DNA of 64,000 bases from Pseudomonadota bacterium (GTDB lineage Bacteria; Pseudomonadota; Alphaproteobacteria; Caulobacterales; Caulobacteraceae). How positions within the stretch are numbered: position 1 is the stretch's first letter; each line of letters starts with the position of its first letter. This document shows positions 1 through 64,000 of this stretch, in pieces. The position numbers were made by a program, and so were the translations under genes. The notes below the pieces were generated by a model that worked only from the letters and a program-made list of their open reading frames with translations, was not told the origin of the DNA and ran no database searches. The stretch is from positions 1 through 64,000 of the forward strand of contig JAKBBV010000008.1 in the NCBI GenBank assembly GCA_021808285.1, given 5' to 3'.

Positions 1-2
1 TA

Positions 3-812
3 CGGCCGGAAGCCGGGCTTTTGGCCCTGCGCGCGGGTATGGGCGTGTTCGCCAACTTGCGGCCGGCGCTCTGTTTCCCGGCCCTAGCCCGGGCCTCGAC
101 GCTTAAGCCCGAAGTGATCGAGGGTCTGGACCTGATGATCGTGCGCGAGCTTACCGGCGGGGTCTATTTCGGCCAGCCGCGCGGGGTTGAGACCCTCGCC
201 GACGGCCAGCGGCGAGGCGTGGACACCCAGGTCTACACAACCGGCGAAATCGAGCGGGTGGCTCGCGTCGCCTTCCAGCTTGCGCGCGGCCGGCGCAATA
301 AGGTGACCTCGGCGGAGAAATCCAACGTCATGGAGACCGGTCTGCTATGGCGTGAGACGGTCACCGCCCTTCACGCGCGTGACTATTCCGACGTGATCCT
401 CGAGCACATTCTCGCCGACAACGCCGCCATGCAGTTGGTTAAGGCGCCGCGGCAATTCGACGTCCTGCTCACCGACAATCTGTTTGGTGACATTCTCTCT
501 GACGAAGCCGCCCAACTTACCGGATCGCTCGGAATGCTGCCCTCGGCCGCGTTGGGCGCCGAGGGCCGGCCGGGTCTCTATGAACCGATCCACGGCTCGG
601 CGCCGGACATCGCGGGCCTGGGCCTCGCCAATCCGCTCGGCGCCATCCTCTCATTGGGCATGGCGTTCCGCTGGTCGCTGGGGCGACCCGATATCGCCGA
701 CCGAATCGACACCGCCGTCGGACGCGCCCTGGATGGCGGCGCGCGCACTCGCGACCTGGGCGGCGATCTGACCACAGCCCAGATGGGCGCCGCGGTCATC
801 GACGCGCTCTGA
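3..812 (+). CDS. leuB: 3-isopropylmalate dehydrogenase (5' truncated by window edge)
   Basis: [43 protein letters not shown] and [13 protein letters not shown] motifs of isopropylmalate dehydrogenase; frame stays open to position 3. Confidence 0.95.
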
Positions 813-894
813 CCGTTCGCTCTTATGCTGCGCCTTGGCGGTCGACGGAGGGATCGTCTAAGGTTCGCGCGGAAGCGGGCCTCAGGCGAGGGCC

Positions 895-1812
895 TTGATG
901 GGGGCTTCGACCGACATGCGCAGGTTTTCGGCGACCGATGCCGCCTTTACCGGGTTTCGCATCGCACGTGAACGCTGGCGAGCGCTGCCCTTCTGGTTTG
1001 CCGCAAGCCTGCTCTACAGTCTGATCCTCCTGGCATTGCTTAGCCAGGTTCCGGGATCGGCTCCCGACCCAGCGGCGATTCAGGCCGACCCGCAGATCGC
1101 GATCGCCTTCCTCGCCCAGATCGCCCCGTCGCTGTTCGGGGCCGTGGCCATAGCCATAGTCGGCCACGCGATCATCTCGGCCGCCATGTTCCGGGCAGTC
1201 CTCAAACCCAACCAGAGCGCGTTCGGTTATCTTCGTCTCGGATCTGATGAACTGCGCCTCCTGGCGGTGACCTTGCTGTACCTCGCCGTTCTTATCGGCC
1301 TCGACCTCTTCGGCGGCATTGCCGCAGGTCTTATCAGCGGGGCCGTCGCCGCCGTTCTGAAGACCGACACCGAAGTCGTGGCCTATGCGATCATCGTCCT
1401 CACTCTCTGCGCGGCTGTGGCTGTGGGGGTGCGGCTTTCCCTTGCGGCTCCCCTGACCTTCGCCGCCGGTCATATCCAGATCCGACGGTCTTGGGAGATG
1501 ACTCGCGGTCGGTTCTGGCCGATCCTGGGCGCCTTTCTCCTGGCCTTGGCCCTGGCCATGGTGGTCGCGGTGCTCGGCCTGATCGTCCAGGGTGGGGTGG
1601 CGGCGGCCCTGGGGGGCAACGGCGTCGCGATGACCTCCGCGGAGGCCTCCACACCCTTTTTGAGCCAGCTTCTGAGCCCAGCGGGGATAGCCAACGTGCT
1701 TATTTCCTCGCTCATCAACGCACTTATCTGGCCGGTGCTGATTGCGCCGGCCGCGTCGATCTATCAGGACCTGACGAGAGGCGAGCCCGACGATGGCGTG
1801 GCGGCGGCGTGA
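895..1812 (+). CDS. Multi-pass integral membrane protein
   Basis: Long ORF with several hydrophobic helices; overlaps the downstream MFS start by GTGA; start could be the later ATG at 916. Confidence 0.75.
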   Translation: MMGASTDMRRFSATDAAFTGFRIARERWRALPFWFAASLLYSLILLALLSQVPGSAPDPAAIQADPQIAIAFLAQIAPSLFGAVAIAIVGHAIISAAMFRAVLKPNQSAFGYLRLGSDELRLLAVTLLYLAVLIGLDLFGGIAAGLISGAVAAVLKTDTEVVAYAIIVLTLCAAVAVGVRLSLAAPLTFAAGHIQIRRSWEMTRGRFWPILGAFLLALALAMVVAVLGLIVQGGVAAALGGNGVAMTSAEASTPFLSQLLSPAGIANVLISSLINALIWPVLIAPAASIYQDLTRGEPDDGVAAA

Positions 1813-3107
1813 GCCCTCCCACGTCCGCCCCCCATCGCATCACGCCGCGCCAGGTCGCCGCCGCTGTCGCCGGCAATGCTCTCGAGTTCTACGACTTCAC
1901 GGTCTACGCCACTTTCGCCAGCCAGATTGGCGCCGCCTTCTTCCCCGCGAAGACGCCTTTCGTCAGCCTCATTCTGACCCTGGCTACATTTGGCGTGGGA
2001 TTTCTGCTCCGGCCGATGGGGGCCGTTATCATTGGCCGATTTGCCGACCGGCGCGGTCGGCGCGAAGCGATGATGTTGAGCTTCGCCATTATGGGGGTTT
2101 CGATCTTGGGCCTCGCCTTGACCCCTACCTATGCCCAGATCGGACCCGTCGCGCCGCTTCTGGTCCTGGTCTGGCGGCTCGGACAGGGCTTTGGGCTTGG
2201 CGGCGAGGTGGGCTCGACGACGGCCTTTCTGGTGGAGGCGGCGCCCATCGAGGCGCGGGGACTCTATGCGGCATGGCAGGGCGGGAGCCAGAATATCGCC
2301 AATTTGGTGGGCGCGGGTGTGGGTCTTCTCTTTACCACCTTCGCTGGCGCGGCGGCGCTGGAGGCGTGGGGCTGGCGAACCGCATTTCTGCTGGGCGCCC
2401 TGGCGCTGCCCTTCGGCCTACTTCTACGCCAAGCCCTGCCGGAGACCCTGCATCATCGCGAGGCGCCCACAAAATCCCAACCCCAGGCGACAACCTTGCG
2501 CGCCGGCGCGCCGGTTCTGGCCAAGGGCCTTGCTCTCGTCGCCTCCTCGACCGTCTCCACCTACGTTTTCGCCTATCTGACCACATACGCCATCAAGACG
2601 CTCCATATCCCGACAATAGCGGCACTAGGGGCGACGGCTGTGAGCGGGACATGCGGGCTTGTCGGAGGCCTCGCGGGAGGGGTCCTGGCCGACCGACTGG
2701 GCCGCCGAACGATGATGATCTGGCCGAGGCTCGTGTTTCTGCTGGCGACATGGCCGGTGTTCTGGGTGATCGTCGACAGGCACGATGCCCCAAGCCTGCT
2801 CATCGGCACAGCCATCCTGACCTTCTCCAGCGCCCTTTCGACCTCGGCGGTATTCGTAGGTCTGGCCGAGTCCCTGCGTAAGGAAGTAAGGGTAGTGGGC
2901 CTTGGGACGGTCTATGCCCTTGCCGTGGCGGTCTTCGGCGGCACGACCCAGCCGATCATCGCCACCTTGGTGCATGTGACGGGCGATCCGCTTTCGGTGG
3001 CCTGGTACACCGTTGCTGCGACCCTGATCGGTCTGATCGCCTCTTTGACGATGCAAGAGACCCTGCCCAGACCTGAGACCATAGAGGCGGTCATTCCCAC
3101 CGTCTGA
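1809..3107 (+). CDS. MFS transporter (metabolite:H+ symporter-like)
   Basis: GNALEFYDFTVYATFASQIGAAFFP and GRFADRRGRREAMM motifs; GTG start at 1809 overlapping the upstream stop (GTGA) is preferred over the ORF-track start at 1491. Confidence 0.9.
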   Translation: MSPPTSAPHRITPRQVAAAVAGNALEFYDFTVYATFASQIGAAFFPAKTPFVSLILTLATFGVGFLLRPMGAVIIGRFADRRGRREAMMLSFAIMGVSILGLALTPTYAQIGPVAPLLVLVWRLGQGFGLGGEVGSTTAFLVEAAPIEARGLYAAWQGGSQNIANLVGAGVGLLFTTFAGAAALEAWGWRTAFLLGALALPFGLLLRQALPETLHHREAPTKSQPQATTLRAGAPVLAKGLALVASSTVSTYVFAYLTTYAIKTLHIPTIAALGATAVSGTCGLVGGLAGGVLADRLGRRTMMIWPRLVFLLATWPVFWVIVDRHDAPSLLIGTAILTFSSALSTSAVFVGLAESLRKEVRVVGLGTVYALAVAVFGGTTQPIIATLVHVTGDPLSVAWYTVAATLIGLIASLTMQETLPRPETIEAVIPTV

Positions 3108-4326
3108 AGGCTAGGCTCGCGTTAAGGCCGCCGAAGGCGAAGGCGTTGACGAGGGCGGCCTCGGCGAAAATGTCTCGAGGCTCGCCCAGAACCAGATCCA
3201 GATCGCATTCCGGATCGCGGCCGAGATGATTGAGGATCGGCGGCGCCTTGCCTGATCGCAGGGCTTCTAGGGCCAACACGGCTTGGAGCGCGGCGGTGGC
3301 CCCGATGAGATGACCGTGGGCGCTCTTGGTGGCGATGATCGGCGTGTCAACGACAGCATCGCCCAGAACGGCGTGAAGCGCGGCCGCTTCGTTCCTGTCA
3401 TTGAGCAGCGTTCCGGTGCCATGGGTCGAGACCAGTAGCCGGGCTTTGGGACCTAGGTCGGCGGCGGCTAACGCAGCGGTCATGGCAGAGACTGCGCCCT
3501 CGAGGCTGGGCTGGGTCCAGTGGAAGGCATCAGAGGAAAGCCCGACGCCGGCGCACTCCGCCAGGATCGCCGCTCCGCGCGCCCTCGCGTGCTCGAGCTC
3601 CTCGAGGACGAGCACCGCCCCGCCCTCGCCGATGGCCATGCCATCGCGGCCGGCGGAAAATGGCCGGCAGGCCGTCGGGCTCATGGCCTGAAGACCGTCC
3701 CAGGCCTTCAGGCAGCCAGGCGTGGCGATCGCTTCGCTGCCGCCAACCACGGCAAGGTCACAGGCACCTGTGGCGATGAAGCCCGCGCCTTGGGCGATGG
3801 CGTGGCCCGATGAGGCGCAGGCGCTAGACACTGCGAACACCGGACCGCGGATACCGAAAGACATCGCCACTGCGCTGGCCGGGGCGCTGACCATCACCTT
3901 GGGAACCGTTAGCGGATGCATGCGCGCCGACTTGCGTCCGAAATAACGCAAATAGCTCGCTTCAAGCGTGTGGATACCGGCGAAGCCGTGGCCGAGCACC
4001 AGGGCTGTTCGCCTCTCCAGCGCGGCGTGCCCGATCAAGCCGGCCTGGGCCAGGGCCTCTTGCGCCGAAGCCAGGGCGAAGAGGGCGAAGGGGTCGAGCG
4101 AAGCCCCGATGCGGCGCCCCAGCGCCGTCTCGAGGGGCGCCACCAAATCTCCCTCCACCAAAGCAGCGGGCATCTCGTAGGCTTCAGGCCCCTCCGGTCC
4201 CGGATCGAAGCTGCGCCTCCGTATCGCCCCCTCGCCAGCCAGGGCGGCGGCGAAATTGGCTTTGACATCAGCGCCAAGGCCCGAGACCGCCCCAAGTCCC
4301 GTGACCACGATCCGACGGCGGACCAT
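3091..4326 (-). CDS. Beta-ketoacyl-ACP synthase (FabF-like KAS)
   Basis: Cys in SSACASSG, His in STHGTGT and His in KSAHGHLIGATAA, all three catalytic residues present. Confidence 0.9.
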   Translation of the reverse strand: MVRRRIVVTGLGAVSGLGADVKANFAAALAGEGAIRRRSFDPGPEGPEAYEMPAALVEGDLVAPLETALGRRIGASLDPFALFALASAQEALAQAGLIGHAALERRTALVLGHGFAGIHTLEASYLRYFGRKSARMHPLTVPKVMVSAPASAVAMSFGIRGPVFAVSSACASSGHAIAQGAGFIATGACDLAVVGGSEAIATPGCLKAWDGLQAMSPTACRPFSAGRDGMAIGEGGAVLVLEELEHARARGAAILAECAGVGLSSDAFHWTQPSLEGAVSAMTAALAAADLGPKARLLVSTHGTGTLLNDRNEAAALHAVLGDAVVDTPIIATKSAHGHLIGATAALQAVLALEALRSGKAPPILNHLGRDPECDLDLVLGEPRDIFAEAALVNAFAFGGLNASLAFRRWE

Positions 4327-4330
4327 CAGG

Positions 4331-4579
4331 TCAGGCGGCCTTTCCGGTCGCGATGACGTCCTCGATGCTGGCGAGAAAGCCTTCCAGATCGGTCACATCG
4401 CGCAACGCATCCTCAGCGATCTCGATGCCGTATCTCTCCTCAACGGCGAAAACGACGCTGACAACACCGACCGAGTCCAGGCCCACATCCGTGAGGGTCG
4501 CCTGAGGCGTCAGCTTGGCGCGATCCACCAGCGCCTCATCGGCGATGAGATCCAGGAGTTCGTCGCGCAAGGCCGTCAT
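4331..4579 (-). CDS. Acyl carrier protein
   Basis: 82 aa with phosphopantetheine site VGLDSVGVVSVVF; 4 nt upstream of the KAS gene. Confidence 0.9.
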   Translation of the reverse strand: MTALRDELLDLIADEALVDRAKLTPQATLTDVGLDSVGVVSVVFAVEERYGIEIAEDALRDVTDLEGFLASIEDVIATGKAA

Positions 4580-4665
4580 AAAGAGTCTCCGCCAGACTGC
4601 TGTCGCGCCTGCAACCTAAGGCGCCTATACCAGTCGTCCGGATGCCTTCAAACCAGCGCCTTGTC

Positions 4666-6048
4666 CTACCTCGGAAGATATTTTCTCAATACGTCCTCAA
4701 TGATGCGCTCCAACGACTCCAGCGTGTTGCAGGTGCGGGCCACAGTGCAGAATCGGCCATAGGCGTCCATCTTCGAGTCCCCCTGGCCCCAATAGGTCTG
4801 AGGCTCCGGATTGAGCCAGATCACCGATCGCGCGCGATCGGCGATCGCCCGAAGGATATCCAGTCGCGGCTCCGCGTAGTTGGTTCGGCCGTCGCCAAGG
4901 ATGATCAGGGTGGTCCGCCGATCGATCTTGGCCCCATGCAACTCGAATACATCGGCGAAGGCGCGCCCATAGTCAGTGGAGCGAAAGCCCACCCGGTCGA
5001 GAATCAGGGCGATGGCGTCGTCCACGGACTCCTCGCGCAGGACATCACTTACGGCAACGGCGTGATCGGAAAAGGCGAAGGCGTCGAGACGCTCCACCAC
5101 CTCATTCAGACAATGGAGGAACAGCAGCAGGAACTGAGCAGCCTGGGCTACCGAGCGCGACACGTCGCACATCACCGCAATTTTGGGCTTCTCCACAGCC
5201 CTGGTGCGCCAGACGATCTCAAAAGGTATGCCGCCATAGCCCAGGCTGCGCCGCAGGGTATGGCGCACATCCAAGCGGCCCAGTCGCGCCCGACGTCGCC
5301 GCCGGGCATATTTTGAGGCCAGCTTGCGGGCCATTCGCCGCACCAGAGTCTCCATGGCCCTGATGTCCTCGGGCTCTACGGCCGTCAGGGCCTTGCGCGC
5401 CAGGACCTGCTCTCGCATCCGGCGGGCGGACTGGGCGGCGAACAGTCCCGCCTGGCGCTCAATGAAGGCGCCGGCGCGGGCGAAGAGGCGTTCACGCTGT
5501 CCGGCCAACGACTCAGCCTGGATCCGATCGGCGAGGCTTTCGGAGCCTCGTCCGGCGGCGATGCGCGCCTCCAAGGACCGCAAGCCCAAGTCGTCGAGCA
5601 GGCGCCGTGTCATCAGACTCCGTTGGCTCTGCAGCCGAATCTCGCCGGCGCCGATGCGCGCGGCGGAAGCTTCCATGGCTGCCGCCAAAGCAGCCTCGTC
5701 GCCAGCCTCCAGACTTGCCTCAAGGTCGAAGGCGGCGCTTGGGCCACCCATCTCGTCCCGACCCGCCTCCTGCGGGGGGCCATGCGCCAAGTCGAAAGCA
5801 TCGCGCGCATAGTAGAGATCGAAACAGGTCTCGAAGCGCTCTACCTCCTCGGCCGACTTGGCCAGAGTCACGCAAAAGGCGTCGCGCAGCAGCGTACGGC
5901 TGGAGAAACCGATTTGGGCGAGGGCGCGATGGGCGTCGATCGCCTCCGCTGGCGAGACCGCGACATCGTGGGCGCGCAGGGCCCTGAGGAAGCCCTCCAG
6001 TCCGTCCTGCATGGGGGTCGCCATCCCACCAGAAGCTGGATCCGGCAA
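4666..6048 (-). CDS. VWA domain-containing CoxE-like protein
   Basis: VMCDVSRSVAQAAQFLLLFLH (MIDAS-like DxSxS) and adjacency to a MoxR ATPase. Confidence 0.85.
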   Translation of the reverse strand: MPDPASGGMATPMQDGLEGFLRALRAHDVAVSPAEAIDAHRALAQIGFSSRTLLRDAFCVTLAKSAEEVERFETCFDLYYARDAFDLAHGPPQEAGRDEMGGPSAAFDLEASLEAGDEAALAAAMEASAARIGAGEIRLQSQRSLMTRRLLDDLGLRSLEARIAAGRGSESLADRIQAESLAGQRERLFARAGAFIERQAGLFAAQSARRMREQVLARKALTAVEPEDIRAMETLVRRMARKLASKYARRRRRARLGRLDVRHTLRRSLGYGGIPFEIVWRTRAVEKPKIAVMCDVSRSVAQAAQFLLLFLHCLNEVVERLDAFAFSDHAVAVSDVLREESVDDAIALILDRVGFRSTDYGRAFADVFELHGAKIDRRTTLIILGDGRTNYAEPRLDILRAIADRARSVIWLNPEPQTYWGQGDSKMDAYGRFCTVARTCNTLESLERIIEDVLRKYLPR

Positions 6049-6051
6049 GGC

Positions 6052-7017
6052 TCAGGCCCCAGAGGTCAGAAGGTCGCCGATCTGCGGCTCGACAGCGGCG
6101 ATGTCGGCCTCGAACTTGAGAAGGACGTTGAGCGTATCCCGCACGACCACCGCGTCCAGCGCCTGGACGTGCAGCAGAATCAGGGCTCGGGCCCAGTCCA
6201 CGGTCTCGGAGATTGATGGGAGCTTGCGCAGGTCTCGGCTCCGCAGTTCCTGAACGAAGGACACTAACTGGCGCCGCAGCGCCGCCTCAACCTCAGGCAC
6301 GCGCGTCGCAACAATGCGCTCCTCCAGCGCCTGGTCAGGCAGCGGAATGTGAAGGTGCAGACAACGTCGCTTGAGGGCGTCGCCCAGATCCCGGACATTG
6401 TTGGAGGTGAGGAAGACCACGGGCGGCGTTTTGGCCCGAATCACGCCCAGTTCCGGAATCGATACCTGAAACGCCGACAGCGTCTCCAGCAGGAAGGCCT
6501 CGAAGGCCTCATCGCTCTTGTCGATCTCGTCGATCAGCAGGACCGCCCCGCCCGGCTGACGCAGCGCCGTGAGCAGCGGACGCGGCTCAAGAAACGGTTC
6601 GGAAAAAAACAGATCGCCAGCGCCATGCAGCCCCTCCATTGCGGCGCCGAGGTCCGGCGCGTCGGCCAGGGCTCGGCCCATATGGTCTTTGAGAATCTGG
6701 GTGTAGAGGAGCTGTTTGCCGTACTTCCACTCGTATAGCGCCTTGGACTCGTCCAGGCCCTCGTAGCACTGCATGCGGATGAGCGGCAGGCCCAGGAGGC
6801 CTGCGGAGGCGATCGCCAGCTCAGTCTTGCCCACGCCAGCCGGGCCCTCAACCAGGATTGGCTTACCCAGGTTCAGGGCCATGAATAGGGCCGTGGCGAT
6901 CCGCCGTGAGGCGATATAGCCCACACCGGCCAGACCCGCGATCAGACTTTCGACACTATCACGCGCTTCGCCGGCCGCCAGTACGGCGGGATCCAGGGTG
7001 CTGTCTTCGGGCGCCAT
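6052..7017 (-). CDS. MoxR-family AAA+ ATPase
   Basis: Walker A GPAGVGKTEL, Walker B VLLIDEIDKSD, sensor VVFLTSNNVRDL. Confidence 0.9.
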   Translation of the reverse strand: MAPEDSTLDPAVLAAGEARDSVESLIAGLAGVGYIASRRIATALFMALNLGKPILVEGPAGVGKTELAIASAGLLGLPLIRMQCYEGLDESKALYEWKYGKQLLYTQILKDHMGRALADAPDLGAAMEGLHGAGDLFFSEPFLEPRPLLTALRQPGGAVLLIDEIDKSDEAFEAFLLETLSAFQVSIPELGVIRAKTPPVVFLTSNNVRDLGDALKRRCLHLHIPLPDQALEERIVATRVPEVEAALRRQLVSFVQELRSRDLRKLPSISETVDWARALILLHVQALDAVVVRDTLNVLLKFEADIAAVEPQIGDLLTSGA

Positions 7018-7085
7018 CCGGTTCTCTCTCCGTCTCGGTTTCCGGTCTGACGTTGAAGCGGAAAGCGCGCAAGGGCGATGAAGGG

Positions 7086-8213
7086 TCAGCCCAACTCTTT
7101 GCGATAGATTCGGTAGGTCTTGTAGATGCGGGCGTCGAGGCCCTCGAGAATGTGCCGCATGGCGTGGTTGTCCTCGAGAATCCAGGAATACTCCGCCTGG
7201 CGCAGGCCTCGTTTTACCGCCTCGCGACGGACGGCATCGCTCAGGAAGAACGGCGCCATCATACCGCGACGATCCCGGGCGAACTTCTTGCGCACGCCCA
7301 TCAACGGCACCCGGGCGCGGCTCGGCCCCTTGACCTTAAGCCGCCACAATAGCTTGGCCCAGCCGAATGGCAGGATCTTGCCGTTCAGGTCATGGATAGC
7401 CTCGTTGATGTCCGGCAGCATGACGATGAAGCCAGCCGGCTCGCCATCGATCTCATAGAACCAGATCCAGTCCGGGATCAGGATCAGTTTCAGCGATTCG
7501 CCCAGATGCTTGGTCTCGGCCTCCGTCAGGGAGAGCCCCCCCCAGTTCTCAGACCAGGCGTCATTGACGATGTCAGCGAGGATTTTCACCTCTTCATCGA
7601 ACCGGTTCATCCGTACCCGGCGGAGAGCCGCACCGGCTGGCAAACCCCGGGCGAGGCGCCGCTCAACGCCTTCGCTGAAGCGGAAATTATGGGCGTTGAT
7701 ATAGGCGTAGACGTCCTTGGCCTTGGCGTAACCCAACTCCTGCAGGCGGCGCTCGGTCCAGCGCGGATCATGTCCCATCATCACCATCGGCGGGGTGTCG
7801 AACCCCTCGACCAGCAGACCCACCTCCTCGCTGGTGGCGAGGTTGAACGGCCCCATGGCGGCCTTGAACCCTCTCTGGCGCAGCCAGTCCTCCGCCACCT
7901 GGAACAAGGCCGCAAATACCTCGGGGTCGTCCTCAGCCGCGATCATGCCGAAATAGCCAGCGTCGGGATCAGTCTTGGCCAGATGATCCACCTGAGCGCT
8001 GATGCGGCCGACATCACGCCCATCCTTCCGCGCCAGCCAGAACTGATAGTCGGCGTGCTGAAAGAACGGATTGACCTTCGGCGAAAGCGCCTCACGGCGC
8101 TCGAACATCAAAGGGGCGATGTAGTTGGGCTCCCGGGCCATGAGCCGCATCGGAACCCGGATAAACCGCTCAAGTTCGGCCTTGGTGGAGACAGGAACAA
8201 TGTCGACGGCCAT
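7086..8213 (-). CDS. GNAT-like acyltransferase, candidate bacterial ceramide synthase
   Basis: 375 aa GNAT-like protein of the type encoded in Caulobacter sphingolipid loci; 5 nt downstream of the LptFG fusion in an operon with serine palmitoyltransferase. Confidence 0.7.
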   Translation of the reverse strand: MAVDIVPVSTKAELERFIRVPMRLMAREPNYIAPLMFERREALSPKVNPFFQHADYQFWLARKDGRDVGRISAQVDHLAKTDPDAGYFGMIAAEDDPEVFAALFQVAEDWLRQRGFKAAMGPFNLATSEEVGLLVEGFDTPPMVMMGHDPRWTERRLQELGYAKAKDVYAYINAHNFRFSEGVERRLARGLPAGAALRRVRMNRFDEEVKILADIVNDAWSENWGGLSLTEAETKHLGESLKLILIPDWIWFYEIDGEPAGFIVMLPDINEAIHDLNGKILPFGWAKLLWRLKVKGPSRARVPLMGVRKKFARDRRGMMAPFFLSDAVRREAVKRGLRQAEYSWILEDNHAMRHILEGLDARIYKTYRIYRKELG

Positions 8214-8218
8214 GCGGG

Positions 8219-10528
8219 CTACCCTTCGGCGTAGAGGAGGAGACTGGCGGCGCCGGCCGCAAAAGCAATAGGAGCGCCCCAGGCGGCGACACCCGGCGGC
8301 ACCACCCCGGTGGAGCCCATGGAAGTGAGCACGCCGTCGACCACGAGATAGAGAAGGCCGCAGCCAAGCGCGAAGATGATCGGTCCGGTGCGATTGCTCC
8401 GGGCATGTCCCAGCGCCGTGGGAAGGGCGAGCAGCAGCATGATCAGCGGCGCCATCCCCTCTGCCAGGGTGCGGTAGAGCTTGGTCTCGAATTCGCTTGG
8501 GGGCTTGTCGATGGCCCCCTTGCCGAACAGCGAGCGCAGCGCCGTCCAGGACGTAATCTCATATCCGGTTGAGAACGGATTGGCGGCGTTAAAGAGGCGC
8601 GATACGTCACCTGGACGCAGCGTCGTTCGCCAGTCCGCCGCGGCCACGGCGATGGCCGTTGCGCGCACCGCACCGACATCGGTGATGAGGGCATCGTGGA
8701 GGATCCAGCCCTTTCCCGTCCAGTCCGCCTCCTCTGCCCGGACGCGCCGCTCAAGACTGTGCTGAGCGTCGCGATCATAGATGGTCAGCCCCCGCAGCCG
8801 GCGTCCGTCAGCGCTCGCCGCCGTCGCCTTGACGATATCATCGTCGATCCGAAACCAGCGCGGCGCCCCCGGATCTGGACGCGCACCTGGCGTGGTCGCC
8901 TTCCACCATGTGGCCAGCGCCTGCTCGGCGCGGGGGGCGATCTGGTCGGTCACCGCCATGTCGAGCGCCGCGACAGCGAGGGCCACGGGCAAGGTTCGCC
9001 GAAAGATCTCGAAGAGGGACAGCCCCGAGATCCGCATCACCACGAGTTCACTGTTACGGGCCAACTGGCTGAACGTGAAGACCGCTCCCGCCAGGACCGC
9101 GAACGGCGCCACCTCCTGCACCATGGAGGGCGTCCGAAGGAGCATGTAGCGACCGATATCGAGGAGGCCCCCGCGCTGAAGAATCTGACTGGTCTCGCCC
9201 AGCAGGTCGATCAGTTGAAGCAATGCGATGAGCGCGATCCCGGCGCCCAGCGTCCGCACCGCCATCATCCGGGTGAGGTAGGCGGAAAGGCTCAAGGGAC
9301 CCTTCAAATTCACGGTCGTCACAGCCCTGGGACGGCGCTCCATCAGGGTCTCGATACGACGCAGCAGGCCGGAGATCGGGGTATCCCCCGGTCGGGTTCG
9401 GCTCGAAAGAAAGAGCCAAAAAGCGAGAACCGTAATGCTCAGAAATGCGAGGCCGATCGAGACGAAGGGGTTGATCGCCCCCTCGTCGGAGAAGCTTTTG
9501 GCCAGGGTGACGCTGTGGTGGTAGGCCACCAGAATAATGGCTCCAACGATCATCCCCGCGGTGCGATTGCCGCGCTTGGACGCCATCGCGAGCGGGAGGG
9601 CGATGAGCGGGAGGAGCGGGATCGCCAACGACCTCGCCAACCGCGCGCAGAGCTCAGCCTCGAGCACCCGGCGGGGGATCAGCGCATCGGGCCGCTGAGC
9701 CTCATCGATGAGCTCAGGAAATGTCAGCTCCTGCTCGTTGCCGCCGCGTGGTCGGAGCGTGGCGCCTCCCTTGATCAGTTCCCGGTCCGTGAGATTGCCA
9801 AAACGCAGTAACTTCGGCGCTGCATCGCCCTGTTCGGATAAGATGAGGCCACCGCGAAGTCGCAGCTCGGTGGTCTTGCGATCGGGAGCCATTCCGAGGG
9901 CGCCCTCCGAGGCGGTAACCACCTGTTCGCCTTCACCGTCCTTGCGGCTGATGAAAACCCCGCTCAATTGACGACCCGTAGCGTCCACTTCGTCGGCGGA
10001 TATCGTGAACTGGGGGCCGGCATTGATGAAGACCTGCGGATCGAGACGCGCGGTCCATCCCGCCTCCGTGGCTGCATTGAGGACGGCGCGATATCCGAAC
10101 CGGCTGTAAGGCTGCAAATAGCCCATGAGCAGGAGGTTGCCGACACCCAGAACGAGGCCGGCGAAAACCAGGGGCGCGAGAAGGCGATCGAACGATACGC
10201 CGCCCGCCAGACAGGCATCGATCTGGCTTTCCTCGTCCAGGCGCCCGATGACCATGAACATGGCCACGAAATAGGCGGCGGGCAGCGCCAGGCCCAGCTG
10301 ATAGGGAATCATATTGCCCACCAGCCCAACCAGATAGCTCATGTGGGCGCCGTTGGCGGCCAGCTGATCAATCAGCCTGAGCGTCTGCTCCAGCAAAAAC
10401 GCCACCAGGGTCACGCCAAGCACGGCCAGAGCCGGCAAGGTCAGCATCCGCAGGATGTAGCGGTCGAGTATAGAGGGACGCCAGGGGGGCCGAGGCGCCG
10501 CCGCGGCGCTAAGCGCCAGGGAGGTCAC
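8219..10528 (-). CDS. LptF-LptG (YjgP/YjgQ) fusion permease
   Basis: 769 aa; two successive LptF/G-type units, each three TM helices + large soluble domain + three TM helices; first unit begins ILDRYILRMLTLPALAVLGVTLVAFL, second begins around LSAYLTRMMAVRTLGAGIALIALLQLIDLLGE. Confidence 0.88.
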   Translation of the reverse strand: MTSLALSAAAAPRPPWRPSILDRYILRMLTLPALAVLGVTLVAFLLEQTLRLIDQLAANGAHMSYLVGLVGNMIPYQLGLALPAAYFVAMFMVIGRLDEESQIDACLAGGVSFDRLLAPLVFAGLVLGVGNLLLMGYLQPYSRFGYRAVLNAATEAGWTARLDPQVFINAGPQFTISADEVDATGRQLSGVFISRKDGEGEQVVTASEGALGMAPDRKTTELRLRGGLILSEQGDAAPKLLRFGNLTDRELIKGGATLRPRGGNEQELTFPELIDEAQRPDALIPRRVLEAELCARLARSLAIPLLPLIALPLAMASKRGNRTAGMIVGAIILVAYHHSVTLAKSFSDEGAINPFVSIGLAFLSITVLAFWLFLSSRTRPGDTPISGLLRRIETLMERRPRAVTTVNLKGPLSLSAYLTRMMAVRTLGAGIALIALLQLIDLLGETSQILQRGGLLDIGRYMLLRTPSMVQEVAPFAVLAGAVFTFSQLARNSELVVMRISGLSLFEIFRRTLPVALAVAALDMAVTDQIAPRAEQALATWWKATTPGARPDPGAPRWFRIDDDIVKATAASADGRRLRGLTIYDRDAQHSLERRVRAEEADWTGKGWILHDALITDVGAVRATAIAVAAADWRTTLRPGDVSRLFNAANPFSTGYEITSWTALRSLFGKGAIDKPPSEFETKLYRTLAEGMAPLIMLLLALPTALGHARSNRTGPIIFALGCGLLYLVVDGVLTSMGSTGVVPPGVAAWGAPIAFAAGAASLLLYAEG

Positions 10529-10534
10529 GAGAGT

Positions 10535-11758
10535 CTAGACCGCCCCTGCAATGCGGCGACGGCCCGACGGCAGGAAGCCCAAGGTACGGCCGACCTCGGC
10601 GAAAACGCTCAAGACGGTGTCAATTTGCGCCAGGGTGTGAGCGGCGCTGACGCTGCTGCGCAGAAGTCTCACATTGGTTGGGGTCGCCGGGGGTAGAGCC
10701 AGATTGAGATAGACCCCTCCCTCAAGCAGGAGCTTCCAAAACATCACTGCCGTTTCCTGATCAGGCATGGCGACCGCGACGATGGGATTGGCCTCCGGGC
10801 CGACCTCGAAGCCCATGGCCTTGAGCCCATCATAAAGCCGGTGTGCATTGCGCATGAGCGTCTCACGCAAGGACGGCTCCGCCTGAAGTTTCTCCAATGC
10901 CGCCAAGGTCGAGGCGACAATGCCAGGCGGCAGGGATGCGGTGAACATGTAGGGGCGCGACACGATGCGCATGATGTCGAAATCGGGTGTGTCGGACACA
11001 CAGAAGCCGCCGACGCTGCCCAGACTCTTGGAGAACGTCCCGACGATGAAGTCGACATCCGCCTCGACGTCCGCCGCCTCGGCCAGCCCCCTGCCGGTCT
11101 CGCCTAGAACGCCCATGGAATGGGCCTCGTCCACCAGGAGGTAGGCGCCGGTCTCGCGCTTCACCGCCGCGATCTCCTTGAGCGGCGCCGTGTCGCCCAG
11201 CATAGAATAGATCCCCTCCACGACGATCAACCGATCGCCGGGCGCGCCTTCGAGGCGTCTGAGCCGCTTGTAGAGGTCGTCTGGATTGTTGTGACGGAAC
11301 CTGATCACTTCTGCGTGACCAAGGCGCGAGCCGTCGTATATGCTGGCGTGACTATCGGCATCGAGCATCAGGTGGTCGCCGCGTCCCACAAGAGTCGACA
11401 GTACGCCGAGATTAGCCTGATAGCCGGTGCTGAAGACCATGGCGTTCTGTCGCCCGAAGAACTTGGCCAGAGCCTCTTCAAGCCGCTTGTGGCCGCCATA
11501 GGTTCCATTGGCGACCCGTGAGCCCGTGGTTCCGGTGCCTTGGCCTCGGGTCGCCTCGATGGCGCGATCGACACAGTCTGGGTCGAACGTCAGACCCAGA
11601 TAGTTGTTCGTGCCAAGCAGAATCATTGCCTGACCGCCTATCACACCCTCTGTGGGCGAGGTGACGGCGTCGAATCGGACGTTCAGAGGGTCCACGCCAC
11701 TGGCGCGAAGTTGGTCATAGGCCTGCTTATAGGCCCCGTGCTTGGCGAGGATGGTCAT
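10535..11758 (-). CDS. spt: Serine palmitoyltransferase (alpha-oxoamine synthase)
   Basis: NNYLGLTFDP, GTGTTGSRVANGTYGGHKRLEEALAKFFG, LVDEAHSMGVLGETGRG and PLP-lysine GTFSKSLGSVGGF; paired with a dedicated ACP. Confidence 0.9.
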   Translation of the reverse strand: MTILAKHGAYKQAYDQLRASGVDPLNVRFDAVTSPTEGVIGGQAMILLGTNNYLGLTFDPDCVDRAIEATRGQGTGTTGSRVANGTYGGHKRLEEALAKFFGRQNAMVFSTGYQANLGVLSTLVGRGDHLMLDADSHASIYDGSRLGHAEVIRFRHNNPDDLYKRLRRLEGAPGDRLIVVEGIYSMLGDTAPLKEIAAVKRETGAYLLVDEAHSMGVLGETGRGLAEAADVEADVDFIVGTFSKSLGSVGGFCVSDTPDFDIMRIVSRPYMFTASLPPGIVASTLAALEKLQAEPSLRETLMRNAHRLYDGLKAMGFEVGPEANPIVAVAMPDQETAVMFWKLLLEGGVYLNLALPPATPTNVRLLRSSVSAAHTLAQIDTVLSVFAEVGRTLGFLPSGRRRIAGAV

Positions 11759-12051
11759 GCGACGCGCCCAGACCGAAGGGCTTCGACAGCGGCGATAAGG
11801 TCAGCCACGGTCTGGATCTGTGCGATCCGGTCGAGCGGAATCGAAATGTCGTAGAAATCTTCGATGGCCATGACGAAATTCATCACCCCAAGTGAGTCCA
11901 TGCCCAAATCCTCCACGATGTCGGTATCGTCCCGGATAGATACGGGGCGACCCAGAACCTCCTCGAAGATCGTGGAGATTTCGTTTCGGATGGCGGCATT
12001 GGCGTCAGCGTCGGTGCCGCCGACCACAGCCAGTTGCAAATTCTGCCGCAT
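11755..12051 (-). CDS. Acyl carrier protein of the sphingolipid locus
   Basis: DLGMDSLGVMNFVMAIEDFYDISIP; overlaps spt start by ATGA. Confidence 0.9.
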   Translation of the reverse strand: MRQNLQLAVVGGTDADANAAIRNEISTIFEEVLGRPVSIRDDTDIVEDLGMDSLGVMNFVMAIEDFYDISIPLDRIAQIQTVADLIAAVEALRSGRVA

Positions 12052-12286
12052 TCTCTATCGGCCCCCTCTCGGTGACAACGGAAACGCGCGCAACCCCAAA
12101 CCTTAGCTAACAGGATCGACCGCCAAGCTTCAACCTCATGGGGCGGGTCGACGCCCCCGCAAGCCACCGGAGGGCATCGCGGAACCGGCGGATCAAGTCC
12201 GGTTTCGAAACGCGCTTTTGATCGGCGGCGGCGCACAAAGCAAGTCATGTTGCACCGCAGAAGACATTTTTCGCCTCCAAGCGGCC

Positions 12287-13222
12287 TCAGAGCCATCCCT
12301 TGAGACGGTACCATGCCGCGGTTTCCGTAAAGCCCTGATCCAGCGAACGACCCATCGGCCCGGATCGCCAAGGCGCCATCTCAGAGGGGGAAACCGCCCA
12401 ATCGGGATGGGTGAGTTCTCGCGCCTTGCCCGCGCCAAAAATGGCTGGCCGGCCGGTCAGTCGGGACGCCAGGTCCGCGATCCCCCCCGCCGCGTGGATC
12501 AGGCTGACGGGCAAGGGCATCAGGGGCGCATTTCGATTGAACGCGCTGCGAGCCGTCCGCCAGATCTCCCGCCAGCCATAACCCTGGGGCCTGTGTCCCC
12601 CCAAGGCGAAGCGGCCATCCTCGTCTCGCCGCGCCGCCTCAGCGATCTCCGCGGCCACATCGTCAACGTGAGCCAGGGCGAGGCGCGTCGTCGGCGCACC
12701 GGGGTAGGGCAGGATTGGCGCGTGGGCGGCGAGTTGGAACAATCCAAGCGTCGCGCGATCGCCCGGCCCGTAGACGGCGGGGGGTCGAATTATGGTCAAG
12801 GACCCTCCCAGAACCTCCCGTGCGGCGAGCTCGCCCGCGTGCTTGCTGAAGGCATAGGAAGAGAGTTGCGGCTGGCGGGCAGCCAGGCTGGAGACGAGAA
12901 CGAATCTCGCCCCGACGGCCTTAGCCGCCCGCGCGGCCGCTGCGGCGCCCGCCTCGTTCACGGCTAGAAATCCGGCACGGTCACGGGCCATGATCGCTCC
13001 CGCCAAATGCACGAAGACCTGAGCGCCGGCGGCGAGGCGGGCCAGGGCCCCAGCATCGGCGAGGTCGCCGAGAACCCATTCCAGGTCATCCTTGCGCGCC
13101 TCACCCTCAATCGGCGGACGGCGCGCCAGAGCTCTCAGGCTCCAACCCTGCGCAAGAAGATGCGGAGCGAGCCGTTGCCCCAGAAACCCCGTCGCACCCG
13201 TAAGGGCTATGAGGCCGGCCAT
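12287..13222 (-). CDS. NAD(P)-dependent epimerase/dehydratase-family protein, candidate ceramide reductase
   Basis: N-terminal Rossmann TGATGFLGQRLAPHLL, SSYAFSKHAGE (YxxxK); sits in the sphingolipid locus. Confidence 0.85.
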   Translation of the reverse strand: MAGLIALTGATGFLGQRLAPHLLAQGWSLRALARRPPIEGEARKDDLEWVLGDLADAGALARLAAGAQVFVHLAGAIMARDRAGFLAVNEAGAAAAARAAKAVGARFVLVSSLAARQPQLSSYAFSKHAGELAAREVLGGSLTIIRPPAVYGPGDRATLGLFQLAAHAPILPYPGAPTTRLALAHVDDVAAEIAEAARRDEDGRFALGGHRPQGYGWREIWRTARSAFNRNAPLMPLPVSLIHAAGGIADLASRLTGRPAIFGAGKARELTHPDWAVSPSEMAPWRSGPMGRSLDQGFTETAAWYRLKGWL

Positions 13223-13243
13223 GACCAGGCGCGATCCGCCGTC

Positions 13244-14974
13244 TCAGGCCTGGACGCGCTCAGTGGCCGGGGCGAAAGCGCCCGACATAAAGAGGGCGCG
13301 CGCCCGCGATCGACTCAGTTTGCCGGAGGACGTCTGGGGCAGGCTGTGAGGAGGAGCCAGAACCACCTGAATCTCCAACCCATGGCGGGCGCGTAGGAGG
13401 CCGGCGACCTCTTTTTCCAGAGACATCCGGGCCGAAGCCTCCCGAGTCCGACACTGGACCAGGGCCACAACCCGCTCATCACTACCCCCCTCGGCGTAAG
13501 AGAACACCGCCACGTCTCCCGATCGAAGCCCCTCGATTTCGCGCTCCGCAGTCCATTCCAAATCCTGCGGCCAGACGTTGCGGCCATTGACGATGATCAG
13601 GTCCTTGGCGCGACCTGTGATCACGATCTCGCCATCCAGGAGGTAGCCCAGATCGCCGGTATCCAGCCACCCATCGGCGGAAAGGGTTCTGGCGGTTTCG
13701 TCGGGCGCACCGAAATAGGCCTTCATCAAGCTCGGGCCGCGCGCGAAGATTCGGCCGACCTGCCGCTCGCCCAGGACGCGACCGGCCAGGTCGCGCACCT
13801 CAAGCTCATGATCCTTTAGAGGTCGACCGCAGAGGGCGAACTCGCGCTGTCGCCGGCCCTCGCCCAAAGGATGAGCTGCCACGGCCTCGGCTTCGAGACG
13901 GTCCATATCCGCCACGTCCGTGCGCAGCCCCTTCCCCACCGGGGTGAGTGACAGGGCCAGGGTCGCTTCAGCCATGCCGTAGCTCGCGGTGAAGGCCGCC
14001 GCGTTGAAGCCCGCCGGCGCATAGGCGTCAGCGAATGACCGCAGCGGTTCAGGGCGGATCATGTCACCGCCGAGCCCCGCCACACGCCAGGACGAAAGGT
14101 CGAGCTCTGTTAGGTTCGCGGCTCCCGCCCGCCGCGCGGCGAGGTCGAAGCCGAAGGTGGGTGCGTAGGAAATCGTTCCCTTGCGCTGTGAAATGAGGTC
14201 GAGCCACAGCAGGGGCCGACGAACGAAGGCGCCTGTGGGAAGGAGATCGACCGAGACCTGGAAGCCAACGCTGCAAAGGAGCATCCCGACCAGACCCATA
14301 TCGTGATAGAGCGGCAGCCAGCTTACGGTCCGGTCGGTGGCGGCGACCCCGAGCCCCGGACCGCCGATCGCATAGACATTGGCCATGAGCGCGGCTTGGG
14401 TGACGGCGACGCCCATGGGGAACCGGGTGCTTCCAGACGAGAACTGCAGATAACAAAGCCCCTGCGGGTCTGGCCGAGGGAGCGGCCCAGCGCCGGCGCG
14501 GGGCAGATCGTCCAGACGCCCACAGATCGCGAGATCGAGACCGTTGGCGGCTTCGTTGAACCAGTCCGCGAGCGCACCGGGCGCCAAGGCCGCCCGCGCC
14601 TCGGCCGAGACGAGCATACGCCTTACATGTTCGAGATAGGCGTCTTTGCCGCCGAAAGGCGCCGGCAGTGGGGTCGGCGCGGGAACGAGGCCAGCAAATT
14701 GGCAGGCGAAAAAAGCGCGCAGGAAATCACCGTCGCTTTCCGCAGCCAACATGACCCGGTCGCCCGGCTCTAAGCCAGTCGCTAGAAGGCGCCCCGCGAG
14801 GTCCAGCGCCTGATCGCGAAGGTCCCGATAGGGCAGGACTTCAATGAGCTCTCCCTTGAGGGAATGCACATTGATCCCAGTGCTCTGAAGCGCCGCGTAG
14901 TCGAGGGCCTCGGCAAGAGTCGCGAAATCGCCTTTGCGGACGGAGCGTCCGGGCGCGGTCGGTGTCGGAGTCAA
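13244..14974 (-). CDS. Fatty acyl-AMP ligase / acyl-ACP synthetase
   Basis: LQFSSGSTRFPMGV (AMP-binding), WLPLYHDMGLVGM, GWLDTGDLGYLLDGEIVITGRAKDLIIVNGRN. Confidence 0.9.
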   Translation of the reverse strand: MTPTPTAPGRSVRKGDFATLAEALDYAALQSTGINVHSLKGELIEVLPYRDLRDQALDLAGRLLATGLEPGDRVMLAAESDGDFLRAFFACQFAGLVPAPTPLPAPFGGKDAYLEHVRRMLVSAEARAALAPGALADWFNEAANGLDLAICGRLDDLPRAGAGPLPRPDPQGLCYLQFSSGSTRFPMGVAVTQAALMANVYAIGGPGLGVAATDRTVSWLPLYHDMGLVGMLLCSVGFQVSVDLLPTGAFVRRPLLWLDLISQRKGTISYAPTFGFDLAARRAGAANLTELDLSSWRVAGLGGDMIRPEPLRSFADAYAPAGFNAAAFTASYGMAEATLALSLTPVGKGLRTDVADMDRLEAEAVAAHPLGEGRRQREFALCGRPLKDHELEVRDLAGRVLGERQVGRIFARGPSLMKAYFGAPDETARTLSADGWLDTGDLGYLLDGEIVITGRAKDLIIVNGRNVWPQDLEWTAEREIEGLRSGDVAVFSYAEGGSDERVVALVQCRTREASARMSLEKEVAGLLRARHGLEIQVVLAPPHSLPQTSSGKLSRSRARALFMSGAFAPATERVQA

Positions 14975-15152
14975 TTCGGGGGGTTCCGCTGAGGGGCTTC
15001 CATGAGGCCAGGGACACGACCATGATGCACGGACCTTGGCGGCGCGTCACCATTGAACCGGCCGGGCGCCTCTTAGTCGAATTGCCCCCCCCGCGTCGAG
15101 CATGCTTTATGACACGGCCCGTTAAAACCTGGGCGACGAGACAGTCCTGTAC

Positions 15153-16994
15153 ATGAACGACACCTCCACCGCCGGCCCAGACCGACCCAGTCTCGGAGCC
15201 CTGATGAAGGAGGAACTCCTTCACGACGCGCTCAAGCACCCTCCAGCTGGCGACCTGCAGCCTCTCACCCGCCTCGCGCCTTTCGTGGGAGCTCACCCCG
15301 TGGACGCCATCCTTGGGATGGTCTTCCTCACGCTGTCCTCGGCCTCCGCCCTCGCCATGACCGATGGCGTCCGACGGGTGATCGACGGCGGCTTCACCCA
15401 CCGCACCGAAGGCGAACTCGTCCAGCTCTTCATGACCGCCGGCGTGATCGCCGTCGTCCTGGCCCTGTCGACCGGAATGAGGATGTACTTCCTCTACAAG
15501 CTGGGAGAGCGGGTCGTCGTCGACCTTCGCAAGGTCGTGTTCCGGCGCGTACTCGGCCTCGACCTGGCGCATTTCCAGAAGCTCAAGACGGGAGAGATCC
15601 TGTCCCGCCTGACCACCGACATGACGATGGTCGAGGGCATCGTCGGGACCGTGGCGCCGGTGGCGCTGCGCAATCTCATGACGCTGGTGGGCGCACTGGG
15701 ATGGATGCTGATCGTCAGTCCCAATTTCACCGGCCTGGTCCTGGCCCTGATTCCCTTTCTGCTCACGCCGCTGTTCCTCATGGGCCGGCGCCTGCAGCGC
15801 CTTTCCCTGCGCGCTCAGGATCGCTTCGCCGAGGCCGTGGGGTATGCCGGGGAGGGCCTGGGAGCGGTCGATACGGTTCAGGCCTTCGGACAGGAGGACG
15901 CCGTCGCCGCGCGTTTCAACCGCTCGGTGGAAAGCGCCTTCGAAGCCTCCCGGGCACAGCTCAAGGCGCGCGGTCTACTGTCCGCCCTGATGATCACCCT
16001 GATCTTTGGCGGCATGATCGCGCTCCTGTTCCAGTCGACGGTGGCCGTTGTGCATCACCGGCTGTCGCCAGGGCGCCTCGTCCAGCTCCTGGCCCTTGCC
16101 TTCTTCGCCGCCAACGCCGTGCGTGATCTTTCCGATGTCTGGGGGCAGATCCAGAAGGCGTCGGGCGCTGCGGCGCGGGTTATCGAGATGCTGGATGCCC
16201 GTCCGACCATCGCCGCGCCCGCCAAAGCCACCCCGTTGCCGCGACCCGCTTTGGGGGAGGTGGATTTCGACAGGGTGCGTTTTGCCTATCCCGGACGTCG
16301 GGGACCGCCGGCGCTGGATGAATTCGATCTGCACGTCCGTCCAGGAGAACGGGTGGCGTTGGTGGGGCCATCCGGCGCCGGCAAGAGCACTGTTCTCCGC
16401 CTACTGCTGCGTTTCTACGATCCGGAACGGGGCGCCGTGCGTCTGGACGGGGTCGATCTGAGAGAGGCGGACCCCTCAGAGGTGCGTGAGCGCTTGGCTC
16501 TCGTTGCTCAGGATGCGCCGCTGTTCTCCGGTTCGGCGAATGACAATATTCGATTTGGCTCGCCAGAGGCGAGCTTGAGCGAGATCCGCGCGGCGGCGCT
16601 GGCGGCCCAGGCGGATGGTTTTCTCAAGGCCCTGCCGCAAGGCTACGAGACCCTTGTGGGAGAGCATGCCAAGACCCTTTCAGGTGGGCAAAAGCAGCGG
16701 CTCGCGATCGCCAGAGCGCTGCTGCGGGACTCGCCGGTCCTGCTGCTGGATGAGGCCACCAGCGCCCTCGACGCAGAGAGTGAGCGGCTGGTCCAGCAGG
16801 CTTTGCATGAAGCCATGCGCAATCGCACCACTCTGGTCATCGCCCACCGACTCGCGACCGTTCTTGAAGCCGACCGCATCGTGGTTATGGAGCGCGGACG
16901 CGTCGTCGAGGAGGGCGCCCATGGCCAGCTGCTGGCAAAGGGGGGCTTGTATGCCCGGCTAGCCAAGTTGCAATTCACGGCTCAGACCGCGTAA
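15153..16994 (+). CDS. MsbA-like ABC transporter, fused membrane and ATPase domains
   Basis: Walker A GPSGAGKST, signature LSGGQKQR, Walker B VLLLDEATSALD, six N-terminal TM segments. Confidence 0.92.
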   Translation: MNDTSTAGPDRPSLGALMKEELLHDALKHPPAGDLQPLTRLAPFVGAHPVDAILGMVFLTLSSASALAMTDGVRRVIDGGFTHRTEGELVQLFMTAGVIAVVLALSTGMRMYFLYKLGERVVVDLRKVVFRRVLGLDLAHFQKLKTGEILSRLTTDMTMVEGIVGTVAPVALRNLMTLVGALGWMLIVSPNFTGLVLALIPFLLTPLFLMGRRLQRLSLRAQDRFAEAVGYAGEGLGAVDTVQAFGQEDAVAARFNRSVESAFEASRAQLKARGLLSALMITLIFGGMIALLFQSTVAVVHHRLSPGRLVQLLALAFFAANAVRDLSDVWGQIQKASGAAARVIEMLDARPTIAAPAKATPLPRPALGEVDFDRVRFAYPGRRGPPALDEFDLHVRPGERVALVGPSGAGKSTVLRLLLRFYDPERGAVRLDGVDLREADPSEVRERLALVAQDAPLFSGSANDNIRFGSPEASLSEIRAAALAAQADGFLKALPQGYETLVGEHAKTLSGGQKQRLAIARALLRDSPVLLLDEATSALDAESERLVQQALHEAMRNRTTLVIAHRLATVLEADRIVVMERGRVVEEGAHGQLLAKGGLYARLAKLQFTAQTA

Positions 16995-17018
16995 GCCCTT
17001 CCTGACAGGACGCCGCTC

Positions 17019-18590
17019 ATGAGTCTCCGCCTCACCTTGCCCCTCGCCCTGTTCTCGGCCCTGGCCTTGGCGGCGCCCCTGGATGCGGCCACAGCCATGC
17101 CGCCTGCCCCCCCGGGCGCCGACCCCGACACCCGAGCCTGGTGGGAGATAACCGGATCGCTCTCAGGCGATGAGATGGAGGGTCGGGATACTGGTTCCGC
17201 GGGCTATGCGCGCGCGGCGCAGAGGGTCCAGGACCTTTTCGCCGAGGCGGGTCTTAAGCCGGCTGGCGATTACGGTTCCTGGCGCCAAACCGTGCCGCTC
17301 GAGGAGGTTCGCGTCGAAAAGGCGGGCACGCGCTTCATCCTGCACGGTGGCGCCGCGGAGGCGAAGCCGCTCCGATTCCTGCACGATATCGATGTCCGTC
17401 CCACGAACGATCTGCCGCCCCACACCGACGCGTGGCTGAGCTTCGGCGGCTATTGCTCACCCTCGGACATGAGCCCGAGCATGAAGGACAAGATTGTGGT
17501 CTGCTTCGGGGCCCGAAGGGCTGGAGAGACCAGTGCGGCTGAACGGTTGCGCGCGGCGGCGGCGGTAGGCGCCATCGGGGTGATCGACGTGGACGATCCG
17601 GGATTCACCCTTGAGCCGGCGCGCTGGCCAGACGCCTATTCCCGACGCGTGACGATCGCGGGGTCACCCCCCCCGCCCTTTCCACGCCTGCTCGTTATCC
17701 GCCTCTCAGACGCCCGATTCGCCGATGTGATCGCCGGCTCCGGACACGACGCCCAAGCCCTGCTGACAGCCGGCGCCGCCGGACGCCCCCTGCCCGCTTT
17801 CGATATTCCCCAGAGGCTTGAGGTGGACACCCGGCTCAGCCGCCGGACCTTCAGCTCGGACAATGTCCTGGGGCTGTTGCCAGGGTCTGATCCCGCTTTG
17901 AAATCACAGGTTGTGGTCGTCTCGGCCCACCTAGACGGTTATGGTCATGGGGAAGCGGTGAACGGAGACGACATCTATAACGGCGCATTCGACGACGCCG
18001 CCTATGTGGCGACTCTGATCCGACTGGCGGACCAGCGTCACGGCCGGGGGTTCCGTCGTAGCGTTCTGTTCGCTGCCTTCACCGGTGAAGAAAAGGGGCT
18101 TCTGGGCGCGGTATGGTTCACGCGTCACCCCACGGTGCCCACAGCCGAGCTCGCTGCCGATATCAACCTCGACCAGCTTCGCCCGCTCTTCCCACTGAAG
18201 ATTCTGACCATGCACGCGGTGAATGACACCACGCTCGGCGCCACCGCTCGAGACGTGGCCGCAAGCCTTGGAATCGAGATTCGGCCTGATCGAGAGCCGG
18301 ATCGCCACCTTCTGATGCGAGCCGACCATTGGCCGTTCCTGCAGATCGGCGTGCCCGCCACCGGTTTCGTGTTCGGCTACGATTCCGGTACGGATGCCGA
18401 GCGGCGCTACCGCGAATGGTACCAAATCCGCTATCATCGACCGCAGGACGACATGACCCAGCCGATCGACTTCAAGGCGGCGGCGGATTTCAATACCTTC
18501 TTCTATCATCTGACCGCCGCCGTCGCGAACGCGCCGTCGCGACCCGCCTTTCTTCCCGACAGCCCCCTCAAGCCGAGATCGCCCGACTAA
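17019..18590 (+). CDS. M28 family zinc peptidase
   Basis: Signal peptide; VSAHLDGYGHGEAVNGDDIYNGAFDDAAYVA, FAAFTGEEKGLLGA, MRADHWPFLQIGVPA metal-ligand motifs. Confidence 0.88.
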   Translation: MSLRLTLPLALFSALALAAPLDAATAMPPAPPGADPDTRAWWEITGSLSGDEMEGRDTGSAGYARAAQRVQDLFAEAGLKPAGDYGSWRQTVPLEEVRVEKAGTRFILHGGAAEAKPLRFLHDIDVRPTNDLPPHTDAWLSFGGYCSPSDMSPSMKDKIVVCFGARRAGETSAAERLRAAAAVGAIGVIDVDDPGFTLEPARWPDAYSRRVTIAGSPPPPFPRLLVIRLSDARFADVIAGSGHDAQALLTAGAAGRPLPAFDIPQRLEVDTRLSRRTFSSDNVLGLLPGSDPALKSQVVVVSAHLDGYGHGEAVNGDDIYNGAFDDAAYVATLIRLADQRHGRGFRRSVLFAAFTGEEKGLLGAVWFTRHPTVPTAELAADINLDQLRPLFPLKILTMHAVNDTTLGATARDVAASLGIEIRPDREPDRHLLMRADHWPFLQIGVPATGFVFGYDSGTDAERRYREWYQIRYHRPQDDMTQPIDFKAAADFNTFFYHLTAAVANAPSRPAFLPDSPLKPRSPD

Positions 18591-18598
18591 ACCAGCGG

Positions 18599-19171
18599 CT
18601 ATTGCGGCCCTGACTGGCTTGGCTCCGGGTGTGGTTGCGAGGGGCCGCCGCCGGAGTCTCCAAACCAATAGCTGAGGTGGATGACGACCGTCGTATCGCC
18701 CGGCCCTACCTCGAAACTTGCGGCGCGGGCTGAAGGCGGAGCGAAGAACAGGTGCGGGTTGTTTGAAAACCCGTAGGGCTCGCGCGGCGCGAACAATGTG
18801 TGGTCAAAGCGATGGTTGCTATTAAGGTCGTCATAGATCGCCACGGCATAGCGTCCCGGCGCCGGCAGCCAGGTACAAAGGATCGTGGTCGGGGCCGTGG
18901 CCTCCGTGCGCCACACGGCGATCTCGCCCTTGGGCTTGAGGAACCGGGTCGGATCATCGGGGTAGAGCGTGGCTGTCATCAGGCCGCGCGTCTCCCGCAC
19001 GGCGTCGACGACAATCCTCAGACGCACCCCGCTAGGCTCCCCACGACAGGCGGTCTTGGCGGGGGTCGGAGACGCCGGCGGCGGCGCCTGGGCCTCAGCG
19101 CGTCCCTGCCAGACCAGAGGCGCGACCCCCAAGGCGCCAGCGATCCAGGGCGCGAGTCGGTGGACATTCAT
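18599..19171 (-). CDS. DUF2141-like secreted protein
   Basis: Signal peptide; GRYAVAIYDDLNSNHRFD and EPYGFSNNP motifs. Confidence 0.75.
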   Translation of the reverse strand: MNVHRLAPWIAGALGVAPLVWQGRAEAQAPPPASPTPAKTACRGEPSGVRLRIVVDAVRETRGLMTATLYPDDPTRFLKPKGEIAVWRTEATAPTTILCTWLPAPGRYAVAIYDDLNSNHRFDHTLFAPREPYGFSNNPHLFFAPPSARAASFEVGPGDTTVVIHLSYWFGDSGGGPSQPHPEPSQSGPQ

Positions 19172-19344
19172 AACCGCGATGTCTCACCCGCATCCCATGA
19201 ATGAATCGTGAAACCGAACGTTCCGCAATCGGAGTCCGATGCAGACATGCGAACCTGCGGCAACAGCTGGTCCGCCTTGCTCCTGCTCACCCTAAAGGGT
19301 CCTCGGCAGGCGCCGAGCGCATATCGGCGCGAACCCAGAGCGCT

Positions 19345-20346
19345 TCAGGCGGCGTGATCGCGCCCATCTCCGGCGGCGGCGATCAGTTCCAAGGAGCGCA
19401 GGCGGGCGTTGAGGTCAAACATGGAGACGGCCACGATCAACTCGTCCGCCTGGGTGCGCTTGGCGAACCTTGCCAGTCCCGCGCGCACGGACGCCGGACC
19501 GCCGATCACGGCGCAGGATAGAGTGTGGTTGAGCACGGCCTGCGCCTCGGGACCCAGACTCGCATCATAGTTCTCCATGGGCGGCGGAAGGGGACCGGGG
19601 CGGCCGCTGCGCAGGGCGACAAAGGCCTGCTTAAGGGAGCTGGAGAGCCATGCAGCCTCGGCGTCAGAATCGGCGGCGATAACCGTCAGGGCGGCCATAA
19701 CCCTTGGCCTGGAGAGGCGCATCGAAGGCTGAAACGCCTGGCGATAGATCTGCAGCGCCTGGTCCAGCTGGGCCGGCGCAAAATGTGAGGCGAAGGCGAA
19801 AGGCAGACCGAGCGCGGCGGCAAGCTGTGCGCCGAAGAGACTTGAGCCGAGAATCCAGACCTCCGCATCTGCACCGGCGCCCGGAATCGCCCTGACCGCC
19901 TGCTGAGGCGAAGCGGGCTGGAGGAAATGCAGGAGTTCGACGACATCCTCGGGGAACCGATCAGCATCGCCCTGCAGACGCCGCCGCAGGGCCCGAGAAG
20001 TGAAGGGGTCGGTTCCCGGCGCCCTCCCGAGGCCCAGGTCCACCCGCCCAGGGTGCAGCGCCGCCAGAGTCCCGAACTGTTCGGCGATCACCAGGGGAGC
20101 GTGGTTGGGCAACATCACTCCGCCCGCGCCGATCCGGATCGTCTGGGTACCGGCGGCGACATGCGCCAGGGCCACCGCTGTCGCTGCGCTCGCGACCCCC
20201 GGCATGTTGTGATGCTCGGCCATCCAGAAGCGTCGAAATCCCAGCGCTTCAGCTTTCCGCGCCAGGGTCAGACTGGCGCTGAGCGCGCCCGCCGCATCGC
20301 CCCCCTCGACTATGGGGGCCAGGTCCAAAAGCGAAATCTCAGTCAT
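19345..20346 (-). CDS. LLM-class (luciferase-like) flavin-dependent oxidoreductase
   Basis: [72 protein letters not shown]; start chosen at [11 protein letters not shown]. Confidence 0.88.
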
Positions 20347-20422
20347 GATTCCGATATAGGCCCGGCGGGGCCAACGGGAAGCCGATGCTTTCCCCGGCCG
20401 CAAAGCATTGTATCTATGCTCC

Positions 20423-21853
20423 GTGGTGTCTAGCGATCTCAAACGGCCCGGCCGCGCCTATTTCCTCGGAATCGCAGGTGCGGGCATGAGTGCGCTTGCC
20501 TCGCTCCTGAAGTCCGAGGGCTGGGAGGTGTCTGGTTCGGACAAAGACGTCTTCCCGCCAATGACCACCTATCTCGACAGGCTGGGCATTTCCTGGCGAG
20601 ACGGCTTCGACGCTGCGGCGCTCCCCGATCCTATCGACCTGGCTGTCATCGGCTCCAGCGCGAAACTGGACCTGCAAGACAATCCGGAGCTTGCCGAGAT
20701 CGCTCGCCGCGGCGTCCCCGCCATGGGATTTCCTCACTATTTGGGCCAGCACACCCGGGGGCGAGAGGTGATCGTCGTCGCCGGTAGCTTCGGCAAATCG
20801 ACCTTGACCACACTTTGCGCTCATCTCGCGCGGTGCGCAGGGCGGGATCCCGGCTATTTCATCGGCGCCGCACCGCTCGATCTGCCGGCATCAGGTCACT
20901 CTGGAACCTCGCCCGAGGTGTTCATCGAGGGCGACGAATACATCATCAGTCCGCAGGATCAGCGGCCGAAGTTTGCCCTCTACCATCCGCGCGGGGCGGT
21001 TCTGACATCGATTGTCCACGACCATGTCAACGTCTATCCCACTCTCAGGTCATACGAGGCCGCTTTCGCAGGCCTGATCTCCCAGCTCCCACCTGATGGC
21101 CCGTTGATTGCGGCGCGTGGACATGAGGCGATCCAGCGCCTGACTGAGGAGCGAGAGGTGATCTGGTACGGCGCAGCTCCAGGACCTGGCTATTTCGCTG
21201 ATCGCATCGTCATAGGTGAGACGACCCGCTTCGACCTTGTCACCCCGCGGGGAGGACGCATCCCCCTGACGACACAGCAACTGGGTCTGCACAATATTGA
21301 GAATCTCGTGGGCGCCTGCGCCCTGATGTTGGAGCGCGGCTGGGCGAACCCTCGTGATCTTCAGGCCGGCGCGGCGAGCTTCAAGGGCCTGGAACGGCGT
21401 CTTGACCGAAAAACCCAAACCTCCAGCGCACCGGTCTATGAGGGATTCGGGTCCTCCTACGAAAAGGCCCGTTCGGCCATAGACGCCGTCCGGCTCCATT
21501 TTCCCGACCGGACCATGATCACGGTGTTCGAGCCCCACACCTTCAGTTGGCGCAATCGCGAGGCCCTGGATTGGTACCGGCGAGTATTCGATGGAGTCGA
21601 TCAGGTGCTCATATTGCCGCCTCCCGTGCATGGGGCGGAGAGTCACGCCCAGCTCAGCGGGGCAGAGATCCTGCAGGCGGTGCGCCGCTCCGGAACTGCG
21701 GTCGAGGCGGCGGCCGACGGCGACGCAGTGATCGCGCGGCTTGACCAGATGATGACCGGAGAGGAGGTCGTGTTGCTGCTCTCATCGGGTCCCCTTGCGG
21801 GCCTGCCCGCCCGCCTGCCCAAGCACCTCGATGCGCGATTTGGGTCGTCCTGA
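20423..21853 (+). CDS. mpl: UDP-N-acetylmuramate:L-alanyl-gamma-D-glutamyl-meso-diaminopimelate ligase (Mpl-like)
   Basis: [56 protein letters not shown]; exact start uncertain (20408, 20423 or 20426). Confidence 0.85.
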
Positions 21854-21971
21854 AGGCGGACCGAACGTTCCGAGCCAGGAACGCCCCTTGCGCACTCGCG
21901 TTTACCATCGGTGACCTCTCGACGGTCCGCCCGACATACGCCGACCGCTCGCAGCGAAGGAGAGCTTTCAC

Positions 21972-22541
21972 ATGGACATGAACCGTCGATCCCTTGGCCT
22001 TGGCGCCCTTGGCCTCGCCGCCGCGGGCCTGCCGCTCACGCTGGCAAGCCCGGCCCTGGCCGACCCACGACAACGTCTCGTGGAGCGGGCGCGCACCGAT
22101 CTCAATCTGCTGCTCCAGGAGGAGCCTCGTTCACGTCTGTTCGATGCGAAATGCCGCGCTGTTCTGGTTTTCCCCTCAATCCTCAAGGCGGGCTTCATCT
22201 TCGGCGGCGAAACAGGAAATGGCGTACTGCTCGATCGCAATGGCGCGCCGTTGGACTTCTACAACCTAAGCGGAGGGTCATGGGGCCTGCAGATCGGTGG
22301 ACAGGACTTTTCCTACGCCCTGTTCTTCATGACCGATTCTTCTATGAACTATCTGCATCGCGTCGACGGTTTCGCGATCGGGACCGGCCCAAGCGTCGTG
22401 GTGCTCAATAAGGGCGCCGCCGCCTCCGCCGACAGCACCACGCTCAGCCACGACGTCTATGCCTTCCCCTTCAACGGCAAGGGTCTGATGGCCGACCTGA
22501 CCCTGCAGGGGACAAAGATCACCCGCATCCACCCCCGTTGA
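21972..22541 (+). CDS. Lipid-binding SYLF-domain protein
   Basis: Tat-like leader MNRRSLGLGALGL; CRAVLVFPSILKAGFIFGGETGNGVLL and GGSWGLQIGGQ motifs. Confidence 0.85.
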   Translation: MDMNRRSLGLGALGLAAAGLPLTLASPALADPRQRLVERARTDLNLLLQEEPRSRLFDAKCRAVLVFPSILKAGFIFGGETGNGVLLDRNGAPLDFYNLSGGSWGLQIGGQDFSYALFFMTDSSMNYLHRVDGFAIGTGPSVVVLNKGAAASADSTTLSHDVYAFPFNGKGLMADLTLQGTKITRIHPR

Positions 22542-22566
22542 GGGCGAAAAGGAAACGGCGCCACGC

Positions 22567-23343
22567 TCAACGGCCAGTGAATCGGGGCGGCCGCTTTTCG
22601 ATGAAGGCGGCCATGCCCTCCTTCTGGTCTTCAAAAGCGAACAAGGAGTGGAATAGGCGCCGCTCGAGTTTCACCCCTTGCGAAAGGGGCGTTTCATAGG
22701 CGGCGCATACCATCTCTTTGGTAAGCATAACGGCATTGGGAGACAAAGCGGCGATCTTACGCGCGGCTTCGAGGGCAGTGGGCAGAAGCTCCGTCAGGGG
22801 CGTGACCCGACTCACCAGACCGCAGCGCTCGGCTTCAGCGGCGTCCATCATCCGACCCGTAAGGACCATATCCATGGCCTTGGACTTGCCGACAAAGCGG
22901 GGAAGGCGCTGCGTGCCGCCGGCGCCGGGCGACACGGCGAGGGTGATCTCCGGCTGACCGAAACGGGCATTGTCCGCGGCGATGATGAAATCGCACATCA
23001 TGGCCAATTCGCACCCTCCGCCCAGGGCATAGCCGGCCACAGCGGCGATCACCGGCTTGCGGCACCGCGTGACCCGCTCCCAATTGCGGGTGATGAAGTC
23101 CTCACCAAATACCTCCGCATAGGACTTTTCCGCCATCTCCTTGATGTCGGCGCCGGCGGCGAAGGCGCGGTCGGAACCGGTAATGACCAGGCAGCGCACC
23201 TCTGGATCGGCCTCAGCGGTGTCGAGCGCCGCTGTAAGTTCGTCCATGAGTTGGCCGTTCAGGGCGTTCAGCGCCGCCGGTCGGTTGAGGCGGATGAGGC
23301 ACACCGCCCCTGTGGTTTCCACCAGAAGAGTCTCATAGGTCAT
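22567..23343 (-). CDS. Enoyl-CoA hydratase
   Basis: [43 protein letters not shown]. Confidence 0.93.
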
Positions 23344-23369
23344 GGCGGGGGCAAGCTCCGAAGCGAGGG

Positions 23370-24428
23370 TCAGGCGAGGTCAGGAAGAGGCGTCCACTCC
23401 CGCTGCAGCGGAAGCGGAGCGAAGACGGCGTCCAGCATGGCTCGGCTCACGCCCTCCAGTGTCGCTGGAGACCAGAGGGGGCGGTTGTCCTTGTCGCGGA
23501 TCACCGCGCGCACGCCTTCCCGAAAATCGTGGGACATGACCATACGAGCGCCAATTCGCATTTCCTGACGCATCTCTGCGGCGAAGTCCGGTATGGACGC
23601 CCCCTCCTCCACCTGCCTAAGTGCGGTCTTGAGGCTGAGCGGGGATCGCGCGTCGAGGAGGGCCAGTTCAGCGCGAGCGAAGGCGCCAGAATCCGCCGCC
23701 ATTGCGGCGCGGATCGCTTCAAGAGTGTGCCCGCCGTACAGACGGTCGATGTCCGACCGTATCGCCTGTACCGGCGCGGCTTCCGTCAAATGCTGCGCGA
23801 ACCTGTTCAGGATCATCTCAACCTCACCTGGCCGCGCCAGAAGCTCGCCCTTCATCGTCTCGAGAGACGACGCCGCGATGCTGTGTGTGGCCAGTCCGAG
23901 GAACAGACAGTCGGCCGCCTCGAGCCGCGCTCCGGTGAGCGCCAGCCAGACGCCGGTACGGCCCGGCAGCCGCGACAAATGCCAGCCGCCCCCCACATCC
24001 GGGAACAGACCGATGGCCGTTTCGGGCATGGCCAGCCGGGTGCGCTCGGTGGCGATGCGATAGCGGGCAGGCAGGGCGAGGCCTACCCCGCCGCCCATGG
24101 TCACACCGTCCATGATCGCAATGACGGGCTTGGGAAAAACCATCAGCAGATGATTGAGACGGTATTCTCGGAAGAAGAAGTCACAGGCCGCCTCTCCCCC
24201 CTCGGCCGCGCTGTCCGCCAGGAACCTGATATCGCCGCCGGCGCAAAAGCCGCGCTCCCCCGAATGGTCGATCAGGATGGCTTGGACCGCGGGATCGAGC
24301 CTCCAACCCAGCAGCGCCTCGGTCATGGCCTGCACCATGGCGGTGTTCAGGGCGTGCAAGGCGTTGGGACGGTTGAGCGTGACCCGCCCGATGGCGCCCT
24401 CCACGCGGCAGATGACCTCATCGGTCAT
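23370..24428 (-). CDS. 3-hydroxyisobutyryl-CoA hydrolase
   Basis: [57 protein letters not shown]. Confidence 0.92.
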
Positions 24429-25564
24429 GTGCGCAGAAGCTCCCGGGCGATGATCACGCGCATGATCTCGTTCGTCCCCTCAAGGATCTGGTGCACGCGG
24501 AGGTCGCGGACCACCCTCTCGAGGGGATAGTCCTTGAGGTAACCATAGCCGCCGTGGAGTTGAAGCGCGTCATTGGCGATCCGGAAACCGGCGTCAGTCG
24601 CGAACCGCTTGGCCATGGCGCAAAGGCGCGTCGCGGAGGGGTCGCCGGCGTCGAGCGCGCTCGCGCCGCGGCGGACCATCAGCCGCGCGGCCTCCAGGTC
24701 CGTGGCCATGTCCGCCAAACGAAACTGCAGGGCCTGGAAATCGGCCAGCGGCTGACCAAACTGCCGCCGGCTCTGAAGATACGCCTTGGCCGTTTCCAGG
24801 GCGAAACCCGCACCTCCGAGCGAGCACGAAGCGATATTCAGCCGCCCGCCATCGAGGCCCATCATGGCCATGCGAAAGCCCTCGCCCTCTTCGCCCAGAC
24901 GGTTGGCCGCCGGCGTGCGGACATTGTCAAAATGCACCATGGCCGTCGGCTGGCTGTTCCAGCCCATCTTGCGCTCCGGCGCCCCGAAACTGAGGCCAGG
25001 CGCGCCCTTTTCCACCAAAATAGCGGAGACTCCGCGCGCACCTTCCCCGCCGGTTCGCGCCATGACCACATAGAGATCCGAGACTCCGGCGCCAGAGATG
25101 AAGGCCTTTGACCCATTCAGGACATAGGTGTCGCCCTCGCGGCGGGCGCTCGTGCGCAAGGAGGCCGCATCCGAGCCGGAGGACGGCTCGGTGAGGCAAT
25201 AAGAGGCGATCATCTCCATGGTCGTGAGCCGAGGCAAGTACCTGCGCCGAGTGGTCTCGCTGCCGAACCGGTCGATCATCCAGGAAGCCATATTGTGGAT
25301 CGACAGGAACGCCGCGGTTGAGACGTCTCCTTGGCTAAGCGCCTCGAAAATCAGCGTCGCCTCGAGCCTTCCCAGCGCGGCCCCTCCCACATCTTCCTGC
25401 ACATAGATGCCCGCCAGCCCCAGAGCCGCCGCGGCGCGCAGGGTGTCGACCGGAAAGATCTTGTCCTCGTCCCAGCGGGCGGAATGCGGCGCAAGATGCT
25501 CGGCGGCAAAACCTCGGGCCATCTCGAAGATCGCCGCCTGTTCCTCAGTCAGAGCGAAATTCAT
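24425..25564 (-). CDS. Acyl-CoA (isobutyryl-CoA) dehydrogenase
   Basis: [53 protein letters not shown]. Confidence 0.93.
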
Positions 25565-25582
25565 CGCGGGCTCCCGGCCTGC

Positions 25583-27100
25583 CTAGCGCATTGTCGGGAT
25601 GACGAAGGCGGAATCCTCGACCTCGCCCTCAGGCCAGCGCGCCGTGACGGTCTTGACCTTGGTGTAGAACTTTACTCCCTCCATGCCGTGCTGATTGGTG
25701 TCGCCAAAGGCGCTTCGCTTCCAGCCGCCAAAGGTGTGATACGCCACGGGCACCGGGATCGGCACATTGATCCCCACCATTCCAACGTCCACCCGGGCGG
25801 CGAAATCACGCGCCGCCTTGCCGTTACGCGTGTAGATGGCCACACCGTTGCCATAGGGGTGAGCCGAGGGCAGCCGCAGCGCGTCTTCGAAGCTGTTGGC
25901 GCGGGCGATCTGTAGGACGGGACCGAAGATCTCCTCCTGATAGGTGGTCATGTCAGAACGAACATGATCAAAAAGGGTCGGACCAATGAAAAAGCCCTTT
26001 TCGTAGCCCTGCAGGGTGAAACCCCGGCCGTCGACGACCAGCTCCGCGCCCTCCAAGATGCCCTTGGCGATGGAGCTCTCGACCCGATCCTTGTGCGCCG
26101 CTGTGACGACTGGCCCATACTGGGCGTCGGGATCGGTGGAGACGCCGACTTTCAGCCCTTCGATGCCCTTGACCAGACGCTCCCGCAAGGCCAGCGCGGT
26201 CTTCTCACCCACGGGAACGACGACGGGAAGCGCCATGCAGCGCTCGCCGGCCGAGCCGTAAGCCGCGCCCAATATGTCATTCGTCGCCTGGTCCAGATCG
26301 GCGTCAGGCAGAACGATGCCATGGTTCTTGGCCCCACCCATGGCCTGGACGCGTTTGCCGTAGGCGGCTCCCGTTCGATAGACGTAATGCGCGATATCTG
26401 ACGAGCCGACGAAGCTCACTGCGCGGATCAGCGGATGGGTGAGGATGGCGTCGACCACGGCCTTATCGCCCTGAACGACATTTAGAACCCCCGCCGGCGC
26501 GCCAGCCTCCATCATCAGCTCAGCCAGACGCAACGGGACGCTGGGGTCCTTCTCCGACGGCTTCAGGATGAAGCTATTTCCGACCGCTATGGCGATGCCG
26601 AACATCCACATCGGAATCATCGCCGGGAAGTTGAATGGAGTGATCCCAGCGACCACCCCCAGGGGTTGGCGCATGGAGTAGACATCGATGCCCGGGCCCG
26701 CCCCTTCGGTATATTCGCCCTTGAGCGCGTGGGGGATGCCGCACGCGAACTCGATCACCTCCAGACCGCGCTGAACGTCCCCGCGCGAGTCGGCGATGAC
26801 CTTGCCATGTTCGGCGGACAATAGGGCCGCCAGTTCATCCATACGCGCCTCCACGAGGCGCTTGAATTCGAACATGACCCGAGCTCTGCGCTGGGGATTT
26901 AGCTGGGCCCAGCCGGTCTGAGCCCGGGCGGCAGCCTGCGCCGCGTCGTCGACCAAGGCCGCGTCACCCATGGCCACACGCGCCTGCACCGCCCCGCTAT
27001 TGGGGTCGAAGACATCGCCCCGCCCCGCACCGGGCGGACCGCCGACGATGGCGCCGTTCACGAAATGTCCGATCTCACGCATCACTGGGTTTATCTCCAC
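25583..27100 (-). CDS. mmsA: Methylmalonate-semialdehyde dehydrogenase
   Basis: GITPFNFPAMIPMWMFGIAIAVGNSFILKPSEKDPS, SAGERCMALPVVVPVG, EIFGPVLQIAR; operon context with valine catabolism genes. Confidence 0.93.
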   Translation of the reverse strand: MEINPVMREIGHFVNGAIVGGPPGAGRGDVFDPNSGAVQARVAMGDAALVDDAAQAAARAQTGWAQLNPQRRARVMFEFKRLVEARMDELAALLSAEHGKVIADSRGDVQRGLEVIEFACGIPHALKGEYTEGAGPGIDVYSMRQPLGVVAGITPFNFPAMIPMWMFGIAIAVGNSFILKPSEKDPSVPLRLAELMMEAGAPAGVLNVVQGDKAVVDAILTHPLIRAVSFVGSSDIAHYVYRTGAAYGKRVQAMGGAKNHGIVLPDADLDQATNDILGAAYGSAGERCMALPVVVPVGEKTALALRERLVKGIEGLKVGVSTDPDAQYGPVVTAAHKDRVESSIAKGILEGAELVVDGRGFTLQGYEKGFFIGPTLFDHVRSDMTTYQEEIFGPVLQIARANSFEDALRLPSAHPYGNGVAIYTRNGKAARDFAARVDVGMVGINVPIPVPVAYHTFGGWKRSAFGDTNQHGMEGVKFYTKVKTVTARWPEGEVEDSAFVIPTMR

Positions 27101-27331
27101 TCCCGCGGTGCAGGGAGCACGCCGGGAACCGCGCTAAAGCCGCTGCTCTAGGCCTGTGATCCGACCGACACAACGCCCGGGCCTGAGAGACGAACGCACC
27201 ACGCCTCGCCATTGCCCGCGCCAAGCCCTCGCCTGTAAGATGTATCCGGTCGTCAATACAGCTTTGGCCGCACGCTTGACGCCTTGACGCGTCCGAAAGC
27301 GGGACCCCAACCGGAAAGGACCCGACCAGGC

Positions 27332-27823
27332 ATGAGCCAGACGCCGCGCGTGGCGATCATTATGGGCAGTCGTTCGGACTGGCCTACCCTGAAGGGCGCA
27401 GCGGAAGCCCTCGACGCCCTTGGTGTGACCTATATGGCCCGGGTGGTATCGGCGCATCGCACTCCTCAACGCCTCTACACATTCGCGACAGGCGCCCAAG
27501 CGTCAGGATTCCAGGTGATCATCGCCGGCGCGGGCGGCGCCGCCCACCTGCCCGGTATGACCGCGTCCATGACCAATCTGCCCGTACTCGGCGTCCCGGT
27601 GGAATCGAAATCTCTGGCGGGCCTGGATTCCCTGCTCTCGATCGTCCAGATGCCCGGCGGTGTACCCGTCGGAGCCCTGGCCATAGGCGGACCCGGCGCG
27701 CGCAATGCAGGCCTCCTCGCCGCCCGCATCCTCGCCCTCTCGGACCCTGTGCTGGCTGAGCGTCTGGAGGCGCAAAGCCGCGCCCAGACGGAGTCCGTGC
27801 CAGAGACGGTGGAGGACGCGTGA
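27332..27823 (+). CDS. purE: 5-(carboxyamino)imidazole ribonucleotide mutase
   Basis: [49 protein letters not shown]; start moved to [13 protein letters not shown]. Confidence 0.95.
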
Positions 27824-28902
27824 GCTTTCCCTTAGCGCCGGGCGCCCGGATCGGAATCCTCGGCGGCGGTCAGCTCGGCCGCATGTTGGCCATGGCGGCG
27901 GCCCGCCTCGGCTTTGACGCGACGATTCTCACGCCGGAGAGAGACGCACCGGCAAGCCGCGTCGCCGCGCGCACAATCTTGGCCGACTATGATGAACCGG
28001 CCGCGCTCGACGAGCTCGCGACGACCTGTGACGTCGTGACCTTCGAGTTCGAGAACGTCCCGGCGGCGGCCGTTGGTCGACTGACCGCGCGAGGCGTGGC
28101 CGTAGCGCCAGGCGAGCGAGCTCTGGAGATCTCCCAGGACCGCATTGAGGAGAAGAGTTTCGCCAACGCCGTCGGCATTCCCACCGTGGCCTTCTCCGCT
28201 GTGGAGCGCCTTGGCGACATCGAGGCGGCCCTGGCGACTCTGGGGACGCCGGTGCTGCTCAAGACCCGCCGCGGTGGGTATGATGGCAAGGGACAGGTCT
28301 GGGTTCGCCGCCCCTCAGAGGCCAAGACCGCGTTCAGCGAGCTCGGCGAGCGACCCGCCATCGCCGAGGCGCCAGCTGACTTCCGTCGCGAATTGGCGAT
28401 CATCGGCGCGCGCGGCAGGGATGGCGAGATTGCTCTGTATCCCCTGACTGAAAGCCATCACGAGAACGGCATTTTACGCCGGACCACGACCCCGGCGAGG
28501 GACGCCGCCAAGGCTTGGCCGGAGGCGGAGCGAATTGCTGTCAGCCTACTCACATCTCTCGATTATGTTGGGGTCATGGGGATCGAGCTGTTTGAGCGGG
28601 ATGACGGACGTCTGCTGCTCAACGAGTTCGCGCCTCGGGTGCACAATACCGGTCACTGGACCTTAGATGGCTGCGAGGTCGACCAGTTCGAGCAGCATAT
28701 CCGCGCCATCTGCGGCTGGCCTCTAGGGCCGGCCCGGGCCGTGCGCGGCGTGGAGATGATCAACCTGCTCGGCGACGAGATCCACGCTTGGCCGCGTTAT
28801 GCAGCGGAGCCCGAAACCCGGCTTTGGTTCTACGGCAAGGCGGAGGCGAGGCCCGGTCGAAAGATGGGTCACGTCAATCGGATGATGCGAGCCCAAACCT
28901 GA
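27820..28902 (+). CDS. purK: 5-(carboxyamino)imidazole ribonucleotide synthase
   Basis: [38 protein letters not shown]; coupled to purE. Confidence 0.95.
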
Positions 28903-29105
28903 GCGGGCGCCGTTCGGCAAGGCAGTTCGCTCCGAAGTCGGATGAATTTTCGGGCGCCGAGTTAGCTGTCACGGTTCCGTCGAAATTTGTTCAACAAGGT
29001 TTCACGCACGACTCAGACTGGGTCGATTACCATTCCTGAAAGGATAGTCACGGCGCGGCGGAGAATCCGTTTGCGTCTCTGACTGGGTGCGTCGAGCTGA
29101 ACGGG

Positions 29106-31448
29106 GTGGACTTCATGACACGTGCGCATTGGCTTGCTGGCGCGGGGCGTCTGGCGTTGGCCGTCTCGGTCTTGAGTCTGGGAGCCGGGGCCGCCATCGC
29201 ATCGGACGGGGCAGTCGACAGCGCAGGCAGCAGCAACGCAACGGCGGTCTCCAGCGTTACCGTCGTTGGCAAACCGATTGAGACGGCGCCCGCTGTTCCT
29301 CCGCTCGCGACTCCCTACACCGTCGATACCATCACCTCCGGCGAACTCCGCGCCCTGCCGGACTCGCCGACCGTGAACATCCAGTCGATGCTCAACAACA
29401 TGCCGTCATTCTACGCCACCTCAGATGGCCCCAACGAGGGTATCAATGTGGAGTTCCGGGCCTTCAATTCGGGACAATTCTCAGAGACCTATGAGGGCGT
29501 TCCGCTCAATGACATCTTCAACGGCGGCGTCACCAATCAAGCAGCGGTGGCCAATGGCACTCTGTTGTTGCCGCGTAACGTGGACAGCGTTCAGGTCTAC
29601 CGCGGGATCAACAATCCGGCCGTCAATTCCTACAACTCCTTGGGCGGCACGATCAATTTTCTCCCACGCATGCCGACGAGCGACTTTAACGCCCAGATCG
29701 GCGGGTCTTATGGCAGCTTCGATTCCTACGACGTCCACGCCCAGATCAACACGGGCGACATTGGCGGGCTGAAGCAATTCCTGGCCTATGATCATTCCGA
29801 GAGCGGCGGCTGGCTCGCCTACACGGGGGACCGCAACACCAACATCTATTACTCGGCGGCCTATGATGCGCCCAACGGCGACCACGCCAGCCTCGTCCTG
29901 GTGTATGACCACAATAACGGCAAGACACCGTTCCAAGAGCCTCTCGCCGTGCTGGGCCCTTCAGGTTTCAATAATCTGCCGCCCAGTGACGAATATGAGA
30001 ACGACCGGGATACCCAGTGGATGGGCATCTTCGACTTCCGCATGCCGATCAGCAGCCGTGTCAGCTTCGACCAGAAAGTCTATGGCGCCGCCGACAACTA
30101 TGTGCGGACCTCATTCGCCAATCCCAATTATAACGGCCAATACCCCTTACAGAATAACCCAACCGGCTATGCCTTCTGGTTGAGCACAGCCTATCCCTAT
30201 CCTTCGGGCCCGACCTATGATCCCGCGTCGGTATTCGGGTCGGTTCAGGCAGGGACGGACTATCACTACTACGGCTATACGAGCTGGACAGTGGGCTATC
30301 AACCGACCTTGACGGTGGACCTGCCACACAATGAAGTGGTGGTGGGTGGCAATTTCACCTACGGAAATCTTCACTCACGCGAATACTGGTACGGTTCCTA
30401 CAATATGCCGTTGACACCGGGATACAACAATGCTTGGGACGAGCATGACTGGCGGATACTTGCCAACGCCTTCGCTCAGGACACGATCACATTATTGAAC
30501 GATCGCCTGACTCTGACACCCGGGGTGAAGTTCATCTTCGCTAACACCTTCGACAATGATCAGGTGGGCTTTTATTATCCCTATGCCGGATCACCGAGCG
30601 ACACTGAGAACTATGTCGCACCGACTGTTGGCGTGAATTACCAGGTCACCCAAAATCTGGCGGCATTCTTCGCCTTCGGCCAGAACATCAAGTTCCCGGA
30701 CATAGGCGCCTTTTACGGCGCCGTGCCCGCTTACGCGAACGCTGCAGGAGGCGCGGCCTTCCAAACTCCGCCGATCACCATCAAGCCCGAGCACGTCAAC
30801 GATTTTGAGGGCGGACTACGCTACGAGCATGGCGGCCTCTATTTGGAAGCCGACATCTATCGTGAGAACTTCACCAACACCTTCGTCACCCAGTTCAACG
30901 CGGTGACGGGATCCACCGCAGTCTCAAATGGCGGCAATTCGCGTTATCAAGGGGTCGAGCTTCAAGCGAAGGATGTCTTCGATATCGGAGCCTTTGGAAA
31001 GTTAGCGCCCTTCATCAACTATTCCTACAATCAGGCCCAATACACCTCGGTCTTCTCTGACCAGGCCAGCGGCCTCACTGTGGCGGCTGGCGAGCCCTTG
31101 GCAAATGTGCCTATGGACGAAATGCAGTTTGGCGCCACCTGGAGCTACGACGGCTGGAGCGTAAATGCGGTCGGCCGGCGCATCGGCGGCCAATTTATCG
31201 TCAACAACGACACAGGCGGCACGACAGGGGTGAAGAATCCCGCCTATTTCACCGCCGATCTCGGCATCGAGAAGACATTCCCCCTACATGGGATCGGCAT
31301 CATAGCCAAGAGCGTGACCGCGTCGCTCAACTTCACCAATCTGTTCAATAAGTATTTCCTGAACACCTATTATTTCCAAGGTGGGGCTGAATATGCGACA
31401 CCGGGCGCTCCACGGGCCGTGCTGGGACGTTTGGATCTGAACTTCTGA
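29106..31448 (+). CDS. TonB-dependent receptor
   Basis: Signal peptide, plug domain, VQVYRGINNPAVNSYNSLGGTINF, C-terminal aromatic strand GRLDLNF; start may be 29115 (ATG). Confidence 0.9.
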   Translation: MDFMTRAHWLAGAGRLALAVSVLSLGAGAAIASDGAVDSAGSSNATAVSSVTVVGKPIETAPAVPPLATPYTVDTITSGELRALPDSPTVNIQSMLNNMPSFYATSDGPNEGINVEFRAFNSGQFSETYEGVPLNDIFNGGVTNQAAVANGTLLLPRNVDSVQVYRGINNPAVNSYNSLGGTINFLPRMPTSDFNAQIGGSYGSFDSYDVHAQINTGDIGGLKQFLAYDHSESGGWLAYTGDRNTNIYYSAAYDAPNGDHASLVLVYDHNNGKTPFQEPLAVLGPSGFNNLPPSDEYENDRDTQWMGIFDFRMPISSRVSFDQKVYGAADNYVRTSFANPNYNGQYPLQNNPTGYAFWLSTAYPYPSGPTYDPASVFGSVQAGTDYHYYGYTSWTVGYQPTLTVDLPHNEVVVGGNFTYGNLHSREYWYGSYNMPLTPGYNNAWDEHDWRILANAFAQDTITLLNDRLTLTPGVKFIFANTFDNDQVGFYYPYAGSPSDTENYVAPTVGVNYQVTQNLAAFFAFGQNIKFPDIGAFYGAVPAYANAAGGAAFQTPPITIKPEHVNDFEGGLRYEHGGLYLEADIYRENFTNTFVTQFNAVTGSTAVSNGGNSRYQGVELQAKDVFDIGAFGKLAPFINYSYNQAQYTSVFSDQASGLTVAAGEPLANVPMDEMQFGATWSYDGWSVNAVGRRIGGQFIVNNDTGGTTGVKNPAYFTADLGIEKTFPLHGIGIIAKSVTASLNFTNLFNKYFLNTYYFQGGAEYATPGAPRAVLGRLDLNF

Positions 31449-31460
31449 GCGAACAAGACG

Positions 31461-31481
31461 GAGGGCGAAGACGACGCCCTC
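31461..31481 (+). terminator. Candidate hairpin terminator after TonB receptor
   Basis: GAGGGCG-AAGACGA-CGCCCTC inverted repeat 12 nt past the stop codon; T-rich tail is weak. Confidence 0.45.
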
Positions 31482-31486
31482 GATTC

Positions 31487-32161
31487 TTAGATTTCCGCGG
31501 GCGCTCCATAGCGGAGCCGGGATAAGCGTGCGGCCAAGCCTGCGGCCCAGGCTGAAGCGTCAGGCAGGCGACGCTTCCAAGCCTCGAAGGCCATAACGCC
31601 CTGAATGCGCCTCTGGGCGTGCCGTCGCGCTGCGCCGGGCCCCAGAGTCAAGCAAATGGCGCCCGAACTGATCAGAATCTCTGCGAGCAGCAGGCGCTTG
31701 GTGTAATGATTTTCGTCCACGGCCGCGTCCCCGGCCCAGCGCCAAACGACGTCTGCCGTCTCCCAGGCGAGTCGCAATCCCAGGGATAGGTTCGACGGCA
31801 AGGCCAAGAAGCCGGTCCAGCGGCGAGAAGCGGAATCCTCAGACTCCAAGGCATCAAGCCAAGCCTCGACCCCGGCAGCGATGCGCTCGCGCACCTTCAT
31901 CTGGGTCGGATCATAATGGACCAAGCTCGCCAAGGTCGCCTGTTCCAATCGCTTCGCGAAAAGCTCGGCAAGATCCCTCGGGCCGCCGGGCAGCAGAAGT
32001 TCCGACTCGGCGCGGCTCAGTCCCACTTCTGCGCCGGCAGCCCAGACTAGCGACCAGGTCCAGCCCGCTTGGGCCACCAGGGGAATGGATGCGCGGAGCA
32101 CAAGAGCTTCGGTTCGCTCCACCCAATCCTGACGCGGTGGAGCATCGTTCGGCGGGGACAT
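31487..32161 (-). CDS. COQ9 family protein
   Basis: TEALVLRASIPLVAQAGWTWSLVWAA and DENHYTKRLLLAEIL motifs; divergent to rpsU as commonly seen in alphaproteobacteria. Confidence 0.8.
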   Translation of the reverse strand: MSPPNDAPPRQDWVERTEALVLRASIPLVAQAGWTWSLVWAAGAEVGLSRAESELLLPGGPRDLAELFAKRLEQATLASLVHYDPTQMKVRERIAAGVEAWLDALESEDSASRRWTGFLALPSNLSLGLRLAWETADVVWRWAGDAAVDENHYTKRLLLAEILISSGAICLTLGPGAARRHAQRRIQGVMAFEAWKRRLPDASAWAAGLAARLSRLRYGAPAEI

Positions 32162-32309
32162 GATCATGCGTTGAGCCTTACCACCGCTGGGATCGATGGA
32201 CAAAAGCCGCCACGGCTGCTATGCGCCCGCCTTCGAATTTTACATTGCGCAGAAGCGTGGCCGGGGGCGCATCAGTTCTCCCGGCCAGACCGAACACTCC
32301 GGAGGACTG

Positions 32310-32546
32310 GTGGTTCAGATTTTCGTCCGCGACAACAATGTCGATCAGGCGCTCAAAGCCCTGAAGAAGAAGATGCAACGCGAAGGCGCGTTTCGCGAGA
32401 TGAAACGCCACGTCCACTATGAAAAGCCGTCGGAAAAGCGCGCGCGCCAGAAGGCCGAGGCGGTGCGTCGGGCGCGCAAGCTCGCACGCAAGCGGGCACA
32501 GCGCGAAGGTCTGGCTCCAATGCCGAAGAAGCCCGCCAGGGCTTGA
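32310..32546 (+). CDS. rpsU: 30S ribosomal protein S21
   Basis: [36 protein letters not shown] start at 32310 with GGAGGA immediately upstream, so the ORF-track start at 32196 is too early. Confidence 0.93.
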
Positions 32547-32587
32547 GACCCTCTCCGGGCGCGGGCCGTCGACCTGCGTGAGGGCGG

Positions 32588-33574
32588 TCAGGTGGTTGAA
32601 TCAGTGTCCAGAGCCGGCGCCTCCGCCCGGGGCCGCCGGCTTTCGCTTAGCTGGACCACGCTTCGCGCCAGGTTCGCGGCGTGTCGCGGCCCCAGAAGTG
32701 AGGCATGATTGGCGCCAGGTTCATGCTGGACGCGGGCAAATGGGCACGGAGCGTGATCGCGGATGACGCGCGGACCTCGCGGTCGGCGTCGGCGAGGAGC
32801 CCCGGCGAACACCGCTGAGATCGGCACAGCTTCCGGGTAGAGTCCCGCGCTCATCGCCTGGTAGGCTGAGGCCGCCCACACCTCCACCTCGCGTGTGGAC
32901 CAAAGATTATGGGCGGCGTCGGCGAAGGCCCAGCGCTTTTCCGCATCCGCGGCGCCTTGGACCCCGATCGCATTGCCAAAACCCAGCGCCGCCAGGGGGC
33001 GAACCATCCCGGCATTCGCCGCCGCCGTCACCGCGCGACACAGCCAGGTAAAGCTTTGCAAAGCCCGACGGGCGCCTGGATCGTCAATGGTCTCAGGCGT
33101 CGTGGCGTCAACCAGCACCACCCCGGTCACGCGGTCGCCGTGTCTGGCGGCGAACAAGCGGGCGTGCAATCCAGCCATGGAGTGTCCGCAATAGATGTAA
33201 GGCCCGGGCTCGCCGATCGCGTCCAGCAGCCTATAGAGATCAGCATCCACCGCCAGGGCATCGCGCGGCGCAGGTCCGGGATCAGAAAAGCCGAGCCCGG
33301 CACGATCATAGGCCAGGGAGCGGAGCCCCTGCCCCGCCAGCTCAGCCTGGACGCTGGCCCAGTCGGCGGAGAAGCCGAAGGCGCCAGCCTCAAGCACCAC
33401 CAGGGGCGCGTTTGGCTCGCCTGTCCCAGTCGTGGGTTCTTGTAGAATCGCGTGCATGCGCCGACCGTCGGCGATGGTCACGTGCCGGCCGCGTGGACGG
33501 GGTGTGGAGACATCTGACAGCATCTGACCCTGCTTGTCGGGGGCCGTGCGAGCTCGCCCCACGCCCCCTATCAC
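32588..33574 (-). CDS. Alpha/beta hydrolase
   Basis: YIYCGHSMAGLHARLFA (GxSxG nucleophile elbow), YDRAGLGFSD. Confidence 0.85.
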   Translation of the reverse strand: MIGGVGRARTAPDKQGQMLSDVSTPRPRGRHVTIADGRRMHAILQEPTTGTGEPNAPLVVLEAGAFGFSADWASVQAELAGQGLRSLAYDRAGLGFSDPGPAPRDALAVDADLYRLLDAIGEPGPYIYCGHSMAGLHARLFAARHGDRVTGVVLVDATTPETIDDPGARRALQSFTWLCRAVTAAANAGMVRPLAALGFGNAIGVQGAADAEKRWAFADAAHNLWSTREVEVWAASAYQAMSAGLYPEAVPISAVFAGAPRRRRPRGPRVIRDHAPCPFARVQHEPGANHASLLGPRHAANLARSVVQLSESRRPRAEAPALDTDSTT

Positions 33575-33657
33575 GCCATATAGGCTCCGCGTCCGTCGTC
33601 AGCCAGAGAGTCCCCTTATCGCCGAGCAGCTCCCATGGGGTCGGATGGCGTTCTGGC

Positions 33658-35076
33658 TCAAGCCGCCAGCGCCTTGACGATGCCTTCGACCATCTTCTTT
33701 GCGTCGGCGAACAGCATCATCGTGTTGTCGCGGAAGAACAGTTCATTCTCCACCCCCGCATAACCTGAAGCCAGCGAGCGCTTGATGAACAGCACCGTCT
33801 GCGCCTTCTCAACGTCGAGGATCGGCATGCCGAATATCGGGCTCTTTGGATCGGTCTTCGCGGCCGGATTGGTCACGTCATTGGCGCCGATAACGAAGGC
33901 CACATCTGCGGTGGCGAACTCTGCGTTGATGTCATCCAGCTCGAAAACCTCATCGTAGGGGACATTGGCCTCCGCGAGCAGCACGTTCATATGTCCAGGC
34001 ATACGGCCAGCCACGGGGTGGATGGCGTATTTCACCTCCACGCCGGCCTCCTTCAGCTTGTCCGCCATCTCGCGCAGGGCGTGCTGAGCTTGGGCCACGG
34101 CCATTCCGTAGCCGGGCACGATAATCACCTTCGACGCGTTCTTCATAACAAAGGCCGCGTCATCGGCCGACCCCTGTTTGACCGGTCGGGTTTCCACCCG
34201 CGCCTCGCCCGTGGTGGCCGCTTCGGCCCCGAAGCCGCCAAGGATCACAGAGACAAACCCCCGGTTCATACCCTTGCACATGATGTAGCTAAGGATAGCG
34301 CCGGATGAGCCGACCAGAGCCCCGGTGATGATCAGGGTGATATTGGCCAAGGTGAAGCCGAGCGCCGCCGCCGCCCAGCCCGAATAGCTATTCAACATCG
34401 AGATGACGACGGGCATGTCGGCCCCACCGATGGGTATGATCAGGGTCACGCCAGCGATCAGAGCGAGGACGAAAATCGTCCAGAAGGCCCAAAGCGCGTG
34501 GCCGCCGCTGATCACCAGGATGACGATCATCACGACGAGGGACGCGGCGATGGCGAGGTTCAGGACATGACGCGCGGGCAGCAGGATGGGCGCACCAGAC
34601 ATATTGCCGTTCAGCTTGGCGAAAGCGATCAGCGAGCCGGTAAAAGTGATGGCGCCGATGGCCAGGCCCACCGAAAGCTCGACCAAGCTCTCAAGCCGAA
34701 CGCCATCACCCTCAGCGATATGGTAGGCGGCGGGCGTATAGATCGCGGCCACGGCGACAAGGCAGGCGGCCAGACCCACCAGGGAATGGAAAAAGGCCAC
34801 CAGTTGCGGCATGGCGGTCATCTCAACGCGCCGCGCGATCACGGCGCCCACGCCGCCGCCCACAGCCACACCGCCGACGATCAGGGCCAAGGTCGTCGCG
34901 TCCAGCAGGCCTTGAGCGAAAAGCAGGCTCAGCGTGACAAAGACGGCGATGGCCATGCCGATCATGCCCAGGCGATTGCCCCGCCGGCTGGTGGCGGGGC
35001 TTGAGAGCCCCCTCAAGGTGAGGATGAAAAGGACACCGCTGGCCAGGTAGGCGAGGGTAGCGAGATTGGCGTTCAT
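33658..35076 (-). CDS. pntB: NAD(P) transhydrogenase beta subunit
   Basis: GYGMAVAQAQHALREMADKLKEAGVEVKYAIHPVAGRMPGHMNVLLAEANVPYDEVFELDDINAEFA. Confidence 0.95.
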   Translation of the reverse strand: MNANLATLAYLASGVLFILTLRGLSSPATSRRGNRLGMIGMAIAVFVTLSLLFAQGLLDATTLALIVGGVAVGGGVGAVIARRVEMTAMPQLVAFFHSLVGLAACLVAVAAIYTPAAYHIAEGDGVRLESLVELSVGLAIGAITFTGSLIAFAKLNGNMSGAPILLPARHVLNLAIAASLVVMIVILVISGGHALWAFWTIFVLALIAGVTLIIPIGGADMPVVISMLNSYSGWAAAALGFTLANITLIITGALVGSSGAILSYIMCKGMNRGFVSVILGGFGAEAATTGEARVETRPVKQGSADDAAFVMKNASKVIIVPGYGMAVAQAQHALREMADKLKEAGVEVKYAIHPVAGRMPGHMNVLLAEANVPYDEVFELDDINAEFATADVAFVIGANDVTNPAAKTDPKSPIFGMPILDVEKAQTVLFIKRSLASGYAGVENELFFRDNTMMLFADAKKMVEGIVKALAA

Positions 35077-35101
35077 GCCGTGATTTCCCCCGTCCGGTCG
35101 A

Positions 35102-35491
35102 TCACTCGCCGCGACCCAGCGGCCCAGCGCCGTCGGACTTCGGCCGCTCCTTACGGCGATACATCGCCAGCATGCGCTGGGTCACGAGGAAGCCGCCGAA
35201 GATATTGACCGAGGCCAGCCCTGCGGCGATCGCTCCGGCGCCCTTGGAAATCCAGACCTGTCCGCCAAAGACACCGCCTGTGCCGCCCAAAGCGTTGCCG
35301 GGGGCCGCTGGATCGCCGTGGGCGGCCGCCGCCAGCAGCGCACCGACGATGATCACGGATGACACCGCGTTGGTCACGCTCATAAGCGGCGTATGGAGAG
35401 CTGGCGTCACGCTCCAGACCACATAATAACCGACGAAGACCGCCAGGACAAAGATCGCCAATCGGAACAGGGTGGGATCCACGGCATCCAT
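35102..35491 (-). CDS. NAD(P) transhydrogenase alpha subunit, membrane part
   Basis: [31 protein letters not shown]; between the other two pnt genes. Confidence 0.93.
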
Positions 35492-35500
35492 GTCGGGCTC

Positions 35501-35549
35501 CTTGGGGCTTGATGCTTGGGGGGCTTGATGCTTGGGGGACTGATGCTTC
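35501..35549. repeat. Short imperfect tandem repeat inside pnt operon
   Basis: CTTGGGGCTTGATG / CTTGGGGGGCTTGATG / CTTGGGGGACTGATG, three copies between pntA genes. Confidence 0.8.
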
Positions 35550-35569
35550 GGTCGGTGTTCGCTCGAGGC

Positions 35570-36703
35570 TCAGGCGGTCAGAAGTGAGGGATGACAAACC
35601 GCACCATCCCGCGCCACCAGGGCCGCTTTGAGGATTTCATCCTCCAGATCGGGCGACAAGGCGCCGTCCTTGTTGAACAGCAGACCCGCGAAGGCGTGAA
35701 GATTGCGCGCATAGAGGGCCGAAGCGTCAGCCGCCACGCGACCCGGGAGATTGTAAAGGCCGATGATCGTGGCTCCGCCCAGACGTGTGACCTCGCCGGG
35801 ATTTACGCCTTCGACATTGCCGCCCTGCTCCACAGCCAGATCCACCAAAACAGAGCCTTGGCGCATGGACAGCACCTGGGCCTCGCTGACCAATCGCGGC
35901 GCCGGACGGCCCGGGATCAGGGCGGTGGTGATGACGATATCCTGCTTTTTGATGTGCTCGCTCACCAGGAGCGCCTGTTTGGCCTGGTACTCCGCGCTCA
36001 TCGGCTTGGCGTAGCCGGCAGCCGTCTCGGCGGCCCTGAATTCCTCATCCTCCACAGCGACGAATTTGGCCCCCAGGGATTCCACCTGCTCCTTGGCGGC
36101 GGGCCGGACATCGGTTGCCGTGACCACCGCACCCAGGCGCCTAGCCGTAGCGATCGCCTGTAACCCAGCCACTCCGGCGCCCATGACGAACACCTTGGCC
36201 GGAGCGATGGCGCCCGCCGCCGTCATCATCATGGGAAAGGCTCGGCCATAGACCTCGGCCGCCTCGATCACCGCGCGATAACCCGCCAGATTGGCCTGGC
36301 TGGAGAGCACATCCATGGCCTGGGCCCGAGTAATCCGCGGCACGAACTCCATGGAGAAAGCGCAGACGCCCCGCCCGGCGAGGACCTCAAGGGTCTCCCG
36401 CTCCCCAAAGGGATTGAGCAGCGCCGCCACATAGGCTCCTTGGGCCAAGTGGGACGCTTCCTGCGAGGTCACAGCGCGCACTTTGAGCAGGATGTCCGCG
36501 CCAGCCAACGCACTGGCGGCGTCGGGCGCCAGCCGGGCCCCCGCGCCCTCGTAATCGGCGTCAGAGAACGATGCCCTCTTACCCGCCCCGGCCTCCACCA
36601 CGACCTCAAGACCCTGGGCGATAAACTTCTTCACCGTCTCAGGCGTCGCGGCGACCCGCGTTTCGTGCGCGGCGCTTTCGGCGATGACGGCAAGTCGGGG
36701 CAT
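35570..36703 (-). CDS. pntA: NAD(P) transhydrogenase alpha subunit, soluble part
   Basis: ETRVAATPETVKKFIAQGLEVVVEAGAGKRASFSDADYEGAGA, KVFVMGAGVAGLQAIATARRLGA; start moved to MPRLAVIAES. Confidence 0.94.
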   Translation of the reverse strand: MPRLAVIAESAAHETRVAATPETVKKFIAQGLEVVVEAGAGKRASFSDADYEGAGARLAPDAASALAGADILLKVRAVTSQEASHLAQGAYVAALLNPFGERETLEVLAGRGVCAFSMEFVPRITRAQAMDVLSSQANLAGYRAVIEAAEVYGRAFPMMMTAAGAIAPAKVFVMGAGVAGLQAIATARRLGAVVTATDVRPAAKEQVESLGAKFVAVEDEEFRAAETAAGYAKPMSAEYQAKQALLVSEHIKKQDIVITTALIPGRPAPRLVSEAQVLSMRQGSVLVDLAVEQGGNVEGVNPGEVTRLGGATIIGLYNLPGRVAADASALYARNLHAFAGLLFNKDGALSPDLEDEILKAALVARDGAVCHPSLLTA

Positions 36704-36729
36704 GGAATCTCGACCTCCGGCCTGAGGCG

Positions 36730-36978
36730 TCAGCCGTGACCCGTGGTCTGTCCAGATGGAGATCTCTCGCGCAGAAAGGTTACACCCACAGCCGTGAGTA
36801 CGGCGCCGGGGATCGCCCCTCCCAGAAAGCCGAGGCCCAGACAGAACCAGAGGACCAGCATCAACACCAGCACGGCCACCGACAGGGAGCCCCACTTCGC
36901 GAGGCCGCCAAAAAGCCTGTAGGTCGCCACCTGCTCGTGGATATTCTGATCCCCGTGGTGATAAACGGCCTCAGCCAT
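36730..36978 (-). CDS. aa3-type cytochrome oxidase subunit IV-like small membrane protein
   Basis: YHHGDQNIHEQVATYRLFGGLAKWGSL followed by TM helices. Confidence 0.75.
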   Translation of the reverse strand: MAEAVYHHGDQNIHEQVATYRLFGGLAKWGSLSVAVLVLMLVLWFCLGLGFLGGAIPGAVLTAVGVTFLRERSPSGQTTGHG

Positions 36979-37166
36979 GAGAACTCCGTGCAATGGGCGA
37001 AAAGACGCTAAGAACGCTGCTACACCAGGGCGCAGCGTCTCTCAAGGCGCGAGCGGACCTGACCCGATCAGGTCAGTGCGCCATTAGCGCCGGTCACACG
37101 ACCTCGTGCGAGGCGCTGAGGTTGTCCGCCAGCCGCCCCCTTCTCAACCGCTTCGGGAGGCTCACC

Positions 37167-38687
37167 TCAATCCGGGATCGGCGACAAGCCCAGACGCTCG
37201 AATTGAGTTTCAGGCGCCCCGATCCTCTGCAGGGCCCGAGCCAGTTCGAGCGCCGCCTTCGCTTCAGCCTCAGTTCCGGCCAGATTGGTCTCTTCCCCGG
37301 GATCAGCCTCCAGATCATAAAGCGCGGGGCCGGAAAAGCGTCGCGACGCCCAGAACGGAATGCGGTCGCCAGCCCTCCAGATCTGGTGCAACACGGGGGT
37401 CGGACTGCCGGGCATGCGTTCAAGCGTCGCACGATCGTCCGGCAGCGGCATTTCCTCGATTCGGCTGAGACGGTGGGTGGGCATGGTGGACCACCGATTA
37501 GAATAGACCGAAAGCGGAGCGTTGGCCGCCGCCGGCGCCCGAATGTATTTCGACCCTTTGCGGATCAAATGGACCTCGCGTCCCCAGACCCCGGCAAGGA
37601 CATGGGAGCGCACCTCCACCGCCTCGCCGCGGAGCAGGGGCAGAAGCGACACGCCGTGGATTTGCTGACGCACCCCGGTCACGCCGAACACCTCGGCAAG
37701 CGTCGCGAAGAGATCGACGCTGGTGGTCAGGGCGTCGGAGGTCCCGGGCTTCACGCCGGGCGCCGAGATCAAGAGAGGGATGCGGGCGATCGGCTCATAA
37801 AGCGGAGCGCCTGGTTTCCCCCAGATATCCCGCTCGCCAAGATAGTGGCCGTGGTCCGTACACAGAATGACCAGGGTGTCGTCCCAAAGCGCCTCGGCAT
37901 CCAACGCATCTAGGAGCCGTCCCAGCCAGTTGTCGATCATTGTAAGCTTGCCGCCATAGCTGGCGCGGATCTGCGCACCTTGGCGGGCGGTCAGCACGCC
38001 CCGCGCCTGACCGCCGACAACGTAAGGCGGCCAAATCAGGTGCGGACCTTCCCACTCCTTATCATACAGGGAGGCATAGGGCTCGGGCGTATCGAAAGGT
38101 TCGTGCGGGTCGAACTCATCGATCATCAAGAAAAAACGGCTGTGATGGCCTGCATTCTCCCCAATCCAGCGGGCGCCGGCGGCCAGGGTCCGGGGGCCGG
38201 GAAAGTCCGCTTCTCCCCGAAACCAGCCACGCGAATTATCATAAGGCATGTGACCCCGGCCAAAGCTCGGCGCACCGGCCCAGGATGGATCGGGCCGGGT
38301 CCTCCAGGCGTCTCCCTCGTGACCGCGCTGATAGTCCCAGGCTGTAAAGTCGACATGATAGTTCTCCCCACCAGTCTCGAAGAGATGGGGGTGGTCAGTG
38401 ATCAGTTGCGAAGTCACGCCCGCCGCACGCAGATGGGCGGTGATCGCATCCTCCCAGATCTCCACCGAACCCCAGGGTCGCCAGAGAAAGTCCAACGATC
38501 CGCAGAGGATATCGTGACGGGCCGGCATGCAGGGGAGCGAGCCGACATAGTGCTGGGTGAAGCGCGTTGATCGTGCGGCCAGGCGATCGATGTTGGGTGT
38601 GGCGAATTCGTGCGCGCCGTAACAACCGAGCATATGGCGATTGAGACTGTCGAGGAGGATCAGAACGACGTTTCGGACCGGCTTCAC
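37167..38687 (-). CDS. Sulfatase family hydrolase
   Basis: LILLDSLNRHMLGCYG, formylglycine motif CMPARHDIL, LCTDHGHYLGERDIWGKPG. Confidence 0.92.
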   Translation of the reverse strand: MKPVRNVVLILLDSLNRHMLGCYGAHEFATPNIDRLAARSTRFTQHYVGSLPCMPARHDILCGSLDFLWRPWGSVEIWEDAITAHLRAAGVTSQLITDHPHLFETGGENYHVDFTAWDYQRGHEGDAWRTRPDPSWAGAPSFGRGHMPYDNSRGWFRGEADFPGPRTLAAGARWIGENAGHHSRFFLMIDEFDPHEPFDTPEPYASLYDKEWEGPHLIWPPYVVGGQARGVLTARQGAQIRASYGGKLTMIDNWLGRLLDALDAEALWDDTLVILCTDHGHYLGERDIWGKPGAPLYEPIARIPLLISAPGVKPGTSDALTTSVDLFATLAEVFGVTGVRQQIHGVSLLPLLRGEAVEVRSHVLAGVWGREVHLIRKGSKYIRAPAAANAPLSVYSNRWSTMPTHRLSRIEEMPLPDDRATLERMPGSPTPVLHQIWRAGDRIPFWASRRFSGPALYDLEADPGEETNLAGTEAEAKAALELARALQRIGAPETQFERLGLSPIPD

Positions 38688-38764
38688 CTACGGAGGCTCC
38701 TTGGCGAGATCATCGCGGCGCGGGAGGCGCCCCGTCTTCTCTCACAAAGGCGCGAGCCTGTCTG

Positions 38765-39733
38765 TCATGACCCTGCGAGGTCGACCTCCACACCGGCGCC
38801 GGACTCCACTGCGCGATCGAATACGAAGCGGGCGGCTGCGAGGTCTTCCGCGGCGTTGCCGAGCGACTTGAAGAGGGTGATGTCGGAGGGGTTTCGGCGC
38901 GGCGCAGTCCGGCCAGCGGCGACCTCGCCAATCTCACCGAGGATATGGCCCGCGCCAATGGCGCCCGAGGCCCTCGCCGCCAGGTACTCGCCCGCCTCGG
39001 CCTCGGCGGAGAGGCGAAGATCGACCACATACCGCGCGCGCCGAACCAGGGTCTCATCGACCTCCGCCGCATCCGGCGTGCAGGCCCCGACGGCGTTGAT
39101 ATGGGCCCCGGCCGAAACCCAGTCGCCCTTGAGAATGGGTGTGCGGGCGCCCGTGAGAGTGCAGATAATGTCAGCGTCGGCAACAGCCTCGGCCACGCTC
39201 GCGACCGCCTCCACGCCGTCATGGCGAGCGGCGAAGGCCTCGGCGTTCGCAGTGCGGCGGGACCAGACCCGGACCCTCCGCAGGGGCCTCACCCGGGCGA
39301 TCGCCTCGAGATGACTTGCCGCCTGTTCGCCCGAACCCAGCAGAGCCAGATCGCAGGCTGAGGGGCGCGCCAGGAGACGGGTCGCCAGAGCGCTGACGGC
39401 GGCGGTGCGTACAGCGGTGAGTGATGACGCCTCGAGAACAGCGAGCGGACGTCCGTCGTCAGCGTCGAACAGGGCCACCAGGCCAAGATGAGAGGACAGT
39501 CCACGCCTAGAATTGCCGGGAAAGAGGCTCAGAACCTTGACGCCAAAGCCCGCTTCCCCGAGTCCGCCCGGCATGACGCCCATGCGCCTGGCTTCTGGGC
39601 CGACCAGGCATGCGCTTCGCAACGGCGCCTGGGCGCGCCCCGCCGAAAGATCCTGTAGAACACCCTCCATCAGAGTGAGGGCCCGGTCAGGCGTCAAAAG
39701 GCGGCGGACCTCCACTGCGGATATGACTCTCAT
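38765..39733 (-). CDS. Ornithine cyclodeaminase/mu-crystallin family protein
   Basis: LFDADDGRPLAVLEASSLTAVRTAAVSALATRLLARPSACDLALLGSGEQAASHLEAI. Confidence 0.9.
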   Translation of the reverse strand: MRVISAVEVRRLLTPDRALTLMEGVLQDLSAGRAQAPLRSACLVGPEARRMGVMPGGLGEAGFGVKVLSLFPGNSRRGLSSHLGLVALFDADDGRPLAVLEASSLTAVRTAAVSALATRLLARPSACDLALLGSGEQAASHLEAIARVRPLRRVRVWSRRTANAEAFAARHDGVEAVASVAEAVADADIICTLTGARTPILKGDWVSAGAHINAVGACTPDAAEVDETLVRRARYVVDLRLSAEAEAGEYLAARASGAIGAGHILGEIGEVAAGRTAPRRNPSDITLFKSLGNAAEDLAAARFVFDRAVESGAGVEVDLAGS

Positions 39734-39754
39734 TTCAATTCGCCCCCCCTTGTC

Positions 39755-40996
39755 TCAGGTCACCCTTTGGCGGGTCGAATCATCGTCCTGAGCGAAGGCT
39801 CCGGTCTCAAGCACCTCGCGAAGGACCTCGACGGCATCCCAAACCTCCGTAAAGCCCAGATAGAGAGGAGTCAGTCCGAAGCGAATGACGTCAGGGGCGC
39901 GGAAATCGCCGATCACGCCGCGGGCGATCAGGGCCCGCATCAGGCCGTAGCCTTGCGGGTGTGTGAAGGCGACGTGAGAGCCACGCCCCTCGCGACGCTC
40001 GCTCGTGGTCAAGGTCAGGCCATGACCTGCGCAGCGGGTCTGAATTAAACGAATAAGCACATCGACGAGGTCCTGCGCCTTGGCGGCGACCACCGCCATG
40101 TCCACCTCCGCGAAGACGTCAAGGGCCGCGTCGAGCGCCGAGAGGGCCAGGACCGGCGGGGTGCCGGAGAGAAGGCGCGCGACCCCGGGCGCCGGAGAGA
40201 AGGCGTCGACGAAGGCAAACGGCTCGGCATGACCCATCCAGCCCCAGATCGGTTGTTCCAACAGCCCATGATGGCGACTTGCTGCAAAGGCGAATGACGG
40301 GGCCCCCGGACCTCCATTGAGATATTTGTAGCCGCAACCGACGGCGAAATCAGCCCTGGCCCCAGCAAGGTCAATCTCTAGCGCCCCAGCGCTATGGCTA
40401 AGGTCCCAAAGAGTCAGTGCGCCGACGGCCTGCGCCTTCTGCGTCAATTGTGTCAGCGGCCAGAGCGCGGCGGTTTTGTAGTGGGAGTGTGTCAGCGCCA
40501 GCAGGGCGACCTGATCGTCGAGGCCTTCCAGGATCTTGTCCCGGGCCAGGACTCGCAGGTCCAGCCTGCCCGCCGACGCCTGGACCAGCCCCTGAAGGAC
40601 ATAAAGGTCAGTGGGAAAATTGCCGGCCTCAGTGAGGATGACGCGCCGATCCGGCCGAAGGGCCAGGGCTCCACAAGCAAGCTTGAACAGATTGACGGTC
40701 GTGGAATCGGCGACGACGATCTCATCTGGCGAGGCGCCGATCAGGGGGGCGATCTTGGCCGCCACCCTCTGAGGCAGGCCGATCCAGTCATGGACGTTCC
40801 AGCCCCGCACCAAGCTTCTGCCCCATTCATGCTCGACCGTGTGGGTAATCCGCGCCCGCGTCATTCCGGTGGGAGGCCCAAGGGAGTTCCCATCCAGATA
40901 GATCACGCCGGGAGGCAGGCTGAAGGCGTTGCGCGCAGTCCTCAGCGGATCACAGGCGTCGCGCTCTGCCATGTCGCGGCGGGATAAGGGCATCAT
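39755..40996 (-). CDS. kynU: Kynureninase
   Basis: YLDGNSLGPPTG, WDLSHSAGALEIDLAGARADFAVGCGYKYLNGGPGAPSF. Confidence 0.93.
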   Translation of the reverse strand: MMPLSRRDMAERDACDPLRTARNAFSLPPGVIYLDGNSLGPPTGMTRARITHTVEHEWGRSLVRGWNVHDWIGLPQRVAAKIAPLIGASPDEIVVADSTTVNLFKLACGALALRPDRRVILTEAGNFPTDLYVLQGLVQASAGRLDLRVLARDKILEGLDDQVALLALTHSHYKTAALWPLTQLTQKAQAVGALTLWDLSHSAGALEIDLAGARADFAVGCGYKYLNGGPGAPSFAFAASRHHGLLEQPIWGWMGHAEPFAFVDAFSPAPGVARLLSGTPPVLALSALDAALDVFAEVDMAVVAAKAQDLVDVLIRLIQTRCAGHGLTLTTSERREGRGSHVAFTHPQGYGLMRALIARGVIGDFRAPDVIRFGLTPLYLGFTEVWDAVEVLREVLETGAFAQDDDSTRQRVT

Positions 40997-41017
40997 GAGC
41001 CGCGTTTAGCGTCTTTT

Positions 41018-41030
41018 CGCATCAGATGCG
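41018..41030. promoter_or_regulatory. Dyad upstream of kynU
   Basis: CGCATC-A-GATGCG perfect inverted repeat 22 nt upstream of the kynU start codon. Confidence 0.4.
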
Positions 41031-41286
41031 CGTTTCCTAGGCGACGCAAGTGGCGCTTTTTTAGACAAGTCACGGAAACTTCATCCTTGCCCGCCGGCTC
41101 GTGCAGACCAAAGCGACCGAGGCATGCGTCCATACCCTTAGAGCAGGCGGCGGCAAGCCGTGGGGGTTTTGTGTGTTTCGGGATGTTGGTGAGTCGGTCG
41201 AAGGAGGCGCCGACGCTTTACCGGGCGCAGACTCTCTTTAATCAGATCAGGCCCAGGGCTGTTCCTGGAGTCTTGACGGGAGTTTG

Positions 41287-41790
41287 GTGATGATTTCGCG
41301 TTTGGAGCTTCGTAGTCTTTCCCTCGGTGTGGCGCTGCTTTCCGCCATCGCTGTTCCCGCCGCGCCCTTTGCCGCCCTAGCGGCGCCTCAAATAGTCCGT
41401 AGCGGCCCGGCGGACTTTCCGATCTCCGGGGTTGTCGTGGTGAAGGACGCTGGAGGCGTCGACATCGCCTATGCCAGCGGCGTCCCCGGGCCCGCGACGG
41501 CCGGAGACACCAAGGCCCAGACCGTGGCTTCCCTGACCCGACTTCTTGAGGGTCTCAAAGCCCAGGGTTTCGGCGCCGGCGATATCGTCATGATGCGCAT
41601 CTATCTCGTCGGCGACCCGGCCCAGGGCGGCAAGATGGACTTCGCCGGCATGATGGCCGGCTACAAGCAGTTCTTCGGCACGGCCGATCAGCCCAACAAA
41701 CCTTCCCGGACGACGGTGCAGGTGGCCGGTCTGGCCTCGCCCGGCTCCCTCGTGGAGATCGAGGCCCAAGCGGTGAAACCTCACCGCTGA
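41287..41790 (+). CDS. RidA family protein with signal peptide
   Basis: Signal peptide followed by YASGVPGPATAGDTKAQTVASLTRLLEGLKAQGFGAGDIVMMRIYL and PSRTTVQVAGLASPGSLVEIEAQAV. Confidence 0.88.
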   Translation: MMISRLELRSLSLGVALLSAIAVPAAPFAALAAPQIVRSGPADFPISGVVVVKDAGGVDIAYASGVPGPATAGDTKAQTVASLTRLLEGLKAQGFGAGDIVMMRIYLVGDPAQGGKMDFAGMMAGYKQFFGTADQPNKPSRTTVQVAGLASPGSLVEIEAQAVKPHR

Positions 41791-41911
41791 ACCGAGGGCG
41801 TTCAACAGTTCGCGTAAACGAGACACGGGAATACCCGGTCCTCGTCAGTCTCAACGGGGGGGACGTTTTCAGTGAAGAGGTGCGTAACGATTCAACAAGG
41901 AGTTAAGGGGA

Positions 41912-44434
41912 ATGACACGGCTTTTTGCGAGCGCCAGCGTACTCGCCATCTTGGCTTCCACCGGGGCCGCCAACGCCTCTGACGCCGCCGCCGCCGCGGC
42001 GGCTGCTACGGCCCCCTCGAGCGTGGAGGAGGTGATCGTCACGGGCACTCGAGAAACCGGCATAAAGGCCGCCGACAGCGCCGCCCCGATCGAGCTCGTT
42101 GGCCACGGCGAACTTCTGCGCACTGGAACGCCCGACCTCGCCAGCTCCCTTACCGTCGCAGTTCCTTCCCTGAACATCGACACCCAAGGCGGCGACGCCG
42201 CGGGCGTCCAGATTCTGGCCGCGCTTCGCGGCCTGAGCCCTAACGACACTCTGGTGCTCGTCGACGGCAAGCGCCGCCACCCGACGTCGAACCTCGCTGT
42301 GGATGGCGGGAGTCCCTATTCGGGTTCCGCAACAACCGATCTGTCGTTCATCCCGCTCGACGCCATCGACCACGTGGAAGTGCTGACCGACGGCGCAGCG
42401 GCGCAGTACGGAACCGACGCCATCGCCGGGGTGGTGAACATCATCCTCAAGAAGGGCGCAAGCGGCGGCACGCTGGATGTGACCGGCGGCCAGTACGACA
42501 GCGGTCAGGGCGACACCGCTGACATCTCCCTCAACCACGGGTTCAATCTGGGCGACAAGGGCTTTGTCAACGTCACGCTGGAGGAGCGGTACCACGACTA
42601 CAGCACCCTGGGTATCGGCGATCGGCGGGTGACCAACCCGGATGGACAGCTTCTACCGGGCCTCTCCTTCCCAAACTCCAACGCCGGGGGCAATCCGCTC
42701 TTCCCCTACATGAACCGCCTAAACGGCGACCCCCAGTACAATATTTACAACGCCTTGGTGAATGCAGGTTACCAGATCGCACCGAACGTTGAATTCTACA
42801 CGTTCGCCACGTTCGGATATCAGGAATCTCAGCACTATGAGAACTATCGTCTACCGAGCAAAGTCTCGGGCGTGACGTCCACTGGGCAGACGGTTTATCC
42901 GTTGCCATTCGGCTTCTCGCCGCGCGAAAAATATGACGAGACCGATTATTCGGTCACCGCCGGCCTGCGCGGTGATCTTTCAGGCTGGAACTGGGATTTC
43001 TCAACCACCTATGGCGGCAACCGCACCAGCGTCTATGTGCCGGGCTCGGCCAATGCGCAGTTGTTCCCAGTGCTTCAGGCCCAGTCGGCGACGCCGCTCA
43101 CAGCGGAACAGACCTTCTACAATGGCCAATTCAACGCCACCGAATGGACCAACAATTTCGACTTCAATCGAGATTTTAATCTTGGCTTGGCGACGCCGCT
43201 CAACGTCGCATTCGGTCTGGAAACGCGGCGAGACACCTATTCAATCGGCGCCGGCGAGCCGGCCTCCTATTATGGCGCAGGCGCCCAGTCCTTTGACGGT
43301 TACACGCCGCTCGACCAGGGGAATTTCTCGCGCACCAACCTTGGCGCCTACGTCGACTTCGCCGCCGACCCGATCAAGCACCTCCATGTCGACCTTGCCG
43401 GTCGGTTCGAACACTACAGCGACTTTGGCGACACCGAGATTGGCAAGGTCACCGCACGCTACGACTTCACCCCGCAGTTCGCCATGCGGACAACGATCAG
43501 CACCGGGTTCCGCGCCCCGACCTTGGCGGAAGAATACTACTCAGGCACCAACGTGTCGCCGACCTCGGCGGAGGTTCAACTGCCGCCGAACTCAGCCGCG
43601 GCCGCCGTGGCCGGCTTCGGTCCGCTTAAGCCGGAGCTCTCGCACAACTACAGCGTCGGGTTCGTCATGCACCCGACGGAGAACCTCGAAATCACCGCCG
43701 ATCTCTATCATATCATCCTACGCGACCGGATCCTGACCACCGGGTTCATCTACGGCACCTGCTGTTCAGCAGGCAGCGCCTCAGTCATCTCCCAAGCGGT
43801 GCTCAACGCCATCGCCGCCCGAGGCGTCAACCTGGACTCCGGACTCAGCTACACCGGCATCTCGCTGTTCACCAACAGCGCCAACACCGTGACCAATGGC
43901 GCGGAAATCACCGCCAATTACTCGACCGATTTTGGCGACGCTGGGCATGTGGACTGGTCGGCCGGCTTCAACTGGAACAAGACCCATATCACCCAATTGA
44001 ACAGCCTTCCGGGGATCGACCAGAACATTCCATTTGGTCAGGTCGCGGAGCAGAGCCAGCAAGCGGCAAGCGCCCTAACCACAGGCACGCCCCGGGACAA
44101 GCTGATCCTTCAGGCGTACTGGACCAAGGACAAGTGGTCGGTGAACCTTCGCGGCACAGTGTGGGGCTCGTCGGGTGAATATACGGCGACCTCGAATCCC
44201 GTGTTCTTGTCGACGCCCACGGTGCTTCTGGTCGACCTCGACATCGGCTACAAGATCACCTCGTGGCTTAAGATCGATATTGGCGCCAATAACCTTCTCA
44301 ACACGCAGCCGCCCACGGTGCCCATCGTCAATGGCCGACCGGTGGATGGGGCCCTCGTCTATAACGTGCCCATTGGATCGGCCTGGAATCCGAATGGCGG
44401 CTACTATTACGGGCGCTTCACGGTCAGTTTCTGA
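41912..44434 (+). CDS. TonB-dependent receptor
   Basis: Signal peptide, VEEVIVTGTRETG TonB-box-like region, LRGLSPNDTLVLVDGKRRHPTS, GTDAIAGVVNIILKKG, C-terminal GRFTVSF. Confidence 0.94.
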   Translation: MTRLFASASVLAILASTGAANASDAAAAAAAATAPSSVEEVIVTGTRETGIKAADSAAPIELVGHGELLRTGTPDLASSLTVAVPSLNIDTQGGDAAGVQILAALRGLSPNDTLVLVDGKRRHPTSNLAVDGGSPYSGSATTDLSFIPLDAIDHVEVLTDGAAAQYGTDAIAGVVNIILKKGASGGTLDVTGGQYDSGQGDTADISLNHGFNLGDKGFVNVTLEERYHDYSTLGIGDRRVTNPDGQLLPGLSFPNSNAGGNPLFPYMNRLNGDPQYNIYNALVNAGYQIAPNVEFYTFATFGYQESQHYENYRLPSKVSGVTSTGQTVYPLPFGFSPREKYDETDYSVTAGLRGDLSGWNWDFSTTYGGNRTSVYVPGSANAQLFPVLQAQSATPLTAEQTFYNGQFNATEWTNNFDFNRDFNLGLATPLNVAFGLETRRDTYSIGAGEPASYYGAGAQSFDGYTPLDQGNFSRTNLGAYVDFAADPIKHLHVDLAGRFEHYSDFGDTEIGKVTARYDFTPQFAMRTTISTGFRAPTLAEEYYSGTNVSPTSAEVQLPPNSAAAAVAGFGPLKPELSHNYSVGFVMHPTENLEITADLYHIILRDRILTTGFIYGTCCSAGSASVISQAVLNAIAARGVNLDSGLSYTGISLFTNSANTVTNGAEITANYSTDFGDAGHVDWSAGFNWNKTHITQLNSLPGIDQNIPFGQVAEQSQQAASALTTGTPRDKLILQAYWTKDKWSVNLRGTVWGSSGEYTATSNPVFLSTPTVLLVDLDIGYKITSWLKIDIGANNLLNTQPPTVPIVNGRPVDGALVYNVPIGSAWNPNGGYYYGRFTVSF

Positions 44435-44450
44435 ACTCCAGGGCCTTCTC

Positions 44451-44483
44451 AAGCCCCCTCCTCGAGACTTCGAGGAGGGGCTT
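44451..44483. terminator. Bidirectional hairpin terminator
   Basis: AAGCCCCCTCCTCGA-GAC-TTCGAGGAGGGGCTT between two convergent genes. Confidence 0.75.
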
Positions 44484-44519
44484 ACATTCCCATGTGGCCG
44501 AGAGCTCAGACGTCGAGGC

Positions 44520-45524
44520 CTATCGGCTTCGGCCCGGGAACTCTGCGGACAGAGTCCGATCCAATCCTTCTGTGAGAGTCAGCGGGGGGCGAAAACCGGT
44601 CTCGGCCAAGGTCGCCGCGGCGAATTGAGTCGTCGCGCAGAATTTCTCGACGCGTATTCGACTGAAAGGCAGGGGCCGACGCAGTAAAGCCGCGACGACA
44701 TCGGCCGCCAGTCCCATCGCCAGGCCGACAGTCTTGGGGATGCGAAGGTAACCCTCAGGGGAACGCCCCAAGGCTCGACGAGCCTCGGCGGCGAGCGACC
44801 GCATGTCGAGGTCAGGTTTGTCGACATAGTTGTAAACCCGCACGCCGCCTTGCAGTCGGCCGGCATGGGTAAGGAAAGCCGCGACATTGTCCACGTAGGC
44901 CATTGATTTCACGTTCCGGCCCGAACCGATCATCGCGAAGCGCCCAGCGGCGATCTGTGACAGCAGCAGGTGCACATTTCCTCGATTGCCCGGACCAAAA
45001 ACCACAGTGGGCCGAACGATAATCAGGGTGCGGTCGGCTTCTGCCGCGGCCCATGCCCGATAGACCTCCTCCGCTAGAGCCTTCGTCCGCCCATAATCGT
45101 TGAACGGGGCGATGGCCCCGGTCTCATCGGTGTTGGGGGGGGCAAAACCATAGACGGCGACAGAGCTCGTGAAGACAAGGCGCCTTGCGCCTACCGCATC
45201 GGCCAGCCGACACACCTGACGAGCGCCCTCGACATTCACCTCGTCATAGAGCGAGACCGGCCGGACATCGTCGCGATGCACGGCGGCGAGGTTGAAGACC
45301 ACGTCAAAGCTCCGCCGGGCATGGGGACAGCTGTGCAGATCGGGACTGGTGATGTCACAGCGAACATGGTCACCGCTCTCGGGATGCGGTTCCTTGTCGA
45401 GGGTCGCGACATTGGCGGCGCCGTCGCGGGCGACGAGCTGCCGGGTCAGGTGCGACCCGATGAAGCCCGCAGAGCCGATGACTAGGCTTCTGCCGGCCTG
45501 CGACAAGGTTTCAGGGGCAGGCAT
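44520..45524 (-). CDS. NAD-dependent epimerase/dehydratase
   Basis: VIGSAGFIGSHLTRQLV, NDYGRTKALAEE (YxxxK), RPTVVFGPGNRGNV. Confidence 0.9.
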   Translation of the reverse strand: MPAPETLSQAGRSLVIGSAGFIGSHLTRQLVARDGAANVATLDKEPHPESGDHVRCDITSPDLHSCPHARRSFDVVFNLAAVHRDDVRPVSLYDEVNVEGARQVCRLADAVGARRLVFTSSVAVYGFAPPNTDETGAIAPFNDYGRTKALAEEVYRAWAAAEADRTLIIVRPTVVFGPGNRGNVHLLLSQIAAGRFAMIGSGRNVKSMAYVDNVAAFLTHAGRLQGGVRVYNYVDKPDLDMRSLAAEARRALGRSPEGYLRIPKTVGLAMGLAADVVAALLRRPLPFSRIRVEKFCATTQFAAATLAETGFRPPLTLTEGLDRTLSAEFPGRSR

Positions 45525-46227
45525 GATCGGCGAACTCCTCTCGGACGCGCTCGCTCTGCCGCGATAGCTGTGTCCGCTCGTAGTTGATACGTCTCACAAC
45601 GAAAGGGGTGGCGCTCCAGCTCGCAACTGCGGCCAGTCCAAACCGTCTATACGGGAGGTTGTCGAGACCGAAATGGCGCAAACAGGCGCGCAGATTCCCG
45701 TTCCAGTTGACCGCGTTCCGATCCGTCGCCTCCTGCCGATAGATGACCAGCGCCTCATTTGGGTTGGCGAACCGCACCCCTCGAAAGACCCCCGCGAAAT
45801 CCACCGCCCGCAGCGCGCAACCCAAGTCCCCTATCTCTAGGCGCTTCCCCAGGAACTCCACCTGGCGCTCCAGCCGGCATGGCGCTTGGAGGTCATCCCC
45901 GTCTGCTCGGGCGATATGGACGCCCTGGGCAAGCGATGGGCCAAAGGTCAAGGCCCCTCGCTGGCAAAGCCGCTGCGGCCGCTTGTGGTTGCGGGGTCGC
46001 GCGCCCTCACGGTAAAGGCTTTCGCAGGCCTGGGCCATGTCAGGGTCGATGCTATCGCCGATGACCGGGTCCTCAGAGTCCGCGGAGGTCTGCGACACGA
46101 CCGAAGAGGGGCTCGCCCTCAGCGCGGGGGGCGGCTCATTGAAGGTGGGAAAGAGCAGACAAACGAGCGGGCGCTCGCCCGCCGCCGACAGTGGGGAAGG
46201 CATGGCTCTACGGCTCACTTCCCCCAC
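45511..46227 (-). pseudogene. Degenerate/internally deleted family 2 glycosyltransferase ORF
   Basis: PLVCLLFPTFNEPPPALRASPSSVVSQT, HIARADGDDLQAPCRLERQVEFL resemble GT2 sugar-nucleotide domain, then jumps to VRFANPNEALVIYRQ (late GT2 motif) with the middle acceptor region missing. Confidence 0.6.
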
Positions 46228-47273
46228 ATGGCCAGGACGGCGCGCATCGCCGACACCAGGGCCAGGGGTTGATCGACCATGATGTGATGCTCGCTTTCAG
46301 GGATGACGATCCGCGTCACACTCCCGGGCAGACGATCGAGACCATGGTCGCTGTAACGTTGGACGATGGCTGAATTCGCCCCATAGATGTGGGCCATGGG
46401 CAGGTGCAGGGGCCCTAGATTTTGGGACATCCCCGAGCGATCAAGCTTTGACCAGAGGGAGGGATCGAACTTCCATGTCCAGCCTTGCTCTCCGCCCTCA
46501 GAGATGGGGGCAAGCTTGAGTGACCTCCTGGCGATGTAATCAGCGATGTAGAGGTTTCCCGGTACCTGGGGCGGCATGAACCTGAATCGGGTCAGGGCCA
46601 TTTCAAGAGTCGGATAGACTCGGTGGGGCCGGGTCTGCGGCTCACGCCAACGCGGCGCCTGCCCGCGTGCGCGCGCCTCACGCTCTAGACGTTCGGCCTC
46701 CTCGCGCGTCGGCGGTCCACCAAAGCCAGTATCCACCAAAAGGCAAGCGCTCATCCGGTCCGGGTGATTGACCGCAGAGTAGAACACCTGCGAGCCACCG
46801 AACGAATGGCCGATATAGACCGGCTTTCTCCCGTCGTCGTAAAGGCCCGCCGCGCGGCCCGCCGAATGGATCTCGTCAGCGAAGATGTCAAAGCTATAGC
46901 GGTCACGCCAGCTCGACGCGCCCATTCCGGAAATCGACAAGGCTGCAACCCGGTGCGTCTCGGCGAAGTAAGGCGCGATGAAACTCCACCAGTCGGCGTG
47001 GGCGCTATTGCCGTGAACAAAGATCAGGCCCGGCTTGCCGACCTCGCCCCAGGTCAGGAGTTCGATTTCCGCCCCGGCCACCGGAATGAGGCGACGTTCC
47101 GGCTCGTGGGCGAGAGCCGCCTCAAACCAGGATGGCGCAGGAGGGCGGGCGCCGGCAAAGGGCGCAAGAGGCGAGGCAATCTCAGGCGGCAGGTCAGACC
47201 CCAGAGGCAAAGGGCGATCATCATCCTCACCCGGCGCGCTTCCCGCCGCCTTCCCCTCCCGTCCCGCCATCAC
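46215..47273 (-). CDS. Alpha/beta hydrolase
   Basis: PVYIGHSFGGSQVFYSAVN (GxSxG), FVHGNSAHADWW oxyanion region, SEHHIMVDQP catalytic His region. Confidence 0.87.
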   Translation of the reverse strand: MMAGREGKAAGSAPGEDDDRPLPLGSDLPPEIASPLAPFAGARPPAPSWFEAALAHEPERRLIPVAGAEIELLTWGEVGKPGLIFVHGNSAHADWWSFIAPYFAETHRVAALSISGMGASSWRDRYSFDIFADEIHSAGRAAGLYDDGRKPVYIGHSFGGSQVFYSAVNHPDRMSACLLVDTGFGGPPTREEAERLEREARARGQAPRWREPQTRPHRVYPTLEMALTRFRFMPPQVPGNLYIADYIARRSLKLAPISEGGEQGWTWKFDPSLWSKLDRSGMSQNLGPLHLPMAHIYGANSAIVQRYSDHGLDRLPGSVTRIVIPESEHHIMVDQPLALVSAMRAVLAMWGK

Positions 47274-47344
47274 CTGCTCCGACCCTGATAATCCGCGAGC
47301 TTGCTAACCGGCGTGGAAAAAATGGCAAGGTAGGAGATGCCCTT

Positions 47345-47551
47345 TCACCAAGTCAGACGCACTCCCGCCAGCATCAGGGCAAGCCCGAAGGGGCCGAGAG
47401 CGCCCGACAGCCAACCCAAACGACGGGGACCCGTTTCAGAATGTATCCCGGACGGCATCAGCCCAAAGCCCACTAAGCCGAGGCTCAGGGTGGGCCCTGG
47501 AACTGTCGTAAGTGTCTCGATCAGGAGTTGAAGTTCATCGCCCCCCAGCAT
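47345..47551 (-). CDS. Small hypothetical membrane protein (68 aa)
   Basis: Two hydrophobic segments in a small ORF in an otherwise empty gap; no recognised family. Confidence 0.4.
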   Translation of the reverse strand: MLGGDELQLLIETLTTVPGPTLSLGLVGFGLMPSGIHSETGPRRLGWLSGALGPFGLALMLAGVRLTW

Positions 47552-47627
47552 GGTTTACCCCGCGTCAGACGGAGACTTCACGCCGCGATGTTTCAAACGC
47601 GCGACGAACGCCCATCTGTCGCGCGGT

Positions 47628-49019
47628 TCAGTCGCTCAGGCCGGCCCTCGCCAAAGCGTCCGTTTGCGCCTGCGCTAGGCGCTGCTCGTTGAAACCTTCC
47701 AAGGAGGCCTCGAAAAGGGCGCGCCAATTGTGCCGCGCCTCTAGATGCAGGAAGGCGGCGCCCAGACCAATTGCGGCTCGGTCCATAAACACGAACTCGC
47801 GCGGGATTGTGACCGGTCCCCTGGTCTCAAGCGCCCTTTTGACCGCCATGGCCTCCCGTCGCCCATATTCGCCAGGTGGGACTCCATCGGCGACACTGCG
47901 CACCCGATCGTCCAAAAGAGGGCCATAGATGAACCGCGCCCACAGCCCCAACACCTCGACCAGGTCCTTGGTCAGTGACGTGAATCCCCAGGCGCGATAG
48001 GCCTCAGCCTCGGCCTCGCGGTCGCCTGCGGAGATGGCGTGGAACAATCGGACCACGCCCCCGACAAAGGCGGGTGGGAAGATGCGCACACAACCGAAGT
48101 CGAGCATGTTTATGCCTTGGACGCCGGGTGAAAAACTGTAGTTGCCAAGGTGCGGGTCACCGTGAATGACGCCCAGACGGGTGAGTGGGCTCCACCAGGC
48201 CTCAAAGAGTAGGCGCGCGGCGCGGTTCCGGCTTTCCTGGTCCGCGGTCTTGAGAGCCAGAAGCCCCTCTCCGTCCAACCAGTCCATGGCGATCAGGCGG
48301 CCAGTGCAGAGCTCCTGCCTCACCTTCGGCGCGACGATATCGCCACGGGCGGCGAAATGGTCGCCAAACAGCCGCATCATCGCCGCCTCCCGTCCGTAGT
48401 CCAGCTCTTCGCGCAAACGCGCGGCGATCTCCTCCACCGCCTCGCGGGCGTCGATTCCGGAGACCAGCCTGCGGCCCACGCCAAGCAGGACCCTAAGTTG
48501 ACCCAGATCACTCTCCACCGCGCTCGCCATATCGGGGTATTGCAGTTTCACCGCCAAGCGGGCTCCGTCGAGGCTGCGGGCCCGGTGTACCTGTCCAAGA
48601 GAGGCGGCGTGCGCAGGCGCCAGGTCGAACTCCGAGAATCGCTCACGCCAGGTCGGGCCGAGTTCCGCAGCCAAACGCCGCCTGACAAACGGTGGCCCCA
48701 TGGCCGGGGCGTGGGCCTGAAGTTCGCCGAATGTGGCGGCAAATTCGGGCGGCAGCAGGTCGGGAATGGTGGCCATGATCTGGGCCACCTTCATCAGGGG
48801 GCCCTTGAGCCTGCCCAGAGCCTCGCCGGCGATACGGGCGTTGCGAGCCTCGGCGCCCTCGCCGCCCAGGATCGTCCGCGCGCCCATGTTCGCCGCCGCG
48901 CCGGAAAGCCCGAGGCCAACCCGCGTGAAACGGGCGAGGCGCCCGGCAAAACGGTCGCGTTCGGGATCATCGCGCTCGGGAGTCTTGGCCATTTCGCCCT
49001 TCTGCGGCGCGCCGCTCAT
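47628..49019 (-). CDS. ABC1/UbiB-family atypical kinase
   Basis: LGRLKGPLMKVAQIMATIPDLLPPEFAATFGELQAHAPAMGPPFV (KxGQ-like), ASLGQVHRARSLDGARLAVKLQYPDM, GVIHGDPHLGNYSF. Confidence 0.93.
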   Translation of the reverse strand: MSGAPQKGEMAKTPERDDPERDRFAGRLARFTRVGLGLSGAAANMGARTILGGEGAEARNARIAGEALGRLKGPLMKVAQIMATIPDLLPPEFAATFGELQAHAPAMGPPFVRRRLAAELGPTWRERFSEFDLAPAHAASLGQVHRARSLDGARLAVKLQYPDMASAVESDLGQLRVLLGVGRRLVSGIDAREAVEEIAARLREELDYGREAAMMRLFGDHFAARGDIVAPKVRQELCTGRLIAMDWLDGEGLLALKTADQESRNRAARLLFEAWWSPLTRLGVIHGDPHLGNYSFSPGVQGINMLDFGCVRIFPPAFVGGVVRLFHAISAGDREAEAEAYRAWGFTSLTKDLVEVLGLWARFIYGPLLDDRVRSVADGVPPGEYGRREAMAVKRALETRGPVTIPREFVFMDRAAIGLGAAFLHLEARHNWRALFEASLEGFNEQRLAQAQTDALARAGLSD

Positions 49020-49096
49020 AGTCGGGCCGAAATAGGTCGCCTCAACTCCCGGCGCCAGTGTCTACTGTCCGCGCCGTCGCGCGCGTCGGCGAGGTC

Positions 49097-49372
49097 TCAC
49101 AGCCCGCCAATGGCGGAGATATAGAGGTCCAGCAGCGCCTCTTCTTCCTGACGCTTGATCGAGTCCTGCTTCCGCAGCCGGATGATCTTGCGCAGGATGC
49201 GGACATCGAAGCCATCGCCCTTGGCCTCGGCATAGACCTCCTTGAGGTCGCCCATCACCGCGGCCTTGTCCGCCTCCAGCCGCTCGATCCGCTCCACGAG
49301 GCTCTTCAGCCGGCCCTGGGCCAGGGCCGTCTCGGGCCTCATTCCCCCCGAACCGCCGCCGATCTCCGACAT
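49097..49372 (-). CDS. DUF2312 protein, GapR-like nucleoid-associated protein
   Basis: LKSLVERIERLEADKAAVMGDLKEVYAEAKGDGFDVRILRKIIRLRKQDSIKRQEEEALLDLYISAIG. Confidence 0.9.
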   Translation of the reverse strand: MSEIGGGSGGMRPETALAQGRLKSLVERIERLEADKAAVMGDLKEVYAEAKGDGFDVRILRKIIRLRKQDSIKRQEEEALLDLYISAIGGL

Positions 49373-49473
49373 GATCTCAACCTCGCGAATTGAATCCGGG
49401 AAGACGCGCTCTTAAGTGCGCGAGCGAACGGTGTCATCGGGCGCCGCCTTTCTGTCCACAGGAGACTGGTCCC

Positions 49474-50082
49474 CTGTCTGAGTCCCCTCCAACGTCCTCC
49501 GCGCCAAGCCTCTCCTTGCCGACCCGCGAGGAGGCCGAGGCGGCCATCCGCACCCTGATCCGCTGGGCCGGCGACGACCCGGACCGCGAGGGTCTGCGTG
49601 ATACGCCGTCTCGGGTGGCCAAGTCCTATCGCGAGCTCTTCGCGGGCTATGCCAGCGACCCGCACGAAGATCTTGAGCGAACGTTCGCAGAGGTGGGCGG
49701 TTATGATGAATTGGTGCTGCTTCGCGACATCCCTGTGATCAGCTTCTGCGAGCATCATATGCTGCCGGTAGTCGGGGTGGCCCATGTGGGCTATCTGCCC
49801 ACCAGCCGGGTCGTCGGCATCTCCAAGCTCGCCCGAGTCGTTCAGGGGTTCGCGCGACGTCTGCAGATCCAGGAGAAGCTCACCGCCGAAATCGCCGGGG
49901 CCATCGACCGCATTCTCAAGCCTAAAGGCGTCGGCGTGGTGATCGAGGCCGAACACAGCTGCATGACCCTGCGCGGGGTCAAGACGCCCGGAACGCGCCT
50001 AATGACCAGTTGCCTGACCGGAGATGTTCGCGACGATGCCCGGACCCGGACAGAGTTCCTGCGCCTAGCCATGGGGAAATAG
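49474..50082 (+). CDS. folE: GTP cyclohydrolase I
   Basis: GDDPDREGLRDTPSRVAKSYRELFAGY, SFCEHHMLPVVGVAHVGYLP, EAEHSCMTLRGVKTPG; CTG at 49474 follows AGGAGA, ORF-track TTG start at 49390 has no obvious SD. Confidence 0.93.
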   Translation: MSESPPTSSAPSLSLPTREEAEAAIRTLIRWAGDDPDREGLRDTPSRVAKSYRELFAGYASDPHEDLERTFAEVGGYDELVLLRDIPVISFCEHHMLPVVGVAHVGYLPTSRVVGISKLARVVQGFARRLQIQEKLTAEIAGAIDRILKPKGVGVVIEAEHSCMTLRGVKTPGTRLMTSCLTGDVRDDARTRTEFLRLAMGK

Positions 50083-50147
50083 AAGCGGCGCGAGCCGATC
50101 TCAGAACGAGGTTCGACTCAAGCAAAGCCAGGACGGGCTGCTGTCTC

Positions 50148-50966
50148 TCAAATCAGCCTGGCGCGGATCCACTGCGAGGCCAAGTCGATGGCCGTGACGG
50201 TGACGACGATCATGAGAACGATGGCGCTCGCTTGACCGAAGGCGAAACTATTGATGGCGTCAAACAACGGCTGACCTATACCGCCTGCGCCGATCAGGCT
50301 GAGGACCGTGGCTGCCCGGGCGTTGGACTCGAATCGGTAGAGGAAATAGCTGATCCAAAGCGGCGCGACCTGAGGTATGACGCCCCACAAAGCCACCGCC
50401 AGAGGCGACGCGCCTGTGGCTCGGACGCCCTCCACAGGGCCCGGGTCCACCGCCTCCACGGCCTCGGCGAAGAGCTTGCCCAAGACACCGCCGGTATTCA
50501 GCGCCAAGGCCAGGACTCCAGCGAGCGGCCCAAGACCAATGGCGGCGACGAACAGCGCACCGGTGACGAGGTCGGGCACTGATCGGAGAATGTCGAGCAG
50601 GCGTCGCGCCGGCTGCTGCAGCCACAGGGGAGTCAGATTGCGCGCCGCCGCCAGGCCCAGCGGCGCGGCGAAGATCACGGCCAGGGCCGAGCCCCAAATC
50701 GCCATCTGGACGGTGAGCCACATCTGACGCGCATACAGAGGAAAATCGGCGAAATCCGGACGTGTGAATTCCCGCGCCAGACTGGCCATATTGCCGGCGC
50801 CTGAGATCAGCTCGCCGGCGCGACCGATCTCCGCGCCCCTGAAGCCCACGATCAGGGCGAGCGCGATCCCTCCCCAGACAAGGATATCCACCACACTGCG
50901 GCTCCACGCTCTCACCGAAAAGGGGGGCAGGACCGGCGAGGCGTCCGGGGATCCAGCGCTCGACAC
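50148..50966 (-). CDS. phnE: Phosphonate-type ABC transporter permease
   Basis: LDILRSVPDLVTGALFVAAIGLGPLAGVLALALNTGGVLGKLFAEAVEAVDPGPVEGVRATGAS permease loop; start uncertain (GTG 50966 or 51020). Confidence 0.87.
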   Translation of the reverse strand: MSSAGSPDASPVLPPFSVRAWSRSVVDILVWGGIALALIVGFRGAEIGRAGELISGAGNMASLAREFTRPDFADFPLYARQMWLTVQMAIWGSALAVIFAAPLGLAAARNLTPLWLQQPARRLLDILRSVPDLVTGALFVAAIGLGPLAGVLALALNTGGVLGKLFAEAVEAVDPGPVEGVRATGASPLAVALWGVIPQVAPLWISYFLYRFESNARAATVLSLIGAGGIGQPLFDAINSFAFGQASAIVLMIVVTVTAIDLASQWIRARLI

Positions 50967-50973
50967 GCGAGGC

Positions 50974-52008
50974 CTATTGCGCCGCGGCCGGGGCCCGGGT
51001 GCGAGCCTCCAGCGCCTCACGTTGCGCGCGAATGGAGTCTAGAGCGGCCTTGGCGGCGGCGACCCGCGCCTTGTCGCCATGTTGCTTCGCCTCCAGCCAG
51101 GTCTCGGCCGCCTCCATCTCGCGCACCGGGAGCAGATGGGAATCGTCCGCTGCACGGAAGCCGCTCACATTGACCATGGCCAGATAGGCCCTTTGGCGCG
51201 CCGCCTCGGGGGTGTCGCCCTGGCCATAGGTGAGAAAGAACCTCCGCAGCTTTTCCTTGACGTCGGGGTCGAGGGTCTTGCGCCAAACGATGGGGTCTGC
51301 CGGTAGCAGGGGCGAGGTCCAGATCACCCTGACCGCCGCCGCCTCGGGCTTACCCGACTCCTCCGCGAGTTTCAGCGAGATCGTATTGTTGGTCGCCGCG
51401 TCAAGCTTGCCGTGGGCGACCGCGAACAGATTGGCCATATGGCTGGCGCTGCGCACCTCGCGGAAACAGTTGCGAGGGTCGATGTCACGGGGGGCGAATA
51501 GGTAAGTCATGGGCGCGAGCGTGCCGGAGGTCGACAGCGCGTCGCCAAGGCCGAAGGTCAACCGGCGATCGCATTTCAACAGCCGGTCGAGACTGATGTG
51601 GCTGTTAGCTCTGACAAGGACAACCGAGGCGTAGCCGTCCACGCCGCCAGCGCCGACGCTGCGCGCGAACACCTCGCCGCCCCCCCGGCGGACAGCTTCG
51701 AGGCCGGACTCGTTGGAAAACCAGCCGGCGTCCGTCTTGGCGAACCGCATCGCTTCCACCAAAAGGGTGTAATTAGAGGCGTAATAGGGAACGATCCTCA
51801 GCCCGGTCTCTCTGGCCATGTCAGCCAGGATCGGACGCCAGTACTGGCTCATGGCCTGGCTCGACCCGGTGGAGAGAATCGAGAAACGCACGACCTCGGG
51901 GCTTGGCTTGGGCGTTCCGGCCGGCTCCGGCCCGCAGGCGGCTAGCAGGCCCAGCAGCCCGACCCAAAACGCGGTGAGGTTCCAGCGCCGATGCGTGAAG
52001 GGTCTCAT
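50974..52008 (-). CDS. phnD: Phosphonate-type ABC transporter substrate-binding lipoprotein
   Basis: Lipobox LLAACG; PhnD-like body; start at 52008 overlaps the phnC stop (ATGA), ORF-track start 52434 is inside phnC. Confidence 0.87.
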   Translation of the reverse strand: MRPFTHRRWNLTAFWVGLLGLLAACGPEPAGTPKPSPEVVRFSILSTGSSQAMSQYWRPILADMARETGLRIVPYYASNYTLLVEAMRFAKTDAGWFSNESGLEAVRRGGGEVFARSVGAGGVDGYASVVLVRANSHISLDRLLKCDRRLTFGLGDALSTSGTLAPMTYLFAPRDIDPRNCFREVRSASHMANLFAVAHGKLDAATNNTISLKLAEESGKPEAAAVRVIWTSPLLPADPIVWRKTLDPDVKEKLRRFFLTYGQGDTPEAARQRAYLAMVNVSGFRAADDSHLLPVREMEAAETWLEAKQHGDKARVAAAKAALDSIRAQREALEARTRAPAAAQ

Positions 52009-52784
52009 GCGATGACCGCCTCCTGAATCTCCGGACCATAGATGGCCGTCAGGCGCGCCATGTCGAGCCCGGTGGTCGGACCGTCGTAGGCGATTACGGC
52101 CCCGGAGAGGGCGATGGTGCGGGGACAATAGCGCCGGGCGTGTTCGATCTGATGCAGCGACACAATCACGGTCAGGCCGTCGCGACCATTGAGCATGGCG
52201 AGAGTGTCCATCACCCGGCGAGCGGAGACAGGATCGAGTGCGGCCACGGGCTCGTCCGCAAGAACCAGCTCCGCCCGCTGGACAAGCAAGCGAGCGAGAG
52301 CGCCGCGCTGTTGTTCTCCACCCGATAGCCGGCTGGCGCGTTGGGAAGCCTTGTCCAGGAGCTCGACCCGCGAGAGCGCCGCAGTCACATCCGCCCTCAC
52401 ATTCAGGGGCCAGGCGCCGGTGAGCGCCCGCCACGACGGCATGGACTGCAGAGCGCCCAGAGCCACATTGGCCGCGAGGTCGAGACGACCGACAAGATTT
52501 GGCTTCTGGAAGATCATGCCTGTCCGGGCCCGGGCCGCTCCGTCCCGCGCAGCGCGGCGCCCCGCCGCTTGCACCACCTCGCCCAGGACCCGCACCTCAC
52601 CCGAGTCGGCAACGTCAAGTCCCGCGATGAGCTTCAGCAAGGTTGATTTGCCCGACCCGGAAGGTCCAATGAGCGCAACCATCTCCCCCGGCGCGATGTT
52701 TATTGAGACATCGCGCAGCGCCCAGCGCTCGCTGAAACGCCGGCACAGGCGATCGATTGCGACGGCGTCTTGGGGCTCGGACAG
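52005..52784 (-). CDS. phnC: Phosphonate-type ABC transporter ATPase
   Basis: GPSGSGKSTLLKLIAGLD, LSGGEQQRGALARLLVQ, LVLADEPVAALDP; frame is open upstream of ATG 52682 and encodes the expected first strand; CTG at 52784 preceded by GGAGG. Confidence 0.85.
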   Translation of the reverse strand: MSEPQDAVAIDRLCRRFSERWALRDVSINIAPGEMVALIGPSGSGKSTLLKLIAGLDVADSGEVRVLGEVVQAAGRRAARDGAARARTGMIFQKPNLVGRLDLAANVALGALQSMPSWRALTGAWPLNVRADVTAALSRVELLDKASQRASRLSGGEQQRGALARLLVQRAELVLADEPVAALDPVSARRVMDTLAMLNGRDGLTVIVSLHQIEHARRYCPRTIALSGAVIAYDGPTTGLDMARLTAIYGPEIQEAVIA

Positions 52785-53051
52785 GTTCTGGCCTCCAAAA
52801 GGGCCTCTCGGGCGCCCAAAGCAGCGCGTTTTGGGTTTCCTGGCGTGAATGACATAAGCGCGCGCAGGCGGTCCAGCCGGGTCCGCTGCGAGCCGAGTCG
52901 CCGACGCGTACGGCCGTCATTCGGCCGCTGGTGAAATTCGCGCTTTACATGGGGGGGGTTCATCCCTATTTCCGCGCGCTCCGGCGGACCCGATGTCCTC
53001 TGCAAAGATAGCGCTGCTAACGCCGGCCTGGGTTCAACGATCTGTAGGGGG

Positions 53052-54299
53052 TTGCGTGAGTTGCACACGTACCAATCGCCCCTGGACCTGGTCCGTCAGC
53101 GGTCGCCGGAACGGCCTGTCGCCCTCGTGCGACCGGGCGCGGTGGCCGTAGCGGCGCGCTGGCTCCAGTCCGCTTTCAAAGGCAAGGTGTTCTATGCGGT
53201 GAAGGCCAACCCTTCGCCGTGGGCTATTCGTGAGCTGGCCGCTCACGGAATAGCCGCTTTCGATGTCGCCTCGATGCCTGAAATCGAAGCTGTCCGCGCC
53301 CATGCTCCGGGGGCGGAACTCGCCTTCATGCATCCGGTCAAGGCGCCCGAGGCTATCTCTCGGGCCTATTTCGATCACGGGGTGCGCACCTTCGCGCTCG
53401 ATAGCGAGGATGAACTGGCCAAGATTCTCGCAGCCACACACCATGCGCGCGACCTGAACCTGATGGTCCGACTGGCGGTGGAGGCGACCGGCGCGGCCTA
53501 TGCCCTTTCAGGCAAGTTTGGCGCGACGTCGGCGGATGCCCCTGGACTTCTGCTTGCCGCGCGGCGCGCTACCCAGGATCTTATGGGAGTCAGCTTCCAT
53601 GTGGGCAGCCAATGTATGCGTCCCTCGGCCTTTCAGGCCGCGATGTCTCAGGTCTCCCGCGCTCTTGTTCGCGCGGGCGTGCTGGCCGATGTCATTGATG
53701 TCGGCGGGGGCTTTCCCTCGGTCTATCCCGGGATGTCGCCGCCGGACTTGTCGGAGTATGTCGCGGCCATTGAGCGTGGCTTCAACGACATGATGGTGCA
53801 CGACACCACTGAGCTTTGGTGTGAACCCGGCCGGGCCCTGGTGGCGGAGAGCACCTCACTGCTTACCCGAGTGGAGCTGCGCCGCGGCGACTCGCTCTAT
53901 CTCAATGATGGCGCCTACGGCTCGTTGTTCGACGCGGCTCACGCCAAGTGGCCGTTCCCGGTTAAGCTGATCCGCCCGGAGGGCCCCTCGGAGGCGCCTT
54001 TACGCGGGTTCCAGTTCTACGGCCCCACCTGCGATTCCATCGACGTCATGCCCGGGCCCTTCCGCCTGCCAGACGACGTCCGGCAAGGTGATCACGTGGA
54101 AATCGGCATGCTGGGCGCCTATGGCGTCGCCATGGCTACGCGGTTCAACGGCTTTGGCGATCTGGAGACCGTCGAGGTCGAAGATAGCCCCATGGCATCG
54201 ATGTATGGCCTCGCCCCCCGATCAATCCCCACAGCCCGTACGGACGCCAATATCGTGCGTTTCGCGCGGCCTAAGGGACGTCGTCGCCGCAAGCGGTAG
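53052..54299 (+). CDS. Fold-III PLP decarboxylase (ornithine decarboxylase-like)
   Basis: KVFYAVKANPSPWAIRELAAHGIAAFDVAS, CEPGRALVAES, GPTCDSIDVM. Confidence 0.92.
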   Translation: MRELHTYQSPLDLVRQRSPERPVALVRPGAVAVAARWLQSAFKGKVFYAVKANPSPWAIRELAAHGIAAFDVASMPEIEAVRAHAPGAELAFMHPVKAPEAISRAYFDHGVRTFALDSEDELAKILAATHHARDLNLMVRLAVEATGAAYALSGKFGATSADAPGLLLAARRATQDLMGVSFHVGSQCMRPSAFQAAMSQVSRALVRAGVLADVIDVGGGFPSVYPGMSPPDLSEYVAAIERGFNDMMVHDTTELWCEPGRALVAESTSLLTRVELRRGDSLYLNDGAYGSLFDAAHAKWPFPVKLIRPEGPSEAPLRGFQFYGPTCDSIDVMPGPFRLPDDVRQGDHVEIGMLGAYGVAMATRFNGFGDLETVEVEDSPMASMYGLAPRSIPTARTDANIVRFARPKGRRRRKR

Positions 54300-54408
54300 T
54301 GGCGGCACGCGTCGCGGTTCCGTGAATCCCAAATGTCGCATGCTCCGGCTATAGCCGTGTGCGACGCCTATTCGCCCCTTAAGTCCCATCGCCCGAGAGA
54401 CTGAACCC

Positions 54409-55461
54409 ATGACCGCGCCCGCCGCCAACGCCAAGGCCGAACTGCTCAGCCACCCGGTAGAGCATGTGGATATCGCCGCCTATGACGCCCGACCGGTGAT
54501 CGACGCCATGCGCAAGATGAGTTTTACCTCCCGTGACACCGCCAGGGCCGCCGACATCCTGACGATGGCGCTTGAGGACACATCCTGCTCGGTGTGGCTG
54601 ACCCTTGCCGGCTCGACAAGCGCGGGGGGCTGCATGCACGTCTATCGCGACATGCTTCGCGACGGCTTGGCTGATGTCGTTGTCTCCACCGGCGCCTCGA
54701 TCATCGACATGGATTTCTTCGAGGCCCTGGGCTTTCGTCACTATCAGGCCAAAGGGGCGGTGGACGACCGCGACTTGCGCGCCCTCTATATCGACCGAAT
54801 TTACGACACTTATATCGATGAAGAGGAACTTCAGGCCTGCGACATGGCCATTAAAGATATCGCCGACTCCCTGGAGCCTCGCCCTTATTCGTCACGAGAG
54901 TTCATCTACGAGATTGGGCGTTGGCTGGCCACGGGCAAGGCCAAAAAGCCAGCGAGTCTGATCCAGACCGCCTATGAACAAGCGTGTCCGATCTTTTGCC
55001 CGGCCTTCACCGACAGCTCCGCGGGCTTTGGCCTCGTCAAGCATCAAGCCGAGCGCCTTAGAATGGGGAAGCCCTATGTCAGTATCGACTCCGTGGCCGA
55101 TTTCCGCGAACTCACGGAGATCAAACTGAAGGCTGGGACGACGGGCCTGTTCATGGTCGGAGGCGGCGTGCCCAAGAATTTCGCCCAGGACACCGTGGTC
55201 TGCGCCGAGATCCTCGGCTTTGAGGCCGAGATGCACAAATATGCCGTGCAGGTGACCGTGGCCGATGTCCGCGACGGGGCCTGCTCCTCCTCGACGCTCA
55301 AGGAGGCTTGCTCCTGGGGCAAGGTGGATGTGACCTTCGAACAGATGGTGTTCGCCGAGGCCACCACGGTCGTGCCTCTGATCGTGTCGGACGCGTGGCA
55401 CCGGGGCGCCTGGCGGACTCGCACCAGGCCTCGCTTCAACGAACTGTTCGTCAAGGCTTGA
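54409..55461 (+). CDS. Deoxyhypusine synthase-like protein
   Basis: LTLAGSTSAGGCMHVYRDMLRDGLADVVVSTGASIIDMDFFEALGFRHY and GGGVPKNFAQDTV with lysine in the position of the DHS catalytic Lys. Confidence 0.9.
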   Translation: MTAPAANAKAELLSHPVEHVDIAAYDARPVIDAMRKMSFTSRDTARAADILTMALEDTSCSVWLTLAGSTSAGGCMHVYRDMLRDGLADVVVSTGASIIDMDFFEALGFRHYQAKGAVDDRDLRALYIDRIYDTYIDEEELQACDMAIKDIADSLEPRPYSSREFIYEIGRWLATGKAKKPASLIQTAYEQACPIFCPAFTDSSAGFGLVKHQAERLRMGKPYVSIDSVADFRELTEIKLKAGTTGLFMVGGGVPKNFAQDTVVCAEILGFEAEMHKYAVQVTVADVRDGACSSSTLKEACSWGKVDVTFEQMVFAEATTVVPLIVSDAWHRGAWRTRTRPRFNELFVKA

Positions 55462-55530
55462 GGCCACAGCCCACCCCGCCTATCCGTCTTTGGGCGGAGC
55501 GCGCGCGACGCGCGAGGTGCGGAGAGCGAA

Positions 55531-56397
55531 ATGGTCACGAACCGAGCGCTGGGCCGATGGGCGGCCACCACGGTGGTAGGGCTTCTGGCTATTGGCGGCG
55601 CGGGGGCGCTGGCCCAGGCTCAGTCACAGGCGCACTCTCCGTCGCAGGCAGGGAGCATGAGCGCGACGGCGGCGAAGGTCGTTATTGGACCGGGCTACCT
55701 GGCAGGCGAGGAGCCGAACACGATCCTGGCGACCCCCCAGGCTCCCGCTGCAGGCGATATCCGCGATGAGGCTGATCGCGCCGTCTTTCGCCAGACCCGC
55801 GCTCTGGAGGGCTCGCCTCGATGGCGGCTGGCGACGGACGACGCAGTTCTGAGCCCGACCTCGATTCTCAACGACTTCAGCTGCGCCGCCGGAGTTCAGC
55901 TGACGCCGCAAAACGCACCGGCGGTGATGGTCTTGTTGCGCCATATGGCGCCGGATCTGGCTTCAGCCTATGGGCTTCCCAAGGCCCTGTACAAACGTCC
56001 CCGGCCGTTCCTGCGCGACCCGGGAGACATCTGCGTTCCGCGCGACAAGAATCTGGTCGACAGCCCCGACTATCCCTCAGGCCACGCCACGTTCGGCTGG
56101 ACATTTGGCATGGTGCTTGCCGAACTCATGCCTGATCGCGCTGCCGAGCTCATGGCCCGAGCACGGAGCTTCGGTGAGAGCCGAGCTGTGTGCGGCGTGC
56201 ATAGCGCCAGCGCCGTCACCGCTGCGCGAGCACCAGCCTCAGTCCTTTTCGCCGCCCTGCAGTCCAATCCCGCCTTCCGTCGCGATTTGGCCTTGGCGCA
56301 GAAGAACATCGATACGGTGCGCGCCGCGGGACCGCAGATCAGCGGATCGGGCGCTTGCCTCGCCCAGGCTTCGCTGATCGCGAAGACTCCCTGGTGA
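55531..56397 (+). CDS. Class A-type (PAP2) acid phosphatase
   Basis: KALYKRPRPFL, DSPDYPSGHATFGWTFGMVLAELMPDRAAELMARARSFGESRAVCGVHSAS phosphatase motifs; signal peptide. Confidence 0.92.
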   Translation: MVTNRALGRWAATTVVGLLAIGGAGALAQAQSQAHSPSQAGSMSATAAKVVIGPGYLAGEEPNTILATPQAPAAGDIRDEADRAVFRQTRALEGSPRWRLATDDAVLSPTSILNDFSCAAGVQLTPQNAPAVMVLLRHMAPDLASAYGLPKALYKRPRPFLRDPGDICVPRDKNLVDSPDYPSGHATFGWTFGMVLAELMPDRAAELMARARSFGESRAVCGVHSASAVTAARAPASVLFAALQSNPAFRRDLALAQKNIDTVRAAGPQISGSGACLAQASLIAKTPW

Positions 56398-57347
56398 GCC
56401 AAGAATCTGGCGCGACGCCCCTTCAGGGGCTTGAAGTCTGGCGCGGCGGCGTCAACACCTGGGAGTGTGACGAGATGGGACATCTCAATGTCCGGTTCTA
56501 TGTCGCACGCGCCATCGAGGGTCTGGTCGGCATCGCCGCCGCAATGGGCCTACCGCACGCATTTCGGGCCGGATCGTTGGCCACGCTCCAGCTCCGCGAT
56601 CAGCATATCCGCTTCATGCGTGAGGCTCGACCGCGCGCGTCACTTCACATGACCGCGGGTCTTCTTGAACTGACGTTGAGCGAGGCACGGCTGCTTCAAC
56701 TCCTCGTTCATTCTGAGAGCGGGGAAATCGCAGCGGCGATCCAGACGCGCCTCGCCCATGTCACCGCCGCGGAGGGACGGGAGTTTCCCTGGCCCCGAAG
56801 AGTGCATGAGCTGAGCAGGGATCTCTTCGTCTCCGTGCCTCCCCATGCCGCTCCGCGTAGTCTGGACCTCAAGCCATCGGCGGAAACAGCGAGCCTCGCG
56901 GCGGCGGAACGGATGGACCTGATCGCGCTTTCGTCTGGCGCGGTGGGCGCCGCGGACTGCGACGCATTCGGGCGGATGCGGCCGGAGCTGGTGATCGGAC
57001 GCATCTCTGATGGCATCCCGACCCTTGGCGCAAGGCTGGGCTCTCGCCTTGGCCCAAACCAAGAGGCGCCCGCTCGCATGGGCGGTGCGGTATTGGAATA
57101 TCGACTCGCCTACATGGGCTGGCCGGTGGCGGGTGACAGATTCGTTATCCGCTCAGGTTTGGTGGGCCTGGATGATCGCACCACACGCTATGTCCATTGG
57201 ATGCTCGACCCGCACAGCGGTCGTCCATGGGCCTCGACCTTGGCGGTGGCCGTCGGCCTGGATTTGGACACACGCAAGATCGTGCCCATCGACGCCGAGG
57301 CCCAAGGTCGACTACGTGAGCGGATTACGCCCGGGCTGGCCTTTTAG
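56394..57347 (+). CDS. Thioesterase family protein (double hotdog)
   Basis: VNTWECDEMGHLNVRFYVARAIEG hotdog motif repeated by AADCDAFGRMRPELVIGRISDGI; GTG start overlaps upstream stop. Confidence 0.82.
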   Translation: MSQESGATPLQGLEVWRGGVNTWECDEMGHLNVRFYVARAIEGLVGIAAAMGLPHAFRAGSLATLQLRDQHIRFMREARPRASLHMTAGLLELTLSEARLLQLLVHSESGEIAAAIQTRLAHVTAAEGREFPWPRRVHELSRDLFVSVPPHAAPRSLDLKPSAETASLAAAERMDLIALSSGAVGAADCDAFGRMRPELVIGRISDGIPTLGARLGSRLGPNQEAPARMGGAVLEYRLAYMGWPVAGDRFVIRSGLVGLDDRTTRYVHWMLDPHSGRPWASTLAVAVGLDLDTRKIVPIDAEAQGRLRERITPGLAF

Positions 57348-58243
57348 GTCCGGTTTGGAATTGCCCTCACATGAGCGAGCGCCGCGCTTAGAGCGACCTT
57401 TACGAGGTCGGGACGCTCCATGGGGAGGAAGTGGCTGGCCCCGACCACCGTCTGCACTGTCACGCGCGGGGCCAGCGCCTCCAGACGTTCCTGTTCAGGG
57501 GCCTCGCGACGGAAGGTCGAGCCCGTCTCAGAAGTGAAGATGTCGATTGGTTGCACGCCGCAGCTCAGAGCGGCCCAGGAATCGTGGCCCTGCGCCGCAT
57601 AGTTCGAAGCTTCCCATTGTGGCGAGCAGGACAAAGCAAGCCCGGGACCTTCAGGCGCGGGACGCAGACCGTCACTGAGATAGGCGGATAACGTGTCGTC
57701 CGGCCAGGTGCGAAATGCTCCGCGGCCGCGATAAGCCTTAAACGCCTCGTCCACGTTGGAGAATCGGGCGCGCCGTCGCAGGGCCCCCTGGACCATGGGG
57801 GACCCCTCTGTCCCCTCGAGCAGTGGCGCGGGCAGGATGACCGGATCGAACAGCACGAGCCGGGCCACCCGGTCGGAGCCTCTCATCTCGGCGCTGGCCA
57901 GAAGCGAGACAGTCCCGCCCATGGAGTGACCCGAGAGGACGAGATCTCGAGCGTTGAGAACCTCGATCAACGCCAGAAGGTCGTCACGAAGATCCAGCCA
58001 ATCGGTGCGCGCATCGGCGACCGTCGCCAGCGTGGTGCGGCCATGGCCGCGCTGATCGACGGCGAGCCACCGGCTCTGGACCGCAATTGACTCAAGCGTC
58101 TCGAGATAGGTGGCGGCGTTAAAGCCGTTGGCGTGAACGAAAATACCGGCCAGGGCCGCGTCCTCGGGGCCCACTTCATAAGCGGCCATGTCCCCCTGCC
58201 CCCGGCCGGGCAACCGGAACCGGCGAGTACGCGCCAGAGGCAT
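57344..58243 (-). CDS. Alpha/beta hydrolase
   Basis: LVLSGHSMGGTVSLLAS (GxSxG), AVDQRGHGRT; start moved to MPLARTRRFRLPG because the ORF-track extension overlaps the CHAP gene. Confidence 0.88.
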   Translation of the reverse strand: MPLARTRRFRLPGRGQGDMAAYEVGPEDAALAGIFVHANGFNAATYLETLESIAVQSRWLAVDQRGHGRTTLATVADARTDWLDLRDDLLALIEVLNARDLVLSGHSMGGTVSLLASAEMRGSDRVARLVLFDPVILPAPLLEGTEGSPMVQGALRRRARFSNVDEAFKAYRGRGAFRTWPDDTLSAYLSDGLRPAPEGPGLALSCSPQWEASNYAAQGHDSWAALSCGVQPIDIFTSETGSTFRREAPEQERLEALAPRVTVQTVVGASHFLPMERPDLVKVALSAALAHVRAIPNRT

Positions 58244-58254
58244 GCGGCGCGCGC

Positions 58255-58920
58255 CTATTTCTTGCTTGAGTCGCCGCCGCTGCTGGTCGCCATCTGGATC
58301 AGAGCGGCGATCCGGTCGGTGGAATCCGCGACCTGTTGCAACATCTGCAGCGGCGAGGCGCCGGGCCGGACCGCGGCTACAACCTGATTGGCGGCGTTCT
58401 GAGCCACCTGGATGGCGGTCCTTTGAGCGGCGACAGACTGCTTGGCAAGGCTGTCGGGATAGATGAACCCGTAGGTCGGATAGGTGGTCGATCCCAGATC
58501 GCGCGAGGGGTCGTACCAAACCTTCACCAAGCTCCAGTCGCCCGACTTGCTGACATCGATCACTGTGACGTTGTTCTCGACTTGGCCTCGCGAGCCGTCG
58601 ATCGGCGACCAATTCGCATGGGTGATCTGGATCACCCGGTCAGTTACGACTTGGCTGACCACGGCCACATGCCCCAACCGCATGCGCTCATTAGGCTTGA
58701 AGCACAGCACGGCGCCCAGTTTTGGGGTCGAGCCGGTCTGATAGCGGCCGACCGCCTGACGCCACCACGTGTAGGCGTCGCCGAATATCTGAATGCCCGA
58801 AACCAGGCGCGCGAACGGCACGCACTCCCAGTAAGGATCGGCCGACGCCTGGAGCGGTCCCAGGCACACCACAAGGGCGAGGGCCAGAGAACGAATCGCG
58901 GGCTTCACGCTCAAGCTCAT
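58255..58920 (-). CDS. CHAP-domain secreted amidohydrolase
   Basis: Signal peptide; ECVPFARLVSGIQIFGDAYTWWRQA, LGHVAVVSQV, ITHANW catalytic Cys/His/Asn motifs. Confidence 0.88.
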   Translation of the reverse strand: MSLSVKPAIRSLALALVVCLGPLQASADPYWECVPFARLVSGIQIFGDAYTWWRQAVGRYQTGSTPKLGAVLCFKPNERMRLGHVAVVSQVVTDRVIQITHANWSPIDGSRGQVENNVTVIDVSKSGDWSLVKVWYDPSRDLGSTTYPTYGFIYPDSLAKQSVAAQRTAIQVAQNAANQVVAAVRPGASPLQMLQQVADSTDRIAALIQMATSSGGDSSKK

Positions 58921-59189
58921 CAGATACGAGAGACTCCCCCGTTCAAGACCCGTCTGCCTAACCATCCGCGACCGGATTGAAAAGGCCATTGCCTCCAAAT
59001 CTCGGCCTTGGAGCTGGGCGTGAGCAAGACGTGATTTTTTTCAGGCGCCGGGGCTGCCCTTTGGGTCAGCCGTTCGAAGATCGGCGGCAAATACAGATGC
59101 CGGATCGTCGCGCGATCGCGCCCTCCTTCGTTTTAGGACAGGACGCACTACCCCGCACGGGTATTCCTTGTCATATACTCGCCGTCAAG

Positions 59190-59300
59190 TCCCTTTTTTA
59201 TATGTAATCCTCATACCTTTATAGATTTATATATACGGTATTTACGAACATTTATAGATCTTATATTATTATTTTCCGGCTTTTTACTAATTATATTGCA
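59190..59300. other. AT-rich intergenic island
   Basis: About 24 percent GC over roughly 110 nt by manual count, in an otherwise strongly GC-rich window. Confidence 0.85.
59218..59266. repeat. Direct repeat TTTATAGAT(T/C)TTATAT-like
   Basis: TTTATAGATTTATATAT at 59218 and TTTATAGATCTTATAT at 59251, spaced 33 nt start to start. Confidence 0.6.
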
Positions 59301-59383
59301 GATTGAACGCCATCCTCAAACCCGATGGACATCGCAATATTCGTGGCGTTCGACGAGCGTCAGGCAAGACCCCCCGACAAAGG

Positions 59384-59400
59384 TGCGACGTTATGTCGCA
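59384..59400. promoter_or_regulatory. 17-nt dyad, possible operator
   Basis: TGCGAC-GTTAT-GTCGCA perfect inverted repeat in the intergenic region upstream of CHAP gene / downstream of priA. Confidence 0.45.
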
Positions 59401-59547
59401 GACCTAGGGGCGGCCCTTGGTGAAACCAATCCAAAACGTGTCAGCGCTACTCACCTGTCGTCGAAACGAGTCGGGAATTAGGTGATCGGCTATGCAGACG
59501 GGATGGGCCGGCTTTCGAATAGGAGACACGTTCGCCGACGTTGAGCG

Positions 59548-61767
59548 TCAAAGAAAACTGTAGGGATCCACATCGAAGGTGACGCGGACTCTGGTCGGAG
59601 GTCGAACCCGCAGACGCCAGGCGGCCAAATATGCCGCGAGATCGACGGTCTTTTCTGCGCGGACGAGGAACCGCTTGCGTCGGATGCCTCGGATGAGGGC
59701 AAGCGGCGCTTCAGCGGGACCAAACACCTGGACGCCGTCGGCGTTGGGCGCTGCTGCGGCGAGCGCACGGGAATAGGCCTCCAGCCGCTCTGGGTCGGAC
59801 GAGGCGAGAATCACCGCCGCGAGGCGTCCGAAGGGCGGCAGACCTGCGGCCTCGCGCTCGGCCAGTTCCAAGTCCGTGAAGGCTTCGCGATCCTGGCTGG
59901 CGAGGCTGGTCATAACAGGATGGTCGGGCGCCCAGGTCTGAATCAGCGCTCGCCCCGGCTCAGCCCGCCGTCCCGCCCGACCTGCGACTTGAGTCAGGAG
60001 TTGGAACGTGCGTTCAGCCGCGCGCAGATCACCGCCGCGGAGCCCGACGTCCGCATCGACAACGCCCACGAGAGTCAGACCGGGAAAGTCATGTCCCTTC
60101 GCTGCCGCTTGGGTGGCGACAAGAATGTCGATCTCGCCCTGCGCCATTGCCCCGATCAGGGCCTGAGCGGAGGCGGTGTCTGGCGCCGTGTCCGAGGAGA
60201 AAACCGCGACCCGGGCTTGGGGAAACAGTTGTCGAACCTCCTCTTCGACACGCTCCACTCCCGGTCCCACAGAAACCAGGCTGTCGCGGGCGCCGCAGTG
60301 CGGACAGGCCTCGGGTTTGGGCATGGAAAAGCCCGTCAGATGACACACTAGGCGGTTTCGGTAACGATGTTCGACCAGCCAGGACTCGGTGTTCGGCGAC
60401 TTCAGCTTCTCGCCACAGGCTCTACAAAGAACAAGTGGGGCATAGCCCCGGCGATTGAGAAAGAGCAGGCTCTGGCGGCCGGCGGCCAAGGTGTCGGTAA
60501 GGGCGTGGGCCAAAGGCGGAGAAATCCAGCGCCCCGCGTCGGGCGGGGTCCGCCTCAGGTCCAAAAGCTCTACTTGAGGAAGCTTGGCGGAGCCGTGTCT
60601 ATCGCTCAATCTCAGCCATTGATATCGACCCTGTCGCGCGTTCCAGAGACTCTCCAGGGAAGGCGTCGCCGAGGCGAGAATGACCGGTGCGTCCTCAATC
60701 TTACCTCGCGCCACGGCGAAATCCCGGGCCTGATAGATGAAGCCGTTGTCCTGCTTGTAGGCCTCATCGTGCTCTTCATCGACGATGATGAGGGACAGGC
60801 GGGCGAAGGGCAGGAACAGGGCGGAGCGCGCGCCGATCACAATCCGCGCCTCCCCGGAGGCGACAGCATCCCATATCTTTCGTCTCTGCGGCCCAGGGAC
60901 TCCCGAGTGCCAAGCGGCTGGCGCGGCGCCAAACCGTTCGGCGATGCGGTCGAGCGCCGCCACGGTGAGAGCGATCTCCGGCAGGAGGATGAGAACCTGC
61001 GCCCGGGGGTCCGCGCTCAGGGCCTCCGCCGCCGCCTCGAGGTAGACCTCCGTCTTTCCCGACCCGGTCACGCCGTCCAGAAGAACGGTCGCAAAGGCGC
61101 CCGCGGTCACCAGCTTGGCTAGGACCGCCGCGGCGGCGGACTGACTCGCATTGAGCCTCGGCCCCTGCCGCTCCAGATCGGGAGGAGCGAAACCGTCAGG
61201 CGCCGCGCTGACCTCGACGAGGGCGCCCATGGCAATCAGCCCCGCCACCACGGACGAAGACACTCCCGCCGCTCGGGAGAGATCCACACGAGTTAGGGCG
61301 GTGGCCGCCGCCATCTCAAGCACCCTTCGTCGCGTCGGGCTGAGGTTCGAGGGGATCGCGGCGCCAGGCGCAAAACGGGGGCTGAGGCGTGGATGGCCAT
61401 GCCTCAGCCCTCTTAAGCACAAGGCGAGCGCCGCACCCGGCGCGTCAACGGCATATCGCGAAGCCCACTGAACAAAGCTCAGGGTCGCCGGCGAAAGCCA
61501 TCCGAGGCGTCCCTCGATCTCCTTAAGCGGCCGATTGGTTCCGGCTCCATCGCGCAGCGCCACCACGACGCCGAGGACGCTGCGAGGTCCCAGAGGCGCC
61601 TGAACAATGTCTCCAGGCCTGAGGACGAAGCCGCTCGGCTCCGCGTAATCATAGGGCTCAGAAAGCGGCAAGGGCAGCAGCACCTCGGCCACACGGGGAG
61701 GCCCCGCCGGCCCAGGGACCGCCTCGCCTGACCCTTCTCGTGCAATGGGCGGGGTATGGACGCTCAT
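59548..61767 (-). CDS. priA: Primosomal protein N' (PriA helicase)
   Basis: LLDGVTGSGKTEVYLEAA, IIVDEEHDEAYKQDNGFIYQARDFAVARGK, zinc-binding LCRACGEKLKSPN and CPHCG, QVAGRAGRRAEPGRALIQTWAPDHPV. Confidence 0.95.
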   Translation of the reverse strand: MSVHTPPIAREGSGEAVPGPAGPPRVAEVLLPLPLSEPYDYAEPSGFVLRPGDIVQAPLGPRSVLGVVVALRDGAGTNRPLKEIEGRLGWLSPATLSFVQWASRYAVDAPGAALALCLRGLRHGHPRLSPRFAPGAAIPSNLSPTRRRVLEMAAATALTRVDLSRAAGVSSSVVAGLIAMGALVEVSAAPDGFAPPDLERQGPRLNASQSAAAAVLAKLVTAGAFATVLLDGVTGSGKTEVYLEAAAEALSADPRAQVLILLPEIALTVAALDRIAERFGAAPAAWHSGVPGPQRRKIWDAVASGEARIVIGARSALFLPFARLSLIIVDEEHDEAYKQDNGFIYQARDFAVARGKIEDAPVILASATPSLESLWNARQGRYQWLRLSDRHGSAKLPQVELLDLRRTPPDAGRWISPPLAHALTDTLAAGRQSLLFLNRRGYAPLVLCRACGEKLKSPNTESWLVEHRYRNRLVCHLTGFSMPKPEACPHCGARDSLVSVGPGVERVEEEVRQLFPQARVAVFSSDTAPDTASAQALIGAMAQGEIDILVATQAAAKGHDFPGLTLVGVVDADVGLRGGDLRAAERTFQLLTQVAGRAGRRAEPGRALIQTWAPDHPVMTSLASQDREAFTDLELAEREAAGLPPFGRLAAVILASSDPERLEAYSRALAAAAPNADGVQVFGPAEAPLALIRGIRRKRFLVRAEKTVDLAAYLAAWRLRVRPPTRVRVTFDVDPYSFL

Positions 61768-61858
61768 CCTTCGCCTTCCTTCGGCCGAGCGTCATAAACC
61801 GACAAGTGGCGCCATGCCTTTACGGAAGCGTTTTGAGCCGCCAAGGCGCACAGAAGCG

Positions 61859-62284
61859 TCACGCCCGTGCGGATGAGCAGGCCCAAATCCGTCCCCTCAC
61901 GCTGAACCGAGGCGCCGCCCCGTCGAACGCCAACACCGCAGTAACCAGGCCGATCACCGACTCCCAGACGACACGATACCCACACTGTGCAGCCTGAGAC
62001 TCCTTGTTGCGCAACCGCGTGAAGTCCGAGAGCACAACCGCATCTGCAAGGGCCAGCGTCGCCACGTCGACCGACTGTGAAACGAGCGCCTTCGGCAGGC
62101 CGGGATCCAGGCGCCAGATAAGGGCCTGTGCGCCTAGAAGTCCCGTCCCAGCCACCGCGGCCAGGGCCCAGGCCGCCCGTCCAGAAGTTTGGTCCATCCC
62201 TCCGGCGACCCTTCGCGCGAAAAGGATCGGCCCCAGGAAATGCGACAGCGGGCCGCCGCGGCGAGATGATCGATTCACCTTCAT
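61859..62284 (-). CDS. Hypothetical membrane protein
   Basis: MKVNRSS start, hydrophobic AAWALAAVAGTGLLGAQALIW and VVWESVIGLVTAVLAF; no recognised family. Confidence 0.4.
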   Translation of the reverse strand: MKVNRSSRRGGPLSHFLGPILFARRVAGGMDQTSGRAAWALAAVAGTGLLGAQALIWRLDPGLPKALVSQSVDVATLALADAVVLSDFTRLRNKESQAAQCGYRVVWESVIGLVTAVLAFDGAAPRFSVRGRIWACSSARA

Positions 62285-62481
62285 TGAGCACGGCCTGAGC
62301 CTTGATCGTTCCGGGATCGAGGCCGGACGAAATAGTCTCAATGACGAGATAGCGGAGAAAGCTGCGAAGTGCATTCGTCGCCGAGGTGCGCCGCGCCAGC
62401 CTAACGGCCGCCTTGACCCCGACAGCCTGGCGCCGTTGATGAACCGTCGACAGCCCGTAACGGAGGAGGCGCGAAGACGCC

Positions 62482-63243
62482 ATGGAGCTATTCGATCTCA
62501 GCGGCAAGGTCGCCATCATCACCGGCTCGTCCCGGGGTATCGGCAAAGCCATGGCCGAACGCATGGCTGAACATGGGGCCAGGGTCGTGATCTCCTCGCG
62601 CAAGGCCGGTCCCTGCGAGGAGGTCGCAGCGGCGATCAACGCCGCCCATCCCGGCGCCGCGATCGCTGTCCCCGCGAATATTTCCTCAAAGGAAGACCTT
62701 CAGCGTCTGGTTGACGAAGGTCGCAAGGCGCTCGGACCCATCGATGTTCTGGTCTGCAACGCCGCCTCCAACCCCTATTACGGGCCGATGTCGGGTATCG
62801 GCGACGACGCTTTCCGCAAGATCCTCGACAACAACATCATCTCCAACCACTGGCTGATTCAGATGGTCGCGCCCGAGATGATCGAACGGCGCGATGGGGC
62901 GATCATCATCGTCTCGTCCATCGGCGGTCTTCGCGGCAATGCCGTCATTGGGGCCTATAACATCTCCAAGGCCGCGGATTTCCAACTGGCCCGAAATCTC
63001 GCCCACGAACTGTCGCCGCACAATATCCGGGTCAACTGTATCGCCCCGGGATTGGTCAAGACCGATTTCGCCAGGGCCCTCTGGGACACCCCCGAGGCCG
63101 AGAGGCGCTCAAGTTCAGCGACGCCGCTCCGCCGCCTGGGTGAGCCTGACGACATAGCCGGGGCGGCGGTGTTCCTGGCCTCGAAGGCCGGGTCCTGGAT
63201 GACCGGTCAGGCCATTGTCGTGGACGGCGGCTCGACCATCTGA
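62482..63243 (+). CDS. SDR family oxidoreductase
   Basis: GKVAIITGSSRGIGKAMAERMAEHG, VCNAASNP, IGAYNISKAADFQLARNLAHELSPHNIRVNCIAPG. Confidence 0.94.
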   Translation: MELFDLSGKVAIITGSSRGIGKAMAERMAEHGARVVISSRKAGPCEEVAAAINAAHPGAAIAVPANISSKEDLQRLVDEGRKALGPIDVLVCNAASNPYYGPMSGIGDDAFRKILDNNIISNHWLIQMVAPEMIERRDGAIIIVSSIGGLRGNAVIGAYNISKAADFQLARNLAHELSPHNIRVNCIAPGLVKTDFARALWDTPEAERRSSSATPLRRLGEPDDIAGAAVFLASKAGSWMTGQAIVVDGGSTI

Positions 63244-63383
63244 TCGCCAGAGCACGACCCGCTGAGACGGAATCGCCGAAACGCTGGGCCATGTGTTAGC
63301 CATAAGACCCTGAATGCGTTACGAGTTGGCTTGGCGGCTCCATCTCAACCCCATGCGCGTTGCGGCCCGAGGGGGCAGCGCGT

Positions 63384-64000
63384 TCAGCCCCGCTTAGCGG
63401 CCCTTGGCCTGCGGGCCGGGCGCAATGTGGGGATCAGGCCCCGGACCTCATAGCCGATCGCCGGCGCGGTTTTGCGCGTCGGTGCGCCCTTCTCGAAGGC
63501 AACGATGCTATCATAGAAGCAGATCGAGAGAGTCTGGCGCGTAAAGTCATCAGCCTCGACCTGTCCGCGCGCATGATCGGCGTTGAGGCGGTCCACGAGC
63601 GCCTTGGCGTGGGCGATAAAGCTTTCGGGCGCACCCAATCCGCCGCCGAACTCCGGCCAATAGGCGGTGTGCAGATCTTCGACCAGATAGACGCCGTTCT
63701 TGGATAGGCGCGGATAGAGGATGTCGAAACTTGCGCGAATGTCGCTCATGCGGTGGCTGCCGTCGTCCAAAACGATATCTGGAGCCCCGAATTCGTCCAG
63801 CACGCGGGCAAGAAAGTCCAGATCGGCCTGGTCGCCGATTCGGACGTGCACGCCTTCTTCTTCATGGACCTGGCAGCGCGGATCGATGTCCAGACCGACG
63901 ATGCGGGCGCAGGGGCCGAAGAAGCGTCGCCACATCTGTAACGACCCGCCGCGCGCCACGCCGATCTCAAAGAACGTCAGGGTTCGACCGCGCCAGGGCC
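63384..64000 (-). CDS. Class I SAM-dependent methyltransferase (truncated by window edge)
   Basis: FEIGVARGGSLQMWRRFFGPCARIVGLDIDP, DIVLDDGSHRMSDIRASFDILYPRL, VEDLHTAYW; frame open to the window end. Confidence 0.82.
   Translation of the reverse strand, partial: PWRGRTLTFFEIGVARGGSLQMWRRFFGPCARIVGLDIDPRCQVHEEEGVHVRIGDQADLDFLARVLDEFGAPDIVLDDGSHRMSDIRASFDILYPRLSKNGVYLVEDLHTAYWPEFGGGLGAPESFIAHAKALVDRLNADHARGQVEADDFTRQTLSICFYDSIVAFEKGAPTRKTAPAIGYEVRGLIPTLRPARRPRAAKRG

Follow-up and report, generated by a model that had tools for sequence, protein, structure and literature searches.

A fused LptF2-LptG2 gene in a ceramide operon of uncultured Caulobacteraceae, a candidate for a sphingolipid exporter

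The ceramide operon and its fused permease gene

The stretch of DNA analyzed here (64,000 nucleotides, referred to below as the window) contains a ceramide operon with the following features.

4666..6048, minus strand: VWA/CoxE-like protein, 3' of the MoxR ATPase, kept in the genus (Pfam/NCBIfam, synteny)
6052..7017, minus strand: MoxR-type AAA ATPase, 3' of bCerS, kept in the genus (Pfam/NCBIfam, synteny)
7086..8213, minus strand: candidate bacterial ceramide synthase, bCerS (place and identity to relatives; without a Pfam match)
8219..10528, minus strand: lptFG2, LptF2-LptG2 fusion in one ORF, 769 aa (PF03739 twice, TIGR04407, TIGR04408); LptF2 half at residues 20-374, linker at about 379-413, LptG2 half at 414-765
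10535..11758, minus strand: serine palmitoyltransferase, spt (NF047599, 675 bits, cut-off 500)
11755..12051, minus strand: acyl carrier protein (ACP) of the ceramide operon, acpR-like (PF00550; syntenic in relatives)
12287..13222, minus strand: NAD-dependent epimerase/reductase, ceramide reductase (CerR)-like (PF01370; syntenic)
13244..14974, minus strand: fatty acyl-AMP ligase, aasR-like (NF006624, 814 bits)
15153..16994, plus strand: MsbA-like ABC exporter, candidate inner-membrane flippase (TIGR02204, 765 bits, just under the cut-off of 780)

On the minus strand the genes are read in the order fatty acyl-AMP ligase, CerR-like reductase, ACP, Spt, lptFG2, bCerS, MoxR ATPase and VWA protein. 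The gene of the MsbA-like ABC protein is divergent from the operon, a position that it also occupies in those loci of the genus that have enough flanking sequence. The bCerS candidate shows 56-63% identity to the ORF located directly 3' of lptG2 in other Caulobacteraceae genera, and in Caulobacter the same place, after CC_1155, is taken by cerS (CC_1154) (PMC11324152). The MoxR ATPase and the VWA protein (4666-7017), which follow bCerS across the genus, resemble MadB and MadC at scores below the curated cut-offs. Beyond the VWA gene lie a second ACP gene (4331-4579) and a ketoacyl synthase gene (3091-4326), which recur in some loci of the genus and may together produce an unusual acyl chain.

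LptF and LptG normally pair to pull lipopolysaccharide (LPS) out of the inner membrane. The lptFG2 gene holds both in one uninterrupted ORF of 769 codons, running on the minus strand from 10528 (GTG) to 8219 (TAG); the GTG start agrees with the aligned ATG starts of relatives. An earlier sequence-only reading of this DNA had placed the ORF and its two LptF/LptG units correctly, without giving the strand. Pfam and NCBIfam scans of the protein returned LptF and LptG models only. PF03739 was matched twice (E 4.3e-131; 437.6 bits in all, against a cut-off of 27.9), each time over the full-length unit of six helices and a beta domain, which places the protein in the LptF/LptG permease family. Residues 20-374 matched the LptF model TIGR04407 (267 bits, cut-off 230) and residues 414-765 the LptG model TIGR04408 (296 bits, cut-off 240).

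The predicted secondary structure (three helices, a beta domain and three helices, twice over) bore out the topology read earlier from the sequence, namely three transmembrane segments, a soluble domain and three further segments in each unit. The AlphaFold2 model is weak (mean pLDDT 60.4) and supports topology and family only; the predicted structure has a low-confidence linker at 397-411, and the 24 PDB matches of the model at E <= 0.001 are, without exception, chains of LptF or LptG. The two short intergenic gaps noted previously were also confirmed, with 6 nt separating the spt stop codon from lptFG2 and 5 nt separating lptFG2 from the ATG of bCerS.

Conservation and origin of the fusion

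The same uninterrupted fused ORF is present in 14 of the 16 genomes of the genus (that of the window included), at 58-100% identity, which rules out an assembly error or a chance ORF. The genus consists of uncultured Caulobacteraceae; the named records are all metagenome-assembled, and 13 of 14 are labelled Caulobacteraceae. In every locus of the genus where the contig reaches, lptFG2 lies between spt and bCerS. The gap of 3-6 nt after spt is kept at most of the loci, and the neighbourhood FAAL-CerR-ACP-Spt-LptFG-bCerS-MoxR-VWA recurs across the genus with some gaps. The fusion is absent from two of the 16 genomes, G005 (71% complete, with a partial Spt) and G009, the only near-complete genome of the genus without it, which is also without Spt above the cut-off.

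A second fused LptFG-like ORF was observed in genome G007 (L069:7908-10478; up to 856 aa, 36-37% identity to the window protein). It adjoins a CAAX-protease-like gene, and no sphingolipid genes were seen on the stretch examined.

A phylogeny of both halves, as called for by the sequence-only reading, was constructed from 94 rows. The N-terminal half clusters with split LptF2 proteins (100/98) and the C-terminal half with split LptG2 proteins (99/95), both apart from canonical LptF and LptG. These clades, shared with the LptF2 and LptG2 of other genera, and the adjacency to spt and a ceramide synthase gene assign lptFG2 to the LptF2/LptG2 group. In two groups of other Caulobacteraceae genera (g4 and g5) there are two split genes, which overlap by 4 nt and are followed by bCerS, and in an alignment the linker of the fused protein matches the tail of LptF2 (the RPGDTP segment included), which runs on into the head of LptG2.

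In two g4 genomes an additional LptF2-like gene lacks an adjacent LptG partner (G057, L067:8002-9192; G131, L068:7881-9074); MsbA-like matches were found near this gene in G131.

Another fused gene (792 aa) was identified in a different family of the order (genome G043), beside genes of ACP, Spt and bCerS. A single origin of all fusions was rejected for the N-terminal halves (AU test, p 8e-34), a value to be read with caution given the long branches of G043. The AU test covered the N-terminal halves; the C-terminal halves of the two fused lineages also fall apart in the tree. Judged from these comparisons, the LptF2-LptG2 fusion has at least two origins, each within a ceramide cluster.

Housekeeping Lpt genes and possible coupling to LptB

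Searching the genome of the window for this family revealed four LptF/LptG units: the two halves of lptFG2 and, on another contig, a separate pair in which lptF is followed by lptG and then by lptD. The ORFs after lptD are presumably surA and ksgA, names assigned by visual inspection of the sequence and from the familiar order of these genes. The sequence-only reading had held that, without a second pair, the fused gene would have to be the housekeeping permease; the canonical pair beside lptD shows that it is not, and a second lptF/lptG pair is also present in the relatives examined.

One lptC was found on another contig, beside an lptA-like ORF and lptB. Among the 33 ABC ATPase matches in the genome, only this lptB passed the LptB cut-off, so that the housekeeping LptB is the simplest candidate for the partner of lptFG2. 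Neither a dedicated LptB2 nor an LptC2 was found in the window's genome, and only one LptD was detected. The LptB of this genome can be aligned over its whole length with LptB chains of solved structure, the groove segment SIFR included.

Coupling of the permeases to LptB involves two glutamates of the coupling helices, LptF-E84 and LptG-E88, described as strictly conserved by Simpson et al. 2016 (PMC5082905). Both are present in all canonical copies that we examined. All fused copies of the genus retain the equivalent of LptG-E88 (E494). At the position of LptF-E84, the window protein has Gln102 and its two closest relatives also have Gln; the other 12 fused copies have Glu. The split LptG2 proteins of the g4 and g5 genera (L059-L065) have Ala at the E88 position in seven out of seven cases, and their LptF2 keeps Glu. 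Each of these LptF2/LptG2 lineages has therefore retained at least one of the two glutamates, which leads us to infer a possibly asymmetric coupling to LptB. Given E494 and the alignment of the genome's LptB, coupling of lptFG2 to LptB is plausible; the Gln at the E84 position might make it weaker in this genome.

Two readings of lptFG2 can be weighed against these data. It is scarcely credible that the gene encodes the housekeeping LPS permease, fused and moved beside the ceramide genes by chance: the protein passes both NCBIfam equivalog cut-offs (LptF and LptG), but a complete canonical lptF-lptG pair adjoins lptD in the same genome, the relatives examined have a second pair as well, and the fusion lies, with strong support, outside the canonical clades. 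This reading was rejected on the grounds of the second pair and the tree, which likewise set lptFG2 apart from the canonical LPS exporter LptB2FG. The loss of one coupling glutamate in several lineages could mean low ATPase activity, as might befit a retrograde or regulatory permease (e.g. a sensor of ceramide level) instead of an extractor. We consider such a role very improbable, since the two halves, each with its beta domain, are conserved and E. coli mutants with a single E84A or E88A substitution remain viable, with outer-membrane permeability defects (PMC5082905).

Cargo, proposed route and comparison with known systems

The distribution of LptF2 was compared with that of Spt in 120 genomes of the order, of which 32 have LptF2 (E < 1e-30) and 36 have Spt (above the cut-off). 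Spt is present in 31 of the 32 LptF2 genomes, and LptF2 in one of the 84 genomes without Spt (Fisher p 2e-22, ignoring relatedness). Five of the 36 Spt genomes gave no LptF2 match at E < 1e-30; sphingolipid export may therefore not always need LptF2. Phylogeny, synteny and co-occurrence with Spt tie lptFG2 to sphingolipids. In Caulobacter, CC_1156, CC_1155 and CC_1168 were described by Olea-Ozuna et al. 2024 as a second LptF, LptG and LptC, respectively, with the proposal that they move phosphosphingolipids outward; mutants of CC_1156 and CC_1168 were tied to sphingolipid genes by cofitness (PMC11324152).

The g4 and g5 genera have, in the roughly 5 kb that separates spt from lptF2, genes at the places of CC_1161-CC_1157, a cpg-type block that is absent from the ceramide cluster of the fused genus. 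CpgB and CpgC were recognized from their syntenic position in this interval, and CpgB also from a GGDGT kinase-like motif. Profiles of the genes in these positions found nothing convincing in 13 genomes of the genus (the window's included) or in G043; two short kinase-like matches were obtained (E 6e-6 and 5e-4, in G015 and G002), and in two g4 Caulobacteraceae controls the same profiles gave E below 1e-115. LptC2, which lies near the cluster in g4 genomes, was not detected in the fused genus, and the g5 genera are also without a detectable LptC2; like those of CpgB and CpgC, these absences come from homology searches of draft genomes. The window's genome thus lacks detectable counterparts of the CpgB/CpgC and LptC2 that accompany LptF2/LptG2 in Caulobacter, an accompaniment that does not strictly define the group.

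LptF2/LptG2 is retained where the known phosphosphingolipid route appears to be missing, an observation that favours ceramide or another derivative as the cargo. Since no convincing CpgB/CpgC homologues were found in either fused lineage, CPG or CPG2 is probably not transported, and ceramide, or ceramide with another head group, is the more likely cargo. Transport of CPG/CPG2 exactly as suggested for Caulobacter crescentus has in its favour the proposal in the literature (PMC11324152) and orthology with the split LptF2/LptG2, but we regard it as unlikely because homologues of CpgB (ceramide kinase) and CpgC were missing from the searches of the window's genome, 12 other genomes of the genus and G043. 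Export of some other lipid made by the neighbouring acyl enzymes, or of a minor LPS or glycolipid variant, is also quite improbable. Synteny and co-occurrence could fit a permease for a lipid made with the same acyl enzymes, and the ACP and ketoacyl synthase pair just past the VWA gene (4579-3091) recurs in some loci of the genus. However, this pair was not seen beside lptF2/lptG2 in other genera, where Spt and bCerS were, and LptF2 co-occurs with Spt.

We therefore consider it probable that lptFG2 is a fused LptF2-LptG2, providing both transmembrane halves of an Lpt-type ABC extractor dedicated to sphingolipids; the cargo, ATPase partner, bridge, direction, flippase and transport itself are what we infer for it. 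According to Uchendu et al. 2024, no flippase or lipid transporter had been identified for bacterial sphingolipids, and in Caulobacter Spt and bCerS are cytoplasmic and CerR is periplasmic (PMC11087976), a distribution that requires both a flippase and an extractor. In the proposed route, the sphingolipid would be made by Spt and the ceramide synthase at the cytoplasmic face, moved across the inner membrane by a flippase, for which the divergent MsbA-like ABC protein is a candidate, and reduced by CerR in the periplasm. LptFG2, powered by the housekeeping LptB, would then extract it from the inner membrane and pass it on to a bridge, probably the housekeeping LptC-A-D.

The sequence-only reading had likewise proposed a dedicated extractor of ceramide or its derivatives that uses LptB or another ATPase. 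What stands is that the protein is not the housekeeping permease, that phylogeny, synteny and Spt tie it to sphingolipids, and that a single ATPase of the genome passes the LptB cut-off; the idea itself, however, had appeared in print in 2024 for the split paralogues of Caulobacter (PMC11324152). A point against a dedicated extractor is that, with no LptB2 or LptC2 found and one LptD, the separation of its cargo from LPS is left unexplained. More tentatively, a single-chain Lpt extractor may have evolved at least twice for a sphingolipid other than CPG/CPG2, perhaps bare or differently decorated ceramide, acting via the housekeeping LptB and LptC-A-D; in some lineages one half would then account for most of its coupling to LptB.

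LptFG2 is a strong candidate for a bacterial sphingolipid exporter. For the route of bacterial sphingolipids to the outer membrane, it offers, together with the MsbA-like protein, a compact set of candidates. Because the fused lineages separate LptF2/LptG2 from phosphosphingolipid synthesis, the cargo can be tested with one gene. With LptF and LptG joined by nature in one chain, the protein also lends itself to structural work and to the question of which half couples to LptB.

With the LptB2FG extractor of LPS, lptFG2 shares the fold, the two half permeases, the coupling helices and the presumed LptB partner; it differs in being fused, not linked to lptD, placed in a different clade and presumably dedicated to sphingolipid. 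The LPS-contacting LptG K34 is Gln in lptFG2, which is not diagnostic, as canonical LptG of these bacteria also lacks this Lys; for the same reason the LPS-phosphate-contacting lysines are uninformative as a test of cargo. The phospholipid ABC transporter MlaFEDB also moves lipids between the inner and outer membranes, but it belongs to a different permease family, whereas lptFG2 matched only LptF/LptG models.

In a g4 cluster, the gene before that of the acyl-AMP ligase (L121:3182-4561) stands in place of CC_1166 (a potential flippase). It is without a match in Pfam and shows no similarity to the window's MsbA-like protein, which suggests that the flippase may have been replaced.

The general idea that LptF2/LptG2 move sphingolipids is not new, having been proposed by Olea-Ozuna et al. 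2024 (PMC11324152). No LptF-LptG fusion was reported in the literature searched (open-licence papers only), and, as far as searched, the fusion, its recurrence, its separation from the CPG genes and the loss of one coupling glutamate in LptF2/LptG2 lineages are new. Like LptF2/LptG2 of C. crescentus (CC_1156/CC_1155; PMC11324152), lptFG2 is a second LptF/LptG pair beside spt and cerS with the ceramide synthase directly after it, and in the tree its halves group with the split pairs from related genera. In contrast to the C. crescentus pair, it is a single chain, detected without CpgB/CpgC homologues or LptC2. The clusters also differ in that the fused genus has the divergent MsbA-like ABC protein where related genera with split genes have an unrelated putative flippase, and lptFG2 keeps the LptG coupling glutamate that is replaced by Ala in the split LptG2 copies sampled.
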